This document shows positions 1-57,656 of a stretch of DNA of 57,656 nt, piece after piece. Position 1 is the stretch's first letter; each line of letters starts with the position of its first letter. Below the pieces are notes generated by a model, which searched no databases, had not been told where the DNA came from, and saw only the letters and a list, made by a program, of their open reading frames with translations. The DNA lies in assembly GCA_001512965.1 (NCBI GenBank), contig LFRW01000053.1:1-57656 (forward strand). The letters are read 5' to 3'. This DNA is from Methanomicrobia archaeon DTU008. Lineage in GTDB: Archaea > Thermoplasmatota > Thermoplasmata > Methanomassiliicoccales > Methanomassiliicoccaceae. A program made the translations under genes and the position numbers.

Positions 1-253
1 GACCGGCTATTCCGGCTTCGTTGCCGATATCCAGGTCAAGGAGGAGGAGATCCACAGCCTCTATGATTATGACGCAAGCATGATCGATATGATCGGACGG
101 ATGCGTTCCATCCAGGGATCCATCCAGGCATCTCTCGCTGCTGGTGATGGAGCCCGTGCCCAACAGGACATAATGGAAATGCGGGCGATCATAAATGAGT
201 TCGAGTCGCAGTTCGACCGGCGGCTCAGGGTCATCACGGGAACGGAGGTCTGA
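1..253 (+). CDS. C-terminal end of an unidentified helical protein (cut by window start)
   Basis: The frame is open from base 2 to a TGA at 251-253 and gives the last 83 residues of a protein whose start lies outside the window. The segment is mostly predicted helix, rich in E, D, R, M and Q, with no cysteines and no membrane segment. It ends three bases before the next ATG, so it is the upstream member of the SPFH/zinc-ribbon operon. In the Bacillus PspA-YdjGHI operon a PspA-type helical protein lies upstream of zinc-ribbon and SPFH proteins, so a PspA-like identity is possible, but this tail alone does not show it. Confidence 0.7.
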   Translation, partial: TGYSGFVADIQVKEEEIHSLYDYDASMIDMIGRMRSIQGSIQASLAAGDGARAQQDIMEMRAIINEFESQFDRRLRVITGTEV

Positions 254-256
254 GGA

Positions 257-1387
257 ATGTCCCTCATAGGCGCTGATACCTTCAAGTGGGAGGACGCGGA
301 CAAACGCGGGAACATAATGTTCCGCCTTCCCCGCAACATTCGCTGGAATGACAACATAGTTGTGAGGGAGGATGAGATCGCGGTCTTCTATCGCGACGGC
401 AAGGTGCTAGCGTACATCGACCGCCCTGACCGTTATGCATTGTCCTCCTTGAACGACCCCATCGTAGGGCGAATCGTCAAGGCGCTGTCTGGAGCGCAGC
501 AGCAGGCAGAGGTCATCTATCTTCAGAAGCGTGTCTTCGATGGGAAGTTCGGCTCCAAACAGCCATATCAGTTCAGGGACCCTGAGTTCGGGGTCGTCAA
601 CCTCCGAGTGTTCGGAGAGTTCAGATACAAGGTGAGCTCCCCTGAGAACTTCGTCAATCAGTTCGTAGGCACGTTCAACTATGCCACGTCCGCCGAGGTT
701 GAAAGCCGCATAAAGGAGCAGATGGTCATCCTCGTCTACAACATCATAGGCGAGATGAAGGACCAGGGCATGGGCGTGGCGGACCTTGCATCCAGCCTGA
801 TGAACATCGAACAAGGTGTCTTGGCCAAGAGCGACGATCAATTCGGCCCATATGGGCTCGACATCGACAAGATCTCCGGATTGTACATATCTCTGCCAGA
901 TGAGGTCCAGAGAGCGGTGGACACCCGTGCCTCCATGCAGGTGCTTGGCACCAACTACATGGGCTACCAGACCGGTCAGGCCATGCGAGAGGCCGCCTCC
1001 AATCCCGCCGGCGGCGCAGCCGGGGCCGGGGTGGGCGTGGGCGCCGGAATAGGCATGGGGTGGACCATGGTGGACCAGATGCGCGGCGCGGGTCAATCGC
1101 AGCAGCCGTCCGGAGGCGGTCAGGGAAGCCCTCCCCCGTTCGGACCGACGGTCAAATGTCCCAAATGCGGGACCATGAACCCGTCGACCAACAAGTTCTG
1201 CTCGGAATGCGGCCACCGCTTCGAGCCGGACAGCAAGTGCCCCAAATGCGGATCCAACGTTCCCGGCGGCTCGAAGTTCTGTCCCAATTGCGGAAACCCG
1301 ATGGGCAATCTCAAATGCCCTAACTGCAACGCAGAGGTGCCGGCATCGAGCAAGTTCTGTCCCAATTGCGGCAATCCCATGAAGTGA
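257..1387 (+). CDS. SPFH-domain protein with three C-terminal zinc ribbons (YdjI-like)
   Basis: 376 residues. Residues ~20-230 form an SPFH (band 7) domain of the soluble YdjI type, often annotated as 'virion core protein'. A Gly/Ala-rich linker follows (~245-290). Three successive zinc ribbons then occupy residues 301-319, 328-346 and 354-372, each with the pattern CPxC-x10-CxxC. No signal peptide or membrane helix is seen. The ATG follows GAGG/GGAGG-like bases and lies three bases after the preceding stop; the next gene begins nine bases after this stop. The family scaffolds membrane-associated complexes, and the ribbons probably dock the neighbouring zinc-ribbon proteins; that last point is inference. 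Confidence 0.85.
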   Translation: MSLIGADTFKWEDADKRGNIMFRLPRNIRWNDNIVVREDEIAVFYRDGKVLAYIDRPDRYALSSLNDPIVGRIVKALSGAQQQAEVIYLQKRVFDGKFGSKQPYQFRDPEFGVVNLRVFGEFRYKVSSPENFVNQFVGTFNYATSAEVESRIKEQMVILVYNIIGEMKDQGMGVADLASSLMNIEQGVLAKSDDQFGPYGLDIDKISGLYISLPDEVQRAVDTRASMQVLGTNYMGYQTGQAMREAASNPAGGAAGAGVGVGAGIGMGWTMVDQMRGAGQSQQPSGGGQGSPPPFGPTVKCPKCGTMNPSTNKFCSECGHRFEPDSKCPKCGSNVPGGSKFCPNCGNPMGNLKCPNCNAEVPASSKFCPNCGNPMK

Positions 1388-1396
1388 GGGTGAAGG

Positions 1397-2140
1397 ATGG
1401 CAGAGATCAAATGCCCAAAATGCGCTGGGCCAGTGCAATTTGACGCGGGAACGAGGTTCACCAAGTGCAGCTATTGTTCGTCACAGATCTACATCGATCG
1501 GTCTGGAGCCCTCTTCTATTACGCGATACCCTTCACGCTGTCGGAGAGCGACGCGGTAGGGACGTTCAAACGCTGGGCCGGAGGTTCGACAAAGGCGAAG
1601 GACCTCGATAAGCTGGCCAAGATCACCAAGGTGGCGAAGAAGTACTTCCCCCTGTACATGTTCCGCCGGCTCATCGATGACCGTGAGGAGGTTCTGCTGG
1701 AGCCTGCCGCCTCGACCGTACTGCCAGGCCTCCATCAGCTCAAGCTTCCTGGCGGGGACCTCCAGATCTTCGATGCCCAGTTCAACACCAGCGGTGCGGA
1801 GATGGTCCAGCCTGACATCGCCATGACGCACTACCTCACCACCCTGCCTGGCAATGCCAAGGAGCAGAGCCTGGTATATTTCCCCATCTGGGAGTTGGAA
1901 TATCAGTTCAAGGGGAACACATATCATGCGGTGGTGGACGCCTCCTCTTCGGAGGTGTTCGCCTCGACGTTCCCCATTCGAAGCTCCGTGGCATACATCG
2001 CGGTGTCGATCGCCGGTTTCTTCGCCTTCATCGGCGAAGGTCTGCTCGCGACTGTGAACCTTCTCGCGGGGACCGCTCTAATGGCCGTAACGGTGGCGGC
2101 GGTCTTCGTGGCGTCGCTGTATGTGGCCAGGAGGCTGTGA
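1397..2140 (+). CDS. Zinc-ribbon membrane protein, paralog 1 of 3
   Basis: 247 residues. An N-terminal zinc ribbon uses C6, C9, C24 and C27. A middle domain contains two aromatic 'YFPLY' and 'YFPIWELEY' motifs followed by a VVDA turn. One or two membrane helices fill the C-terminus (~198-243), which ends in ARRL. The same plan (ribbon, Y-x-P-[IL]-[YW] motifs, VD turn, C-terminal helices) recurs in the next gene, so the two are tandem paralogs. It resembles Bacillus YdjG-type zinc-ribbon membrane proteins in architecture. The gene sits in a tight operon, nine bases after the SPFH gene. No enzymatic motif is visible. Confidence 0.8.
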   Translation: MAEIKCPKCAGPVQFDAGTRFTKCSYCSSQIYIDRSGALFYYAIPFTLSESDAVGTFKRWAGGSTKAKDLDKLAKITKVAKKYFPLYMFRRLIDDREEVLLEPAASTVLPGLHQLKLPGGDLQIFDAQFNTSGAEMVQPDIAMTHYLTTLPGNAKEQSLVYFPIWELEYQFKGNTYHAVVDASSSEVFASTFPIRSSVAYIAVSIAGFFAFIGEGLLATVNLLAGTALMAVTVAAVFVASLYVARRL

Positions 2141-2141
2141 C

Positions 2142-3146
2142 ATGAGCGACCGATTGTCCGTGGGCCTGAACTGCCCCTCGTGCGGAGGAGCGATCTCCGT
2201 CACCGAAGGGGAAAGTACGACAAATTGCAGATATTGCGGCTCCACCCTCTACATCGAGGGCGACAATGGTGTAGGAACCGTCGTTTTCAAGAACAAGTTG
2301 GATCGAGATGCGGCCATCAAGGCTACTCAGGTATGGTGGAGGAAGGGTTTCAAGGCCCGGGACCTCAAGAACGTCGGTACGATAACCGAGGTGTATCCCA
2401 TCTACCTCCCGTTCTGGAGCATCGGCACCCGCGTGGCCGGATGGGTGTGCGGATATGAGGAAAGGTCCACGACCGATTCCAAGGGCAACACCCGCACCGA
2501 GAAGGTGTACAAGGAGGAGATGGTCCTCCAGGACCTCCACTACTCGGACATAGCATGCGACCCAGGTGACCTTGGCATACGCTCGGTCCCTAACTTCAGC
2601 GGCGAAGCCTCCTTCGAGGACATGGACATGATACCGACGTTCGAATCGACCACCAGCCACGACGATGCCATCGCTAACGCGAAGGCCGATGCGATAGAAC
2701 GCGGCAGGGAGAGCGCTAACGTACCCAACATCACCTTCGAGAAGTTCCACGTGCTGGTGCGCAAGGTCAGCATGATATATTATCCGGTATGGGTCGTGCG
2801 ATACACCTATCAGGATCGTATGTACATGGCCACGGTAGACGGCGTCACCGGGCGGATGCTTAGCGGGCGCGCACCAGGGGACCCCCTGTACCAGAGCCTG
2901 GCCGTTACGGCCGGCACGTCCTTGGGGGGCTTGGCGGCGGCAGGCGGCATCATCACATTGATATCGTTCGACTCTGAGGTCGGCATCGCCGGCGTGATCC
3001 TTGGCCTGATCGTGTTCGGTGCGACCTATTGGTTCTTCCGGCATGGATCGGAGATCGTCCAGGGAGAGTTCCCCGATCGCAAGGAACTGTCCATGCGGAT
3101 CAATGGCCAGACCATGATGGACCGTATCAGGGGGTTGAGGATATGA
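2142..3146 (+). CDS. Zinc-ribbon membrane protein, paralog 2 of 3
   Basis: 334 residues. The ATG at 2142 is preferred over one at 2121 because AGGAGG lies at 2129-2134 and the start then follows the upstream stop by one base. The zinc ribbon uses C11, C14, C29 and C32. Central motifs 'YPIYLPFW' and 'IYYPVWVVRY' followed by TVDG match those of the preceding gene. Two or three hydrophobic segments lie at ~255-305. The gene overlaps the next one by four bases (ATGA). This is the longest of the three paralogs because of an insertion between the two aromatic motifs. The role is unknown; context suggests a membrane-anchored partner of the SPFH protein. Confidence 0.8.
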   Translation: MSDRLSVGLNCPSCGGAISVTEGESTTNCRYCGSTLYIEGDNGVGTVVFKNKLDRDAAIKATQVWWRKGFKARDLKNVGTITEVYPIYLPFWSIGTRVAGWVCGYEERSTTDSKGNTRTEKVYKEEMVLQDLHYSDIACDPGDLGIRSVPNFSGEASFEDMDMIPTFESTTSHDDAIANAKADAIERGRESANVPNITFEKFHVLVRKVSMIYYPVWVVRYTYQDRMYMATVDGVTGRMLSGRAPGDPLYQSLAVTAGTSLGGLAAAGGIITLISFDSEVGIAGVILGLIVFGATYWFFRHGSEIVQGEFPDRKELSMRINGQTMMDRIRGLRI

Positions 3147-3736
3147 AGGTCGTCCAGGTCAAGTGCCCCAATTGCGATCTGCCTCTGAACATGGAAATGA
3201 AGGATGAGCTCTTCTATTGCTCGAACTGCGGGACCATGCACACGAGGGAAGCTCAAAGGGTGGAGCAGATACCATACGAGATCGCTGACTTCCGGAAGGA
3301 CACCTTGATCGATAATCGCGTGTACATCCCCTTCTGGCGCTTGTGCACCGATTTCCGCATCAGGTCAAGGGATGTCGTGGGGGGTTTCTTCGATAAGTTA
3401 AGGCAGGGACTGAACGGGGACAACGGTAGCGGTTCCTTGTACATCTTCGTGCCAGCTTCGCATATGGATACCGCGGCGTTCCGGTACTGGGCGGTCCACC
3501 TTACCTTGAACAATCCGAGGTATACCACGAGAGCCGATTTCGCCGGGACGAGGCGCATGCCGGCCTCCACCAGCCGGGACGAGGCTATCGAGATGGCAGA
3601 CTTCGTGGCATTGACGCTGGAGGCTGAGAAGCCCGGGGTCCTTCAATATCTGGACTACTCGCTCACGGTGCAGCAGGCCAAGGTGGTCTACCTGCCGTTC
3701 ATGTCCAGCCCGTCCGGTTTGCACCTGGCATGGTGA
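3143..3736 (+). CDS. Zinc-ribbon protein, paralog 3 of 3, without membrane segments
   Basis: 197 residues. The ATG overlaps the previous stop (ATGA) and follows GTTGAGGAT. The zinc ribbon uses C8, C11, C26 and C29. A 'YIPFWRL' motif (~57-63) and a terminal 'VVYLPFM' motif match the aromatic motifs of the two upstream paralogs, but the C-terminal membrane helices are absent, so the protein stops where theirs begin. It is the last gene of the zinc-ribbon operon; a 113-base gap precedes nfeD. It could be a soluble partner of the membrane-anchored paralogs. No catalytic residues are recognised. Confidence 0.75.
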   Translation: MKVVQVKCPNCDLPLNMEMKDELFYCSNCGTMHTREAQRVEQIPYEIADFRKDTLIDNRVYIPFWRLCTDFRIRSRDVVGGFFDKLRQGLNGDNGSGSLYIFVPASHMDTAAFRYWAVHLTLNNPRYTTRADFAGTRRMPASTSRDEAIEMADFVALTLEAEKPGVLQYLDYSLTVQQAKVVYLPFMSSPSGLHLAW

Positions 3737-3849
3737 TCGGTCTTCCAGGGCCGCCCCTTCCCTCATTGGGATAGAACGGAACCTTCTTTGCCCGCGGAGG
3801 GCGGCTTCCCTGGCATATATTTTTATCATCCCCCGGAGTTAGACTAATC

Positions 3850-4323
3850 ATGACCGGTGCTGAGCTTGGGCTCATAATGATAATCATCGGGATCATCATG
3901 CTTATCGCCGAGATATTCGCTCCGGGCGCGTTCTTGCTGGTCCCCGCGACGGTTCTGATAGTGCTCGGCGCCATAGGCATGATCGCCCCTGACATCCTAC
4001 TTAGCTGGTGGTCTCCGATCATCGCGGTCGTCCTGATAGTTCCAATGACGCTGATCACGGTGAGGATGTATCAGAAGCTATCACCACCGATGCCTCCCAC
4101 CACGACGGTGGCCACCTCCCTCATAGGTCAGGAGGGGGTGGTCGTGACCAAGGTCTGTCCTGGAAACATAAAGGGAAAGGTCAAGATCAAGAGCGATGTC
4201 TGGAGCGCCACGTCCGACCAGAACATCCCTGTCGGAGCGAGGGTCGTGGTCGTTCACAGCGAAGGAGTACATGTGAGAGTGAAGCAGATCGGGGAGGCTA
4301 CCACCTCTACCGAGTGCGATTGA
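3850..4323 (+). CDS. Short NfeD-family membrane protein
   Basis: 157 residues. Three membrane helices (~5-25, 28-48, 54-74) are followed by a soluble OB-fold domain (~88-150) beginning near the 'IGQEGVV' motif. The ClpP-like serine protease domain of long NfeD proteins is absent, so this is the short type. NfeD proteins are typically encoded next to stomatin/SPFH genes and form membrane complexes with them; here the stomatin gene begins 12 bases downstream. A T/A-rich stretch at 3820-3832 (atatatttttatc) is a likely promoter TATA region about 25 bases before the start. Confidence 0.88.
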   Translation: MTGAELGLIMIIIGIIMLIAEIFAPGAFLLVPATVLIVLGAIGMIAPDILLSWWSPIIAVVLIVPMTLITVRMYQKLSPPMPPTTTVATSLIGQEGVVVTKVCPGNIKGKVKIKSDVWSATSDQNIPVGARVVVVHSEGVHVRVKQIGEATTSTECD

Positions 4324-4335
4324 GGAGATGATGGA

Positions 4336-5427
4336 ATGGTAGAGCCGATAACGATCGCGTTGGTGGTCTTTGTCATCATCGCTGCGATAGCGATCCTCAT
4401 CACGGGGATCAGGATTGTAAAGCCGTACGAGCAGGCCATCTACGTTCTTCTGGGTACGTATAAACGAACCTTGAATCCAGGGTTCAACTACGTGTTCCCG
4501 CTGATAAGCGAGGTGACCAAGATAGATCTCAGGACACAGGTGCTAGAGGTTCCCAGCCAGGAGGTCATCACAAAGGACAACTCCCCTACGCATGTGGACG
4601 CTATCATCTATATCAAGGTCATCGACCCCAAGAAGGCGTACTTCGAGGTAACCAACTATCGATCGGCCACCGTATATCTGGCGCAGACGACGCTGCGTGC
4701 CATAATCGGTGACATGGAGCTGGACGAGGTCCTGTCATCTCGGGAGAAGATCAATCTGCGCCTCAGGGACACCCTTGATGAGGCGACCGACAAGTGGGGT
4801 GTCAGGGCCGAGGCGGTGGAGATCCGTGAGGTCGATCCCGCTCCGAAGGTCAAGCAGGCCATGGAGGAGCAGACATCCTCCGAGAGGCTCCGAAGGGCGG
4901 CCATCCTGCGGGCGGACGGCGAGAAGCGCGCCGCGATACTGTCCGCAGAGGGAAGCAAGAGGGCCCGCATCCTGCAGGCTGAGGGTATCAGGCAGTCCAA
5001 GATCGTGGAGGCGGAGGGTGAGAGGCTCGCTACCATCCTCCAGAGCCAGGGTGAGGCCCAGAAGCTGCGCATCCTGTCGCTAGGGTCGGCACCTCTGGAC
5101 TCCAAGGCGCTAACGGTACTGTCGATGCAGACCATGCAGAGCCTTGGCGAGTCGGCCAGCACCAAGTGGATCATACCCTTCGAGGTGACCAAGGTCCTGG
5201 AGGGCATGTCGGAGTACATGGGAGTAAGCCGGCAGACGCCGCCTCGCGATGTGACCGACCGTGAGGACATCGAGAAGGCCGTAGGCTCTCCCGAGGACAT
5301 CCTGGGACCGATCCCTTCCCATACGGAGCTCCGGGCCGAGCTCAAGCAGCTCGAGCTTGACATGGGCAAGGAGGTCAAGGAGAGCGAGGCGGTCGGAGAA
5401 ACTGGCCGCGGCAAGTTGGTCGACTGA
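4336..5427 (+). CDS. Stomatin/SPFH (band 7) membrane protein, paired with NfeD
   Basis: 363 residues. One N-terminal membrane helix (~3-25) is followed by 'VKPYEQAIYVLLG', the typical entry to the band 7 domain (~27-195). A charged coiled coil follows (~175-240), built on repeated R-A-x-I-L-x-A-E-G units. This is the stomatin/podocin branch, distinct from the zinc-ribbon SPFH protein at 257-1387. The C-terminal ~90 residues are acidic and low in complexity. Stomatins oligomerise on the membrane with NfeD and organise membrane proteins and proteolysis. The gene forms a pair with the upstream nfeD. Confidence 0.9.
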   Translation: MVEPITIALVVFVIIAAIAILITGIRIVKPYEQAIYVLLGTYKRTLNPGFNYVFPLISEVTKIDLRTQVLEVPSQEVITKDNSPTHVDAIIYIKVIDPKKAYFEVTNYRSATVYLAQTTLRAIIGDMELDEVLSSREKINLRLRDTLDEATDKWGVRAEAVEIREVDPAPKVKQAMEEQTSSERLRRAAILRADGEKRAAILSAEGSKRARILQAEGIRQSKIVEAEGERLATILQSQGEAQKLRILSLGSAPLDSKALTVLSMQTMQSLGESASTKWIIPFEVTKVLEGMSEYMGVSRQTPPRDVTDREDIEKAVGSPEDILGPIPSHTELRAELKQLELDMGKEVKESEAVGETGRGKLVD

Positions 5428-5456
5428 AACGACCCCTTCCCAAACACCTTCCCTTC

Positions 5457-5461
5457 TTTTT
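5457..5461 (+). terminator. Oligo-T termination signal after the nfeD-stomatin pair
   Basis: A TTTTT run preceded by pyrimidine-rich sequence lies 30 bases after the stomatin stop and before the promoter of the ABC gene. Archaeal RNA polymerase terminates at such T-runs, so this is a plausible terminator. No hairpin is evident. Confidence 0.35.
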
Positions 5462-5497
5462 CATCATACGACGCCCACCCAGTCCTTTCCATGCAAG

Positions 5498-5508
5498 TAT
5501 AAATAAAA
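5498..5508 (+). promoter_or_regulatory. TATA box for the ABC transporter operon
   Basis: The sequence gtataaataaaa matches an archaeal TATA box. Transcription would start about 25 bases downstream, near 5528. That falls after the GTG at 5518 but before the ATG at 5548, which supports the ATG as the true start. Confidence 0.5.
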
Positions 5509-5547
5509 TGTCTCCTTGTGCCAGATGAACAGGCCGGCGTGGAGAAC

Positions 5548-6267
5548 ATGACTATCATCAGATGCGAGAACTTGATCAAGACCTACCAGACCGGCACGGT
5601 GACGGTCGAAGCGCTCCGAGGGATCGACCTCGGGATCGAAGAGGGAGAGATGGTGGCCATAATGGGCCCCTCCGGATGCGGCAAGACCACCTTGCTGAAC
5701 TGCCTGAGCGGCATCGATGATGCCACTTCGGGAAGGATACTGATCGAGGGCCTGGACCTTACGGCGATGAGCGATAGCGAGAAGACCGCATTCCGCGCTT
5801 CCCGCATGGGCTTCATATTCCAGTTCTACAACCTTCTTCCCGTTCTGACCGCAGTGGAGAACGTCGAGCTGCCGCTATTGATCGCCGGAAAGGCCGCGGG
5901 AGAGGCTAGGAGCAAGGCGCTCTCCCTGCTGGACGCGGTCGGACTCTCCCATCGGTCACAGCAAAGGCCCGCTTCCCTCTCCGGCGGGGAACGTCAAAGG
6001 GTCACCATCGCCAGGGCTCTCGGCAACACTCCTGCGATCGTATGGGCCGATGAGCCGACGGGCGACCTGGACAAGAAGACCTCCGATGAGATCGTGGCCC
6101 TGATGCGTCGTTTGAACAAGGAGAACGGACAGACGTTCGTCATAGTCACACATGATCTCGAAGTGGGTGAAAGGTGCGACCGCATCATACGAATGCGAGA
6201 TGGAAGGATCATCGATCGGAACGGTCGAGCCAGCGACATCTCTGATGAGATAAGGGAACTGGGGTGA
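5548..6267 (+). CDS. ABC transporter ATP-binding protein, MacB/LolD type
   Basis: 239 residues from the ATG at 5548. A GTG at 5518 in the same frame is less likely because it precedes the predicted transcription start. Walker A is GPSGCGKTT (40-48), the signature is LSGGERQR, Walker B with the D-loop is '[10 protein letters not shown]', and the switch His is in 'VTHD'. This set is typical of the LolD/MacB/FtsE branch, which powers FtsX-type permeases rather than carrying substrate through a channel. The partner permease begins five bases after this stop. The exported or extracted substrate cannot be read from sequence. Confidence 0.92.
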
Positions 6268-6271
6268 ACTA

Positions 6272-9247
6272 TTGACCGGACTTCGAACGGTCGTTCTCAT
6301 GGTCGCGTATGCGGCCGCTTTACTGGCGTCCCTCCTGATGTTGCCCATGATATACGCACTGGTCGCCATCCTGCTTCTGACGATATTGCTCGTACTGGCG
6401 GATGCCATGGGAAATCGCATCCTGTTCAAGATGGCCGCCCGCAACGTATCGCGCCGGCCGGGAACCACCGCCCTGGTGCTAGCCGGCCTGATGGTGGGTA
6501 CCGCCATAATATCCGCCACCCTGGTCGTTGGCGATACCTTCGACAGCATGGTCGTGGGTGAGGTGACAGACTCCTACGGCAAGGCGTACCTCTTCATCAG
6601 CGGACCAGGTGGTGGGATGTTCGACCGTTCGTCCGTGGCATCCGTCACCGATCGACTGCGCGACGTCGATGACGTCAACTCCGCCGAATGGTTCCTCAGG
6701 GCCTCTACCGGGATCAACAATCAGCGGGTGGAACTGACCCTCCCCTCTGCATCATTGTTCGGTCTAACGGATGGAGCGGTGGGCAGCCTTGGAGGGTTCA
6801 TCTCAGAGACCGGCGAGACCATCGATGTCCTGCCCTCTCCAGGAAACATCTACGTGAACGAGAGGCTCGCGTCCATCCTGGACATCGCCCCTGGAGATGT
6901 CGTCTCCCTCAGCGCGGCATCAGGTGTCGCTCCGGTCCAACTCAGGGTCGGGGCCGTTGTCACCGGGGATGCTCTAGGGGGCATCATGGGAGGTCGGAAC
7001 GTCTATGTCGACCTGGGGACCGCCCACATGCTCCTCGATATCGAGGATGGCGTAAACACGCTGGCAGTGACCTTCGACGCTGCTGGTCGTGAGGACCCCG
7101 ACACGGTGAGGGGCGCCGTCGACGCCGTTCTGGACTCTCCGGACCACCGGTCGCTGGGCTTGAAGGTGACCGGAGACCGCGCCTTGGAGATGGAGGAGCA
7201 GAGGGACCAGGTCTCGATGTTCGTCTCCCTGTTCTTCGTCTTCGGCTCGTTCTCCATCATCGCCGGGGTCGTACTGATCGCGAACATCTTCACCATGCTG
7301 GGTGAAGAGCGGAAGAGCGAGATGGGCATGGCAAGGGCGGTGGGCATGCAACGCGGGCATCTGCGAAAGCTGTTCATCTATGAAGGCTTCATCTATGCCC
7401 TGGCAACGGCCGCGATAGGCTCCCTGACAGGCCTGCTGCTGGCCTACGGCCTCATCATGGCGGTCGGCATGGTCTTGGACCTTGGCGGCGTGAACATGGT
7501 CAGGTACTTCACCTTCACCCCTCTGTCCATGCTGATAGCCTACATCGCCGGCTTCTCGCTCACCATGGTGTCCATCTACGGCATCACGCACAGGATCTCG
7601 AACATGAACATCGTGAGGGCCATACGCAACATACCGGAGCCCCAGCGGCCTCGCGGCGACAGGAAGGCTCTCCGCATGGGCGTGCTGGCCATCATCGCCG
7701 GGGCCACCTCGATCTACGCAGGCATATCCTCCCGATCGCTTGGACTGGCGCTCGGGGGGCTATCGATCATCACCCTGTCATCGGGCCTCGTCACCAGGAG
7801 GTTCGTGGGCGACCGCATCGCGTGGACCGTGGCCGGTCTCGCCACTCTCTTGCTCTGGATGCCTGGCGTGGAGATATTTCCATACGAGGGCAATATCGAG
7901 TTGTTCGTCATCTCGGGCGTCTTCATGGTCACCTCTCTCTTGATGGTGATCATGTTCAACTCCGACCCCATCGTGTCATCCCTGACGTGGCTGCTTCGCA
8001 TCAGGGGAAGATACAAGGCGGTTCTCAAGACGGCCTTCTCTCAGCCCCTCAGGGCGAAAGGGCGCACCTCCATGAGCATCTTCATCTTCGCCCTGGTCAT
8101 CTTCACCATCACGACCCTATCGATGATCTCGGGCATGCTCGGCGTCGGTATACCAAAGATCATCGAAGAGACCTCGGGCGGCTTCGACATCATCGCGTTC
8201 TCGCAGGCACCTGTCGACATGTGGAGCGAGATCAACGGGACGGATGGGAAGGTCGGCCCTGAAAACATCGATGACATCGTCCAGCTCACGATGGGAAGGC
8301 TTACGTTCACGGTCCTGCCATCCATGGCCCCTGGCATCGAAGTGCCGAAGCAGTTCAGCTATAATGCGATAGGGGTGAGGCCATCGTTGTATGAGAGAGG
8401 CCATTATCCTCTCTCGGACTGGAACAGGACTGCCTACCCGACGGAAGAGGATGTCTGGCGGGCCATCCAGGAAGACCCATCATTGGTCGTCCTTGACGGC
8501 TCCGCCCGACTTGCAGACCTATCGGGCACCGGGATGTCCATCAACGTAGGCCCGTTCTCCGGCGTGGCCCTGGGGGACCGGGTGAACGCAACTGGCATGC
8601 AGGGAGAGAACAGAACGTTCACCGTCATAGGCTTCATGGAGCAGAGCGCGTTCAGCGGGGCGTTCATGAGCCAGGAGGCGGTCGAAGGCCTCACCGGCAT
8701 GAACGGTACGAACCTGTTCATGATCAAATTGACGGACGGCGTCGACGGCGAGAAGGAGAGCATCCTGTTGCAGAACCAGTTCTGGCAGTATCGTTTGACC
8801 ACCATACCTATCAGCGCATTGGCCCAGGACGCCGTTGCGCAGATCAACGGCATCTTCGACCTCATCAAGGCGTTCCTGGCGATGGGCCTGATAATCGGCA
8901 TAACCGGACTGGGCATAGTGACGATCCGTTCCATCCACGAGCGCCGGATCGAGATAGGCATGATGCGAGCGATCGGATACACCAAACGTATGATCATGTC
9001 CAATTTCGCCATGGAATCCGCCTTCGTGGCGGTCCTAGGCATACTCATGGGGACATTGCTGGGCATCATCATCGGGTATCAGCTATGGGACGGCGGCTTC
9101 AGCAGCATGGGGATCGACTTCATGGTGCCATGGGAGCCCATACTGCTGGTCGGCGTGCTCTCTCTCGCTGCCACCCTGCTAACGGTCCTTCCTGCCGCCT
9201 GGGGAGCTAGCAAGGTTCCTCCGGCCGAGGTGCTGCGCTTCGAGTGA
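6272..9247 (+). CDS. FtsX/MacB-type ABC permease, double-length
   Basis: 991 residues. The start is TTG at 6272 after GGGGTGA, five bases beyond the ATPase stop. Two N-terminal hydrophobic segments precede 'NVSRRPGTTALVLAGLMVG', the usual entry to an FtsX permease unit. A large extracytoplasmic domain (~95-310) and three helices (~320-450) follow. The pattern repeats in the second half, with an extracytoplasmic domain ~640-850 and three helices ~860-985, ending in 'PPAEVLRFE'. It is therefore a fused double FtsX permease, working with the ATPase upstream. Such transporters move lipids, lipoproteins or peptides or transmit force across the membrane; the substrate is unknown. Confidence 0.88.
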   Translation: MTGLRTVVLMVAYAAALLASLLMLPMIYALVAILLLTILLVLADAMGNRILFKMAARNVSRRPGTTALVLAGLMVGTAIISATLVVGDTFDSMVVGEVTDSYGKAYLFISGPGGGMFDRSSVASVTDRLRDVDDVNSAEWFLRASTGINNQRVELTLPSASLFGLTDGAVGSLGGFISETGETIDVLPSPGNIYVNERLASILDIAPGDVVSLSAASGVAPVQLRVGAVVTGDALGGIMGGRNVYVDLGTAHMLLDIEDGVNTLAVTFDAAGREDPDTVRGAVDAVLDSPDHRSLGLKVTGDRALEMEEQRDQVSMFVSLFFVFGSFSIIAGVVLIANIFTMLGEERKSEMGMARAVGMQRGHLRKLFIYEGFIYALATAAIGSLTGLLLAYGLIMAVGMVLDLGGVNMVRYFTFTPLSMLIAYIAGFSLTMVSIYGITHRISNMNIVRAIRNIPEPQRPRGDRKALRMGVLAIIAGATSIYAGISSRSLGLALGGLSIITLSSGLVTRRFVGDRIAWTVAGLATLLLWMPGVEIFPYEGNIELFVISGVFMVTSLLMVIMFNSDPIVSSLTWLLRIRGRYKAVLKTAFSQPLRAKGRTSMSIFIFALVIFTITTLSMISGMLGVGIPKIIEETSGGFDIIAFSQAPVDMWSEINGTDGKVGPENIDDIVQLTMGRLTFTVLPSMAPGIEVPKQFSYNAIGVRPSLYERGHYPLSDWNRTAYPTEEDVWRAIQEDPSLVVLDGSARLADLSGTGMSINVGPFSGVALGDRVNATGMQGENRTFTVIGFMEQSAFSGAFMSQEAVEGLTGMNGTNLFMIKLTDGVDGEKESILLQNQFWQYRLTTIPISALAQDAVAQINGIFDLIKAFLAMGLIIGITGLGIVTIRSIHERRIEIGMMRAIGYTKRMIMSNFAMESAFVAVLGILMGTLLGIIIGYQLWDGGFSSMGIDFMVPWEPILLVGVLSLAATLLTVLPAAWGASKVPPAEVLRFE

Positions 9248-9318
9248 TGTCGAACCAGAGCGGCGTCTCCTCGCCGGAGGCGAAGGGATGAGCAAAAAGG
9301 TGATGTGTCCGTAGCTCA

Positions 9319-10551
9319 ATGGTAACAATCATGGAAAGGATGAGTATAGGGGCGAGCGGGGAGCTCAAGAGCAGACTGATGTCGCTCGTCGAGCAGTTGA
9401 GGGAGGGCGATCTGGATGATCGAGAGGGCTCCTATCGCAGGTTCATGGAAGGCCTCGATCCGTTCGAGGTTGAAGAAGCGGAGGAGCAGCTTGAGAAGGA
9501 GGGGTTGAGCCAGAGGGACATGATGCTCCTTTGCGATGCGCACGTGCGATACATGGAGGACATCACGGAGGACGAAGAGGCGCTACTGGAGATGCCGGGC
9601 CACCCCATCCACACACTGATGGAAGAGCACGTCATGATACTGGTGAGCGTGAAAAAGGCCAGGGACTCCGTGCTAAGGATCTTGAACGGGGAAGGCGACC
9701 TCGTCGATCGCGAGAGGCTTATCGGCCTGGAATCATTCTTCAAGGAGGCGCAAAAACACTTCCAGCGGGAGGAGAACGTACTGTTCCCATACATGGAGCG
9801 CCATGGCATCACCGGGCCGCCGGCTCGCATGTGGGCCGAGCACGACGTCCTCCGCCGCAAGGAGAAGGAGATCGCGAGGCTGGTCGAGCGCATGGTGGAA
9901 GGGGACGAAGACCCTGTCGAGAGGCTTGCATGTTCCTTGTCCCAGTTGCTCTCACTGCTCAACACGCACTTCTACAAGGAGAACCATGTTCTGTTCCCAC
10001 AGGCGATCAATGTGCTTGACGCCCTTGAGTGGAACGAGGTCCGCCGTCAGTTCGATGACGTCGGCTGCTGTTCCTTCATGCCTCACCATGCTCAGGTAGG
10101 CTTCCGCACCATGGTGCCGACCGAACCTACCGTCACTCATGATGGCGAGGTCGTGCTGCCAACCGGCCGTCTTACCGCTGAAGAGGTGGAGATGCTGCTT
10201 AACGCCTTGCCGTTGGAGATAACATATGTCGGTGAGGATGACACCGTCAGATACTTCTCCAAGCCTGCCGACCGGATCTTCGTACGAACCGAGGCGGTCA
10301 TCGGACGCAAGGTGCAGAACTGCCATCCCGCGAAGAGCCTCCACCTGGTCCAGAGGATCGTGGAGGACTTCAAGTCAGGAGCACGGGACCAGGCCGAGTT
10401 CTGGATAGATATGGAGGGGAAGAAGGTACACATCCGTTTCTGGCCCCTGAGGGACCGAAAAGGCAACTATCGCGGAGTGGTGGAGGTCGTCCAGAACGTC
10501 ACTGGCATCATGGACCTGAAAGGGGAGAAGCGATTGCTCGACGAGTCGTGA
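9319..10551 (+). CDS. DUF438-hemerythrin-PAS protein
   Basis: 410 residues. An N-terminal DUF438 helical domain (~10-85) is followed by a hemerythrin HHE domain (~95-245) with His/Glu ligands in 'PIHTLMEEH', 'HFQREENVLFP', 'EHD' and 'HFYKENHVLFP'. A PAS domain (~290-400) carries 'LPLEITYVGEDDTVRYFS'. Proteins of this plan are thought to sense oxygen, nitric oxide or redox state through the di-iron centre. The start is uncertain: ATG 9319 follows GGTGAT (9299-9304) at a long spacing, and ATGs at 9331 and 9340 are in frame. The gene stands alone and no output domain is present, so signalling would need a partner. Confidence 0.85.
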   Translation: MVTIMERMSIGASGELKSRLMSLVEQLREGDLDDREGSYRRFMEGLDPFEVEEAEEQLEKEGLSQRDMMLLCDAHVRYMEDITEDEEALLEMPGHPIHTLMEEHVMILVSVKKARDSVLRILNGEGDLVDRERLIGLESFFKEAQKHFQREENVLFPYMERHGITGPPARMWAEHDVLRRKEKEIARLVERMVEGDEDPVERLACSLSQLLSLLNTHFYKENHVLFPQAINVLDALEWNEVRRQFDDVGCCSFMPHHAQVGFRTMVPTEPTVTHDGEVVLPTGRLTAEEVEMLLNALPLEITYVGEDDTVRYFSKPADRIFVRTEAVIGRKVQNCHPAKSLHLVQRIVEDFKSGARDQAEFWIDMEGKKVHIRFWPLRDRKGNYRGVVEVVQNVTGIMDLKGEKRLLDES

Positions 10552-10585
10552 TAATCTAAATAACCCATGTGAGGATGGGGTTGTC

Positions 10586-10936
10586 ATGACCTCCGTTCAT
10601 GATGTGCTCAAGGGCCGCCTCATGCTCCTGCAGAGCGAGAACCCTGACCTCACCTTCGAGGACGATCAGATGGATACCGAACTGGGAACCCGGGCGCTCA
10701 TCAGGGTCCTCGACGGCGATGAAGTGATGGCGCTGGAGTTCATCGAGCCAGAGGAGCTGTGGTTGGAACCTGACGCCGCTGATGAATATGTCGAGACGGT
10801 GGAGGAAGGCATACAGGTGACCGTGATCGTGCCTACCGAGGAGAAGGAGGAGGCCATGGACATCCTGGGCAGCGAAGGCAAGGTGAAGGTCCTGGGCTAC
10901 GATGAGATCGACGCGTCCCTTCGATACGCTCGATGA
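10586..10936 (+). CDS. Small acidic protein of unknown function
   Basis: 116 residues, strongly acidic, without cysteines or membrane segments. It appears to alternate strands and helices, with 'GTRALIRVLDGDEVMALEF' early and 'IQVTVIVPTEEKEEAMDIL' later. I do not recognise the family. A TATA-like element (tctaaataa, 10555-10563) lies about 27 bases before the ATG, so the transcript is probably leaderless and independent of the upstream gene. Base use fits its neighbours. Confidence 0.65.
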   Translation: MTSVHDVLKGRLMLLQSENPDLTFEDDQMDTELGTRALIRVLDGDEVMALEFIEPEELWLEPDAADEYVETVEEGIQVTVIVPTEEKEEAMDILGSEGKVKVLGYDEIDASLRYAR

Positions 10937-11051
10937 GCATCGCAATATCACCTTCAAGAGCATGATGAATGCAAACGTTCATCGCCCTGGGTCCTCAGAC
11001 CACGTCAGGGAAACGATCGTATCTACGGTATGTTCACCCATGACTTGGACA

Positions 11052-11060
11052 ACTATATAT
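11052..11060 (+). promoter_or_regulatory. TATA box of rfcL
   Basis: The sequence actatatat lies about 31 bases before the rfcL ATG at 11087, the expected distance for a leaderless or nearly leaderless archaeal transcript. A pyrimidine/T-rich stretch separates the two. Confidence 0.5.
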
Positions 11061-11086
11061 CGCATTAGCCCTTTTTTCGGCCCGCC

Positions 11087-12499
11087 ATGAGCGAGGATTG
11101 GACCGAACTATATCGACCCAGCGGCCTGAACGAGGTCGTTGGCAACCCAAAGGCGGTGCAGGACCTCACGAATTGGGCGCAATCCTGGGAAGAGGGAAAA
11201 CCCGCCAAGAAGGCCGCCGTGTTGATCGGCACCCCGGGAACCGGCAAGACGAGCGCGGCCTTGGCCCTCGCCGCGGACTTCCACTGGGACGTGGTGGAGA
11301 TGAACGCCTCCGACCAGAGGAACGCCGATGCCATCAAGGCCATTGCGCTCAGAGGGGCCATGGGGGAAACGTTCAGCGATACTGGTGAGTATCTATCCTC
11401 GAAGGATGGCAAGCTCAAGCTAATCGTTCTCGACGAGGCTGACAACATCAGCGGCCGGGAGGACAGGGGTGGCGTCCCGGCCATCGCCGAACTGGTCCGA
11501 TCGACGAAGCAACCGGTCATATTGATCGTCAACGACTGGTATGCCCTGAGCAAGAAGAGCTCGGTCCTGAAGAACGGAACGTTGCAGGTGAAGTTCTCCA
11601 AGATCAAGACGCCGACCGTGCGCAGCGTACTCCGCCGCATCGCCGCGGATCAGGGTGTGAAGGTGAGCGACGGCGCCCTCGAGGTCCTTGCCGAGAACAG
11701 CAACGGCGACCTCCGCTCCGCCATACGCGACCTTCAAGCCCTGTCTGCCGGGAGGACGGAGCTGGACGAGGACGGCGTCGGCGCCATGGGCTTTCGCGAG
11801 ATCGAACAGACCATGTACTCGGTAATGGACGACATCTTCAAGCGCAAGGATCCTGGAGCGGCGCGGGCCGCGCTCAGGGAGGTGGATGAGACTCCCGATA
11901 CCAAACTGCTCTGGATAGAGGAAAACCTCCCCCATGCATATCGCGACCATCTTGACCTATATCGAGGTATGAAGGCCGTATCCAGGGCAGACGACTTCCT
12001 CAGTCGCGTTCATCGTCGCCAGCATTACCGATTCTGGGCATACTCGGGCGATCTTCTAGGCTTCGGCGTCTGTGCCGCTAAGCGGAAGGAGATCCATGGC
12101 TACATCAGGTATCAGTTCCCGATGTACCTGATGCGCATGTCCCGCAGCAAGGGCAACAGGGCCTTGCAAGGTGAGATATCCGCCAAACTGGGTGCACTCA
12201 CGCACATGTCGGCAAGGACCGCAAGGCAGGACGTCCTGCCGTCGTTCAAGCTTCTGTTCCAACGCGATGAGAGATTCCGCCTGGCCATGGTGAAGGATAT
12301 GGAGCTGGAGGAGGAAGAGGTCGCGTTCCTGCTCAACGACAAGGTGGACAGCCCCGCTGTCAAACGGGTCGTTGCCGAGGCAAGGAAGATGACGGACGGC
12401 CATGAGGCCCCGCCGAAAAAGGAGAGCGAATCCAGGTCTGGACCTGCGTCAGAGCCACCAAAGCCCGCGCCGAACCAGGCAAGACTGTTCTCATTCTGA
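11087..12499 (+). CDS. rfcL: Replication factor C large subunit
   Basis: 470 residues. This is the AAA+ clamp-loader large subunit that, with RfcS, loads PCNA on primed DNA. Walker A is GTPGTGKT (48-55) and Walker B is 'LIVLDEAD' (~110-117). The domain III collar follows (~240-400). The protein ends in a Pro/Ser/Glu-rich tail and a terminal 'QARLFSF', a PIP-box-like motif for binding PCNA. The archaeal large-subunit identity follows from the N-terminal 'WTELYRPSGLNEVVGN'. The taw1 gene begins four bases after the stop. Confidence 0.95.
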   Translation: MSEDWTELYRPSGLNEVVGNPKAVQDLTNWAQSWEEGKPAKKAAVLIGTPGTGKTSAALALAADFHWDVVEMNASDQRNADAIKAIALRGAMGETFSDTGEYLSSKDGKLKLIVLDEADNISGREDRGGVPAIAELVRSTKQPVILIVNDWYALSKKSSVLKNGTLQVKFSKIKTPTVRSVLRRIAADQGVKVSDGALEVLAENSNGDLRSAIRDLQALSAGRTELDEDGVGAMGFREIEQTMYSVMDDIFKRKDPGAARAALREVDETPDTKLLWIEENLPHAYRDHLDLYRGMKAVSRADDFLSRVHRRQHYRFWAYSGDLLGFGVCAAKRKEIHGYIRYQFPMYLMRMSRSKGNRALQGEISAKLGALTHMSARTARQDVLPSFKLLFQRDERFRLAMVKDMELEEEEVAFLLNDKVDSPAVKRVVAEARKMTDGHEAPPKKESESRSGPASEPPKPAPNQARLFSF

Positions 12500-12503
12500 T
12501 AGC

Positions 12504-13427
12504 ATGACGATCGATGTAAAGCGCACATTGGAGAAGCAGCAGTATCGTATTCACGGCGACCACGCTGCCGTGAAGCTCTGCCACTGGATGAAACAGTCGC
12601 TGCTGAAGGGGCGAACATGCTACAAGCAGGACTTCTATGGCATCAGCTCGCATCGCTGCCTGCAGATGACCCCAGTGGTCAACCAATGCACGCACAATTG
12701 TCTCTTCTGCTGGAGGGTGCAAGGTTTCGAGGCCGCAGAGGTCCCGTGGAAGGATCCCGAAGAGATACTGGATCATTGCATAGAGGAGCAGAGGAAGCTT
12801 GTCTCAGGCCTCGGCGGCGATCCCCGTTGCACAAGAGACATGTGGCAGGAGTCTCGTAAGCCAAGGCATGTGGCCATATCGCTCTCTGGAGAGCCTACCA
12901 TGTATCCTCACCTAGCGGGCTTCATCGATGTATGCCATCGAAGGGGCATGAGCACCTTCCTGGTGACCAATGGAACGCTCCCGGAGGTTCTGGAACGCCT
13001 CGATCCGCTGCCTACTCAGCTATACGTGACGGTGGCAGCGCCCAACGAGGAAGTGTATAAGAGACTGTGCGTGCCCCGCATCCCCGATGGATGGGAGAGG
13101 CTGAATCGCACTCTCGAACTGCTTCCGTCCTTGAACACTCGAACTGTCATACGCCACACGCTGGTAAAGGACTGGAACATCGGATGGGAGCACGAATATG
13201 CCAAGCTGGACGAGAAGGCGGAACCCATGTTCATAGAGCCAAAGGGCTATGTGTTCGTCGGAGACTCGCGGCGTAGGATGACGATCGACAACATGCCGTC
13301 CCCCGCTATGATAGGGGAGTTCTCCGATCGTCTCGGTAACGAGCTGGGCATGGAGGTCCTGAAGGAGAGACGCGATTCCCGGGTGGCCGTCCTTGGCAGA
13401 CCGGGTGCGAAGCTCTCCCTCTTCTGA
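12504..13427 (+). CDS. taw1: S-adenosylmethionine-dependent tRNA 4-demethylwyosine synthase (Taw1)
   Basis: 307 residues from ATG 12504. Taw1 makes the tricyclic base of wyosine at guanosine 37 of tRNA-Phe from N1-methylguanosine and pyruvate. The radical-SAM cluster motif CTHNCLFC gives C62, C66 and C69. A second 4Fe-4S cluster would use C26, C39 and C52, the same spacing and numbering as in the characterised Methanocaldococcus enzyme. 'QQYRIHGDHAAVKLCHW' and 'SGEPTMYP' are family hallmarks. It lies four bases behind rfcL and is probably co-transcribed with it. Confidence 0.95.
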   Translation: MTIDVKRTLEKQQYRIHGDHAAVKLCHWMKQSLLKGRTCYKQDFYGISSHRCLQMTPVVNQCTHNCLFCWRVQGFEAAEVPWKDPEEILDHCIEEQRKLVSGLGGDPRCTRDMWQESRKPRHVAISLSGEPTMYPHLAGFIDVCHRRGMSTFLVTNGTLPEVLERLDPLPTQLYVTVAAPNEEVYKRLCVPRIPDGWERLNRTLELLPSLNTRTVIRHTLVKDWNIGWEHEYAKLDEKAEPMFIEPKGYVFVGDSRRRMTIDNMPSPAMIGEFSDRLGNELGMEVLKERRDSRVAVLGRPGAKLSLF

Positions 13428-13449
13428 AGATGGGATGATCGGAAGAGGT

Positions 13450-14016
13450 TTACCTGATCATGCCTTCATTGAGCATGATCCCCAGCGTACTGGCCAGGCC
13501 GGCGGAGGCGATGAACCCACCGCTAACGCCTACCGAAGGGCCGAATGCCGCTGCAGTGCCCCAGATGAGGAACGTCAAGGCTATCACCACAGTCATCGTG
13601 CTTCTCATCTTCTCAAGGCTGGCCATCATGTCCGGCATCACGATGAAGGCTATCTGGAGCAATCCGAACAAGGTCGCGACGATCCCGAGCAGGACGAACT
13701 GCACCGCAAGGATGCTGATCCCCGCACCTAGATTCTGGAATCCTGACGACAGCAGGAACAGCCCGGATGCCAGGAACAGGAGTTCTGCCAGGTTCAGGCT
13801 TCTCACGGGCGTCTTTTCTCGAGTCGGCGGAAGGGCGGGGCCCACCACTGGTGGAGCGGCCTCATGCGTCATGGCGATCGGCTCGGACCCATTCTCCTTC
13901 TTCTCCCCTTCGTTCTCCTGGGGTAGTGCCGGAGGGGCTCCGAAAATAGTTCCGCATTCTTTGCAGATCTCAGTGTCTTCGGAGTTCAAGGCTCCGCATC
14001 TATCGCATCGCTTCAT
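13450..14016 (-). CDS. Zinc-ribbon membrane protein, hypothetical
   Basis: 188 residues. An N-terminal zinc ribbon (C4, C7, C18, C21) is followed by a Pro/Glu-rich linker (~25-70) and about four membrane helices (~75-185). The layout is a cytoplasmic ribbon plus a four-helix membrane domain, common among uncharacterised archaeal proteins. It converges on taw1. A possible promoter lies at 14047-14056 (ggatattaaaatt on the plus strand). No function can be assigned. Confidence 0.75.
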   Translation of the reverse strand: MKRCDRCGALNSEDTEICKECGTIFGAPPALPQENEGEKKENGSEPIAMTHEAAPPVVGPALPPTREKTPVRSLNLAELLFLASGLFLLSSGFQNLGAGISILAVQFVLLGIVATLFGLLQIAFIVMPDMMASLEKMRSTMTVVIALTFLIWGTAAAFGPSVGVSGGFIASAGLASTLGIMLNEGMIR

Positions 14017-14118
14017 GTTCCAAGACCCATCCCACCAAGGGCTAATAGGATATTAAAATTACCTCAACGGGATTTTTCACCATGGCCGCAAGGACGGGGG
14101 CATCGCCCCCGCCGGATC

Positions 14119-16029
14119 TCACTTCATCCGGATGGTCTCAAGGTTCATGGGCGCGCGCGTTTCAACGTTGAACTTCTTGTACAGCGATGATGCCAGGTCA
14201 GCGCACTTGTGTTCCTCGCCATGGCCTATGATGATCCGCTCTGGCTTAGGGTCCAGCGAGGCGATGTAGGCCATGAGCTGCCGGCGGTCGGAGTGACCCG
14301 AGAATCCTTCAGCGGTTTCGATGTTCATCTTCATCTTGACCGTGACCGGACGCCCTCTCTCGGACAGCGTTAGCTCTTTCACACCTCTCTGAATCTTGTT
14401 CCCTATGGTCCCATCGGCCTGATAGCCGACGAACACGAGCGTGTTCTGTGGGTTGTCCGCCCAGTTCTTCAGATATTCCATCACCGGGCCCCCGTTCATC
14501 ATACCGCTGGTGGAGAGCACTATGCATGACTCGATATCATGTGAGATGCGTTCTCTCATCTCCTGCGTCTCCACCCTCTTGAACAGCGGGGAGAGGAACG
14601 GATTCTGACCCATCTGGAAGATCTGCGTCCTCAGCTGGGAGTTCAGGTATTCCGGATAGGCGGTATGGATCGCCGTGGCCTCCCAGATGAGCCCATCCAG
14701 GTATATCGGAACGGATGGCAGCTTTCCTGTCCTCATCAGCTCCTCAAGGACGAGCATGACCTCCTGCGAACGTCCGACAGCGAAGACCGGGATCAAGATC
14801 TTGCCCCCCTTCTTCAGCGTGCGTTCGCAGATCTCCTTCAGGTTGTTCGCCGCATCGGTCCTGCTTGGTTGATGATCGCGGTATCCCCCATAGGTCGCCT
14901 CGATGAACAGGGTCTCGAGCCGAGGGAACTTGTTCGCGGTAGCGTTGAACAGCCAGGTCCTCTCATACTTCATGTCGCCCGTGAACGCTATGTTGTACAG
15001 ACCATCGCCGATATGGAAATGGCAGACCGACGATCCGAGAATGTGACCGGCGTTCTGGAACGTCAGGCGAATGTCGGGAGCGATGTCGGTGGTCTCGCCG
15101 TACTTGAGAGGTATGCAGTGTGCCACCACTTCCCTTACATGTGATGAATCGTATGGTGCCTTCTTCCCTTCCCCGAACGAGACCTTGATGTAATCCAGTT
15201 GGTTGAGGGACATCAGGTCGCGGGTAGGTGGGGTGCAGTATACCGGCCCATCATAACCATACTTGTACAGTGCTGGAAGCAGCGCGCAGTGATCGGAATG
15301 GGCGTGAGTGATGACGACGCCGTCGATACTGTCCAGGGGCAGCAGTTCGGGAGCGTTGAAGTAAGGGGTCCCTCCCTCACGGTCGGACGGATCGACACCA
15401 CAGTCGATGAGGATCTTGCTCTCCCTCGTGCTGAGCAGGGTGGCTGAACGACCCACTTCTCGATAGCCCCCCAGGCCGGTGGTCCTGATCCACGTCTCTC
15501 CCTCGATCCTCTGGCGACTAAGTCGTCGGCCCACCTTCTTCAGGAACGCCTTGCGCTCATCGCTTATCTGCCTCAGATAGTTGCGGATGTCGGAGACGGT
15601 CTTGGACGGGATGGGAGGTGCACGCACGACCTTCGGCGCCCAGCCGATCTCCTTCTTGATCTCGTTGAGTATGCTGCCATGCTTTCCGATGACCATGCCT
15701 GGTGCAATGGCCTCTATGGTGACCTCGCCCGTATCATCGTCGAAATAGATGTCGGTGATCTGCGCCTCCTCCGGAATTATCTCACGGAGACGCTTTTCCA
15801 CGATATCGGGATCGGCGAGTATGGAAGGGTCAGGCCGTATCGCCACCCGGCGGCGGAGCCCCTGAGCCAGCTGCCTGACGATGTCATTGTTGGATGCGAA
15901 CTTGTCCATGTCCTTGGTGTAGATGACCACCACAGGACCCTCGAAATCAATGCCAGTGATATCGACATCGGAAGGCGCTAGCTTCCGTATGAGCTCTTTG
16001 GCATCTTCTATAATTCTCTCAGCGCTCAT
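14119..16029 (-). CDS. KH-domain beta-CASP ribonuclease (aCPSF1/FttA)
   Basis: 636 residues, the standard length of archaeal aCPSF1, the homolog of the eukaryotic CPSF73 cleavage factor that drives transcription termination and mRNA 3' processing. Two N-terminal KH-like domains include GMVIGKHGS (111-119). The metallo-beta-lactamase domain has HAHSDH (242-247) and later 'FTGDMKYE'. The beta-CASP region ends with 'SGHSDRRQ' and 'GHGEEHKC'. All zinc ligands appear intact. A TATA box at 16057-16064 places the transcript start within about five bases of the ATG. The proteasome gene lies upstream on the same strand. Confidence 0.95.
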   Translation of the reverse strand: MSAERIIEDAKELIRKLAPSDVDITGIDFEGPVVVIYTKDMDKFASNNDIVRQLAQGLRRRVAIRPDPSILADPDIVEKRLREIIPEEAQITDIYFDDDTGEVTIEAIAPGMVIGKHGSILNEIKKEIGWAPKVVRAPPIPSKTVSDIRNYLRQISDERKAFLKKVGRRLSRQRIEGETWIRTTGLGGYREVGRSATLLSTRESKILIDCGVDPSDREGGTPYFNAPELLPLDSIDGVVITHAHSDHCALLPALYKYGYDGPVYCTPPTRDLMSLNQLDYIKVSFGEGKKAPYDSSHVREVVAHCIPLKYGETTDIAPDIRLTFQNAGHILGSSVCHFHIGDGLYNIAFTGDMKYERTWLFNATANKFPRLETLFIEATYGGYRDHQPSRTDAANNLKEICERTLKKGGKILIPVFAVGRSQEVMLVLEELMRTGKLPSVPIYLDGLIWEATAIHTAYPEYLNSQLRTQIFQMGQNPFLSPLFKRVETQEMRERISHDIESCIVLSTSGMMNGGPVMEYLKNWADNPQNTLVFVGYQADGTIGNKIQRGVKELTLSERGRPVTVKMKMNIETAEGFSGHSDRRQLMAYIASLDPKPERIIIGHGEEHKCADLASSLYKKFNVETRAPMNLETIRMK

Positions 16030-16056
16030 GAATTATTCCTGCTTAGACTTTTATTT

Positions 16057-16064
16057 TATTTATA
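16057..16064 (-). promoter_or_regulatory. TATA box of the aCPSF1 gene
   Basis: On the minus strand the element reads tataaata followed by an A-rich tract. It lies about 30 bases before the ATG at 16029, implying a leaderless or very short-leader transcript. Confidence 0.5.
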
Positions 16065-16092
16065 AGAGTAAAAGGGGGATTGGGAATGGGTT

Positions 16093-16755
16093 TTACTTCT
16101 GGCGGACGTAACCGATCCGCAAGCCTATGGCCTCGGCCCTTTCCAGGGTCTCTTCGGCGGTGAGCTCGCGGAAGCCGTCCTTGTTGATGACGGCGACGGC
16201 ATAACCATCGCCGGATGCGGAGTCACGACGCATCGCAGCATTGAGGCCGCGGATCGCCAGATCGATGGCTTCCTGCTCCTCCATGTCCTTGACATAGTGG
16301 TCCTCAAGCACACCGTAGGCGTACGGGGATCCGGAACCAGTGCTGGTATAGTCATCCCTTATGGATCCACCCGCGCTGTCGAGGGAGTATACATGGCCGC
16401 CCTGGGAGTCTATACCGCCAAGGATGAGGCCGACGTAGTAGAACCCGTAGGAGCCGCCTCCTCCGCGCATGATGTTGCTCAGCAGTGTTGCGGCAGACTT
16501 GACGGACATCTGAGTGCCCCGCTTGAGCTTGTACAGTTCCACCTCTGCCTTTATGTAGCGAACTAGGACCTGAGCATCGCCGACAAGTCCTGCGACCGTA
16601 AGGCCTAAGTTGTCATCGATCTTGAACAACTTTTGGACATCCTTGTGAGCGATGATGTTGCCCATGGTGGCCCTGTGCTCAGTGGCCATAACAACTCCAT
16701 CTTTGTAAACGATCCCGATCGTGGTTGTGCCCGTCTTAAGCTCACCATTAGCCAT
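16093..16755 (-). CDS. psmB: Proteasome beta subunit
   Basis: 220 residues. A nine-residue propeptide ends in TG before 'TTTIGIVYKDGVV', so the catalytic nucleophile is Thr10 after self-cleavage. The conserved Lys of the active site lies in the following helix-strand region and 'YTSTGSGSPYAYGVLE' matches the family. The 20S proteasome beta ring performs ATP-dependent protein turnover with the alpha ring, whose gene is not in this window. The upstream minus-strand sequence contains GGGTTGATGG before the ATG. Confidence 0.96.
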   Translation of the reverse strand: MANGELKTGTTTIGIVYKDGVVMATEHRATMGNIIAHKDVQKLFKIDDNLGLTVAGLVGDAQVLVRYIKAEVELYKLKRGTQMSVKSAATLLSNIMRGGGGSYGFYYVGLILGGIDSQGGHVYSLDSAGGSIRDDYTSTGSGSPYAYGVLEDHYVKDMEEQEAIDLAIRGLNAAMRRDSASGDGYAVAVINKDGFRELTAEETLERAEAIGLRIGYVRQK

Positions 16756-17170
16756 GTGCCATCAACCCTTAAAAGCGGTTAAAAGATGATGCTTTTCGGT
16801 ATCTATCGAATGAAAGCGGCCATATTTATAATTTGTCGACTTGCCATACATTCTGGATGCAAGAAGACGGCCTGAACATCATCACGCCTGTCGGCCACCG
16901 GTCAACAGGACGATGTTTCAATGATTGCATTGGCCTATATATAACTATTCTATAATCCCTCACCCTCGATCTTACCCTCTCGCCACGACCCCTTGCGATC
17001 GATCATAATCGAGGTGCCCTCCATCTTTGACATCATCAGGACCCTTCTCAATGCGAAATCCGCTCATCGAAAGGGATTTTCATAATTCGCAATGAAATAT
17101 TCTTAATCGAACGTTCCTGAAACAACGAAATGATTGCAACAACTATATATCCATAGGTAGCGCTGACTCC
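16756..17170. other. Gene-free region upstream of psmB with a duplicated promoter module
   Basis: About 540 bases (16756-17294) hold no convincing gene. Two modules share ATGATTGCA followed 13-14 bases later by CTATATAT: at 16921/16935 and at 17130/17143. Downstream of the first lie a CCTCGAT...ATCGAGG inverted repeat and an AAATCC/GGATTT hairpin (17056-17061 with 17074-17079). A candidate RNA after the second module is listed separately. Confidence 0.45.
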
Positions 17171-17287
17171 AGACGGGACAGGTAGGGAATAAGACCGCTC
17201 TCGCATATGCACCAAGACCTAAGTCGTGTGCTCCAAAATGGAACCAAAGGCGGCCTCCCGTCAGGACTTCCCGTGCCTGCCTGTCTC
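17171..17287 (+). ncRNA. Candidate structured small RNA (unidentified)
   Basis: A TATA box (17143-17150) predicts a transcript start near 17171. From there a 12-base-pair helix with two G-U pairs can close bases 17175-17186 onto 17276-17287. Inside it are a hairpin with a GAC-CTAA-GTC tip flanked by GCAC/GTGC and a TCCA-AAA-TGGA hairpin. An alternative pairing, GACGGGA (17172-17178) with TCCCGTC (17256-17262), excludes part of the closing helix. It matches no RNA family I know (not 5S, RNase P or tRNA). A helix of this length can arise by chance in such a region, so the call is tentative. Confidence 0.25.
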
Positions 17288-17294
17288 ACTCTTC

Positions 17295-17828
17295 TCACCT
17301 TATTCTAAGAACACTATCGGCGACGTGTCCGAGGAACAAGGCGGCGGCCGAACCGCCCATGGCCCCCGTGATGATGCGGAAGATATAGTTCGATTCATAA
17401 TCGAAAAGCAGCTGTGCGGTGCCATCGATCACTATGGGCGCTGCCATCGCGATCACGAGGATCCATCTGAACCTTGGCTCCAGAACGATCACTGCGGCCA
17501 TTCCAACGCTCAGACCAAGGAATAGACCTACATCCCTGGCACAGAAAGCCATCTGGTTTCCATTGAGCTCTAGCGACCTCTCGACCTTTGTATGACAGTT
17601 CAGGTCGCCGATCAGATACACTATCTTGGCGATGATGTTGAGGTCGTCGAAGTCGTTATCGATCGTTCCCACGCTTCCCGATAGGTCATCCAGGCTTCCG
17701 GGACCGACGGTGAACGGCGTCAGGATGACGAGCGCGGTCCAGACCGACGCGAACAGGAACATTGCCCTCTTGGCCTTCCAGGACGGTTCCTTCTCCACGG
17801 CAGCTCCAGCACTTGCAGGTGTTTTAAC
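17295..17828 (-). CDS. DUF2085-like membrane protein
   Basis: About 177 residues from GTG 17828; ATG 17762 is an alternative. The frame extends up to an ATG at 17891, but that would overlap the divergent FmdE-like gene and its promoter. Four membrane helices surround a conserved 'NCHTKVERSLELNGNQMAFC' motif followed by a helix with 'RDVGLFLG', the hallmark of the DUF2085 family. The conserved Cys, His and Arg face the membrane boundary and suggest metal binding or a redox role; the function is unknown. A TTTCCCGGGAAA palindrome (17831-17842) lies just upstream. Confidence 0.75.
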   Translation of the reverse strand, partial: VKTPASAGAAVEKEPSWKAKRAMFLFASVWTALVILTPFTVGPGSLDDLSGSVGTIDNDFDDLNIIAKIVYLIGDLNCHTKVERSLELNGNQMAFCARDVGLFLGLSVGMAAVIVLEPRFRWILVIAMAAPIVIDGTAQLLFDYESNYIFRIITGAMGGSAAALFLGHVADSVLRIR

Positions 17829-17830
17829 AC

Positions 17831-17842
17831 TTTCCCGGGAAA
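17831..17842. promoter_or_regulatory. Perfect 12-base palindrome between divergent genes
   Basis: TTTCCCGGGAAA lies between the DUF2085-like gene and the FmdE-like gene, next to their likely promoters. Its symmetry and position suggest a dimeric repressor site. A further partial copy (atcgggaaagg) follows at 17851-17861. Confidence 0.35.
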
Positions 17843-17875
17843 AGTACCTTATCGGGAAAGGTTCTTTGGCCCTCG

Positions 17876-18298
17876 ATGTCCACACTTCCAAAGGAACTCA
17901 TCGACCTCAAGCGTTTCCACGGTCATCTAGGGCCATATGCCGTCATCGGCTATCGTATGGGAGTGATCGCCCGAGCGAGATTCCCCGAGCGCATCTATGC
18001 CCTGCTGCACAGCGGGACCCGAAGGCCCCTCTCATGCATGGCCGATGGGGTCCAGATGTCTTCCTGCTGCACGCTCGGCAAGGGAAATATCACACTGAGG
18101 GATGATGGCGAGGCCTCGGCGGAGTTCTCCGACGGTTTCGAGCATCTGCGGATAGATCTGCTGCCTGAGATACGGGCCCGCATCGACACCGAGACCACTC
18201 ATGCCACCGAGGAGAAGATATCACAAGAGCTATACGAGATGCCTGACGCCTCGATATTCAAGATCACGGAAGGAGGTTCGCCTCCCTTCGGCAGATGA
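17876..18298 (+). CDS. FmdE-family (formylmethanofuran dehydrogenase subunit E-like) protein
   Basis: 140 residues. The conserved 'FHGHLGPY' motif (14-21) and 'DGVQMSSCCTLGKGN' define the FmdE fold, with His and Cys residues suited to metal binding. The C-terminal zinc-finger domain of methanogen FwdE/FmdE proteins is absent, so this is a single-domain member. No other formylmethanofuran dehydrogenase subunits are nearby, so a role in that complex should not be assumed. It starts 48 bases from the likely start of the divergent DUF2085-like gene. Confidence 0.85.
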   Translation: MSTLPKELIDLKRFHGHLGPYAVIGYRMGVIARARFPERIYALLHSGTRRPLSCMADGVQMSSCCTLGKGNITLRDDGEASAEFSDGFEHLRIDLLPEIRARIDTETTHATEEKISQELYEMPDASIFKITEGGSPPFGR

Positions 18299-18384
18299 TG
18301 GCGGCCGCTAAGCTGGATGGTAGACATCCTCGTTGAAGTTCACACTTGCACTACCTTTAACTTGGGGATCACATTGGCTGAACC

Positions 18385-20313
18385 ATGGAAGTGCTTGCCC
18401 CTGCAGGCTCCAAGGATTCGCTGAAGGCCGCTCTTCTTGGCGGAGCCGACGCCGTATACCTCGGAGGGAAACTGTTCGGCGCTCGCAGGTTCGCTCCGAA
18501 CTTCTCGGACTCAGAGATCAAGGCGGCGATAAAGGCGGCGCACGATCGAGGCGTGAAGGTATATGTCACAGTGAACACCCTGGTCAAGCAATCCGAACTA
18601 TCGATCGCGTTCCCGTACATTGACAATCTCTCATCCATGGAAGCGGACGCGATCATCGTCCAGGATCGGGGCTTGATGCGCATGATAAGGGACAACTTCC
18701 CGATAGCCATCCATGCCTCGACGCAGATGGGCGTGCACTCGGTGGAAGATGCCAGGTGGGCGAGGGAGGCCGGCGCCGAGAGGGCGATCCTCGCGCGAGA
18801 GCTTGACCTGAAGGAGATAGGGCATATCACCAGGGAAGGCGGCATCGGCACCGAGGTGTTCATCCACGGGGCGCTATGCTACTGCTTCTCCGGCCAATGT
18901 CTGTTCTCGTCCATGCTGGGCGGGCGTTCGGGCAACAGGGGCATGTGCGCCCAGCCCTGCCGCAAGCGCTATTCGCTGGCAGGTGAGACATCGTTCACAC
19001 TGTCCCCCGCCGACCTGTTCTGCGTGGACTCCATACCCGACCTCATGGACATAGGCGTTGGCTCGATCAAGATCGAGGGACGGCTCCGCTCCCCCACCTA
19101 TGTATATCTCGCCACCAAAGCTTACAAGGCGGCGGTGGAGCGGGCGGCAAGGGGGGAGGAGGAGCTGATGACCCAGAGAGAGCGGGAACTGCTCGAGGTG
19201 GCGTTCAACAGGGGGTTCAGCCGCGGCTATCTTGGCGGTACGGACGTTATGCAGCGTGACTATGCTGAATCAAGGTGCCGGCCGCTCGGTATCGCTCAGT
19301 CCCGGGGAAGGGAGGTCTGGATCCCCACCATGTCGCTGGCGGAGGGCGACGGCATCACATTCTATAGAGGGGATGAGAAGATCGGAGGCTTCGAGGTGCG
19401 TTCGCCTATGCATCAGGGTGGCGGAACCCTTGTCCGATCCCCGTTCCGCCTCGAGCTGGGCGAATATATGGCATACAAGACGAAGGACCGCGAGTTTCCA
19501 GAGATCGAGGGGATGATATCGCGCTTCCAGCTGCCATCCGTACGTCCGATGGGCAAGGGTCGCGGCGGATACACCCTTCCAACGGTCAAGAGGGCTACCC
19601 GCAAGGCAGCGCTGTCCGCTCACATTTCCTCCCTGCGCGCCCTTCGCGCCGTACTGCCCTTCATCGATCGAGCATACTATGACATGGATGGCCACGTGGA
19701 GGATGCCAGAAAGATGTGTCTGGAGGCAGGGAAGGAGTTCGTGCTTTCATTGCCTCGAATAACCCCGAGGATACCCGAGGTGGATGCCGAGGCCGTCATG
19801 GTACATTCCCCGGGACAGGCCATGAAGTATGCCGATCGGAGGACATATGGCTCTTATTTCCTCAACCTGTTCAACTCGCTCACGACACCCGTACTGGACA
19901 TGCAACAGGTCTCCGTCGAACTATCCCGCCAGGACCTGGTAGATCTGACAAGGTACGACGACAGAGCATTGGAGGTCCTGGTGTTCGGGCGCGTTGAACT
20001 GATGATCACCCGTGACCCCACATTGAAGGAGGGCACTCTGAAGGATGAGATGGGTAAAAGGTTCCCGGTGGTCCGGGATGAACATGGCTGGGCCCATATC
20101 CTCAACTCGGCCGACCTGTTCCTGCTGGACTTCATGGGAGAGATGGACCGTCTCGGGATAGATTCATACGCCCTCGACCTGCGCGGCAGACCGCCAGAGC
20201 TGTGCGCCATGGTGGCGGAAGCGTTTCACAAGAGGGACCTTGGCATGAAGAACCGCATCAAGCGGAAGTGCGGAGCCATCACTGCTGGCCACTATCTTAG
20301 AGGCGTGCAGTGA
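18385..20313 (+). CDS. U32 peptidase-family protein (possible tRNA 5-hydroxyuridine synthesis protein)
   Basis: 642 residues. The N-terminal 'EVLAPAGSKDSLKAALLGGADAVYLGG' is a TIM-barrel entry typical of U32 proteins. The family signature appears as 'HGALCYCFSGQCLFSS' followed by 'GNRGMCAQPCRKRY', with cysteines suited to an iron-sulfur cluster. The long C-terminal part (~330-642) resembles the extended U32 type. Bacterial relatives TrhP/YegQ and RlhA hydroxylate RNA using prephenate, so an RNA-modifying role is more likely than proteolysis; that is family knowledge, not shown here. A TATA-like ctttaac at 18354-18360 suits a leaderless start. Confidence 0.87.
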   Translation: MEVLAPAGSKDSLKAALLGGADAVYLGGKLFGARRFAPNFSDSEIKAAIKAAHDRGVKVYVTVNTLVKQSELSIAFPYIDNLSSMEADAIIVQDRGLMRMIRDNFPIAIHASTQMGVHSVEDARWAREAGAERAILARELDLKEIGHITREGGIGTEVFIHGALCYCFSGQCLFSSMLGGRSGNRGMCAQPCRKRYSLAGETSFTLSPADLFCVDSIPDLMDIGVGSIKIEGRLRSPTYVYLATKAYKAAVERAARGEEELMTQRERELLEVAFNRGFSRGYLGGTDVMQRDYAESRCRPLGIAQSRGREVWIPTMSLAEGDGITFYRGDEKIGGFEVRSPMHQGGGTLVRSPFRLELGEYMAYKTKDREFPEIEGMISRFQLPSVRPMGKGRGGYTLPTVKRATRKAALSAHISSLRALRAVLPFIDRAYYDMDGHVEDARKMCLEAGKEFVLSLPRITPRIPEVDAEAVMVHSPGQAMKYADRRTYGSYFLNLFNSLTTPVLDMQQVSVELSRQDLVDLTRYDDRALEVLVFGRVELMITRDPTLKEGTLKDEMGKRFPVVRDEHGWAHILNSADLFLLDFMGEMDRLGIDSYALDLRGRPPELCAMVAEAFHKRDLGMKNRIKRKCGAITAGHYLRGVQ

Positions 20314-20431
20314 CCTGTACTCCTACTGGTGAGCGCTGGCATTACCGCTCGGAGAGCATGGGGAACATGGCGCCAGGACATGGGAGGCGTCATGGCACGC
20401 GATGATGACCTTGCCTCTTGCCCGATGATGC

Positions 20432-20785
20432 TCACGTTCCGTCCCGCCCCTCCCGGCCGATCCTCAGCGCTTCCGCTTGCATGCGTACCATGTCGAGGCC
20501 GGAGAAGATGAAGGAAACGAATATCAGGGCGAACATCGCCCCGATGTATGCGACCTCGTTCACCGCCCTAACGAAGGAGGCGAAGTCGGCGTCGAACTGA
20601 TAGTGGGCAAGGTACAGCACGATCATGATGGCCGCGACGATGTCCAGGGCGTACATGATGTACCCATGGATGCTATGCTTCACCCTTATCTGCACACAAT
20701 CCTGCAGGCAGATGTCGCAGCGGCCGTCGGCAGACCTCTTCATCGGCCTGATGCGATCGTCCCTTGGGCAATACCAGTATCGCAT
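20432..20785 (-). CDS. Small Cys-containing two-helix membrane protein
   Basis: 117 residues. An N-terminal metal-binding-like segment (C6, then C23, C26, C30) precedes a membrane helix (~42-62), a loop and a second helix (~77-98). The start codon lies two bases after the apgM stop, so it is co-transcribed with that gene. I do not recognise the family. The Cys pattern suggests a small zinc or redox site on the cytoplasmic side. Confidence 0.7.
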   Translation of the reverse strand: MRYWYCPRDDRIRPMKRSADGRCDICLQDCVQIRVKHSIHGYIMYALDIVAAIMIVLYLAHYQFDADFASFVRAVNEVAYIGAMFALIFVSFIFSGLDMVRMQAEALRIGREGRDGT

Positions 20786-20786
20786 C

Positions 20787-22034
20787 TCAGGCCCCGAACT
20801 TCTCCGACCTGTCAGCCTTGTCGATCAAGATCGGCATGAGGTCGACCCCCCTGATGCGGCCAAGGGCACCTCGGGAGCAGGACACCTCGTCATATGATGT
20901 CACGCCGTCCTTGATACCATCCTCCGCGTAGATCGTGAGCGGAACCGGGTCTCCTGAGTGATCGCCCTTCTCGACCGGGGTGCAATGATCGGCGGCCAGG
21001 GCGACCACGGTTCCCTGGGGGATGCCCTCCCTGATGATCTTCGCCATCGCGTCAAGGCGCTCAATGGATTCGATCTTCCTGCGTGGATCGCCATCATGGG
21101 AGTTGATGTCGGTGGCCTTGACGTTCATCAGGACGAAGTCCTTCCGTTCCAGTTCCCTCAGGGCGGCGCAGGCCTTTGCCTCCATGTCAGTGTTGACCCC
21201 GCCTGTGCAACTGGCGTTCTCTATCACCTCCAGCCCGCAAACGCGGCAGATGCCCTTGATGAGCGATACGCCCGCCACTCCCGAGGCGGACATGCCATAC
21301 TTTTCCTGGAACGGTTGGATGTCCGGGAACACCCCGGCCCCGCGCGGAAGCATGATGTTCGCAGGGGGGAGCCCCTCGGCCACCCTGCGTTCGTTCACGG
21401 GGTGGTCCTTCAGCACTTCATAGGAGCGGCGGACGAACTCGTTGACGGCCTCGGCCGTTCTTGTAGCCTCCGGCCTGAGCGGTTCGGACTCGCTCACGAC
21501 GCTCAATGCGTGCGGGTCGGCGTCGGTGACATAGGGAGATAGCCCAGGCCCTTTCAGTATGAGGACCGCGCGATGCTCGGTCGCCTCCTTCACGACGGCT
21601 GTCACGTCACCGATGCTCATACCGTCAAGGGTTCTCGCCAGCTCGGTGGTGTCTGGCGCATTGATGCGCCCGGCCCGTCGGTCCGTGACGTTCATCCTAT
21701 CGTCCACGGTGGCGAAGTTACAACGGAACGCAACATCCCCTGCCTTTCCCACCAGGCCCACCCCCGCCGCCTCGAAGGGGCCTCGGCCGGTGTACACTTC
21801 GAAAGGATCATAACCCAGTATCGCCAGATGGGAGGTGTCGGAACCGGGGCGAACGCCCGGAGCGATGACATCCATGATGCCAGAAGTCCCATTCGCGGCG
21901 AACCAATCGATATTCGGCTTATTAGCGCACTGCAGCGGGGTCTTGTAGCCAAGACTCTTCACGGCGCGGTCGCCCAGACCATCCATGATGATGACAAGGA
22001 TCTTTCTCCCATCGTCCATCGTATCGACGGACAT
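20787..22034 (-). CDS. apgM: 2,3-bisphosphoglycerate-independent phosphoglycerate mutase, archaeal type
   Basis: 415 residues. ApgM interconverts 3- and 2-phosphoglycerate in glycolysis and gluconeogenesis. It belongs to the alkaline phosphatase superfamily: 'IIMDGLGDR' carries a metal-binding Asp, 'GSDTSHLAILGYDP' holds the phosphate-accepting Ser/Thr region, 'VKATDINSHDGDP' and 'ALAADHCTPVEKGDHSGDP' provide the other metal ligands. Length and motifs match archaeal enzymes. The small membrane protein gene follows after one base. Confidence 0.95.
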   Translation of the reverse strand: MSVDTMDDGRKILVIIMDGLGDRAVKSLGYKTPLQCANKPNIDWFAANGTSGIMDVIAPGVRPGSDTSHLAILGYDPFEVYTGRGPFEAAGVGLVGKAGDVAFRCNFATVDDRMNVTDRRAGRINAPDTTELARTLDGMSIGDVTAVVKEATEHRAVLILKGPGLSPYVTDADPHALSVVSESEPLRPEATRTAEAVNEFVRRSYEVLKDHPVNERRVAEGLPPANIMLPRGAGVFPDIQPFQEKYGMSASGVAGVSLIKGICRVCGLEVIENASCTGGVNTDMEAKACAALRELERKDFVLMNVKATDINSHDGDPRRKIESIERLDAMAKIIREGIPQGTVVALAADHCTPVEKGDHSGDPVPLTIYAEDGIKDGVTSYDEVSCSRGALGRIRGVDLMPILIDKADRSEKFGA

Positions 22035-22067
22035 TATGAAAGATAATATAAAAAAAGGTGCAGACGC

Positions 22068-22445
22068 TCAGGCGGTCTGCCGGGACCACACGTCCTCCGG
22101 AAGCGAATCGTAAAGGCCGATCTCGACGGCCGATTCATCCCTTCGAGGCCTGGCGTACTCCAGGATCTTTGGCACGTTCAGCGCCCAGTAGAATACCCTC
22201 CACATCCTTCCATTGGGCAAGACGACCTCTTCCCAGTGGGTGCTCAGCAACTCGACGTCCTGCAGGAAGTAGAACATCCTCCGGTCATCCTGGTCAAGGA
22301 CGTTGTCTATGATCTCGTCATCGTACCCAAAATAGTTGAGCACCCTGAGCGAGATGTCATCGGAGATCTCCCTGGTCACGCCCATCTTGTTCATGATGGC
22401 TCGCGACAAAATTTCAAATGTAATAGCGGTGTTCTCTTGGCTCAT
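22068..22445 (-). CDS. Conserved hypothetical protein (paralog of 46788-47183; possibly DUF6015)
   Basis: 125 residues from ATG 22445, chosen because GGAGGA (22451-22456) gives ideal spacing; the ATG at 22451 overlaps that site. The protein is soluble, with a winged-helix-like pattern: 'FGYDDEIIDNVL', 'DRRMFYFLQDVELL', then 'NGRMWRVFYW', and a C-terminal 'LYDSLPEDVWSRQ'. The gene at 46788 encodes the same blocks in the same order. The duplicated family may be a transcription regulator; this is inference from fold pattern only. Confidence 0.75.
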   Translation of the reverse strand: MSQENTAITFEILSRAIMNKMGVTREISDDISLRVLNYFGYDDEIIDNVLDQDDRRMFYFLQDVELLSTHWEEVVLPNGRMWRVFYWALNVPKILEYARPRRDESAVEIGLYDSLPEDVWSRQTA

Positions 22446-22582
22446 TCTCATCCTCCATTATAATTCGTTTGTCCTTCTATAAGAAGGTTACTATTATCGG
22501 TTCCGAACATATGTAATGTTTGATGCTATTGTGAGGGATGAGGATAAAATACTATTCTCTTAATTGATAGTAATAAGAGGTT

Positions 22583-23641
22583 TCATAGGAGGATGTTTCC
22601 ATCCTTCATTATCTGTCGACCGTCCACCCATACGGATGGCTCCTTCACAAGGCAGTCCTGATGGATGAATGCCTTGGCATCGTTGTCATAGTTCATGCCG
22701 ATGGCGAAATGAACGGTCTTCCCGACCTTCTCATCCTCCAGCATGTTTCCCACCATCCGCGCTGCATAGTTGATGCCGATCCCCATCTCGCCTAGGTTGC
22801 GGGCATTGCGCTCCATCTCGGCGTTCCCGATCTCCCTCGCCTTCATCTCTCCCAGCTTGATGACCTCCAGCAACTTCGCAGCTGTCGTGTCCCCCGTCAC
22901 TTCGGTCACGAACCCATCTTTGAAGACGACCCTGACCGGCACCTCGGGTATGGGGGAGGACGTGATCAGGTCCATGGTCCCGTCGAAGCAGATCACTCCC
23001 TCCGCCGTTCCGTTGGCAGGCGATATGAAGGCCTCTCCGGCGGGCAGATTGCCGCCCGAGCCCGGCGCGCTCATGTCCCCATCGTCAAGCTTCGCCTCTC
23101 TCCCCTTGATCGAGAACGTCACATCGGTGCCGGCGGGAGCTGTGACCCGAACGCTCTCTCCGGAGTCGAGAACCTCCTTCAGCTTCCCAGCGATCGATCG
23201 CATCTCGGCATAGTCGACCGCCACGGTGCGTTCGAAGGTGTCCTTGGTGACCCCCGGAGACCAGAAGCCGCGTATGCGCCGGTCTCCATGCATCAAGCGA
23301 TGGAAGATGTGTTCGTACTTTTGTCCATCTTTTCCGACGTAGCCCACGTGAACGCCGTAGGGATCCTTCCCCATCTTAAATGAAGATATGGATATGATGA
23401 TGTCCGGGGCGGCTTCCATGGCCTTTAGGACCACGTTCTCGGCATAGTCCACGGAGGTCTTGGACTCCTGGACCATGATGACGGGCTTTCCCCCCATGGC
23501 CTTCGTCGCATCGAACAACGCCCTCGATATCTCGAAGGAATCGGGATTCTCGAAGTTGGTCAATATCAGAACTTCCTCGCCTGACCTCAGGCCTAGACAA
23601 TCTCGCATGGCGACGGTGGCCGCCTCATTGAGCCTTGACAT
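22583..23641 (-). CDS. Leucyl aminopeptidase-like protein (M29/aminopeptidase T family)
   Basis: 352 residues. The N-terminal half has a nucleotide-fold-like domain beginning 'RSGEEVLILTN'. The C-terminal half carries the metal-binding region typical of thermophilic aminopeptidases: 'GGNLPAGEAFISP', 'GIGINYAARMVGNMLEDEKVGKTVHFAIGMNY' in part, and 'HQDCLVKEPSVWVDG'. It probably releases N-terminal residues from peptides using two metal ions, in peptide catabolism downstream of the proteasome. Substrate preference cannot be read. The gene stands alone between short intergenic gaps. Confidence 0.88.
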   Translation of the reverse strand: MSRLNEAATVAMRDCLGLRSGEEVLILTNFENPDSFEISRALFDATKAMGGKPVIMVQESKTSVDYAENVVLKAMEAAPDIIISISSFKMGKDPYGVHVGYVGKDGQKYEHIFHRLMHGDRRIRGFWSPGVTKDTFERTVAVDYAEMRSIAGKLKEVLDSGESVRVTAPAGTDVTFSIKGREAKLDDGDMSAPGSGGNLPAGEAFISPANGTAEGVICFDGTMDLITSSPIPEVPVRVVFKDGFVTEVTGDTTAAKLLEVIKLGEMKAREIGNAEMERNARNLGEMGIGINYAARMVGNMLEDEKVGKTVHFAIGMNYDNDAKAFIHQDCLVKEPSVWVDGRQIMKDGNILL

Positions 23642-23805
23642 CGGGATCAGCCCTATCTCACATCAAGAACCCCATTTGAGGCATTTGAACTTTTAGCGGC
23701 GCTTGGTGTCGAGATGGATGATAAGGCGGTCGAGACGACCCATGTCGAGAAAGGATGTCGTTAAAAGGGTTGGTTAAGGGGTTTTATAAAAAGGGTTGGC
23801 AAGGT

Positions 23806-23979
23806 TCAGTACCTGCGTTCGCGGGCTGGCCTGTGCTTCTGGTAGCATTCCCTGCAGTAGACCGGCCTGCCCTCGGTTGGCTTGAAAGGAACAGTGGTCT
23901 CAGCTCCGCAATCGGAGCAAGTCGCTGGGTGCATCTCGCGCGGCTCGTCGCGCCTATATCCGCCTCTTCTCTCGTTCAT
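23806..23979 (-). CDS. Small CxxC-x17-CxxC zinc-ribbon protein
   Basis: 57 residues, beginning MNERRGGYRRDEPREM. The core is 'CSDCGAETTVPFKP' followed by 'GRPVYCRECYQKHRP', with C21, C24, C42 and C45 as zinc ligands (17 residues between the pairs). This matches the widespread archaeal and bacterial CxxC-x17-CxxC domain. Flanks are rich in Arg, suggesting nucleic-acid contact, but the function is unknown. The reading is clean from ATG to TGA and lies in an otherwise empty stretch. Confidence 0.85.
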   Translation of the reverse strand: MNERRGGYRRDEPREMHPATCSDCGAETTVPFKPTEGRPVYCRECYQKHRPARERRY

Positions 23980-24128
23980 TACGATTACCTATTGGTTGGT
24001 TCCACGGATCCTATCCGTGTATACTTTCTCCAATTCATTACCAGGTATAAAATAACGCGTACCGATCGATACCAGCCGGTCCACCCATCTAGATGCTGGC
24101 CTGGAACTGGATCGGTTAGATGCCTCAA

Positions 24129-24138
24129 TTAACATATA
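24129..24138 (+). promoter_or_regulatory. TATA box of the flavin-binding (PNPOx-like) protein gene
   Basis: The sequence aacatataat lies about 27 bases before the ATG at 24161, consistent with a leaderless transcript. Confidence 0.45.
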
Positions 24139-24160
24139 ATCATCTTGACAATGACGTATC

Positions 24161-24562
24161 ATGGTCAAGCTGACGTCCGAAATGATAGAGATGATCAAGG
24201 CCACCAGGGTGATGCCTCTTGCCACTGCTTCTGCCGACGGCGAGCCCAACGTCGTCCCCGTCGGGGTCCTGTACGTGATGGATCCCGAGACCCTGTGGAT
24301 AGGCAACCAGTTCATGAAGGCCACGGAGAAGAACCTCCGAGAGAACCCGCGTGCTTGCATCTACGTATGGGGCCCACAGACCAAGGGCTGCCTGAAGATC
24401 AAGGGCGATGTCACATTGGTCAACGAGGGTCCGGATTACGAGAACATGAAGCAGAAGGTCATGGAGGACAAGAAGCTGGTGTGCAATCAGCTCATCGTGA
24501 TGAAGGTGACCGGGGTCTACGACTGCAAGTCCGGCCCCGATGCAGGCGCCAAGATCCTTTGA
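24161..24562 (+). CDS. Pyridoxamine 5'-phosphate oxidase-family flavoprotein
   Basis: 133 residues. The split-barrel FMN-binding fold is recognised from 'ATASADGEPNVVPVGVLYV' (split to 'ATASADGEPN' and 'VVPVGV'), 'LWIGNQFMKATEKNLRENPR' and 'GCLKIKGDVTLV'. Family members bind FMN or F420 and often act as small oxidoreductases or flavin-storage proteins; the substrate here is unknown. It stands alone with its own TATA box and converges on the membrane protein gene at 24630. Confidence 0.88.
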   Translation: MVKLTSEMIEMIKATRVMPLATASADGEPNVVPVGVLYVMDPETLWIGNQFMKATEKNLRENPRACIYVWGPQTKGCLKIKGDVTLVNEGPDYENMKQKVMEDKKLVCNQLIVMKVTGVYDCKSGPDAGAKIL

Positions 24563-24629
24563 TGACCTCGCTCGTCACTCGAACCAACGGCCGATACCTT
24601 TGGATCGGCCATCAAACCCATCCATCCAT

Positions 24630-25136
24630 CTAGATCAGTCCAAGGCCAAGGAGCACATGGACGACGATGATGATGTAGAACGCCGAAAGCAGGCTCACAT
24701 GCACCGTCTGGTTCGTCCTGGACGTATACCATCCTTTTGACCCCAACCTTGAAGCGGCGAACCTCTGCATCATGCCGGTCGCTACCAGGAGCACCATGGT
24801 GATGAAGAGGGCGATGCCTTCCCCCAGAACGGGATAGGACTGGGGAGGCCGGCTCAGCTGGCTGGCGATATGCAGTGTGATGAGCAGGAAGGCCAGTAGG
24901 AAGCCGAACGAATGAATGTCGAGCAGCAACTTCGCACGTTTGGGCCAAGCACGCTTCAGGAAATGATATGCCGGCGCATAGATCGCCACGAACAGCGCTC
25001 CGATCCAACCTGCCCAATGAGCGAGACGGTAAGGGCCGATGAACGTGCCGAGACTGACCATGTCGGCCAAGATTGCAGCCGCTAGCACCGCTGTCAGGAG
25101 AAGGATGACGATGGCGAGAGCGGACCTCCACCTCAT
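24630..25136 (-). CDS. Four- to five-helix membrane protein, possibly b-type cytochrome-like
   Basis: 168 residues with hydrophobic helices at ~5-25, 35-57, 72-95, 103-123 and 145-166. Histidines lie in or near the helices: 'LAHWAGW', 'PAYHFL', 'DIHSF', 'LHIAS', 'VHVSLL' and 'VVHVLLG'. This arrangement recalls cytochrome b561 or DUF4405-type haem proteins, but no full family motif is seen, so haem binding is a guess. It lies beside the flavoprotein gene in convergent orientation. Confidence 0.7.
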   Translation of the reverse strand: MRWRSALAIVILLLTAVLAAAILADMVSLGTFIGPYRLAHWAGWIGALFVAIYAPAYHFLKRAWPKRAKLLLDIHSFGFLLAFLLITLHIASQLSRPPQSYPVLGEGIALFITMVLLVATGMMQRFAASRLGSKGWYTSRTNQTVHVSLLSAFYIIIVVHVLLGLGLI

Positions 25137-25214
25137 CGTACCTAACTGCCAGGTCTCGATATATATGATAGGCGTTCTCGCATCGTCCCCCCGTTCATGA
25201 AACGCTTTTCTAGA

Positions 25215-25673
25215 TCATAGCGGAGCCACCGCTATGGCATCGATCTCCAAGAGGGCCTCTGGACGGGCCAGGCCGGCAACGTAGGCGGCCGTGACCGTGG
25301 GGGGATTGCTCCTATTGCCCCAGGCGCGCAGATACGCCTCATAGGCCGGCTCGAGGGGTTGGCCCTGGACGATGAAGATGGTGAATTTGACCACGTGCTC
25401 CAGATCGGCGTCGACCGCATGGAGGGCAACCCTGAGGTTCCTCATTATCTGCTCGGCCTGCTTTCCAATGTCCCCGATCCCAACGATGTTCCCGACCCTG
25501 TCCACCGCGTTCTGCCCGCTGATGTAAATGGTCCTGGCGGGCTCGGTGACCTCCACCACCTGAGAGTATGCTGGACTTCTCTGGAGGGTGTCGGGATTTA
25601 CATGCCGAACATTCTCTAGAAGCATCTCGCTCCTTGAAGTCATATCGATCGCTATTTCTTGGTCTCCGCCCAT
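25215..25673 (-). CDS. RidA (YjgF/YER057c/UK114) family protein
   Basis: 152 residues. 'RTIYISGQNAVDRVGNIVG', 'QAEQIMRNLRVAL' and 'NPPTVTAAYVAGLARPEALLEIDAIAVAP' in parts define the RidA fold; the conserved Arg of the active site is replaced in position by the 'SNPPTVTAAYVAGL' region without the usual R, so true imine/enamine deaminase activity is uncertain. An N-terminal extension of ~20 residues precedes the fold, and an internal ATG at about residue 11 could be the real start. It stands alone. Confidence 0.85.
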   Translation of the reverse strand: MGGDQEIAIDMTSRSEMLLENVRHVNPDTLQRSPAYSQVVEVTEPARTIYISGQNAVDRVGNIVGIGDIGKQAEQIMRNLRVALHAVDADLEHVVKFTIFIVQGQPLEPAYEAYLRAWGNRSNPPTVTAAYVAGLARPEALLEIDAIAVAPL

Positions 25674-25857
25674 ATTTCAAAGTGTTTGACATGACCTGGT
25701 AACACCGTCACATGTCGCCTGAGATCTCGTAGATCACGGGCAGGTGACAGGATTCCTGGCCGTTGACCGTTCGCCCCGCAAACATCTCCGGTGGCGAAGT
25801 CTGGTCGTACAGCTAATCGTTCATTGAAAAGAGGAAAGGGTTTGGCCGTGGTGGAGA

Positions 25858-26100
25858 CTATCGTTCTCCTTCCTTGATGAGCCTATTATACTGCTCCTCG
25901 CCGAGGCACTCCTTGGCATGTTTGCACCATCTCACGCAGCCGGATATCTCGTTGTAGATGGTGAAGCCACAGTTATCACAAGCTACCTTGACATCGCTCG
26001 AGAACACCTCGACATCTTGGCCACATTCGGGACACTTCCTGATCGATAGCGTCGGAGTACGAAGGTTGGCAGAACCGGGACATCCGCTGAACAATTTCAA
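25858..26100 (-). CDS. Small Cys-rich zinc-ribbon protein
   Basis: 80 residues. 'CPECGQDVEVFSSDVKVACDNC' (in parts CPECG and CDNCG) forms a zinc ribbon, followed by 'CVRWCKHAKECLG', giving a second set of cysteines. Similar small proteins occur in methanogens and relatives; the function is unknown. The ATG overlaps the preceding stop by four bases, so it is translationally coupled to the operon 25858-26731. Confidence 0.8.
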   Translation of the reverse strand: MKLFSGCPGSANLRTPTLSIRKCPECGQDVEVFSSDVKVACDNCGFTIYNEISGCVRWCKHAKECLGEEQYNRLIKEGER

Positions 26101-26378
26101 CCCTTGTCCTTGTATTCCTTCAGCAATGCTTCGCCATATTCCTTCGACTTGCTGGAGGGAACATAGTTCGATTTCTTCACTCTCTTCAACAGCTCTTCAA
26201 TGGTGGCGGCATCATCGGAAAGGCCCAACCCCCTCACCTCGGAGATGATCTCATCTATCCCATCGATGCCGATGAGCTTCCCATCTATCTCGATCTGCTT
26301 GGTAGTGATCTTCGCCGGAGAGATGCCACCGCAGATGGTGCAGTAGCTGCCTTCCTTGTCTTCAGAGCCCATGTTCAA
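26097..26378 (-). CDS. Small conserved protein often annotated as 'NAC family transcription factor'
   Basis: 93 residues. The N-terminal 'GSYCTICGGISPAKITTKQ' with one CxxC, then a helical C-terminal half rich in Lys and Glu, matches a small archaeal family found in methanogens. The 'NAC' label is historical and does not establish a role. It overlaps both the upstream cupin gene and the downstream zinc-ribbon gene by four bases, making a three-gene translationally coupled operon. Confidence 0.75.
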   Translation of the reverse strand: MNMGSEDKEGSYCTICGGISPAKITTKQIEIDGKLIGIDGIDEIISEVRGLGLSDDAATIEELLKRVKKSNYVPSSKSKEYGEALLKEYKDKG

Positions 26379-26731
26379 TCCCTTATCATCGTGAGCATCA
26401 TCTTGAACCTGGTGATGGCGCTCAGGGCATGCGGCTTATTGGCCGGGAGGATGATGGATTCTCCCTCCTTTAGCTGAAAGGTCTCACCAGCCACCCATAT
26501 CTCGCTTCTTCCATCGAGGATGGTCACGAGCGCATCGTAAGGTGCGGTATGTTCGGATAGCCCCTCGCCCTCGTCGAACGAGAACACGGTGATGGTCCCC
26601 ACCTTCTTGTTGATGAGCATCCTGCTCGCCACGGTACCTTCCTGATATGAGATGAGGTCCTGGAGCCTGAACACCTTGGCGCTCAGGTCTTCCTTCTTCC
26701 CCTGTTTACCTTCATTGTCGTGATCGCTCAT
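26375..26731 (-). CDS. Cupin-domain protein
   Basis: 118 residues. The cupin barrel is read from 'GTITVFSFDEGEGLSEHTAPYDALV' (metal-binding motif 1, in parts) and 'LKEGESIILPANKPHAL' (motif 2). His residues suitable for a metal are present. It is the first gene of a three-gene coupled operon with two small Cys-containing proteins. Such single-domain cupins bind small ligands or metals; no substrate can be named. Confidence 0.88.
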   Translation of the reverse strand: MSDHDNEGKQGKKEDLSAKVFRLQDLISYQEGTVASRMLINKKVGTITVFSFDEGEGLSEHTAPYDALVTILDGRSEIWVAGETFQLKEGESIILPANKPHALSAITRFKMMLTMIRD

Positions 26732-27098
26732 GTTCCATTACCGTCTTGCAAATCGCAGTGAACACATTATTATCTTTCCACTGAAACCATGTCCTCCAAG
26801 GCGTCATGTAGGTTAGCCATGACATCGATCCTGGAATGTTTAGCATTCGAGTAACGATCATCGTTCCACATCACGTTTCAACGAACATTAACGTTCCAAC
26901 GCTTGCTGGCAATGTTAGCCTTCCTTAGCCTTCCTTGCCCGGCGCGATACCAATATTGATATCGATTTGTTAAAATACATAGATATTAATGTCTGATAGG
27001 GCAGGGTGGATCCAAGTCCTCTGTTCAATCTTCTCTTCATCTGCCCGCCCACCCCCCGATACCTATAGTTCGACAATTAAATTCTTTTAGAAATCTTT
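26732..27098. promoter_or_regulatory. AT-rich intergenic region with operator-like repeats
   Basis: Between the cupin operon and the pilin gene no coding frame is convincing. It holds AACGATCATCGTT (26853-26865), a palindrome with one central base, and two copies of CGTTnnAACG (26874-26883 and 26892-26901), with a half site CGTTCCA at 26862. The copies lie nearer to the cupin operon promoter than to the pilin start. These look like binding sites for a dimeric regulator. Confidence 0.4.
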
Positions 27099-27106
27099 TT
27101 TATATT
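27099..27106 (+). promoter_or_regulatory. TATA box of the pilin gene
   Basis: The element tttatatt within a T-rich tract predicts a transcript start near 27128, leaving a leader of about 25 bases that contains GGAG at 27143-27146. Confidence 0.45.
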
Positions 27107-27153
27107 CCCAACATTATCAAGCCCAGTGGGGATGGCCTCGAAGGAGAATGAGT

Positions 27154-27624
27154 ATGATGAGGAAGAGGCATTGGAGAGACCGTAAGGGCGTGTCGCCGGT
27201 CATAGCGACAATCCTTATGGTCGCAATCACCGTCGTACTTGCTGCGGTGTTGTACGTGATGGTCATGGGTCTTGGTGGCGATACTGCCGTCACACCCACT
27301 GGACAGGTAACCAATGTTGAAGAGATCACGATCGAGGATGTGGAAGTATACAAGCTGACCCTTAGCGTGTTCAGTCCAAGCACGAAGTTCAGCAATCTAA
27401 ATGTCGGCGGCCTCGCCGCCGGCCCACTCGCTCTGACCGAATATAAGGGCGGCGGCCTTGTAGCAGGGACCGTCTACTTCGTCGACAACACCGGGGACGG
27501 AACGGTAAGCCAGGGCGACTATCTCTACATACTCAAGCAGGATGTAGGGAATGACAAGGTCGTGAGCATCCTGTACATGCCCTCTGGTGGGGTTATAGTC
27601 GAAAAGGACCTTTCATCCTCCTGA
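27154..27624 (+). CDS. Archaeal type IV pilin
   Basis: 156 residues from ATG 27154, which has GGAG seven bases upstream; ATG 27148 is too close to that site. The leader MMRKRHWRDRKG ends in a prepilin peptidase site before 'VSPVIATILMVAITVVLAAV', the archaeal type IV pilin N-terminus (DUF1628 type) that forms the filament core. The rest is a small beta-rich, Gly-rich surface domain with a possible Ca-binding-like 'DNTGDGTVSQGD' loop. No assembly ATPase or membrane platform is adjacent, so the machinery must be elsewhere. Confidence 0.88.
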   Translation: MMRKRHWRDRKGVSPVIATILMVAITVVLAAVLYVMVMGLGGDTAVTPTGQVTNVEEITIEDVEVYKLTLSVFSPSTKFSNLNVGGLAAGPLALTEYKGGGLVAGTVYFVDNTGDGTVSQGDYLYILKQDVGNDKVVSILYMPSGGVIVEKDLSSS

Positions 27625-27634
27625 TGAAAAGGTC
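27607..27634 (+). terminator. Hairpin across the pilin stop codon, followed by a T-run
   Basis: GACCTTTCATC (27607-27617) pairs with GATGAAAAGGTC (27623-27634) with a single bulge, enclosing the end of the coding region. A TTTTTT run follows at 27693-27698. Together they may terminate or stabilise the pilin mRNA. Confidence 0.4.
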
Positions 27635-27766
27635 GACCTAACCCCTTCAAAAACCACTTTTCAAAGGCCATTTCTATGGGCGGACATCGTACTTTTTTGT
27701 CAGGCATCAATGCCCTGAACATCATGCATCTGGCCGCTGGCCTTGCAGTGATCGATGAAATGGCAG

Positions 27767-27853
27767 TGGTGCAGGGGGTGCGATTTGAACGCACGGACCA
27801 CTAAGGACAGGATCCTAAGTCCTGCGCCGTTGGCCAAGCTTGGCTACCCCTGC
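27767..27853 (-). tRNA. tRNA-Leu, anticodon UAG
   Basis: On the minus strand the acceptor stem GCAGGGG pairs perfectly with CCCCTGC. The anticodon stem CAGGA/TCCTG encloses CTTAGGA, giving anticodon TAG (plus-strand 27815-27817). A long class II variable arm follows and the T-arm GTGCG-TTCAAAT-CGCAC is perfect. The discriminator is A and CCA is encoded (27767-27769). The long variable arm and anticodon both fit leucine. No intron is seen. Confidence 0.96.
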
Positions 27854-28118
27854 TCTGCCAGATGATACTCGGTTCGGTATTTGAGCGTTGCCACGCATGA
27901 CAGGGTGATGGGTCTGTCCTCAGTGGCCTGAGTTACTTTAGGCAAGTGCACTTAGCATGGAATGACCTTCGTCTCATCTATCTGGCCCATTCGTTCACCA
28001 CCGACCGGGAATCTGATAGGCTTTCCTCTTCGTCGGCATCCGATGAAAGAGCCCGTTCAGACGACGTGACGTACGCTCCACCGATAAACCGTCATTCCAT
28101 AGTTCACGTCGAAGGTGT

Positions 28119-28484
28119 CTACTCGACGGTGGGATCTCTCTGCAGCATCCCGAAGGCGTTCCCTTCGGTGTCCTCGGCGAAGGCCACGTATCCTAGCCCT
28201 TTCACCGACCCCTTCGGTATGAGCACCTTCCCTCCGGCCTGCCTCACCTTCTCCAGCTGTTCATCGATGGAGTCTACTGCGACCGTGTTGACGACCGATT
28301 TGAAGTTCTTGTTATCGTGGATCGCGCCATTTATCCCGGGTTCATCGTTCTCCCCCGTCATCACAAGCCAGTAGTCGATAGGACCTTCCCACTTGTCGAT
28401 CTTCCAGCCGAACACCTTCTTGTAGAACTCCACCGCCCTCTCTGGATCCTCTGCAGGGATCTCGAAATGAATGACCCTTGGCAT
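28119..28484 (-). CDS. VOC-superfamily (glyoxalase/bleomycin resistance-like) protein
   Basis: 121 residues from the ATG at 28484 (an ATG at 28493 is possible). 'VIHFEIPAEDPERAVEFYKKVFGW' (in parts) begins the first beta-alpha-beta-beta-beta module; 'GYVAFAEDTEGNAFGML' ends the second. His, Glu and Asp positions could form a metal site. The gene frame continues upstream but the family alignment begins at 'MPRVIHFEI'. It stands alone; the substrate is unknown. Confidence 0.85.
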   Translation of the reverse strand: MPRVIHFEIPAEDPERAVEFYKKVFGWKIDKWEGPIDYWLVMTGENDEPGINGAIHDNKNFKSVVNTVAVDSIDEQLEKVRQAGGKVLIPKGSVKGLGYVAFAEDTEGNAFGMLQRDPTVE

Positions 28485-28665
28485 GCTGCCCATCGCCCCG
28501 TACCGTTCGATGTACAGAGATTGGTCGGAGCGGTCAAATCGTTTTCCCCCCAGGCGAGTGAATGCGGGGAGTTCGAACCGACACATCATTGAGGTCTATC
28601 AGGGACCCTGCATAAGCGATGCCCAGTGCGCAAGACGGACACCTGGGCCAATGCCCTGATAGGGA

Positions 28666-29109
28666 TCAACCCTTGCGGGACCGCCTCTCCAGCTCATTGC
28701 TCAGGAAGTCCCTCATCGCATTGATGGCGTTCTCCCTGCTTTGAGGATACGATTTAACCTTCCCGCGGACCGATATGACGTCGTCGCCCCTTCCCAATAC
28801 GATGCGCCCCTGGTACGCCTCCTGTTTGTCCAACCGGAGGAAGAACATCGATTCCTCATCGACCCTAAGCTCCAGCGTATCCAGGAGCTTCCGGACGTCA
28901 TTCGTGTCGAGGGACGCGAAGAAGTCACGTATCTCCCTGGAACGGGTTATCTTGGCCTCCATCACCGTGATCGGGTTGCCGTGATAGCCCTCGCTCCGAC
29001 TCCTCTCGACATCATCGGCCCCTGATGCGAACCTTAGCGCCTGCTCCACTCTTTCATCATCCTCAGTGGCGTGAGCGAACGTCCTGAAGGAAAGGCTGGC
29101 AATATCCAT
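28666..29109 (-). CDS. RNA-binding protein of the COG1325 (exosome-associated) type
   Basis: 147 residues from ATG 29109; an in-frame ATG at 29133 adds eight residues. 'LSFRTFAHATEDDERVEQAL' and 'GYHGNPITVMEAKI' are hallmarks of a small archaeal RNA-binding family linked by gene context to the exosome. The fold is an alpha/beta domain with basic patches. Divergent from the por operon; the shared upstream region has ccttaaataatt (29163-29174), a TATA-like element that could serve both directions. Confidence 0.8.
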   Translation of the reverse strand: MDIASLSFRTFAHATEDDERVEQALRFASGADDVERSRSEGYHGNPITVMEAKITRSREIRDFFASLDTNDVRKLLDTLELRVDEESMFFLRLDKQEAYQGRIVLGRGDDVISVRGKVKSYPQSRENAINAMRDFLSNELERRSRKG

Positions 29110-29247
29110 CGCATCCACGATGCATCGGTGCAATAATTATCCTTTCTCATTGGAAAAATCGCATACCTTAAATAATTCCTCCTCAAGTGGTAACGTTCCA
29201 GCATACGTTCTGATGTGGGGATCAGGACGGATAGGGGGGAAGGTCAT

Positions 29248-29796
29248 TTGATAGAGATCAGATTCCACGGGAGAGGAGGACAAGGGGCGGTGCTGGCCTC
29301 GGAGATCTTGGCCAGGGCCGCCATCATGGAGGGGTTGAGCGCCTCCGCGTTTCCATTCTTCGGCGTCGAGCGTAAAGGTTCTCCGGTTACGGCGTTCTGT
29401 CGTATCGATCGACGCCCCATCCGGCTTCATACGGGCATATACGAACCCGACCACGTGGTTGTCCTGGATCAAGCGCTGATACGCCTGACCGACGTCCTGT
29501 CGGGCCTGAAGGAGGACGGGACGGTCCTGGTGAACTCCCCGCATAAGGCGGAGGAACTGGGGCTGCCCACCGATCGTCGGCTGGCGACCGTGGATGCGAC
29601 ATCCATCGCCCTGACGCATCATCTAGGGTCTCCCTCGGCGCCGATAGTCAACACCGCCATCCTTGGAGGCCTGGCCAGGCAGTGCGACATCATCCCCATC
29701 GATGCCGTGTTGGACGCCATAAGATACATGGCGCCGGCCAGGAAGGAGGAGAACGCCCAAGCGGCCCTCGAGACCTACGAGCGGGGGGTGAGATGA
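29248..29796 (+). CDS. porG: 2-oxoacid (pyruvate):ferredoxin oxidoreductase, gamma subunit
   Basis: 182 residues from TTG 29248, chosen because GGGGGAAGGT precedes it and the family start '[17 protein letters not shown]' follows directly. The GRGGQG motif and '[17 protein letters not shown]' are typical of the gamma subunit. It is the first gene of porGDAB, which oxidises pyruvate to acetyl-CoA with ferredoxin as acceptor, or runs in reverse for carbon fixation. The porD frame follows in the same reading frame after this TGA; see the finding on that junction. Confidence 0.92.
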
Positions 29797-29832
29797 ACGT
29801 ATAGGACATATCGCGACCTGCCTCCCGTCCAG

Positions 29833-30072
29833 GTGACCACGCGGACGACGGAGGATATGCACACCGGTACGTGGAGGACCTTCAGGCCCGTCATCGATGC
29901 GGAGAAGTGCGTGCTGTGCTACTCTTGCTGGAAGTTCTGCCCGGACCTCAGCATGATCGTGCGAGAGGAGGGCGACTACCCGTCGGTGGACCTGCTTCAT
30001 TGCAAGGGCTGTGGTATATGCGCCAACGAATGCCGCCCCGGCGCCATCACGATGGAGAGGGAGCCGCTATGA
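29833..30072 (+). CDS. porD: Pyruvate:ferredoxin oxidoreductase, delta (ferredoxin) subunit
   Basis: 79 residues if GTG 29833 is the start; ATG 29857 is an alternative with GGAGG very close. Two 4Fe-4S clusters are bound by 'CVLCYSCWKFCP' and 'CKGCGICANECRP'. 'HTGTWRTFRPVID' is the usual delta-subunit N-terminus. The same frame stays open upstream to the porG stop and reads plausibly, without a start codon, so the natural N-terminus may have been lost by a one-base change. The porA ATG overlaps this stop (ATGA). Confidence 0.85.
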   Translation: MTTRTTEDMHTGTWRTFRPVIDAEKCVLCYSCWKFCPDLSMIVREEGDYPSVDLLHCKGCGICANECRPGAITMEREPL

Positions 30073-31244
30073 TAGACGCCATCACCGCCAATCATGCCGC
30101 CGCCCTCGCCGCCAAGCTCGCCCGGGTGGAGGTCGCCGCCGTATATCCGATCACTCCGCAGACCACGATCTCGGAGAAGTTGGCCGAGATGGTGTCACGC
30201 GGGGAGCTGAACGCCCGCTTCCTACTGATGGAGAGCGAGCATTCGGCCATGTCCGCCCTGATAGGGGCATCATACGTTGGAGCGAGGACCTTCACGGCGA
30301 CATCGTCCCACGGGCTCGCCCTCATGCATGAGGTACTCATGTGGGCGTCTGGCGTCAGGCGCCCCATAGTCATGCCCGTGGCGGCCCGCACCATAGGCGG
30401 GCCGTGGAACATATGGGGTGAACATATGGACGTCATCGCCGAGCGGGACGTGGGCTGGATGCAGTTCTTCTGCGAGAACAACCAGGAGGTGTTGGACACC
30501 GTCCTCATGGCCTACCGGGTAGCGGAGGATCCCTCGGTCATGCTACCGGCCATGGTGGTGGTCGACGGATTCATCCTCACCCATACCGTGGATGCAGTCG
30601 ACATTCCCGACCAGAGATTGGTGGACGAGTATCTCCCCCGGTTCGATCCCCCGGTGAAACTGGACATGGAAAGACCTGCTCGCCTCGGCGGCTTGATAAT
30701 GCCGGATTGGTGGATGGAGTTCCGCTACCGCATCGCAGCGGACATGGAGGGTGCGAAGGAGCGGATCAAACAGGCGGACAAGGAGTTCAGCAGGATCTTC
30801 GGGCGAGGCTATGGCGGCCTGGTCGAAGAGTATGGGACCGAAGACGCGGACGCCGTTCTCGTCGTCGCCGGCTCGGCCGCTGGAACGGCCAAGGAGGTCG
30901 CGGATCGTCTCCGGGAGGAGGGCGCCAGGGTCGGGGTGGCGCGCATCCGGGTCTTCAGACCGTTCCCGTCGGAGGAGATCTCAAGGCTGGGCTCCAGGAA
31001 GATGGTCGGGGTTTTCGATCGAAGCTATACCTTTGGCGATGGGGGGGCGATGTTCAATGAGGTCCGGTCCGCCCTGCACGGTACGGACAGCATCGTGAAG
31101 AACTACATCGGGGGGCTGGGCGGAAGGGACGTGACGGCCGCGCATATGGAATGGATCTTCCGTGACATGCTGGAGGTGGCCGAGCGCGGCCTGGACAGGA
31201 AGGTCGAATGGGTCGGTCTGAAGGACGGTTCCGGGAGGTGGTGA
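30069..31244 (+). CDS. porA: Pyruvate:ferredoxin oxidoreductase, alpha subunit
   Basis: 391 residues. The ATG overlaps the porD stop. 'AAVYPITPQTTISEKLAEMV' is the alpha-subunit pyrimidine-binding domain, followed by 'LMESEHSAMSALIGASYVGA' (in parts) and 'TFTATSSHGLALMHEV'. A C-terminal transketolase-like domain (~250-380) has 'VARIRVFRPFPSEEI'. Together with porB it forms the thiamine diphosphate active site. The next gene begins two bases after the stop. Confidence 0.93.
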   Translation: MIDAITANHAAALAAKLARVEVAAVYPITPQTTISEKLAEMVSRGELNARFLLMESEHSAMSALIGASYVGARTFTATSSHGLALMHEVLMWASGVRRPIVMPVAARTIGGPWNIWGEHMDVIAERDVGWMQFFCENNQEVLDTVLMAYRVAEDPSVMLPAMVVVDGFILTHTVDAVDIPDQRLVDEYLPRFDPPVKLDMERPARLGGLIMPDWWMEFRYRIAADMEGAKERIKQADKEFSRIFGRGYGGLVEEYGTEDADAVLVVAGSAAGTAKEVADRLREEGARVGVARIRVFRPFPSEEISRLGSRKMVGVFDRSYTFGDGGAMFNEVRSALHGTDSIVKNYIGGLGGRDVTAAHMEWIFRDMLEVAERGLDRKVEWVGLKDGSGRW

Positions 31245-31245
31245 G

Positions 31246-32157
31246 ATGTCGGACGGCGAAAGGAAGGGAAGGTTCACCATACCTCATGAGGAGCTCATGT
31301 ATCCGGGACATAGCGCCTGCCCCGGTTGCGGCGAACCCATAGCGATGCGCATGCTGCTCAAGGCGCTGGGGCCGAGGACGGTGATCAACATCCCGGCAGG
31401 CTGCTGCGCCGTCATACCTGGAGTGTGGCCTCGATACTCGCTCCGGGTGCCGATGATCGACCATGCCTTCGAATGCACAGGCGCCACCTCTTCAGGCATA
31501 CGCGCCGCGCTGGACGTCAAAGGGCTCGACGATGTGACGGTGGTCGGCTGGGCCGGGGACGGCGGCACGGTGGACATCGGACTGCAGTCGTTGTCAGGGG
31601 CCGTCGACAGGGGCACAGACTTCCTGTACGTGATGTACGACAACGAGGCATACATGAACACCGGGGTGCAGTGTTCGGGGGCCACCCCGTGCGGTGCGTG
31701 GACGACCACCACGCCCGCCGGCAAGGAGATGGCATGCCGCAGGGGAAAGAAACGCATCCTCGAGATGATGGTCGAGAACGGTATCGTGTACGGCGCCACG
31801 GCAAACATCGCATACCCCGAGGACCTGATCGAGCGGGTCAGGACGGCCAAGTCCATACGAGGGCCCAAGTTCCTGCACATACTATCGCCATGCCCTTCCG
31901 GCTGGAGGATGGACCCCTCCAAGACCATCGAGGCCGCCTCCCTCGCCACCCGCACCGGCATGTTCCCCCTCTACGAATATCGGGATGGCCAGTATCGTTT
32001 CACCAAAGAGATTAAAAACCTGAAGCCGGTTGAGCACTATCTTCGCCTCCAGGGGCGTTTCAAGCACCTCACTCCGGCGCAGGTCGCCGAGATACAGGAT
32101 CTCATCGTCGGTGAGCTGGAAGTGCTGAAGGCCAAGGTGGAGGCGGGTAGGAAGTGA
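31246..32157 (+). CDS. porB: Pyruvate:ferredoxin oxidoreductase, beta subunit
   Basis: 303 residues. 'HSACPGCGEPIAMR' supplies cluster-binding cysteines, 'GWAGDGGTVDIGLQSLSGA' and 'YDNEAYMNTGVQCSGATP' form the thiamine diphosphate/Mg site, and 'WTTTTPAGK' is typical of pyruvate-specific beta subunits. A cysteine near residue 210 ('LSPCPSGW') probably provides another cluster ligand. Pyruvate as substrate is inferred from these motifs; a related 2-oxoacid is possible. The iorA gene begins four bases later. Confidence 0.92.
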   Translation: MSDGERKGRFTIPHEELMYPGHSACPGCGEPIAMRMLLKALGPRTVINIPAGCCAVIPGVWPRYSLRVPMIDHAFECTGATSSGIRAALDVKGLDDVTVVGWAGDGGTVDIGLQSLSGAVDRGTDFLYVMYDNEAYMNTGVQCSGATPCGAWTTTTPAGKEMACRRGKKRILEMMVENGIVYGATANIAYPEDLIERVRTAKSIRGPKFLHILSPCPSGWRMDPSKTIEAASLATRTGMFPLYEYRDGQYRFTKEIKNLKPVEHYLRLQGRFKHLTPAQVAEIQDLIVGELEVLKAKVEAGRK

Positions 32158-32161
32158 AGAG

Positions 32162-33979
32162 TTGGAAAGGCTGCTGGCAGACAGCGGGAGACTTCTATTA
32201 CTGGGCAACGAAGCCATCGCCCGAGGGCTGATAGAGGCCGGCGTGGGACTGGCAGCGACCTATCCGGGGACCCCGTCCTCGGAGGTCGGAAAGGTGCTGG
32301 AGAACATCGCCGCCACGGCGGGGATGTACTTCGAGTACTCGGTCAATGAGAAGGTGGCCCTGGAAGTGGCCGGAGCGGCCGCCATATCCGGCGTTCGGTC
32401 GTTCGCGTTCATGAAGCATGTAGGACTGAACGTTGCCAGCGACGCCCTCATGACGCTCGCCTACACGGGCGTGAGGGCGGGCATGGTGGTGATGACGGCC
32501 GACGACCCTTCATGCCACAGCTCCCAGAGCGAGCAAGATAACCGTTACTATGCGAAGCTGGGCCTCCTGCCGATGCTGGAGCCTTCCAGCCCCGCCGAGG
32601 CTCGCGACATGGTGCTCGAAGCGTACCGCCTCTCCGAACTCCTATCCGTTCCGGTCCTGTTGAGGACCACCACTCGTGTGAACCATGCCCGCGGGGCAGT
32701 GGACCTTCACAAGCCGCCCCGCCCGGTGGCGAAAGGCGTTTTCGAGAAGGATCCCAGGAGGTTCGTTACCGTCCCGGCAAATGCAAGGGCGCTTCGCGTG
32801 GAGCAGCTGAAACGCATGGAGCACGCCCTCAAGCTCTCCGAGAGCTCCTTGCTGAACTGCGTGTTCGGCACGAGCTCCAGGATAGGGGTGATCGCAAGCG
32901 GCGTCGCGTACACCTATGCACGCGAATGGCTCAAGGACGTGGAGATACTGAAGCTGGGGTTCACCAATCCCGTACCGGAGGAGAAGGTCCGCAGGTTCCT
33001 GGCCGGCAAGGAGCGCGTGGTCATCCTTGAGGAGCTGGAGCCTTACCTGGAGGATGAGGTACGCCGCATCGCGCAGCAACATCACATCAACGTCGAGATA
33101 CTGGGCAAGCGCACAGGCCATCTGCCCCGCGCTTTCGAGTACTCCCCCGACCTCATCCTCTCGCTCAAGGACATCCTGCCCGTGAGGCCTGAAAGCACCC
33201 CGGCCGAGCAGCCCGACCTTCCTCTGCCGCCCCGCCCTCCGGTGCTGTGCGCCGGATGCCCTCATCGCGCCACATATTATGCGGCAAAGAAGGCCGTGGG
33301 GTCCAAGGGCGCCATCTATTCCACCGACATCGGCTGCTACACCCTCGGCGTCCAGCCGCCCATGCAGTGTGCCGATCTCACCCTATGCATGGGATCGAGC
33401 GTAGGCGCGGCTGGCGGGTTCTCACAGGTCACCGATCAGAACGTCATCGCGTTCATCGGCGATTCCACGTTCTTCCATGCCGGCATACCTCCGCTCATCA
33501 ACGCCGTCTACAACGACCACAAGTTCGTTCTGGTCATTCTCGACAACCGTACGACCGCCATGACGGGGCACCAGCCCAATCCTGGCGTGGGAAGGGAGCA
33601 TGGAGGGGTTGAGACCCCGTCCATCCCGCTTGAGCCCATCGTCAGGGCATGCGGGGTCGAGAACGTGAGGACGGTCGACCCCTACGATCTCGAGACGACG
33701 ACCGAAGCCATCAAGGAAGCGGTCGAGAGCGGTTCCTTGTCCGTCATCATCGCCGAGCATCCCTGCCCGCTTGCGGAGCGCAAGGAGGGGAAGCTCAAGC
33801 GATCGACCTACGGGATCGATCGGGACAGATGCGTCAGGTGCTACACCTGCGTCTCCCGACTGTCATGTCCCGCCATCAGCAAGGACGGGAAGGACGTCAG
33901 GATCGATGTGACCATGTGTATCGGATGCGGGATATGTGCGCAGGTCTGCCCCAAGGACGCCATAGGGGTGAGGGAATGA
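32162..33979 (+). CDS. iorA: Indolepyruvate:ferredoxin oxidoreductase, alpha subunit
   Basis: 605 residues from TTG 32162 after GGAAGTGA. IorA oxidises aryl pyruvates from aromatic amino-acid breakdown to aryl-acetyl-CoA, reducing ferredoxin. 'ATYPGTPSSEVGKVL' opens the alpha-like half; 'CAGCPHRATYYA' and 'FIGDSTFFHAGIPPLINAVYN' (in parts) form the thiamine diphosphate half. The C-terminus carries two ferredoxin motifs, 'CVRCYTCVSRLSCP' and 'CIGCGICAQVCPKD'. The length is standard. iorB overlaps the stop by four bases. The whole run 29248-34569 is probably one transcript. Confidence 0.94.
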   Translation: MERLLADSGRLLLLGNEAIARGLIEAGVGLAATYPGTPSSEVGKVLENIAATAGMYFEYSVNEKVALEVAGAAAISGVRSFAFMKHVGLNVASDALMTLAYTGVRAGMVVMTADDPSCHSSQSEQDNRYYAKLGLLPMLEPSSPAEARDMVLEAYRLSELLSVPVLLRTTTRVNHARGAVDLHKPPRPVAKGVFEKDPRRFVTVPANARALRVEQLKRMEHALKLSESSLLNCVFGTSSRIGVIASGVAYTYAREWLKDVEILKLGFTNPVPEEKVRRFLAGKERVVILEELEPYLEDEVRRIAQQHHINVEILGKRTGHLPRAFEYSPDLILSLKDILPVRPESTPAEQPDLPLPPRPPVLCAGCPHRATYYAAKKAVGSKGAIYSTDIGCYTLGVQPPMQCADLTLCMGSSVGAAGGFSQVTDQNVIAFIGDSTFFHAGIPPLINAVYNDHKFVLVILDNRTTAMTGHQPNPGVGREHGGVETPSIPLEPIVRACGVENVRTVDPYDLETTTEAIKEAVESGSLSVIIAEHPCPLAERKEGKLKRSTYGIDRDRCVRCYTCVSRLSCPAISKDGKDVRIDVTMCIGCGICAQVCPKDAIGVRE

Positions 33980-34569
33980 AGTACAACATACAGCTGGTGG
34001 GCGTGGGCGGCCAAGGAGTGCTGCTGGCATCCACGGTCCTGGGCAACGCCGCGGTGGCGGATGGCCTGGAGGTGGCGATGTCGGAAGTGCATGGGATGGC
34101 GCAGCGGGGCGGCAGCGTGCAGTGCTCGGTGCGCATGGGTCAGGACATCCTCTCTCCCTTGATACCGAAGGGGGGCGCGGACCTCCTCCTGGGCTTCGAA
34201 CCGGCCGAAACGCTGCGGAACGTGACCTCGGTAGATCGGGACAGCTGGATCATCACCAACACCTCGCCAGTCATCCCCATCAGCGTCTCCATCGGTCAGG
34301 GAGGATATCCCCCGCTCGACGACATCCTTGCCGCCCTCCGTTCCGTCAACGACCATGTGGTGGCGGTGGATGCCACGGCCAGGGCGGTCGAGGCTGGAAG
34401 GGCCATCACCGCCAATGCCGTGCTCATCGGCGCAATGACCGCCGTGAAAGGCTTCCCCTTATCGAAGCAGCGCGTACTGGACGCATTGCTGGAGGCCGTG
34501 CCGGCCAAGGCCAAGGACGTCAACGTAAGGGCGTTCGAGCTGGGGTATGAGGAGGTGAGGGGCGAATGA
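33976..34569 (+). CDS. iorB: Indolepyruvate:ferredoxin oxidoreductase, beta subunit
   Basis: 197 residues. The ATG overlaps the iorA stop (ATGA) after AGGGA. 'IQLVGVGGQGVLLASTVLG' and 'SEVHGMAQRGGSVQCSVRMG' (in parts) are the gamma-like signature of IorB. It is the partner of IorA in a heterodimeric or tetrameric enzyme. It converges on the NAD kinase-like gene, whose stop lies three bases away. Confidence 0.93.
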   Translation: MKYNIQLVGVGGQGVLLASTVLGNAAVADGLEVAMSEVHGMAQRGGSVQCSVRMGQDILSPLIPKGGADLLLGFEPAETLRNVTSVDRDSWIITNTSPVIPISVSIGQGGYPPLDDILAALRSVNDHVVAVDATARAVEAGRAITANAVLIGAMTAVKGFPLSKQRVLDALLEAVPAKAKDVNVRAFELGYEEVRGE

Positions 34570-34572
34570 CCC

Positions 34573-35673
34573 TCACTCTATCGGCGTCACCAGCTGCCTT
34601 CCGTAGCCGATGACAACCTTTCCATAGCCGCGCAGCTCCTCGTCCAGTCGAGGATCTCCGGTATCCACCCGCAATCTCTTCGTGTCCCTCATCTTCATAG
34701 GCGTGGCCACGACGATGACGTTCCGCAACCCCACGCGCCGTATGATGCGGGGGGAGATCTGCTGGTTCCCCCGACCGAAGATGAATCCTTGAGCGCCTAT
34801 CGGCGTGACGATTATCCTCGCCCCCCCTTCCTTCTCCAGAAGATCGAGAAGCTCCCTCTCGTCCGCATCCTTGGCTACCTGGACGCCATCCTTGAACGCA
34901 TCGACCCCCAGCAACGTCTTGTCGATGCCCAGCTCCTTCCCTATGGCGCCCATCGTGGTCCCCGGTCCAAGGATGTATAGTGTACCGGGCCGAACGTTCT
35001 CGGCGATGTAGCGCGCGATCGCCTCCTTATGCTCGTCATCGGTGCCGCCGCCCACCACCAGCTTGAACGGCTGGATCAGGCCCGGGTCCTCGGGAGTCCT
35101 CATATGGCCGTACAGGCGGGCGCTGAGCCGCCCTTCGCGGAACTCGGCCTCGTCTATGTCCATGACCTCGGCCATCCTGGAGGGCAGCCCCTCCACCCGC
35201 AGCCGTCTCAGCAGGAGGCCGGCATCCCGCGGCGTGTTCGCGAACACGCCCGAATGCATCTTGACCCCCGACGGCACGCCGATGACCGGGACGGCATCGC
35301 CGATGGCGTCCATCACATCCCGGGCAGTCCCGTCTCCCCCTGTGAACATCAAGACATCGATGCCCGAGTCCATGAGCGACCTGGCCGCCCTTTGGGTATC
35401 CTCCTTCGTGGTCGGCCCCCTTGGAGTGTAAGTGATGATCATGCCCTTGGCGAGTTCCTTCAGCACGTCCTCGCCCATCCCACCGCCGGCGGTGTAGAAC
35501 TCGTATGCATCCAGGTCCCCTGCGGACCTAAGGGCCTCGACCGTCCGTCTGGCCGCCATGGGGGCGGCGCCGCGGCGGATGGCTTCCTCCAGTATCTCGG
35601 TGGAATCGGTGCCCTTCAGGCCCACGGATCCGCCCATTCCAGCTATGGGATTGATGAGGAGACCGACCTTCAT
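34573..35673 (-). CDS. ATP-NAD kinase-like protein (COG3199 type)
   Basis: 366 residues. The N-terminal 'VGLLINPIAGMGGSVGLKGTD' and 'MFTGGDGTARDVMDAIG' carry the GGDGTxRD motif of the NAD/diacylglycerol kinase fold. 'GVPSGVKMHSGVFANTPRDAG' (in parts) and 'ILGPGTTMGAIGKELG' are typical of the archaeal branch. It probably phosphorylates NAD, but some family members have other substrates. It lies downstream of the ftsZ-like gene on the same strand with an 88-base gap. Confidence 0.88.
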   Translation of the reverse strand: MKVGLLINPIAGMGGSVGLKGTDSTEILEEAIRRGAAPMAARRTVEALRSAGDLDAYEFYTAGGGMGEDVLKELAKGMIITYTPRGPTTKEDTQRAARSLMDSGIDVLMFTGGDGTARDVMDAIGDAVPVIGVPSGVKMHSGVFANTPRDAGLLLRRLRVEGLPSRMAEVMDIDEAEFREGRLSARLYGHMRTPEDPGLIQPFKLVVGGGTDDEHKEAIARYIAENVRPGTLYILGPGTTMGAIGKELGIDKTLLGVDAFKDGVQVAKDADERELLDLLEKEGGARIIVTPIGAQGFIFGRGNQQISPRIIRRVGLRNVIVVATPMKMRDTKRLRVDTGDPRLDEELRGYGKVVIGYGRQLVTPIE

Positions 35674-35761
35674 CGTTCAAGGGATGATCGAGTTGGAAGT
35701 TAATGTTTGGCAAAAAAAGGGTCGGAGGGGGGCGGGAGGAGCACCCTCCACGCCCATTCCC

Positions 35762-36568
35762 TCAGCGAGTGTAGAGTTGAGGTGCGATGCTCGGTATAAA
35801 AGGCATCTCCATGTCGGCAGCCACCGATTTGGCCCGGAGAACCTCCGGAACCGCCATGGGGGCAGGCTTGGACGTTCGACCCATGTCCATCTCCATAAGC
35901 GCTTCCGATACCTCGTAGCGTATCTGATCCTGCAGCTCTCGAACGATCCTTTCGCTCAGTGAGCTGATGATGCTGCTGATGGAGCGGTCGATCACTCCGA
36001 AGCTTTCGGAGATGGTGCAGTCGCCGACAAGATCGAGCAGGTGATCGTTCTCGAGGACGATGACGTTGGGGGTCGCCTGCTTCAACCTGCGGACTCCCTC
36101 CTTGGCGACCTCCCTGCGGCCGCCCTCATGAGAGAACGGGTAGATGGCGATGGCAAAGGTGATCACGTCGAGTTCGCGAGCGATGTCGGCGACCACTGGA
36201 GCGGCCCCTGTACCGGTCCCGCCGCCCATTCCGGCAACGATGAACACTATATCGCTGTCCTTGAGGACCTTGGATATGACGCCGCGAGCAAGTTCAGCAC
36301 AAGTCTCCCCTACATCGGGGAATCCGTTCGCGCTCTTGCCGAAGGTAACATCGGTGCCTATCTGGATCTTTGTGTGAACATCGATCTCCTGCAACTTCGT
36401 CTCATCGGTGTTGATAGCCACCGTGTGAACGTTCTTGTTGCTCCAATATAGGCTGTTCACTATGTTGTTACCTGCACCTCCGCACCCGACGACGGATATC
36501 TTCGGATCCATGAGGCTCTTGCTCAGGTCCGAGATTATCTGCTCCATTCCAATGCCCTGCATCATCAT
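35762..36568 (-). CDS. Short FtsZ-like GTPase lacking the usual C-terminal domain
   Basis: 268 residues; canonical FtsZ has about 350-400. The N-terminal tubulin/FtsZ GTPase domain is intact: GCGGAGNN (28-35), 'VAINTDE' (50-56) and the signature GGGTGTGAAP (115-124), then 'IAIYPFSHEGG' and 'NDHLLDLV'. Helix H7 follows ('ESFGVIDRSISSIISSL'), but the T7 catalytic loop (normally N-x-D-x-x-D after H7) and the second domain are missing. They are replaced by ~45 residues of Met/Pro-rich tail. The start may be ATG 36568 or 36547. It lies 96 bases after a ribbon-helix-helix gene on the same strand, an arrangement like cdrS-ftsZ2. Confidence 0.85.
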   Translation of the reverse strand: MMMQGIGMEQIISDLSKSLMDPKISVVGCGGAGNNIVNSLYWSNKNVHTVAINTDETKLQEIDVHTKIQIGTDVTFGKSANGFPDVGETCAELARGVISKVLKDSDIVFIVAGMGGGTGTGAAPVVADIARELDVITFAIAIYPFSHEGGRREVAKEGVRRLKQATPNVIVLENDHLLDLVGDCTISESFGVIDRSISSIISSLSERIVRELQDQIRYEVSEALMEMDMGRTSKPAPMAVPEVLRAKSVAADMEMPFIPSIAPQLYTR

Positions 36569-36664
36569 CCCCTACCCAGATCGTTTGCGCTGAAGACGTT
36601 TGTGAGTAAGACAGTGCATCCCATCCCTATCGGCCTGGCCTTACACAGGCCGACAGAGCCTTCT

Positions 36665-37042
36665 TTACCTGTCCAACACCTCGATGGTTCGTACGGATTC
36701 CGCCTGCTGACGCAGGATTCTTTCCTTGACCTCCTTGGTGATGAACTTCTCCCGCAGGCATTCGACCACCGCGTCCTCCATGGAGTTGTAAACCCCTGCC
36801 CGTATGAAGTCCTTGATGGTCATGTATGCCAGGGCGGGCACCTCGACCGTCACAGCAGTCTCCTTGGAGGACTGTGTGGTCATATCGATGTCCTTCGATG
36901 CCCCGTTCTGTTCTATGAAGGCACGTATGGCGAGACGAGCCAGGTGCGACCTGTTGGAGTACTCGGGGTGATCCTTTAGGAAGCTATCAAGCATCCGAAG
37001 GTCATCCGGCTCAAGCCGCAACGAGATTCTCTCTCCATCCAT
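36665..37042 (-). CDS. Ribbon-helix-helix (CopG-like) DNA-binding protein, CdrS/CdrL-like by context
   Basis: 125 residues. The N-terminal 'ERISLRLEPDDLRMLDSFLKD' (in parts) is a beta strand followed by two helices with 'SNRSHLARLAIRAFIEQ', the ribbon-helix-helix DNA-binding fold. A second, similar unit is possible in the C-terminal half ('VTVEVPALAYMTIKDFIRAG' then 'SMEDAVVECLREKF'). In haloarchaea the ribbon-helix-helix protein CdrS regulates the adjacent ftsZ2; the same arrangement here suggests a division regulator. TGTCAT repeats around its own TATA box suggest self-control. Confidence 0.85.
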   Translation of the reverse strand: MDGERISLRLEPDDLRMLDSFLKDHPEYSNRSHLARLAIRAFIEQNGASKDIDMTTQSSKETAVTVEVPALAYMTIKDFIRAGVYNSMEDAVVECLREKFITKEVKERILRQQAESVRTIEVLDR

Positions 37043-37076
37043 TGTACATCCCTTGCTCGAGGCGGTATGTGTGTAA

Positions 37077-37123
37077 TGTCATACAATGTATTTAAAAATA
37101 TGTCATTTGTCATATATTGTCAT
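37077..37123. promoter_or_regulatory. TGTCAT repeat cluster around the TATA box of the RHH-ftsZ-like genes
   Basis: TGTCAT occurs at 37077, 37101, 37108 and 37118 on the plus strand. The minus-strand TATA box TTTTTAAATAC (37088-37098) lies between the first and second copies, 46-55 bases before the ATG at 37042. Binding there would block promoter access, so these are good operator candidates for the protein encoded just downstream. Confidence 0.5.
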
Positions 37124-37356
37124 ATCTATTTCGATTCCAATAGATTGATCAGGCCAGATATGTATCCGCCAGCATAGTTTAATATTGATGCTTCCCCCTC
37201 GGACCAATGTCGGACCCTGCATGTCATACGGGCCGAGCATGCTCGTTATGACAACGAGACACATGCATTCCAAGAGGCATGATGGGGTTCCACGCCCCTC
37301 GGCGAAAACATCCTATTAATATCATTAATCATTACCGAGGCATTCAAGGTGTGCAA
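37124..37356. other. Remainder of the divergent region before leuS
   Basis: The gap between the RHH gene and leuS totals 314 bases. Beyond the repeats it contains AT-rich elements gtttaatatt (37175-37184) and cctattaatatcattaatc (37311-37329); the latter lies about 30-45 bases before the leuS ATG and is its likely promoter. No gene is seen. Confidence 0.4.
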
Positions 37357-40236
37357 ATGTCGACTTGGACAACAGAGATAGAGGCCAAGTGGCAGGCGAA
37401 ATGGTACGCCGCCAAGATCAATGAGGCAGAGAGAGACAACCGTCCCAAGTTCATGATCATATTTGCATACCCAGGTTTGACTGGTTATCTTCACGTCGGC
37501 CATATGCGCGGCTACACCTATGTCGATGCCATCGGTCGATACAAGCGCATGTGCGGGTTCAACGTGATGTTCCCCCTGGGAACCCATGCCACGGGCAACG
37601 GCGCGATATCGCTGGCGAAGCGCATCAAGGCGCACGACCCGAAGACGATCGAATACCTTATCGCCAACGGCTGCCCGGAGGACATGATCCCCAACCTGAC
37701 CGAGCCGATGGATGTGGTCAACTTCTTCAATCAGGTGTATCAGGACCAGTATTGGCGCCGCTTCGGCTTCCTGGCCGACTGGCGGAGGTTCACCAGCACC
37801 ACTAATCCCGATTACCAGATGTTCATTCAATGGCAGTTCCGCAAGCTGAACGACGCTGGACTTCTTATCCAGAAGCCATACTTCGCCCCGGCCTGCGTCG
37901 AGTGCGGTCCTGTGGCCATCGACGCGTCCGAGACGGACCTCTCCAAGGGCGGCAGCGCGGAGACCACTGAATACACGCTTCTCAAGTTCAAATACGGAGA
38001 CATGTTTTTGGTCGCCGCGACCCTCCGTCCCGAGACGGTATATGGGCAGACAAACTTCTGGGTGAACCCTGATGTTGAATATGTCAAGGTCCGCCGCGGT
38101 GATGAGACATGGGTCATCAGCCGGCCGTCCTATGAGAAGATGATCTATCAGAAGGATGGCCTGGAGCTCATCGGAACGGTGAAGGGCAGCGAACTCGTCG
38201 GGAAGGAGGCCGTGGCGCCCGTCATACACCGTCCCATCCCGGTGCTGCCAGCGACATTCGCCAAGCCAGAGGTGGGAACCGGTCTCGTCACCTCGGTGCC
38301 GTCGGACGCCCCGGACGACTGGATGGCGCTATTGCTGCTGCAAAGGGACGAACAGGCCATGGCTCGCTATGGCCTCGACCCCGAGAAGGTCAGGGCCATC
38401 AAGCCCATCCCGATCATCAACACCAAGGGATATGGTCCGATGCCTGCCGTGGAGATGATCGAGAGGATGGGCATCACCGAAGGGGACGATCCCCGGCTGA
38501 ACGAGGCCAAGAAGCAGATTTACAAGGATGGCTTTCACACCGGTCGCATGAACGAGACATGCGCGGAGTTCGCCGGCCTTCGCGTGGATGAGGCGAAGGA
38601 ACTCATAAAGAAGATGATGATCGAGAACGGCGAGGCCGAGGTGTTCTATGACCTGTCCGAGGAGGTCGTGTGCCGCTGCGGGAAGCCCGTGGTCATCAAG
38701 AAGGTCCCCGATCAGTGGTTCATCGACTATGGCAACGTAGCCCTGACGGAAGCCACCAAGGCTCATTGCAAGACCATGCACATCATCCCGCCGGAGTTCT
38801 ACACCAACGTCCAAGGCATCCTGGACTGGTTCCGTGAGAGGGCATGCGTCCGTCAGGGTAACTGGCTGGGGACGCCGTTCCCGTTCGACCCCAAGTGGAT
38901 CATCGAGGCCATCTCCGACTCCACGCTATATCCCATCTATTACACCATATCGAACTATTGCAACTCCGGCCAGATAAGGCCGGAGCAGCTGACCGAGGAG
39001 TTCTTCGACCTGGTCTTCCTGGGGAAGGGCGCAGTTCCGGACGTCGCGGCCGCCACAGGCATCGACGAAAGCCTCCTAAGCCGCATCCGGGACGATGTGA
39101 GATACTTCTACCCGCTGGACATCAACCTCGGCGGGAAGGAGCACATGACCGTCCACTTCCCGGCGTTCCTGAAGAACCATGTGGCCATCCTGCCGCCTGA
39201 GTTCTGGCCCCGCGGGATCTTCGTGAACTGGTATATCACAGGGAAGCTAGGGAAGATATCCAAGTCCAAGGGAGGAGCGGAACCCATCCCCGATGCAGCT
39301 GAACGATTTGGCGTCGACGCTCTCCGCCTATACTATGCGCACATAGCCGCCCCCTTCGCGGATGTGGAGTGGGACGAGGGCGTCGTCGAGAACTACGCCT
39401 CCCGCATCGAGCGAATAATGCGCACCATCGAAGAAATGAAGGGCCTCACCGGAACGGAGAGCAAGACCATCGACAAATGGCTCATCTCTCGGATGAACAA
39501 CCGCGCGGGGACCATAGCCGAGGCCATGAACGATTATGACCTCAGGCGCATGGCCAACGAGACCTATTTCGAGACGCTTGCCGACGTTCGATGGTATATG
39601 CGGCGCGGGGGCAACAACTCCGGCACCGTGGCCAAGGTGCTCAGCATGTGGATACGCATGATGGCGCCGATAACGCCTCACATAGCCGAGGAACTCTGGG
39701 AAGGCCTTGGGGAGAAAGGCTTCGTCTCCATCGCCCCCTATCCGGAGCCGGACAACGAGCTGATCGACAGTTACGCCGAGGTTGCCGAAACCTACCTTGT
39801 CAACGTCATGTCCGACATAAACGAGATCCTGCGGGTGACGGGCATATCGCCCAAGAGGGTGATACTGTACACCGCTCCGGAGTGGAAGAGGGACGTACTT
39901 TCCATCGGCCTTGAGCTGGCAAGCGGCGGACAACTGACCATACCTGCCCTCACCAAGGCGGTGATGTCCCGTGACGATTTGAAGCGCCGGGGTAAGGAAG
40001 CGGCCGAATTCGCAAGGAAGATCGCCGAGGATCTGATGAGGCGCGCCGATGGCGAGAGGAAGCGCCTGTCCATTGAAGTGGATGAGCTCTCATACCTCAC
40101 TGAATCGGCGGCATTCCTGTCCAAGGAGGTCGGCGCCACGGTCGAGGTGTACTCCGCGGATGATGCCTCGGCCCCGGACCCGCAGAAGAAGGCGCGGGCC
40201 GCCCAGCCTCGCCGCCCGGCCATCTATGTGGAATGA
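37357..40236 (+). CDS. leuS: Leucyl-tRNA synthetase, archaeal type
   Basis: 959 residues from ATG 37357 ('MSTWTTEIEAKWQ'); an upstream in-frame ATG at 37279 adds residues that do not resemble the family. The class I HIGH motif is HVGH (46-49). The CP1 editing domain spans about 200-480 with 'TLRPETVYGQTNFWVNP' and 'TSVPSDAPDDW' typical of archaeal/eukaryotic LeuRS. The KMSKS loop is 'GKISKSKGG'. An anticodon-binding helical domain and a C-terminal archaeal extension (~830-940) follow. It charges tRNA-Leu; one such tRNA is in this window. Confidence 0.95.
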   Translation: MSTWTTEIEAKWQAKWYAAKINEAERDNRPKFMIIFAYPGLTGYLHVGHMRGYTYVDAIGRYKRMCGFNVMFPLGTHATGNGAISLAKRIKAHDPKTIEYLIANGCPEDMIPNLTEPMDVVNFFNQVYQDQYWRRFGFLADWRRFTSTTNPDYQMFIQWQFRKLNDAGLLIQKPYFAPACVECGPVAIDASETDLSKGGSAETTEYTLLKFKYGDMFLVAATLRPETVYGQTNFWVNPDVEYVKVRRGDETWVISRPSYEKMIYQKDGLELIGTVKGSELVGKEAVAPVIHRPIPVLPATFAKPEVGTGLVTSVPSDAPDDWMALLLLQRDEQAMARYGLDPEKVRAIKPIPIINTKGYGPMPAVEMIERMGITEGDDPRLNEAKKQIYKDGFHTGRMNETCAEFAGLRVDEAKELIKKMMIENGEAEVFYDLSEEVVCRCGKPVVIKKVPDQWFIDYGNVALTEATKAHCKTMHIIPPEFYTNVQGILDWFRERACVRQGNWLGTPFPFDPKWIIEAISDSTLYPIYYTISNYCNSGQIRPEQLTEEFFDLVFLGKGAVPDVAAATGIDESLLSRIRDDVRYFYPLDINLGGKEHMTVHFPAFLKNHVAILPPEFWPRGIFVNWYITGKLGKISKSKGGAEPIPDAAERFGVDALRLYYAHIAAPFADVEWDEGVVENYASRIERIMRTIEEMKGLTGTESKTIDKWLISRMNNRAGTIAEAMNDYDLRRMANETYFETLADVRWYMRRGGNNSGTVAKVLSMWIRMMAPITPHIAEELWEGLGEKGFVSIAPYPEPDNELIDSYAEVAETYLVNVMSDINEILRVTGISPKRVILYTAPEWKRDVLSIGLELASGGQLTIPALTKAVMSRDDLKRRGKEAAEFARKIAEDLMRRADGERKRLSIEVDELSYLTESAAFLSKEVGATVEVYSADDASAPDPQKKARAAQPRRPAIYVE

Positions 40237-40510
40237 GGCTGTCCAGCCAGGTCGTGGGATCTCAAGCGGTGGCAAGGGCAGCGTACCGCTCCGCCGAGCC
40301 AATCTCACCATGGATGCGGCGATGCATTGGGGTGAGGTGACATCGGGCCGCTATCGACGGTGACCGGTTTCCGCGCAACCATTCGCCCGGAGCATCTCCT
40401 CACATCCCATCTCCGACAGGGTGATAACGGCTGCCCTGGTCTGTGAGGTGCCTATGGCGCGTCATCGGCACCTCACCGGTCCTCTCGGCGGACGCACGGT
40501 GCACCGCCTG

Positions 40511-41053
40511 TCATTCCCATCGCTTGAACAGATCGTGCCTCTGGCCCAATTGGTCCAGGATCTTGCCGACCACGAAGTTCAACATATCGTCGATTGAACG
40601 AGGCTCGCTGTAGAACGCCGGGGATGCTGGTAGGATGACCGCCCCCGCCCTTGCAAGACGCAGCTCGTTCTCCAGCATGATGACGTTGAGCGGCGTCTCT
40701 CTAGGCACGATGATCAGTCTCCTCCCTTCCTTCAGCGTGACCGAGGCGGCGCGAGTGATGAGCGTGTCGGCGATGCCCGCCGCGATCTTCGCTAGCGTGG
40801 ACTGGGTGCAAGGGCAGATGATCATCGCATCGAAGTGGTGCGAACCGGACGCTGGGGGGGCGAACAGGTCATCGTCCTCGTAGACCTCCTCCGCGTGGGC
40901 TTCCAGGTCCTTAAGGGTCAACCCTGTCTCCTCTTCGAGCACCTGCTTCCCCATCTCGGAGATGATGAGCACTCTTTCTCCCTCAAGCTCTTCCAAGAGA
41001 CGGATCCCGTATTGGATACCTGAGCAACCGGTCAGCGCCACGATATATCGCAT
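40511..41053 (-). CDS. ubiX: UbiX-family flavin prenyltransferase
   Basis: 180 residues. UbiX transfers a dimethylallyl group to FMN to make the prenylated cofactor of UbiD decarboxylases. 'IVALTGCSGIQYGIRLLEEL' is the N-terminal nucleotide-binding motif; 'IICPCTQSTLAKIAAGIADTL' (in parts) and 'VPRETPLNVIMLENE' carry the conserved phosphate- and prenyl-binding residues. No ubiD gene is adjacent. A minus-strand TATA element tttaaaaata (41075-41084) lies about 25 bases before the ATG. Confidence 0.93.
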   Translation of the reverse strand: MRYIVALTGCSGIQYGIRLLEELEGERVLIISEMGKQVLEEETGLTLKDLEAHAEEVYEDDDLFAPPASGSHHFDAMIICPCTQSTLAKIAAGIADTLITRAASVTLKEGRRLIIVPRETPLNVIMLENELRLARAGAVILPASPAFYSEPRSIDDMLNFVVGKILDQLGQRHDLFKRWE

Positions 41054-41499
41054 TGACGCTCCATCCCAACTCGCATATTTTTAAACCACGGTAGAACAGG
41101 CGCATTATCCGCAGCATATGCAGCGCCATCGCACGCCGATAGCCACGTGAGGTATCGGATGCATGATGCGACGATGTCTGCTCCGTGAGATGATCGGAGC
41201 GGGACACGAACGGCAGGCGTGCGATCGGACGGTCGCTGGAGGTTCGTTTCGGGAAAGATATATGAAGCACGTTCCCCTAGACCCTGTCAGGAAAGAAGAC
41301 GAAACAGGTCTTCAAGACGTCCACGTGGCGCCCGGTACTCATCTGAACGCATGTTCGCCAGTGTCGCGGTGGAACCCGCATATGCATTCCTTTCCAGCGT
41401 TTCCCCACATCCAGAAACGCTTTTATAGGACATCCATATTAATGCGGTAGGCATTATCCTTTACCTGGATAGTATTAATGTAATTTCGAGGTAGGTCAT
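41054..41499. other. Intergenic region between ubiX and the eS19 operon
   Basis: The 446 bases hold no convincing gene. A perfect 6-bp hairpin GCTCCG...CGGAGC lies at 41180-41200. The element cttttata (41421-41428) is a TATA box for the ribosomal operon, giving a leader of ~50 bases that ends in GAGGTAGGT (41489-41497) before the eS19 ATG. Confidence 0.45.
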
Positions 41500-41928
41500 A
41501 TGGTTACAGTCTATGATGTTCCGCCCGACAAGCTAATCGCCAAGACGGCGGCTCAGTTGAAGCAGATGGACACGATCCAGGCTCCAGACTGGGCGGAGTT
41601 CGTTAAGACAGGCATGCACACCGAGAAGGCCCCTATACAGCCGGACTGGTGGTACATCAGGACCGCCTCTGTACTGAGGAAGGTCTTTCTCAACGGCCCC
41701 ATCGGCTCGTCCCGCCTTGCCGCCGAGTACGGTGGATACGCAGACCGAGGTGTCAAGCCCAACCGTGCTGTCAAGGGTTCCCGGGCCATAGCTCGCCGCT
41801 GCCTTATTCAGCTTGAAAAGTCTGGGCTCGTCGCCAAAGATAAGAAGAACGGCAGGGTCATCACCCCGAAGGGGCAGGCCCTCCTGGACAAGATGTCCAA
41901 AGAGGTGTACGACGAGCTCCATCAGTAA
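41500..41928 (+). CDS. rps19e: 30S ribosomal protein eS19
   Basis: 142 residues. 'VYDVPPDKLIAKTAAQLKQM' opens the protein; 'DWWYIRTASVLRKVFLNGPIG' (in parts) and 'GSRAIARRCLIQLEKSGLV' complete the conserved winged-helix-like fold. It binds the head of the small ribosomal subunit. It is the first gene of a five-gene operon shared by many archaea: eS19, PDCD5-like, eL39, eL31, aIF6. The preceding GAGGTAGGT is a strong ribosome-binding site. Confidence 0.97.
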   Translation: MVTVYDVPPDKLIAKTAAQLKQMDTIQAPDWAEFVKTGMHTEKAPIQPDWWYIRTASVLRKVFLNGPIGSSRLAAEYGGYADRGVKPNRAVKGSRAIARRCLIQLEKSGLVAKDKKNGRVITPKGQALLDKMSKEVYDELHQ

Positions 41929-41940
41929 AGGGAGATCTAA

Positions 41941-42282
41941 ATGCAGGATGACGAACTGGAATTGATTCGACGCCGTAAGATGGCAGAGCTGCAGAGCGCC
42001 CAGCAGGCGCAGCTGCAGCAGCAAGCGATGATGCAGGAACAGGCAGCGCGCAGGGAGGCCGAGATACAGGCCATCATGCGCCAGATCTTGACTCCTGAAG
42101 CACGCGACCGTCTCGCCACGGTCCGCTTGGCATATCCAGAGGTTGCCGCTGCGGTGGAGGAGCAACTCATTCGTCTGCTCCAGATGGGAAGGGTACAGGG
42201 TCAGATCGATGATCACACCCTAAAGACCATTCTGCATAGGTTTACCCCCCAAAGAAGAGATATCAAGATCGAGAGGGTGTAA
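41941..42282 (+). CDS. DNA-binding protein of the PDCD5/TFAR19 family
   Basis: 113 residues. A Gln-rich coiled N-terminal helix ('MAELQSAQQAQLQQQAMMQEQ' in parts) is followed by a three-helix bundle with 'ILTPEARDRLATVRLAYPEVA' (in parts) and 'IDDHTLKTILHRFTP', the diagnostic PDCD5 pattern. The archaeal protein binds DNA weakly and its role is not settled. The gene is conserved between eS19 and eL39, as here, 12 bases after eS19. Confidence 0.95.
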   Translation: MQDDELELIRRRKMAELQSAQQAQLQQQAMMQEQAARREAEIQAIMRQILTPEARDRLATVRLAYPEVAAAVEEQLIRLLQMGRVQGQIDDHTLKTILHRFTPQRRDIKIERV

Positions 42283-42285
42283 TCG

Positions 42286-42441
42286 ATGGCTACTAACAAG
42301 CCTGCCGCAATGAAGAAGCGCCTGATGAGGGCCGAGAAATCCAACCGCAGGGTCCCAGCGTGGGTCATGATGAGGACCAACAGAACCTTCCTCCGCCACC
42401 CCAAGAGGAGGAGCTGGAGACACAGCAATCTGAAGGAGTGA
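42286..42441 (+). CDS. rpl39e: 50S ribosomal protein eL39
   Basis: 51 residues. '[20 protein letters not shown]' leads to '[20 protein letters not shown]', the complete eL39 sequence with its very high Arg/Lys content. eL39 lines the peptide exit tunnel of the large subunit. The ATG lies three bases after the PDCD5 stop and eL31 starts seven bases downstream, the standard archaeal order. The stop at 42439-42441 sits next to GGAGTGAG, which serves eL31 as a ribosome-binding site. Confidence 0.96.
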
Positions 42442-42448
42442 GATCATC

Positions 42449-42721
42449 ATGGATGAGAAGATAATGAACATAACTCTCAGGAAGACCAAGATGGCCCCCC
42501 GCACCAAGAGGGCGAAGCGTGCCATCAAGGAGATCCGCGCCAACGTGGTTCGCCACATGAAGACCACCGAGGACAATGTGTGGATAGACCACAGGCTAAA
42601 CGAGGCCATCTGGGCCAGGGGCATCCAGAACCCGCCGCTCCATATCAAGGTCAAGGCGGTCAAGTTCGAGGACGGCCTGGTCGAGGTTTCCCTCCCTGAG
42701 GATACCACTGTAGAGGAGTAG
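42449..42721 (+). CDS. rpl31e: 50S ribosomal protein eL31
   Basis: 90 residues. 'NITLRKTKMAPRTKRAKRAI' and 'VRHMKTTEDNVWIDHRLNEAI' (in parts) are the conserved eL31 core; 'ARGIQNPPLHIKVKAVKFED' closes it. It sits near the exit of the large-subunit tunnel. The gene lies between eL39 and aIF6, 11 bases before the latter. Confidence 0.97.
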   Translation: MDEKIMNITLRKTKMAPRTKRAKRAIKEIRANVVRHMKTTEDNVWIDHRLNEAIWARGIQNPPLHIKVKAVKFEDGLVEVSLPEDTTVEE

Positions 42722-42732
42722 GCAGGCTACGC

Positions 42733-43389
42733 ATGCTCAAGCTCTCAAGCTACCTGGGAAATCCATACATCGGCGTCTATTGTGTAGCCAATGAGGGCTT
42801 GGCACTGGTACCTTTCGATGCGCCTGAGCCCTTGGCCTCGAGCATCTCGGAGGCCTTGGGCTGTGAGGTCATGAAGGCCACTCTGGCCTCCACCAATATC
42901 CTTGGGACGTTGGTAGCCATGAACTCCAATGGGGGGATCGCGACAGGCATGGCCTCGTTGACCGAGATCCGCCCCATACGAGAGAAGCTTCCTTTCACGA
43001 GGATAAAGGACAGGCTCAACGCTTGCGGAAACAATATTCTGGTGAACGACAACGCTGCACTAGTGAACCCCGATCTTTCCTCCGCATCCGTCAAACAGAT
43101 AGAGGAGGCCTTGCAGGTGGAGGTCGTAAAGGGGATGGTGGCAGGTTATAAGACGGTCGGCTCGGTATGCGCCGTTACCAACAAGGGCATTCTCTGCCAC
43201 CCCGCCACATCTCAGGACGAGCTCAAGATGCTAAGCGAACTGTTCAAGGTTCCCGCGGCCATCGGAACGCTGAACTATGGTGCTCCGGTCATAGGCGCAT
43301 CCATAATCTGCAACAGCAAGGGTGCAGTGGTCGGATCCAACTCCACGCCGATAGAGCTTGGCAGGGTCGAGGACGCCCTGTACATCTGA
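42733..43389 (+). CDS. eif6: Translation initiation factor aIF6
   Basis: 218 residues. aIF6 binds the 50S subunit and prevents premature joining with 30S. The pentein-like fivefold repeat shows in recurring 'NxxG-xxxxP' units: 'NPYIGVYCVANEGLALVP' (in parts), 'NILGTLVAMNSNGGI', 'NNILVNDNAALVNPDLS', 'GSVCAVTNKGILCHP' and 'ASIICNSKGAVVG'. It ends the operon. The genes for eL20/LX and prefoldin alpha that often follow in archaea are absent, replaced by a convergent hydrolase gene. Confidence 0.96.
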   Translation: MLKLSSYLGNPYIGVYCVANEGLALVPFDAPEPLASSISEALGCEVMKATLASTNILGTLVAMNSNGGIATGMASLTEIRPIREKLPFTRIKDRLNACGNNILVNDNAALVNPDLSSASVKQIEEALQVEVVKGMVAGYKTVGSVCAVTNKGILCHPATSQDELKMLSELFKVPAAIGTLNYGAPVIGASIICNSKGAVVGSNSTPIELGRVEDALYI

Positions 43390-43526
43390 AAACCTCTTCT
43401 TCTCCTCATAACGCTTATTTTCACGAGCGATGACACGACATGCTCGATCTCGACAGAGTTCGATGAAGTGTCGATGTCCCGTAGAATATGTTGTGTGAAA
43501 GGGTTTGAAGCTCCCGCCGATCGTGT

Positions 43527-44162
43527 TCAGGGCGAGAAGACCCAGTACTCCGTCTGTTGAGGCAGTTCGTCCTTGGTGAACTCGATCTCATTTCCAACGC
43601 GCAGGATGCTCTCCTCAGGCAATCCTTCCAGGAACGGATCGACTGAGCTTATCGTTATGGACAGCCCGCCGTAGTGATAGTGCATGGGGATGGCGACCCT
43701 TGGACGTATCTTGCTGACCACCCTCCGAGCGGCCTCGGAGTCGATGGTGAACACACCTCCTACCGGTACGAACAGAACATCGACATTCCCCAACAACCCG
43801 ACCTCTTCATCGGTCAGCTCTTGACCTAGGTCTCCAAGGTGTGCGAAGGCGATGTCGTCCAATTCGAAGCGGAACACGATGTTGCGGCCACGCTTGGCGC
43901 CCCCCTCATCATCATGAAACGTCGATATCCCCTTCACCTTGACGCCCTTGACCACCATCTCGCCTGCCTCACGCAATATCGTGGGGTCGCCATGTATGAC
44001 GCGTGCGCAGTTGTGGTCGAAATGGTCGTGGGATATCAGGCAGATGTCTGCCTTTACCACCGGCGGTTTGATGCCGATGGATTTGCCATCATGCGGGTCC
44101 GTAACCACGACCAGGCTGTCATGTACCTCGAAACAGGAATGGCCATGCCATGCGATCTTCAA
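43527..44162 (-). CDS. UPF0173 metal-dependent hydrolase (metallo-beta-lactamase fold)
   Basis: 211 residues from TTG 44162, which follows GAGGAGTGAG at good spacing. 'IAWHGHSCFEV' and 'LISHDHFDHNCARV' supply the zinc ligands; 'AHLGDLGQ', 'DVLFVPVGGVFTID' and 'AIPMHYHYGG' complete the UPF0173 pattern. Family members hydrolyse phosphodiesters or are uncharacterised; the physiological substrate is unknown. It converges on aIF6. Confidence 0.9.
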   Translation of the reverse strand: MKIAWHGHSCFEVHDSLVVVTDPHDGKSIGIKPPVVKADICLISHDHFDHNCARVIHGDPTILREAGEMVVKGVKVKGISTFHDDEGGAKRGRNIVFRFELDDIAFAHLGDLGQELTDEEVGLLGNVDVLFVPVGGVFTIDSEAARRVVSKIRPRVAIPMHYHYGGLSITISSVDPFLEGLPEESILRVGNEIEFTKDELPQQTEYWVFSP

Positions 44163-44166
44163 TTTC

Positions 44167-44412
44167 TCACTCCTCTAATATAGGCCTGCTGAACCTGCCT
44201 CGCAGGGGGACTGGTCCCCTCCGGCGCGGCCTTTTTTTCGGTGAGGTCATCTTCTCCTTTGTGCGGGCCATATCCAAGATCTTGGCATAATTTCCAAACC
44301 CTCCATAAGGCATGAGATCGGAATACCATCTTCGACTCGCACCACGATGGGCGCCTTGGCGTTCTTCCGACCCGCATCTAGGGCACTCTTCATGCCCTTC
44401 CACCTGTTCCAT
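44167..44412 (-). CDS. Possible small basic protein upstream of the UPF0173 gene (doubtful)
   Basis: 81 residues from ATG 44412, after GGAAGGT. It has one CPRCGSEE motif and a very basic tail ('SPKKRPRRRGPVPLRGRF'). The stop codon overlaps the ribosome-binding site of the next gene, as in real operons. Against it, codon use in this frame is poor in its first half, and another frame (44247-44510) overlaps it with better codon use there. I recognise no family. A frameshift between the two frames cannot be excluded. Confidence 0.35.
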   Translation of the reverse strand: MEQVEGHEECPRCGSEERQGAHRGASRRWYSDLMPYGGFGNYAKILDMARTKEKMTSPKKRPRRRGPVPLRGRFSRPILEE

Positions 44413-44528
44413 CTGACCTTCCAACTTGATGAATCGCCATCACCAATAATAATGCTTTCATCATCGAAGAGACAAGTACGAAGGATGTCGCATTCGGCGC
44501 TCAAGGGCATCTGTCTGGCCTGGAAGTC

Positions 44529-44535
44529 TTATATA
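44529..44535 (+). promoter_or_regulatory. TATA box of the DUF373 gene
   Basis: The sequence ttatata lies 26-32 bases before the ATG at 44561, so the transcript is predicted to be leaderless. Confidence 0.5.
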
Positions 44536-44560
44536 GGAAACAACAGGATTTGCTCCCTGG

Positions 44561-45706
44561 ATGAGAACCCTCGTCATCTGTGTGGACCGAGACGACGATT
44601 TCGGTGTCAAGGCTGGACTCAACTCACCGTTCATCGGTCGGGAAGAGAATCTCAATGCAGCCATGGCGCTAGGCCTCAAGGACCCGGAAGATTCTGACAC
44701 CAACACACTGATGGCGGCAATAGGGCTCTACGATGAGATGGTCAAGAACGGGATGGACGTCGAGATCGCAACCATCTGTGGTGATGCCAAGGTGGGGTAT
44801 GAATCCGATCTCGCCCTGACGACGCAGCTGGAATTCGTCCTGGAAAAGGCCAATGCCGATCGTGCCGTCCTCGTCTCGGACGGCGCCGAGGACGAGTACA
44901 TCTACCCCATCATCTCGTCTCGCATCAAGGTCGATTCCGTCAGAAAGGTGTATGTCAGGCAGGCCCCGACGGTCGAGAGCACCTACTACATCCTGGTCAA
45001 GATGATCAACGATGACAAGTTCCGCAAGAGGATCCTGGTGCCGATCGGACTTGCTCTCGTGGTGTTCGGAGCTTTCGCACTCCTCGACCCGCTGTATCAG
45101 CTCATGAAGGATGCCACCGATGTCTCGTTCACCAACATGGGCCTGTCCATGATATGGCTGGTGGTCGGCACCTATCTGCTTGCGTTCGCCTACAAGGCAG
45201 GCGATCGGGTAAAACAGCTGTCCGTCGATGTAGGCAGGGCGATCCGGTCAGGTTCTACTCTGATCCCCTTTGCGATCCTCTCTGTTCTTCTCTTCCTCCT
45301 GGGCATCCTGTATGGATTCGACGCGGCCACCGAGTCCCCGGATTTCGACCTCGCTCAGCAGTTGCTTCTGTTCATCGGAGGCACCCTGTGGCTCTGGGTT
45401 TTCGCCTTCTTCATCTATCAGGTGGGGCTGCTGGTCAGCAACATGCTGACGAAGGGTAAGATCGCCTATTCCACCCTGGTGGCCTCGGTCACGGTGTTTG
45501 CCATAGGGTTCATCATGCAAGGGGCTCTGGATGCTGCTCACATCTTCTTCGGCTTCAACTCCTACGATCAGGTCGTCGTGTTCCTCGAAGTTCTGACCGG
45601 CTTCCTGCTGGCCGTGTTCGGCGGACTCCTGAACGCATCGTTCCAGCCCGCTGACGAGGAGGAGTCCGATTCCGAACCCCTGGAGAAGGCAGACTCCTCG
45701 GAGTGA
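44561..45706 (+). CDS. DUF373 family membrane protein
   Basis: 381 residues. The soluble N-terminal domain starts 'LVICVDRDDDFGVKAGLNSP' and continues through 'VEIATICGDAKVGYESDLAL', typical of archaeal DUF373. From about residue 155 five or six membrane helices follow, and the C-terminus is acidic. The family is widespread in archaea and uncharacterised; the acidic DRDDD motif could bind metal. The MptE-like gene starts five bases after the stop. Confidence 0.9.
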   Translation: MRTLVICVDRDDDFGVKAGLNSPFIGREENLNAAMALGLKDPEDSDTNTLMAAIGLYDEMVKNGMDVEIATICGDAKVGYESDLALTTQLEFVLEKANADRAVLVSDGAEDEYIYPIISSRIKVDSVRKVYVRQAPTVESTYYILVKMINDDKFRKRILVPIGLALVVFGAFALLDPLYQLMKDATDVSFTNMGLSMIWLVVGTYLLAFAYKAGDRVKQLSVDVGRAIRSGSTLIPFAILSVLLFLLGILYGFDAATESPDFDLAQQLLLFIGGTLWLWVFAFFIYQVGLLVSNMLTKGKIAYSTLVASVTVFAIGFIMQGALDAAHIFFGFNSYDQVVVFLEVLTGFLLAVFGGLLNASFQPADEEESDSEPLEKADSSE

Positions 45707-45711
45707 GGTTC

Positions 45712-46347
45712 ATGGATTTTGAGGAGTGGGAGCCTATGTACGAGTGCATACTGCACGAGTTCGGCTTCTCCCGGCAGGCGGACGAGGATGCCGCCAGGTT
45801 ATTGGACTCCCTTTTGGCAGGAAAGGATCTGTTTCCATTGGAGCTTCTAAGGGGCAAGGTGTCGGGCAGGGTCACGGTATGCGGGGACGCCCCGAGCCTT
45901 GAGATGGAGCTCCAGTCGGTCGACCTCTCGGGAACGGTCATTGCAGCCGATGGAGCCACTTCTACGCTCATGCGCGCCATCGGCAGGACGCCGGACGTGA
46001 TCGTCACCGACCTCGATGGCAACGTCGATGACCAGATAGCGGCGAGCGCCCAGGGCGCGGTCGTCGTCATCCACGCGCATGGGGACAACATCGAGGCTCT
46101 GAAGGAATATGTCCCCCAGTTCCCTGGACAGATCATGGGAACCACTCAGGCAAGGCCGTTCGGGCGTCTGCACAATTTTGGTGGTTTCACGGACGGTGAC
46201 AGGGCCGTGCTCATGGCAAGACATCTGGGAGCATCGGTCTCGCTTGTCGGATTCGACTTCGCCGATCCGAGGCCGAAGCGAGGACGGGACAGAGGGGTCA
46301 AAGAGAGGAAGCTCGATTGGGCTCGCCGATTGATATACGATCCCTAA
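45712..46347 (+). CDS. mptE: 6-hydroxymethylpterin diphosphokinase MptE-like protein
   Basis: 211 residues from ATG 45712, preceded by GGAGTGAGGTTC; a GTG at 45703 overlapping the upstream stop is less likely. 'VIAADGATSTLMRAIGRTPDVIV' (in parts), 'TDLDGNVDDQI' and 'HAHGDNIEALKEY' match the archaeal MptE/DUF115 diphosphokinase, which makes the pyrophosphorylated pterin for tetrahydromethanopterin or folate-like cofactors. 'GFDFADPRPKRG' is the conserved C-terminal block. Probably co-transcribed with DUF373. Presence of this gene indicates a pterin C1 carrier pathway. Confidence 0.88.
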   Translation: MDFEEWEPMYECILHEFGFSRQADEDAARLLDSLLAGKDLFPLELLRGKVSGRVTVCGDAPSLEMELQSVDLSGTVIAADGATSTLMRAIGRTPDVIVTDLDGNVDDQIAASAQGAVVVIHAHGDNIEALKEYVPQFPGQIMGTTQARPFGRLHNFGGFTDGDRAVLMARHLGASVSLVGFDFADPRPKRGRDRGVKERKLDWARRLIYDP

Positions 46348-46787
46348 AAGTGCAAGCACCGCCCTCGTTGATCCACGATGGCATCGCTTCGACATGGTCA
46401 CATGCGGTCGCGTACTGGCACCCCAGATCTCGCCAGTATGCGTTCGGCCCCTGGCGTATTGCTAGCCTTACGGGTCATCCGCTCTTCCGAGAACTCATCA
46501 TTCGTTCGTCATTCTCGATGACAAGGCCCCTACCTCTCCTTTCATCGGTCGGGCCGCTTAGATGGCGGGGAACATGACATGTCATCCCCTGCCCTCCGAG
46601 CCGCGTGTTCTGCATCTGGCCATTGCGACGCCGTGCATGTTTGTTGTTCTTATCTTGGAGAATGACCGCTCTTTTTGCACTCTGAACAAGGTTTTATGAT
46701 GATTGCATGTTCTTATGACCCCTGTTTTATATCTTCCGCTCCGATGCCCGGCAACGTTTAATTACTCGACCCTCCAATGTAAACCTC
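46348..46787. other. Intergenic region before the second DUF6015-like gene
   Basis: About 440 bases without a convincing coding frame. AT-rich elements ttttatatc (46725-46733) and gtttaattac (46757-46766) are promoter candidates; the second lies ~25-30 bases before the ATG at 46788. An ATGATTGCA word also occurs at 46699. No RNA gene is recognised. Confidence 0.4.
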
Positions 46788-47183
46788 ATGTCGGTGGTTA
46801 GCATGGAGGAGCTTGTCTCAGCGTTGAAGTCGACGTTGGGCAAGAAGGGTATGCAGGATTGCGACATAGAAAGACTGGCTGACTACATCATGAGCTTCTT
46901 TGGCTATACGGACGCGGTCATTGATAATAGATTGACGTCTGAAGACAGAGATGTCTTCTATATGCTGGAGGAGGAAGGCCTGGTCACGACTACCGAGGAA
47001 GAGGTACACCTGAAGAAAGGAAAGATGTGGCGCATTCACTACTGGATCCTCAAGAAGGATCAGATCTTCCGATTGGCTGCCATGCCAGGCGAAGAGAAGC
47101 ACGAGGTGGATGAGGCAGCCTCCATTTACGATGACATATCCAGCGAGGTATGGGCTCGGGAGACCAACAGCCAGGTACCCTGA
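46788..47183 (+). CDS. Conserved hypothetical protein (paralog of 22068-22445; possibly DUF6015)
   Basis: 131 residues. It shares with the gene at 22068 the blocks 'FGYTDAVIDNRL', 'DRDVFYMLEEEGLV', 'KGKMWRIHYWILK' and 'IYDDISSEVWARE', in the same order and spacing. The protein is soluble and acidic with a winged-helix-like pattern. A TATA element gtttaattac (46757-46766) is consistent with a leaderless start at 46788, though ATG 46803 is possible. The site-2 protease gene follows in the same direction. The function is unknown. Confidence 0.75.
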   Translation: MSVVSMEELVSALKSTLGKKGMQDCDIERLADYIMSFFGYTDAVIDNRLTSEDRDVFYMLEEEGLVTTTEEEVHLKKGKMWRIHYWILKKDQIFRLAAMPGEEKHEVDEAASIYDDISSEVWARETNSQVP

Positions 47184-47247
47184 TCCCAAACTCCTTTGTC
47201 AATCTTTTTTAATAGTGTGAGAGCGTTTGAGCGACCCGAGGCTGTGA

Positions 47248-48834
47248 ATGGACAACCTTGTGGTCATCATCCTCGTCATCGCTTTGATCATCGGATATGC
47301 GTCACTGATAACCTATCTCAGCCGACGCAAGGTCCTCGAGAAGTACAATATGAGCTCGTGGTACGGGTTCATAATGTGGAGGACCAAGCGAGGGCGCAAG
47401 TTCGTAGATCTTCTAGCCAAACCGAAGAGGTTCTGGCACGTGTATGCCTTCCTTGCCAAGGCCATCTGCCTCATCATCATGGTGTCCATCATGGCCTTGC
47501 TCATCTGGGAAGCGTCCCTGGTGACGAACATCCCGGCCGACCAGGCGCCAACGCCTGACATGTTGATCGGCCTTCCTGGCATCAACCCCCTCATCCCCCT
47601 ATGGTATGGCGTTCTGGCACTGGCCATTGGAGTTGCCGTCCATGAGATCGGCCATGGCATAATGACCCGCGTGGCCGGCATGAAGATAAAGTCGATGGGG
47701 CTGCTGCTCTTCATATTCCCCGTGGGGGCATTCGTCGAACCGGACGAGGAAGCTCTGGTGAAGGCGAAGAAGAAGATACGAACCAGCATCTATGCCGCAG
47801 GTCCGGCGACCAACATCGTCCTGGCCCTGTTCTGCGCCTTCATCTTCTCGACGGTAATGGTCGGGTCTGCGGAGGTCGCCCATGACGGCCCCGTGATAAC
47901 CAGCGTGTACGGGGGCACCCCTGCCGATCTGGGTGGATTGAGCGGCGGCTATCAGATATTGTCCATCAACGGCGTGCCGGTATCCTATGAAGACCTGTAT
48001 GACCTCGATGCACCAGAACCGGGCTCCCTCATGACGTTGACATACCAATATCAGGGAGAGGAGTTCACGACCACCGTCCACTCAGGCATAGTGGTCCTTG
48101 GCGTCATCGAGGGGCTCCCCGCGGCCAATGCCGGCCTGAAGCCTGGGATGATCATACACTCCATCGATGGCAATATCCTATACAACGAGGCCAGGTTCCG
48201 CGAGACGCTCAGCGAGCTGGAGATAGGCAAACAATACGACATCGTCGCCCTGGAATATGATGCCGACTCGAACTCCTACTTGGTGAACGAGAATGTCAAG
48301 ACCATCACCCCTGTCAACAGGGCCGACCACGTCACCGGAGGCGCTAACATGGCATATCTGGGCGTCACCTCGCTGTACTTGGGCGCCGGCATAATGAACC
48401 CACAGGCCGTCCTCGATAGGATGGCAAATCCCTACATGGGCGCGGACTCCTTCGGCGACTATCTCTCCGGAACGCTCTCCTACATCGCACTGCCGTTCAC
48501 CGGTCTGCAGCCTCTGGACGGATTCTACCGGGACATATTCGTTCCGGGAGGCGCATTCGCCGGCTGGGACGGCAATGTGTTCTGGGTGACCGCCAACTGC
48601 GTCTATTGGATCTTCTGGATCAACCTCATGCTGGGGATGACCAACGCCCTGCCCGCGGTGCCACTGGACGGAGGCTACCTGTTCCGGGACTGGATCGATT
48701 CCGTGGTCAGAAGGATCAAGAAAGGGATCAGCGAGGAGGATCGCGAGAGGTACGTCTCATCGATAACCTACATGTTCATCATGCTGGTGGTGTTCCTCAT
48801 CGCCTGGCAGCTGATCGGTCCGAGGTTGTTCTGA
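47248..48834 (+). CDS. Site-2 protease family (M50) membrane metalloprotease with PDZ domains
   Basis: 528 residues. An N-terminal helix, further helices at ~70-95 and 118-140, and HEIGH (132-136) provide two zinc ligands; the third is in 'VPLDGGYLFRDW' (LDGG at 473-476). Two PDZ-like segments lie between ~200 and 330 ('GGLSGGYQILSINGVPVS' and 'AGLKPGMIIHSIDGNILYN' in parts). The protease cuts membrane-embedded substrates, usually anti-sigma factors or membrane-bound regulators in bacteria; the archaeal targets are unknown. It stands 64 bases from the DUF6015-like gene. Confidence 0.93.
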   Translation: MDNLVVIILVIALIIGYASLITYLSRRKVLEKYNMSSWYGFIMWRTKRGRKFVDLLAKPKRFWHVYAFLAKAICLIIMVSIMALLIWEASLVTNIPADQAPTPDMLIGLPGINPLIPLWYGVLALAIGVAVHEIGHGIMTRVAGMKIKSMGLLLFIFPVGAFVEPDEEALVKAKKKIRTSIYAAGPATNIVLALFCAFIFSTVMVGSAEVAHDGPVITSVYGGTPADLGGLSGGYQILSINGVPVSYEDLYDLDAPEPGSLMTLTYQYQGEEFTTTVHSGIVVLGVIEGLPAANAGLKPGMIIHSIDGNILYNEARFRETLSELEIGKQYDIVALEYDADSNSYLVNENVKTITPVNRADHVTGGANMAYLGVTSLYLGAGIMNPQAVLDRMANPYMGADSFGDYLSGTLSYIALPFTGLQPLDGFYRDIFVPGGAFAGWDGNVFWVTANCVYWIFWINLMLGMTNALPAVPLDGGYLFRDWIDSVVRRIKKGISEEDRERYVSSITYMFIMLVVFLIAWQLIGPRLF

Positions 48835-49095
48835 TCAGGCGCGGACACAGAGCTCGTCGTGACCGTTACACTTCATGCAACGGTCATAGTCGATGGCCTG
48901 AAAGTTCGCCGATACCTCGAATATGTCGCCGCAGCAGACGCATTTCTTGAACGCGACGATGGCCGGGGTGAACCTATCGCACTCGGTCACTCTCTGTCCC
49001 TTGTTATAAACGCACAGCTCGGCCGAACAGTTATCGCACATGCTGCGACGGCCGAGCCTGATGTACACGTTCTCGCGTACCTGCACGCATCCCAT
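48835..49095 (-). CDS. Small Cys-rich (zinc) protein
   Basis: 86 residues from ATG 49095, which follows GGAGAGGTGG at good spacing; the frame remains open upstream but without a comparable start. Ten cysteines are arranged as 'MCDNCSAELCVY', 'ECDRF', 'KCVCCGDIF' and 'RCMKCNGHDELC', suggesting two zinc-binding units. No membrane segment is present. I do not recognise a family. It converges on the site-2 protease gene, one base after that stop. Confidence 0.75.
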   Translation of the reverse strand: MGCVQVRENVYIRLGRRSMCDNCSAELCVYNKGQRVTECDRFTPAIVAFKKCVCCGDIFEVSANFQAIDYDRCMKCNGHDELCVRA

Positions 49096-49217
49096 ATCGC
49101 CACCTCTCCTGGTGCCATCGCTTCCTCCTGATATAAAATACTTGAACCTTGCTTGGTCGGAAGACGAAATATCTCGAGACGACCGTGAAAAAAGGAAAGA
49201 AGGTTGTGAAGGGGTTT

Positions 49218-51323
49218 TCAGCCGATGATGTTGCGCGTCCTGTCCCTGAGCTCGCCGAGCTTGCCCTTGTTCCATCCCCTGATCTTGGAGAAGAATCCGG
49301 TGACACGAGTTATGCCTTCCACGTCCGGCGAACTGCAGCTTGGGCAGGTCTCCCTCAGGCCGCGATGGGTGCGGCCGCACGACAGGCAAGAGGTGAACTC
49401 CGGCGAGAACGCGATCTGGGCGTTCTGAGTGGTCTCGAAGGTCTTCTTCACGAAGGCCGCGATGCTCTCCGCAGGCGGCTTGGACTCTCCGAGCCAGACA
49501 TGGGTCATGGAGCCAGCGTCGATGAGCGGATGGAATCTGCCCTCCATCTTGACGCGGTCTATGGCCGAGACGTCCGCTCCCACGTTGAGATAGGTGGAGT
49601 TGGTGTAGTAGATCTCCCCGGTGCTCTTGTTGCCCCTGATGACGGTGGGAGCCTGCAGCGGGTAATACTTCATGTCCAGCTTGGCGAAGCGGTATGCGGT
49701 CGACTCGGCCGGCGTCTGCTCCAGGGGCATCTTGAGACCATACTCGTTCCCGATGCGCTCCGCCTCTTGCTTCATGTAGCTGATGATCTTGAGGCCGAAC
49801 ATCATGGCGTCCTTGCCCTCATGCATCTGCTTGCCGAGGTGATACTGCACCATCTCGTTCAGGCCGACCATGCCGATCAGGAAGGAGGATTTATCGATGC
49901 GGTAGTACGGTTCCCCGTCCAGGTTCATGGTCAGCAGGGATAGCGGGCCATCCTTCCCCAGGTTCAACAGCTGACTGATGAACTCCCTCTTCTGGATGTG
50001 CGCCTGCGCAGCCATCTCGATTCTCTGGGTGAGGAGCTGGAACAGCTTGGTGTCATCCTGGTGGGCCTCATAGGCGATGCGAGGCAGATTGATGGTCACG
50101 TTCTGCATGGCCGAGTAGCGCATCTTCCATGGCGTCTTGGCGTCCTCCAGGTCGCTCTCTTCCAGTTTGAACGACAACCGGCAGCACTCCGAGATCTTGG
50201 CCGTTCCGCCACGGTCGAACACGAAGTATGTGTTGCCCTTCTCCGCCGCGACTCTGGAGATCTGTTCCAGGAACTCCTCGTGCCCTTCCGTCTGGAAGAA
50301 CTTGTCCGTCATATGGACATTGGGCTTGGGGAAGAAGAACGGCCTTCCCATCGCGTCGCCTTCCTCATAGACGTCGAACAGCGCCTTGACGAACCTCTGC
50401 GCCTCCGGCAGGTAATCATCGTAGGTCTTGCCGGTGAACTCCCCGCCTGGACCTATGGCCGGGACCCCGGAGAAGTGATCGGGGATCTCCCAGTACAGGT
50501 TGAGGTCGGAGAAGATGGACTGGCCGCCGCGAGCGACCGCCTGCTGGGCGAACTCGTAGACGAGGATCTGGGCCAGCTGCTTCATGCGCTTGTCGTCGAC
50601 ACCGACCAGGTAAGGCGCAAGGAACAGGTTGAAGGCGTCCCATCCTATCGCCCCTGCGAAATGGCCCTGCAGCGCTGCCGAGAACTTGATGATCTGCTCT
50701 ATCAGAACCTCGGGGTGCTTGGCGGGCTTGGCGATGCTCAGCGCGTTCGGAAGGTTCAGTCCGAACTTCTTGACGTATTCGATGGACTGTCCGGAGCAGT
50801 AGGGGCGGTCGACCATTCCAAGGTCGTGCAGGTGGATGTCCCCGCGCATGTGGGCGTCCGCCAGATCCTGCGAGAACACCTCGAGGAGCGCGAACTCCTT
50901 CTTGATGTTCTCCGCCAGCGTCAGGTTGGTGGCCTCGGGGCCGTGAGGAACGTTGGCGTTCTCCTTGTTAGGCGCCATGATGATCTGTCGGGCATCATAG
51001 AGCGGGACGCCAAGTCGGGTGTGCTGCTTGCGTATCTTCGATAGTCCGTACTCCACCAGCTTGGCGTTGGTGAGCTCACGGATGAGCGGGGCGGTGACGA
51101 ACTCGATCTCGAGCTCGGCGATCATCTTCTCAACTTCCCGGGCGACGATGGAGGCGGCATCCTCGCTTATTGAAGTCTCCCTCAATAGGGCATCATAGAT
51201 CTTGACCCGGTCCCACTTCTTGAGCTCTTCATCAGATGTCCTGACGAACAAAGTAAGCTCTGTCGACTCCCTGCTGTCCGGGATCAATTCTGTCGTTTTA
51301 TGTATCGATTCTGTAGCCTTCAT
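49218..51323 (-). CDS. nrdD: Anaerobic ribonucleoside-triphosphate reductase
   Basis: 701 residues. NrdD makes deoxyribonucleotides using a glycyl radical and works only without oxygen. An ATP-cone-like regulatory region lies at ~20-110, followed by the ten-stranded barrel. Near the C-terminus four cysteines (C646, C649, C660, C663) bind the structural zinc, and 'RVTGFFSK' carries the radical Gly676. The activating enzyme NrdG is not in this window. A minus-strand TATA element (attaaacg on the plus strand, 51341-51348) suits a leaderless start. An inverted CTGGTAA/TTACCAG pair lies upstream. Confidence 0.96.
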   Translation of the reverse strand: MKATESIHKTTELIPDSRESTELTLFVRTSDEELKKWDRVKIYDALLRETSISEDAASIVAREVEKMIAELEIEFVTAPLIRELTNAKLVEYGLSKIRKQHTRLGVPLYDARQIIMAPNKENANVPHGPEATNLTLAENIKKEFALLEVFSQDLADAHMRGDIHLHDLGMVDRPYCSGQSIEYVKKFGLNLPNALSIAKPAKHPEVLIEQIIKFSAALQGHFAGAIGWDAFNLFLAPYLVGVDDKRMKQLAQILVYEFAQQAVARGGQSIFSDLNLYWEIPDHFSGVPAIGPGGEFTGKTYDDYLPEAQRFVKALFDVYEEGDAMGRPFFFPKPNVHMTDKFFQTEGHEEFLEQISRVAAEKGNTYFVFDRGGTAKISECCRLSFKLEESDLEDAKTPWKMRYSAMQNVTINLPRIAYEAHQDDTKLFQLLTQRIEMAAQAHIQKREFISQLLNLGKDGPLSLLTMNLDGEPYYRIDKSSFLIGMVGLNEMVQYHLGKQMHEGKDAMMFGLKIISYMKQEAERIGNEYGLKMPLEQTPAESTAYRFAKLDMKYYPLQAPTVIRGNKSTGEIYYTNSTYLNVGADVSAIDRVKMEGRFHPLIDAGSMTHVWLGESKPPAESIAAFVKKTFETTQNAQIAFSPEFTSCLSCGRTHRGLRETCPSCSSPDVEGITRVTGFFSKIRGWNKGKLGELRDRTRNIIG

Positions 51324-51410
51324 ACGATATCACATGCCTCATTAAACGATCCAAACTATGGCAAACGCCTCTATCTAGCCGTTAGTTTAAGGGCTTTTTT
51401 CGAACTTGAC

Positions 51411-51463
51411 CTGGTAAATATCGATGGACATTTTCGTCCATTTCACCGAACATCTGTTACCAG
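51411..51463. promoter_or_regulatory. Nested inverted repeats upstream of nrdD
   Basis: CTGGTAA (51411-51417) and TTACCAG (51457-51463) are a perfect inverted pair. Between them ATGGAC (51424-51429) and GTCCAT (51436-51441) form a second perfect inverted pair. The outer boxes are the same word as the TTACCA repeats before the divergent gene at 51818. The site lies roughly 65-120 bases upstream of the predicted nrdD TATA box. Confidence 0.45.
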
Positions 51464-51557
51464 TTTTGTTATCGGACATGCCCTCCAGGTCCCTATCTTT
51501 CCTCACGTCATGTTCGTATTAAGTCTATCGACAAGCAATTCAATTCTAAGGGATGAT

Positions 51558-51689
51558 ATGGGAGAAAGCTCGGACCCTTCGGAGGCGGCGGAAGTCCTGC
51601 ATCATGTGCGGAAGGATGCTGGCCACAACCGGGCATCATTTTCGATCCATGCGATCATGGCGTTCCTGGAGCGATCCGAGGTCGCCTAA
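51558..51689 (+). CDS. Possible 43-residue protein (doubtful)
   Basis: The frame from ATG 51558, after AAGGGATGAT, encodes an acidic then helical peptide with two His-containing blocks ('VLHHVRKDAGHNRASFSIHA'). It lies in an otherwise empty region. It has a reasonable ribosome-binding site, but no recognised family, and short open frames of this length are common by chance. Confidence 0.25.
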   Translation: MGESSDPSEAAEVLHHVRKDAGHNRASFSIHAIMAFLERSEVA

Positions 51690-51778
51690 TGATATCGCTT
51701 GCGCCCATCTTTCGATCAAGGCCAATGCGATGGCAGATTCCCGGGGAATGGTATAACTCTCAGGAAATGTAAGGGAAG

Positions 51779-51816
51779 CTATATATTTACCACCTTTGTT
51801 ACCATATTGATTACCA
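51779..51816 (+). promoter_or_regulatory. TATA box and three TTACCA boxes at an exact 12-base period
   Basis: The TATA element ctatatatt (51779-51787) is followed by TTACCA at 51787, 51799 and 51811, the last one touching the start codon at 51818. The 12-base period puts the boxes on roughly the same face of the helix across the transcription start, an arrangement suited to an autoregulatory operator. Confidence 0.55.
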
Positions 51817-51817
51817 G

Positions 51818-52408
51818 ATGTTCAATCCAGACAAGCTCATGAAGGACCTGATCTATGACATTTTACGCACCGAGGGGATGTCCATCAGCGCATTGTCAAG
51901 GGCGCTCGAGGAGAGAGGTGTAAGCATCCACCGACTCATACTGACGGGATACCTCAGGGCGTTGACGGACCTCAATGAGCTGAAGGAGAAGGAGGTACCT
52001 CCCGCCAAGATATACATCCCGGTGAGGGCAAAGGACAAGGATGTGTACGAGCTGGTGGGACAACATGCAAGGAGCATCTGCTCCGGGGATGAGGCGGATC
52101 GATTGATATTGTACGCCCTCAACCGACTTTTCAAGCGCCCGGTCTTTCAGGAGGAGCTCAAGCATGCCGGCGTCAGGAACATGTCCAATTTCCGGCAGGC
52201 GAGCGAGGACGAGAGGAACGAGGCAAGGAAGGTGTTACTGCGCCTCAAGTGGAAGGCCCCTGAGACGAGCCCCGCGTTCATCGCCGACCCGCCGAAGGAC
52301 CCTGCCATGTTCGAGAACCTTCTCTGCAACATCATGTGCGATAAGCTGGACTATGCAGCCCTAGTGATGGAGAGCAAGCAGACGAAGCTCATCCCAGACA
52401 CCCGTTGA
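51818..52408 (+). CDS. Putative winged-helix transcription regulator next to nrdD
   Basis: 196 residues. The N-terminal ~60 residues have a helix-turn-helix/wing pattern: 'LMKDLIYDILRTEGMSISAL' (in parts), 'LSRALEERGVSIHRLILTGY' and then a strand 'KIYIPV'. The remainder is helical with single cysteines at 'SICSGDEADR' and 'LLCNIMCDKL', which could sense metal or redox. No family is recognised; NrdR features (N-terminal zinc ribbon, ATP cone) are absent. It is divergent from nrdD and its promoter carries the TTACCA boxes. A DNA-binding role is inferred. Confidence 0.6.
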   Translation: MFNPDKLMKDLIYDILRTEGMSISALSRALEERGVSIHRLILTGYLRALTDLNELKEKEVPPAKIYIPVRAKDKDVYELVGQHARSICSGDEADRLILYALNRLFKRPVFQEELKHAGVRNMSNFRQASEDERNEARKVLLRLKWKAPETSPAFIADPPKDPAMFENLLCNIMCDKLDYAALVMESKQTKLIPDTR

Positions 52409-52435
52409 CCTATAGGCCATCCAACGCTCGATGGT

Positions 52436-52447
52436 GAATATATTTAA
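52436..52447 (+). promoter_or_regulatory. TATA box of the marker 2-like gene
   Basis: The sequence aatatatttaac lies 23-34 bases before ATG 52470. It overlaps an upstream in-frame ATG at 52431, which therefore cannot be in the transcript. This fixes the start at 52470 and predicts a leaderless message. Confidence 0.55.
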
Positions 52448-52469
52448 CCTGGGGTTCTATACCGCGGAC

Positions 52470-53471
52470 ATGAACTTGGGCACCCTGGTATCCGAGATAA
52501 GGAGCCATCCAGGAGTTACGAGGAAGGCACCGATATCTGACGTCATCTCCTTCTTCCCCAACATGTCAGCGGATCATGTCCTGGCATCCTATGGCGAGGA
52601 CGCGGCCGTGGTCGCCCACAACGACGACGCATTATTGTTGGCGGCCGATGGAATAATGGAGTCGCTTCTCAAGGCCAACCCGTTCAATGCAGGTTATTAC
52701 GCCGTACTGGTCAATATCAATGACATAACTGCGATGGGAGGGATCCCGCTCGCCCTGGTGGACATCATCTCGATGAGGGACGAGAAGGTGTGCGCTCAGG
52801 TGATGAGGGGGATGGAGGCCGCGGTGTCCAAGTTTGGCGTGCCCGTCGTGGGCGGACACACCCATCCTGATTGCGCCTACGATGCCATCGACGTCGCCAT
52901 CCTCGGTACGGCAAAGAAGGACGAGGTCATCTACAGCCACACCGCGCGGTCAGGGGACGACGTGATAATGGCCATGGACCTTGACGGACGCTTCCCGCCA
53001 ACCATCTCGTTCGCATGGGATACCACCTCCCATAAGGATGGCGAGACCTGCCGGAGACAAATGCGGGTGATGAACGAGATCGGGAAGAGAAGGCTTGTCA
53101 ACTCGGGAAAGGACATCTCAAATCCTGGCAGCATCGGCACGCTCGGCATGCTGTTGGAGACGAGCGGCAAAGGGGCCGTGGTGGACATCAGGAAGGTCTC
53201 CGCCCCTGCGGATGTCGATCTATCGCAATGGCTAAGGGCTTACCAGGGTTGCGGTTTCGTCCTCACCTGTCCGCCGGAGAATTCGCAGAAGGTGATCGAC
53301 ATATTCGCCGAGGCGAAGATCACGGCCTCTGTCGTCGGTACGGTCAACGATACCAACAAGCTCGTCCTCCAGATGGACGGCGAGAGCGCCGAGCTGTTCG
53401 ACTTCACGGTGGACAAGATAACCGGATGCGATCCGTCGAAAGTGCCTGCATCGAAGAGAAGGAAGTGCTAG
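52470..53471 (+). CDS. Methanogenesis marker protein 2-like (AIR synthase-related) protein
   Basis: 333 residues from ATG 52470. 'YGEDAAVV', 'LLLAADGIMESLL', 'VNINDITAMGG', 'VGGHTHPDCAYDAIDVAILG' and 'GKDISNPGSIGTLGMLLE' match methanogenesis marker 2, a member of the AIR synthase/selenophosphate synthetase fold with ATP-binding Asp and Gly residues. The exact reaction is unknown; it is found mainly in methanogens and some relatives. It is the best single clue that this genome is close to methanogens. The stop codon overlaps the 3' end of the SRP RNA gene on the other strand. Confidence 0.88.
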   Translation: MNLGTLVSEIRSHPGVTRKAPISDVISFFPNMSADHVLASYGEDAAVVAHNDDALLLAADGIMESLLKANPFNAGYYAVLVNINDITAMGGIPLALVDIISMRDEKVCAQVMRGMEAAVSKFGVPVVGGHTHPDCAYDAIDVAILGTAKKDEVIYSHTARSGDDVIMAMDLDGRFPPTISFAWDTTSHKDGETCRRQMRVMNEIGKRRLVNSGKDISNPGSIGTLGMLLETSGKGAVVDIRKVSAPADVDLSQWLRAYQGCGFVLTCPPENSQKVIDIFAEAKITASVVGTVNDTNKLVLQMDGESAELFDFTVDKITGCDPSKVPASKRRKC

Positions 53472-53776
53472 GCCAGGGAGGTTGCCGCTCGGATTGGTGC
53501 GGGTGGTCCTGCAGATTCCTTAGCCCCGCACCCCCATGAGCGTTGGTAATCCACGGTAAGGCTGCTCCCGTCAGGGCCTAACCCGCTCCCCGTGACCATG
53601 TCATGGCGCGCGACCCTCCGACCGCACCTCCATGACGCTTCCAACCCCATAGGACAGGGCCTCATCGTCACCTGCAGGGCCCGCACCGCTCCGGTTACGA
53701 CGTCCTCCCCTGTCACCCCCGCTATCGACATCGCGGTGTATAAGGGCGCGCCGAACGTCCCGGTCAAGCCTAGCGC
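53465..53776 (-). ncRNA. ffs: Signal recognition particle RNA (archaeal 7S/SRP RNA)
   Basis: About 312 bases, read on the minus strand, a normal archaeal length. The helix 8 core is TTAGGCCC-TGAC-GGGAGCAGCC (in parts), the SRP54-binding site, with loop bases at plus-strand 53570-53573. The Alu side has GCTAGGC near the 5' end pairing with GCCTAGC near the 3' end (plus-strand 53768-53776 with 53465-53473). Helix 5 is confirmed by GGTGCGGG/CCCGCACC (53680-53687 with 53496-53503), CTGCAG on each side, and GGGAGG/CCTCCC. A minus-strand TATA box lies at 53797-53805, about 25 bases before the 5' end. The ends are approximate. Confidence 0.92.
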
Positions 53777-53796
53777 GACTACTAACCGGGTGTATC

Positions 53797-53805
53797 TATT
53801 TATTA
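53797..53805 (-). promoter_or_regulatory. ffs: TATA box of the SRP RNA gene
   Basis: The minus-strand sequence TAATAAATA lies about 25 bases before the predicted 5' end of the SRP RNA at 53776. Confidence 0.6.
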
Positions 53806-53953
53806 GTAACGGGAACTGGACGCCGTCAGGGACGTCCTGGCGACGTGTCAAGAACGAAGACCTGGGCTCGTGGAGACCTGCATGAAGCGAGCCGCACCGG
53901 GATGACCGTTGGTTCTCCCGATCGCCGATGCCGGTGGCCGCGTTGGAGGCCGA

Positions 53954-54232
53954 TCAATAACGCTTCGAGGTCTTCTCCCCGCCCCGAGTGCAATAATACA
54001 CGTTGCGGAAGCCGAACTCGTCATGCACGGTGCACTTCCTGCAGATGCATTTCAGCTCTCGTTGGATGCAATCCGGTGAGCGGCCGTAGAAGCAGAACAT
54101 CTTCTCGTCCCTATCACCTGCACATAATGTGTACGAGGGACATTTCGGACACGAGCACCGGCCACGCATGGCCGACAGTTCGGCCTTGCGCTTCTCCGGA
54201 GGCAATCGGTTCAGGTCGTCAAGGCGAGCCAT
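53954..54232 (-). CDS. DUF2769-like Cys-rich protein, copy 1
   Basis: 92 residues. 'CSCPKCPSYTLC', 'FCFYGRSPDCI' and 'CICRKCTVHDEFG' place about ten cysteines in a pattern that suggests two zinc or iron-sulfur sites; it ends 'VYYCTRGGEKTS'. It is a tandem paralog of the next gene upstream on this strand (54255-54548). DUF2769-type proteins occur in methanogens and are uncharacterised. It lies just upstream of the SRP RNA promoter on the same strand. Confidence 0.85.
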   Translation of the reverse strand: MARLDDLNRLPPEKRKAELSAMRGRCSCPKCPSYTLCAGDRDEKMFCFYGRSPDCIQRELKCICRKCTVHDEFGFRNVYYCTRGGEKTSKRY

Positions 54233-54254
54233 CTACATGCACCTTGGGACAAGA

Positions 54255-54548
54255 TCATTTTTCCTGTCGCATCGACCTTTCGGACCCGGCCGTGCAGAAA
54301 TAGATGTTGTTAAGGCCAGCCTTGTCTGCGATCGGGCAGTCAGGGCAGATGCAGCCTTGCTCGGACTGTATGCACTCCGGACTCTTCCCCAGGAAGCAAT
54401 ACAGCCTTTCGGACTCCTTTGCGGCGCATTCGGTGTAGGTCGGGCAGTCGGGACAGATGCATTCGCCTTTCATGCGAGCGATCTCGTTCTGACGGTCCTC
54501 CTCGGACATCGCGTTCAGCTCGCCGAGGAGTTTCTCGAAGGCATCCAT
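54255..54548 (-). CDS. DUF2769-like Cys-rich protein, copy 2
   Basis: 97 residues from ATG 54548; a TTG at 54566 lies too close to the predicted transcript start. The minus-strand TATA-like ttaaatacg (54577-54586) is about 30 bases upstream. 'CICPDCPTYTECAAKES', 'LYCFLGKSPECIQ' and 'GCICPDCPIADKAGL' align block by block with the downstream copy; the stop of this gene is 22 bases before that start. Conserved 'SPxCI' and 'CICPDCP' are the strongest family markers. Confidence 0.87.
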   Translation of the reverse strand: MDAFEKLLGELNAMSEEDRQNEIARMKGECICPDCPTYTECAAKESERLYCFLGKSPECIQSEQGCICPDCPIADKAGLNNIYFCTAGSERSMRQEK

Positions 54549-54647
54549 GGTTCTATCGGTTGACAAGAGCCTTGGGCGTATTTAATAATGAAGGATGCAT
54601 CTTGATCCTGATTTTGGGAAAAGCATCAAACATCACGGGAACCATAT

Positions 54648-55523
54648 ATGTTCGGCGCCATGAGCGACGAGAAGCCCCGCTGGTTAATGGTCCGCCCTCC
54701 ATCTGGAAGCGCCTATGAGCGAATGCGTAGCGCACTCAACGAGGGCGGTGTCCGCACGGTCTGTTCTTCATCCCAATGCCCCAACAAGGGGGAGTGCTGG
54801 TCCAGGGGGCATGCCGCCTTCATGCTCCTGGGGGACAGGTGCACCCGCCGATGCGGCTTCTGTGCGGTGAACGGAGGCGTTCCAGGGGACCCCGATCCAC
54901 GGGAGCCTGAGAGCGTGGCCGACGCTATCGAACGGCTTGGCATCGCCCACTGCGTTCTCACCTCGGTCACACGGGACGATCTTCCGGACAGGGGGGCGGG
55001 GCATCTCGCCGCGACGGTGGATGCGATAAGGCGAAGGAGTCCTTCCACAGTCATCGAACTGCTCATTCCCGACATGGACGGGCTGCCAGGCCCCATCTCG
55101 ACCGTGGTGTGGTCTGGACCGGACATAGTCGGCCACAACCTGGAGACGGTAAGACGGCTTCAGCCGGTGGCACGGGATCCGAGGGCGGGATACGACATAT
55201 CATTGGCGACATTGGCCAGGATCAAGGATGCCGAACCCTGGATCATTAGCAAGAGCTCCCTCATGCTCGGCATGGGGGAGACGATGGACGAGGTCCGTGA
55301 GGCCATGAAGGACCTCCGCGAGGTCGGCGTGGACATACTGTCGATCGGGCAGTATCTGAGGCCGAAGGGCGGGCGTGTGCCCGTATCACGGTACGTGACG
55401 CCCGATGAGTTCAAGGAACTGGAGGAGGAAGCGTACCACATGGGCTTTCGCAAGGTGGCCTCTGGCCCGTTGGTCCGCTCCTCTTACCGGGCATGGGAGG
55501 TATGTGTCGGTGCTGACGGATGA
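54648..55523 (+). CDS. lipA: Lipoyl synthase
   Basis: 291 residues from ATG 54648; ATG 54660 is also possible. LipA inserts two sulfurs into octanoyl groups to make lipoate on E2 proteins. The auxiliary cluster uses C39, C44 and C50 ('CSSSQCPNKGEC') and the radical-SAM cluster C65, C69 and C72 ('CTRRCGFC'). 'VTSVTRDDLPDRGAGH', 'LMLGMGET' and 'SIGQYLRPKGGRVPV' complete the family; a closing Ser in 'VRSSYRAWE' is the usual auxiliary ligand. pdhA overlaps this stop by 14 bases, tying lipoate synthesis to its target. Confidence 0.94.
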   Translation: MFGAMSDEKPRWLMVRPPSGSAYERMRSALNEGGVRTVCSSSQCPNKGECWSRGHAAFMLLGDRCTRRCGFCAVNGGVPGDPDPREPESVADAIERLGIAHCVLTSVTRDDLPDRGAGHLAATVDAIRRRSPSTVIELLIPDMDGLPGPISTVVWSGPDIVGHNLETVRRLQPVARDPRAGYDISLATLARIKDAEPWIISKSSLMLGMGETMDEVREAMKDLREVGVDILSIGQYLRPKGGRVPVSRYVTPDEFKELEEEAYHMGFRKVASGPLVRSSYRAWEVCVGADG

Positions 55524-56586
55524 CCACGACCCGTTGAAGGGAAAGATGTTAAGGGTGCTCGATCAGGATGCGAACGTCAACGAGGATCTCGTCCCCTCCA
55601 TAGACGACGACACGCTGAAGCGTGCGTTCTACACCATGGTGCTGAGCCGGGTCGCCGATGAGAAGGCAGTGGCGATGCAGAGGCAGGGGAGGCTGGGAGC
55701 CTACCCGCCCAACAAGGGGCAGGAGGCTGCATCCCTCGGGCCGGCGATGGCCATGGACGAGGGGGATTGGTTCGTATGGTCGTTCCGGGAGCTGGCAGGC
55801 CTGCTGTGGAGGGGGCTGCCGCTGGACCGTTATTTCCTTGGCTGGATGGGGAACGAGGAGGGAAACAGGTACGACGAGCGGCTCCGCATCACTCCACCCT
55901 CCATACCGGTGGCGTCGCAGTACGCATACGCCGTGGGCCTGGCATATGCATCAAGGTATCGCGGGGAGAGCGCGGTCACTTTCGCATTCACTGGGGACGG
56001 GGGTACGTCGGAAGGCGACTTCCACGAATCGCTGAACGCGGCAGGCGTCTTCCGGCTCCCGATGGTGTTCATCGTGCAGAACAATCAATGGGCCATATCG
56101 GTCCCCCGGTCGAGGCAGACCGCGTCCGCCACCCTTGCGCAGAAGGCGGTCGCCTATGGGATAAGGGGCATACAGGTGGATGGGAACGACATCCTGGCGA
56201 TGTATGCGGCGTCGAAGGAAGCGGCAGAGGTGGCGCGGAGCGGCGGAGGCCCCACGCTCATCGAGGCATACACCTATCGACTCGGGGACCATACGACCTC
56301 CGATGATGCCAGGCGATATCGCCTGGAGGCGGAGGCGAAGGAATGGGAGGCGCGCGATCCGATCACCAGGACGATGAAGTACCTCTACTCCCGCGGTCTG
56401 CTCGATGATGACGAGGCGTCCGATCTATGGGATGAGGCAGGCAAGGCAGTGGAGGACGCCGTCGCCCGGGCGGAAGCGTTCCCCAGGCCCTCGCTGGAGG
56501 ACGTGTTCAAATACACGTACGAGGACATGCCGCCCTGCCTGGAGGAGCAGTTGGACGAACTGCGGGGCACGGAGGGACGCCCATGA
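55510..56586 (+). CDS. pdhA: Pyruvate (2-oxoacid) dehydrogenase E1 component, alpha subunit
   Basis: 358 residues from GTG 55510, which has GGGAGG nine bases upstream and keeps the family N-terminus 'PLKGKMLRVLDQD'. ATG 55546 would remove part of it. The thiamine diphosphate motif GDG-x(22)-NN begins at 'FTGDGGTSEGDFHE' and ends at 'QNNQWAIS'. 'PPNKGQEAASLG' and 'YRLGDHTTSDD' are typical; the latter is the phosphorylation-loop region in other organisms. Branched-chain 2-oxoacid dehydrogenase is an alternative. pdhB overlaps by four bases. Confidence 0.92.
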   Translation: MLTDDHDPLKGKMLRVLDQDANVNEDLVPSIDDDTLKRAFYTMVLSRVADEKAVAMQRQGRLGAYPPNKGQEAASLGPAMAMDEGDWFVWSFRELAGLLWRGLPLDRYFLGWMGNEEGNRYDERLRITPPSIPVASQYAYAVGLAYASRYRGESAVTFAFTGDGGTSEGDFHESLNAAGVFRLPMVFIVQNNQWAISVPRSRQTASATLAQKAVAYGIRGIQVDGNDILAMYAASKEAAEVARSGGGPTLIEAYTYRLGDHTTSDDARRYRLEAEAKEWEARDPITRTMKYLYSRGLLDDDEASDLWDEAGKAVEDAVARAEAFPRPSLEDVFKYTYEDMPPCLEEQLDELRGTEGRP

Positions 56587-57557
56587 TGATGAACATGGTT
56601 CAGGCCATCAATTCCGCGCTGGCCGTGGAGATGGAGGCCGACGGGTCAGTCGTGGTGCTTGGAGAGGACGTCGGAGCGGTCGGCGGGGTGTTCCGGGCGA
56701 CCGATGGCCTCATGAAGCGCTTCGGCAGCGAACGCGTCATAGATACGCCGTTGGCCGAGAGCCTCATAGCCGGCATGGCCACCGGCATGGCGATGGCCGG
56801 ATTGCGTCCGGTCGCCGAGATCCAGTTCATGGGTTTCTCATATCTTGCCCTGAACATGATCATCTCGCACACCGCAAGGATGCGCAACCGAAGCCGCGGG
56901 ACCTATACGGTCCCGATGGTCATGCGCATGCCCTACGGGGCCGGGGTCAAGGCGCTGGAACATCACTCCGAGAGCACCGAGTCCATGTTCGTTCAGATCC
57001 CCGGCATAAAGGTCGTGGTACCATCCACCCCGCGAGAGGCCAAGGGCCTGTTGATATCCTCGATAAGAGATCCCGACCCCGTCATATTCCTGGAGCCGAC
57101 GCGGAGCTATCGCCTCTTCAAGGAGGAGGTGGAGGAAGGGGCGTTCACCATCCCTCTAGGGGAGGCAAGAACGGTTCGTGAGGGCGACGACGTCACGGTG
57201 GTCTGCTGGGGCGCCATGATGCCCTTGACGATGGAGGCGGTGGACGCCGCGGAGGGAGAGGGCATATCGTGCGATGTCATAGATCTGAGGACCCTGTCCC
57301 CCATGGACCCGGACGCCGTCATCCGGTCGGTCAGGCGGACAGGAAGGGTCGTCATAGTGCAGGAAGCGCCCATGACCTGCGGGCTCGCGGCGGAGATAAT
57401 CGCCCGCATAAACAAGAAGGCGTTCCTCTCGCTAGAGGCGCCGCCTGAACGCGTGACCGCTCCAGACATAACCGTTCCGCTGCCACAGGGTGAAAATCAT
57501 TACTATATAAGTCCGGACAGGATTTATCATGCGATAAGGAGGACCGCGTCCTTCTGA
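56583..57557 (+). CDS. pdhB: Pyruvate (2-oxoacid) dehydrogenase E1 component, beta subunit
   Basis: 324 residues. The ATG overlaps the pdhA stop. 'VVLGEDVGAVGGVFRATDGL', 'IDTPLAESLIAGMATGMA' and 'RMPYGAGVKALEHHSESTE' (in parts) form the thiamine-binding and active-site region; a C-terminal transketolase domain has 'DVIDLRTLSPMDPDAV' and 'QEAPMTCGLAAEI'. It forms the E1 heterotetramer with PdhA. The pdhC gene begins 12 bases after the stop. Confidence 0.94.
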   Translation: MMMNMVQAINSALAVEMEADGSVVVLGEDVGAVGGVFRATDGLMKRFGSERVIDTPLAESLIAGMATGMAMAGLRPVAEIQFMGFSYLALNMIISHTARMRNRSRGTYTVPMVMRMPYGAGVKALEHHSESTESMFVQIPGIKVVVPSTPREAKGLLISSIRDPDPVIFLEPTRSYRLFKEEVEEGAFTIPLGEARTVREGDDVTVVCWGAMMPLTMEAVDAAEGEGISCDVIDLRTLSPMDPDAVIRSVRRTGRVVIVQEAPMTCGLAAEIIARINKKAFLSLEAPPERVTAPDITVPLPQGENHYYISPDRIYHAIRRTASF

Positions 57558-57569
57558 GGGGGTGCCGTG

Positions 57570-57656
57570 ATGGAGTTCAAGTTCCCAGACCTTGGAGAGG
57601 GGGTGACCGAGGGCGAGCTCAGGAAGTGGCTCGTGAAGGTCGGCGATGTCGTGAAG
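57570..57656 (+). CDS. pdhC: Dihydrolipoamide acyltransferase (E2), lipoyl domain, cut by window end
   Basis: 29 residues from ATG 57570, after GAGGGGGTG. 'FKFPDLGEGVTEGELRKWLV' is the start of a lipoyl domain that carries lipoate on a lysine further on, outside the window. As the fourth gene of lipA-pdhA-pdhB it is almost certainly E2. E3 is probably downstream. Confidence 0.9.
   Translation, partial: MEFKFPDLGEGVTEGELRKWLVKVGDVVK

Follow-up and report, generated by a model that had tools for sequence, protein, structure and literature searches.

Every cell must match the supply of DNA building blocks to replication, and most bacteria and some archaea encode NrdR (TIGR00244), a repressor specific to ribonucleotide reductase (RNR). 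The locus described here raises the question of which protein controls RNR in an archaeon without NrdR. It lies on the 57,656-nt contig LFRW01000053.1 of DTU008, a member of the Methanomassiliicoccales (phylum Thermoplasmatota), the whole of which is referred to as the window. The first-pass annotation had proposed that the product of an uncharacterized gene at 51818 binds TTACCA boxes, represses itself and controls the neighboring nrdD as a regulator unrelated to NrdR, and had named a canonical NrdR in the same genome, with its known boxes before nrdD, among the findings that would count against this proposal. No TIGR00244 match above cut-off was found in the window's genome, ruling out NrdR as the actual regulator.

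The class III (anaerobic) RNR gene nrdD (49218–51323, minus strand; 701 aa; PF13597, TIGR02487) is divergent from the gene for the candidate regulator (51818–52408, plus strand; 196 aa), whose other neighbor in the window is methanogenesis marker 2 (mmp2). A methanogenesis operon comprising the regulator and mmp2 was rejected, as mmp2 has its own upstream TATA-like element and distant nrdD-regulator pairs (L159, L161) occur without mmp2. The window also carries an archaeal signal recognition particle RNA downstream of mmp2 (RF01857, 152 bits; 53466–53775, minus strand), overlapped by spurious ORFs, and two adjacent paralogous cysteine-rich small ORFs with repeated CxCPxCP motifs (53954–54232 and 54255–54566, both minus strand) that adjoin lipoyl synthase and are found in relatives too.

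In the 494-nt region between nrdD and the regulator gene, three direct TTACCA repeats start at 51787, 51799 and 51811, exactly as first annotated. They form a regulator-proximal operator (51787–51816, plus strand; unit TYTGTTACCA, 12-bp period) placed between the TATA box TATATATT (51779–51786, plus strand), recognized by its sequence, and the start codon at 51818; in relatives, a TATA-like T/A-rich stretch likewise stands immediately before the boxes. That the repeats are functionless products of chance deserves practically no credence. While the window shows no excess of TTACCA as a word (15 copies against 9.7 expected, with at least 15 in 10 of 100 shuffles), dinucleotide shuffling of the intergenic region, repeated 20,000 times, gave a mean of 0.19 copies and in no case five copies or two at 12-bp spacing, and conservation of the pair across the phylum, described below, refutes chance. 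Throughout the 1.76-Mb genome, TTACCAN6TTACCA starts at 51787 and 51799 only. It is also very improbable that the repeats represent an RNA leader element or a promoter quirk instead of operators: although those on the regulator side lie in or beside a short leader, the repeats at nrdD and at the class II gene nrdJ of relatives stand upstream of BRE/TATA in either orientation. A search of the intergenic region for structured RNAs and riboswitches matched no Rfam family, and that reading was dropped.

On the nrdD side, an inverted pair had been annotated, CTGGTAA at 51411–51417 and TTACCAG at 51457–51463, and these coordinates proved correct. A second pair nested within it (51424–51441) is likewise present where described, with ATGGAC at 51424–51429 and GTCCAT at 51436–51441, but is not conserved as a pair; it was the weakest element of the original observation and was rejected as part of the operator. 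Absent from the earlier annotation, the TTACCA at 51457 opens another 12-bp pair, TTACCAGTTTTGTTATCG (51457–51474, plus strand), the distal part of the nrdD-side operator. The proximal part is the inverted box at 51411–51417 (minus strand; TTACCAG as read on the nrdD strand). Conservation points to a putative nrdD promoter with a BRE-like element GTTCGAAAAAAG (51394–51405, minus strand), ~6 bp from the proximal box, and a TATA-like element CTTAAAC (51385–51391, minus strand), ~65 bp before the nrdD start codon. Between the inverted boxes, the word GATGGACATTTT (51418–51445) recurs in either orientation within the family, reversed as AAAATGTCCATC in the Methanomassiliicoccaceae L007, L008 and L012, and is possibly the site of a second regulator.

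The outer inverted pair, ~44 bp apart, is shared by most of the genus and by part of the family. Across families, the make-up of the nrdD side varies while the word stays constant: the window's family combines an inverted box with one or two direct boxes ~44 bp away, family f2 an inverted box with as many as three boxes, spaced 12 bp from each other, 24 bp away, and short intergenic regions have a single inverted box between both promoters. A second 12-bp pair was present on the nrdD side in 19 of 26 long intergenic regions, and several of the remaining ones have boxes 24 bp apart.

Next to the regulator gene itself, the consensus TTAYCAN2TYTGTTACCA, counted as TTAYC-N7-TTAYC within 75 bp upstream of the homologue's start, preceded 93 of 121 non-redundant relatives as compared to 2 of 935 control windows, and 61 of the 64 non-redundant homologues with nrdD nearby, although shared ancestry means that such counts of boxes and families are not independent. 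The consensus TTAYCANRTYTGTTACCA begins directly after the TATA-like T/A stretch and ends near the start codon. Boxes, gene and nrdD co-occur across the order and beyond it, where 11 sampled genomes, from several families, have the divergent regulator-nrdD pair (G167, G175, G222, G237, G240, G336, G370, G373, G384, G423 and G453). Genome scans for the operator, which the first-pass annotation had recommended, returned RNR genes and little else: a genome usually has one or two sites, located at the regulator, an RNR gene or both, and a stricter form often has one match per genome, at the regulator gene, in genomes across the phylum. Extra matches in G009 and G011 fall between gene ends with no start codon downstream and were discarded, and one before a radical-SAM-type gene in G487 was treated as chance. 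The operator positions at regulator and RNR genes support control of nrdD, nrdJ and its own gene by the product of the gene at 51818.

An unbiased whole-genome scan for TTAYCNNNTYTGTTAYC in Thermoplasmatota lacking nrdD revealed a second operator site ~110–160 bp upstream of nrdJ in six genomes from two lineages (G483, G484, G492, G494, G487 and G488), all of which also carry the operator before the regulator, with no nrdD beside it. Similar pairs lie near nrdJ in G482 and G147, and variant pairs in G485, G486 and G496. Where nrdD and the regulator are 2–3 kb apart (G047, G079), each has its own box array, and in G264, with nrdD on another contig than the regulator, nrdD still has a pair. In family f11, repeats resembling TTTACCAWGTTNCTTATCA immediately precede the BRE/TATA of an unlinked nrdD of another type (~31% identical). 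At both nrdD and nrdJ, the boxes are followed after a few bp by a conserved block of BRE-like GTTCAAAAA and TATA, and GTTCAAAAA as found at the relatives' nrdJ promoters is related to the BRE-like GTTCGAAAAAAG of nrdD. Since the operator is found at these nrdD types as well as at nrdJ, the regulon appears to follow RNR irrespective of reductase class. It was the nrdJ sites in the whole-genome scan, the separate boxes where nrdD and regulator have moved apart and the lack of a box pair at two nrdD genes without the regulator, described next, that decided the interpretation.

Conserved boxes do not by themselves identify their binder, and another, unlinked regulator might occupy those at nrdD, nrdJ and the 51818 gene, with the role of the 51818 protein lying elsewhere. 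We regard this as unlikely: the boxes accompany the 51818 family through the phylum, even without an adjacent nrdD, and in two genomes without a regulator match (G160, G169) the same-type nrdD has no pair, the upstream sequence of a third such nrdD (G294) ending after 87 bp. The properties of the protein argue likewise for the 51818 product as the binder, as it is predicted to be winged-helix-like with a near-invariant putative recognition helix. AlphaFold2 models (mean pLDDT 86–87) comprised an N-terminal winged helix (residues 4–68) and a second helical, winged-helix-like domain (76–155). The confidently modeled N-terminal elements (helices 4–16, 23–32 and 39–51, strands 55–60 and 63–68) follow the H-H-H-strand-strand order of the winged-helix fold, and the putative recognition helix, HRLxLTGYLxALxD (38–51), is near-invariant among 71 diverse members. 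The fold prediction called for at the outset thus gave a winged-helix-like model without a significant fold match: the best Foldseek hit had an E-value of 0.0036, with none below 0.001, and the top matches were mostly winged-helix regulators. The 196-aa sequence matched no Pfam or NCBIfam family, and profile comparison gave no kinship to NrdD. A homologue is encoded by 80 of 150 near relatives and by 109 of 390 sampled phylum genomes. In a scan of ~85,000 bacterial and archaeal genomes, which reaches close to moderately close relatives only, the titles of the 80 matches listed were all Thermoplasmatota, Methanomassiliicoccales or Euryarchaeota MAGs.

NrdR is rare among archaea (PMC9110341), and TIGR00244 scored above cut-off in one of the 150 relatives. 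Among the 390 phylum genomes, NrdR was found in 44 and the new family in 109, and no genome had both (Fisher p = 3e-7, ignoring relatedness). We read this mutual exclusion as a swap of RNR regulators within the phylum, in which the new family would have taken over from NrdR or vice versa. In Thermoplasmatota with a true NrdR, nrdR commonly adjoins an RNR gene, such as nrdD or nrdJ (G316, G162, G170, G178, G150). The earlier statement that the 51818 protein is unrelated to NrdR and lacks its zinc ribbon and ATP-cone was borne out: besides the missing TIGR00244 match, its 196 residues contain no CxxC pair, let alone the two CxxC of a zinc ribbon, its alignment has no conserved cysteines, and neither the regulator nor the members of A1 gave a Pfam ATP-cone match (PF03477). 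A weak, sub-threshold ATP-cone match was found in NrdD.

Computation establishes that the operator repeats exist, are conserved and occur almost exclusively at regulator and RNR genes, and that this family and NrdR exclude each other. As a whole, we consider it highly probable that the 51818 protein, which has no kinship with NrdR, is a dedicated regulator of RNR genes, repressing itself and probably activating RNR. Most likely, it binds the TYTGTTACCA 12-bp direct repeats via its conserved N-terminal winged helix, and the repeats would seat several subunits head-to-tail on one stretch of DNA. As the boxes at its own promoter take up the whole stretch from TATA box to start codon, we infer autorepression, with protein bound over the start site blocking RNA polymerase. 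At the nrdD promoter, or that of nrdJ in lineages without nrdD, protein on boxes just upstream of BRE/TATA would activate RNR transcription.

The same regulator and regulon could instead repress RNR as well and thus be a functional copy of NrdR, which represses RNR and often its own gene too (PMC9110341); boxes by the BRE might then block TFB/TBP, or a loop might bridge the arrays at both promoters. The short (~170 bp) intergenic regions, with one box set between both promoters, and the f11 pair, which nearly abuts the nrdD BRE/TATA, are consistent with this alternative, but the boxes at nrdD and nrdJ lie upstream of BRE/TATA, unlike the repressor position at the regulator's own gene. Because this is the usual position of archaeal activators (PMC4158304), activation of RNR is probably the correct reading, by a modest preference, and repression is a serious contender that stays below an even chance. 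A fuller proposal, offered tentatively and falling just short of an even chance, is that an undescribed Thermoplasmatota family functionally replaces NrdR, follows the reductase whatever its class (two unrelated types of class III nrdD, and class II nrdJ), activates RNR, represses itself and senses the demand for DNA precursors without an ATP-cone.

Several genomes depart from this pattern. Regulator homologues in L250, L252, L254 and L264 directly adjoin purB (adenylosuccinate lyase), followed in L250 and L252 by a chlorite-dismutase-like gene, and families f12 and f13, with the regulator next to purB, have no box pair upstream of the regulator gene. In L148 and L151, the regulator is divergent from the intein-containing gene for the replicative helicase MCM; between mcm and regulator, L148 has a small ORF (5713–5988, minus strand) with nothing but an NrdJ-like C-terminal zinc ribbon (CPDCNWMLEREGRCLLCRSCGYSTC). 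Genera g10 and g19 have lost nrdD and kept the regulator, and their nrdJ is without boxes; in some cases, an array, made up in L141, L160 and L195 of three units like the nrdD-side operator, still lies ~100–130 bp upstream of the regulator. No clear operator was seen at nrdJ in the regulator-positive G006, G404, G476 and G457, and no 12-bp box pair upstream of the Methanomethylophilaceae-type nrdJ or the order's short NrdJ-like genes. The purB, MCM, g10/g19 and boxless-nrdJ cases suggest a wider role in replication or nucleotide metabolism, or operator drift.

RNR-specific control and winged-helix regulators are each of a known kind; their combination in a winged-helix-type RNR regulator, and its swap with NrdR, appear new. 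In the open-access full-text literature on archaeal RNR regulators, NrdR in archaea and RNR in Methanomassiliicoccales, we found no described archaeal counterpart of NrdR and no mention of this family. With a single gene, a single operator word and a well-defined target set, and with NrdR and the new family alternating in one phylum, the system offers an example, open to direct testing, of a core regulator replaced by a non-homologous one. It also presents a compact archaeal promoter where a single protein may be both repressor and activator, depending on box position.

Compared with known systems, the regulator resembles NrdR in its probable dedication to RNR whatever the class, in its probable control of its own gene and in often adjoining an RNR gene. 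It differs in having no zinc ribbon, ATP-cone or sequence match to NrdR, and in its operators: NrdR boxes are two palindromes ~three helix turns apart (PMC9110341), whereas here 12-bp direct repeats with at most one inverted box were found, those on the RNR side lying upstream of BRE/TATA. Winged helices of the PadR, SmtB-ArsR and Fur types gave no significant match over the whole regulator, although ~70 of its residues superpose on SmtB/PadR-like proteins at ~2 Å; residues 95–153 weakly matched the PadR protein TA0346 (3elk; E = 0.017), with no Pfam PadR match in the regulator, and the tandem-winged-helix proteins ScpB and RPC39 showed a weak likeness (TM ~0.25). From TrmB the regulator is set apart by the lack of a Pfam TrmB match, by its motif and by its target genes. 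Its likeness to TrmB/TrmBL1/Tgr, Ptr2 and TFB-RF1 would be that of bacterial-type DNA-binding proteins whose effect is set by site position relative to BRE/TATA, with upstream sites of TrmB-type regulators associated with activation and downstream sites with repression (reviewed in PMC4158304).
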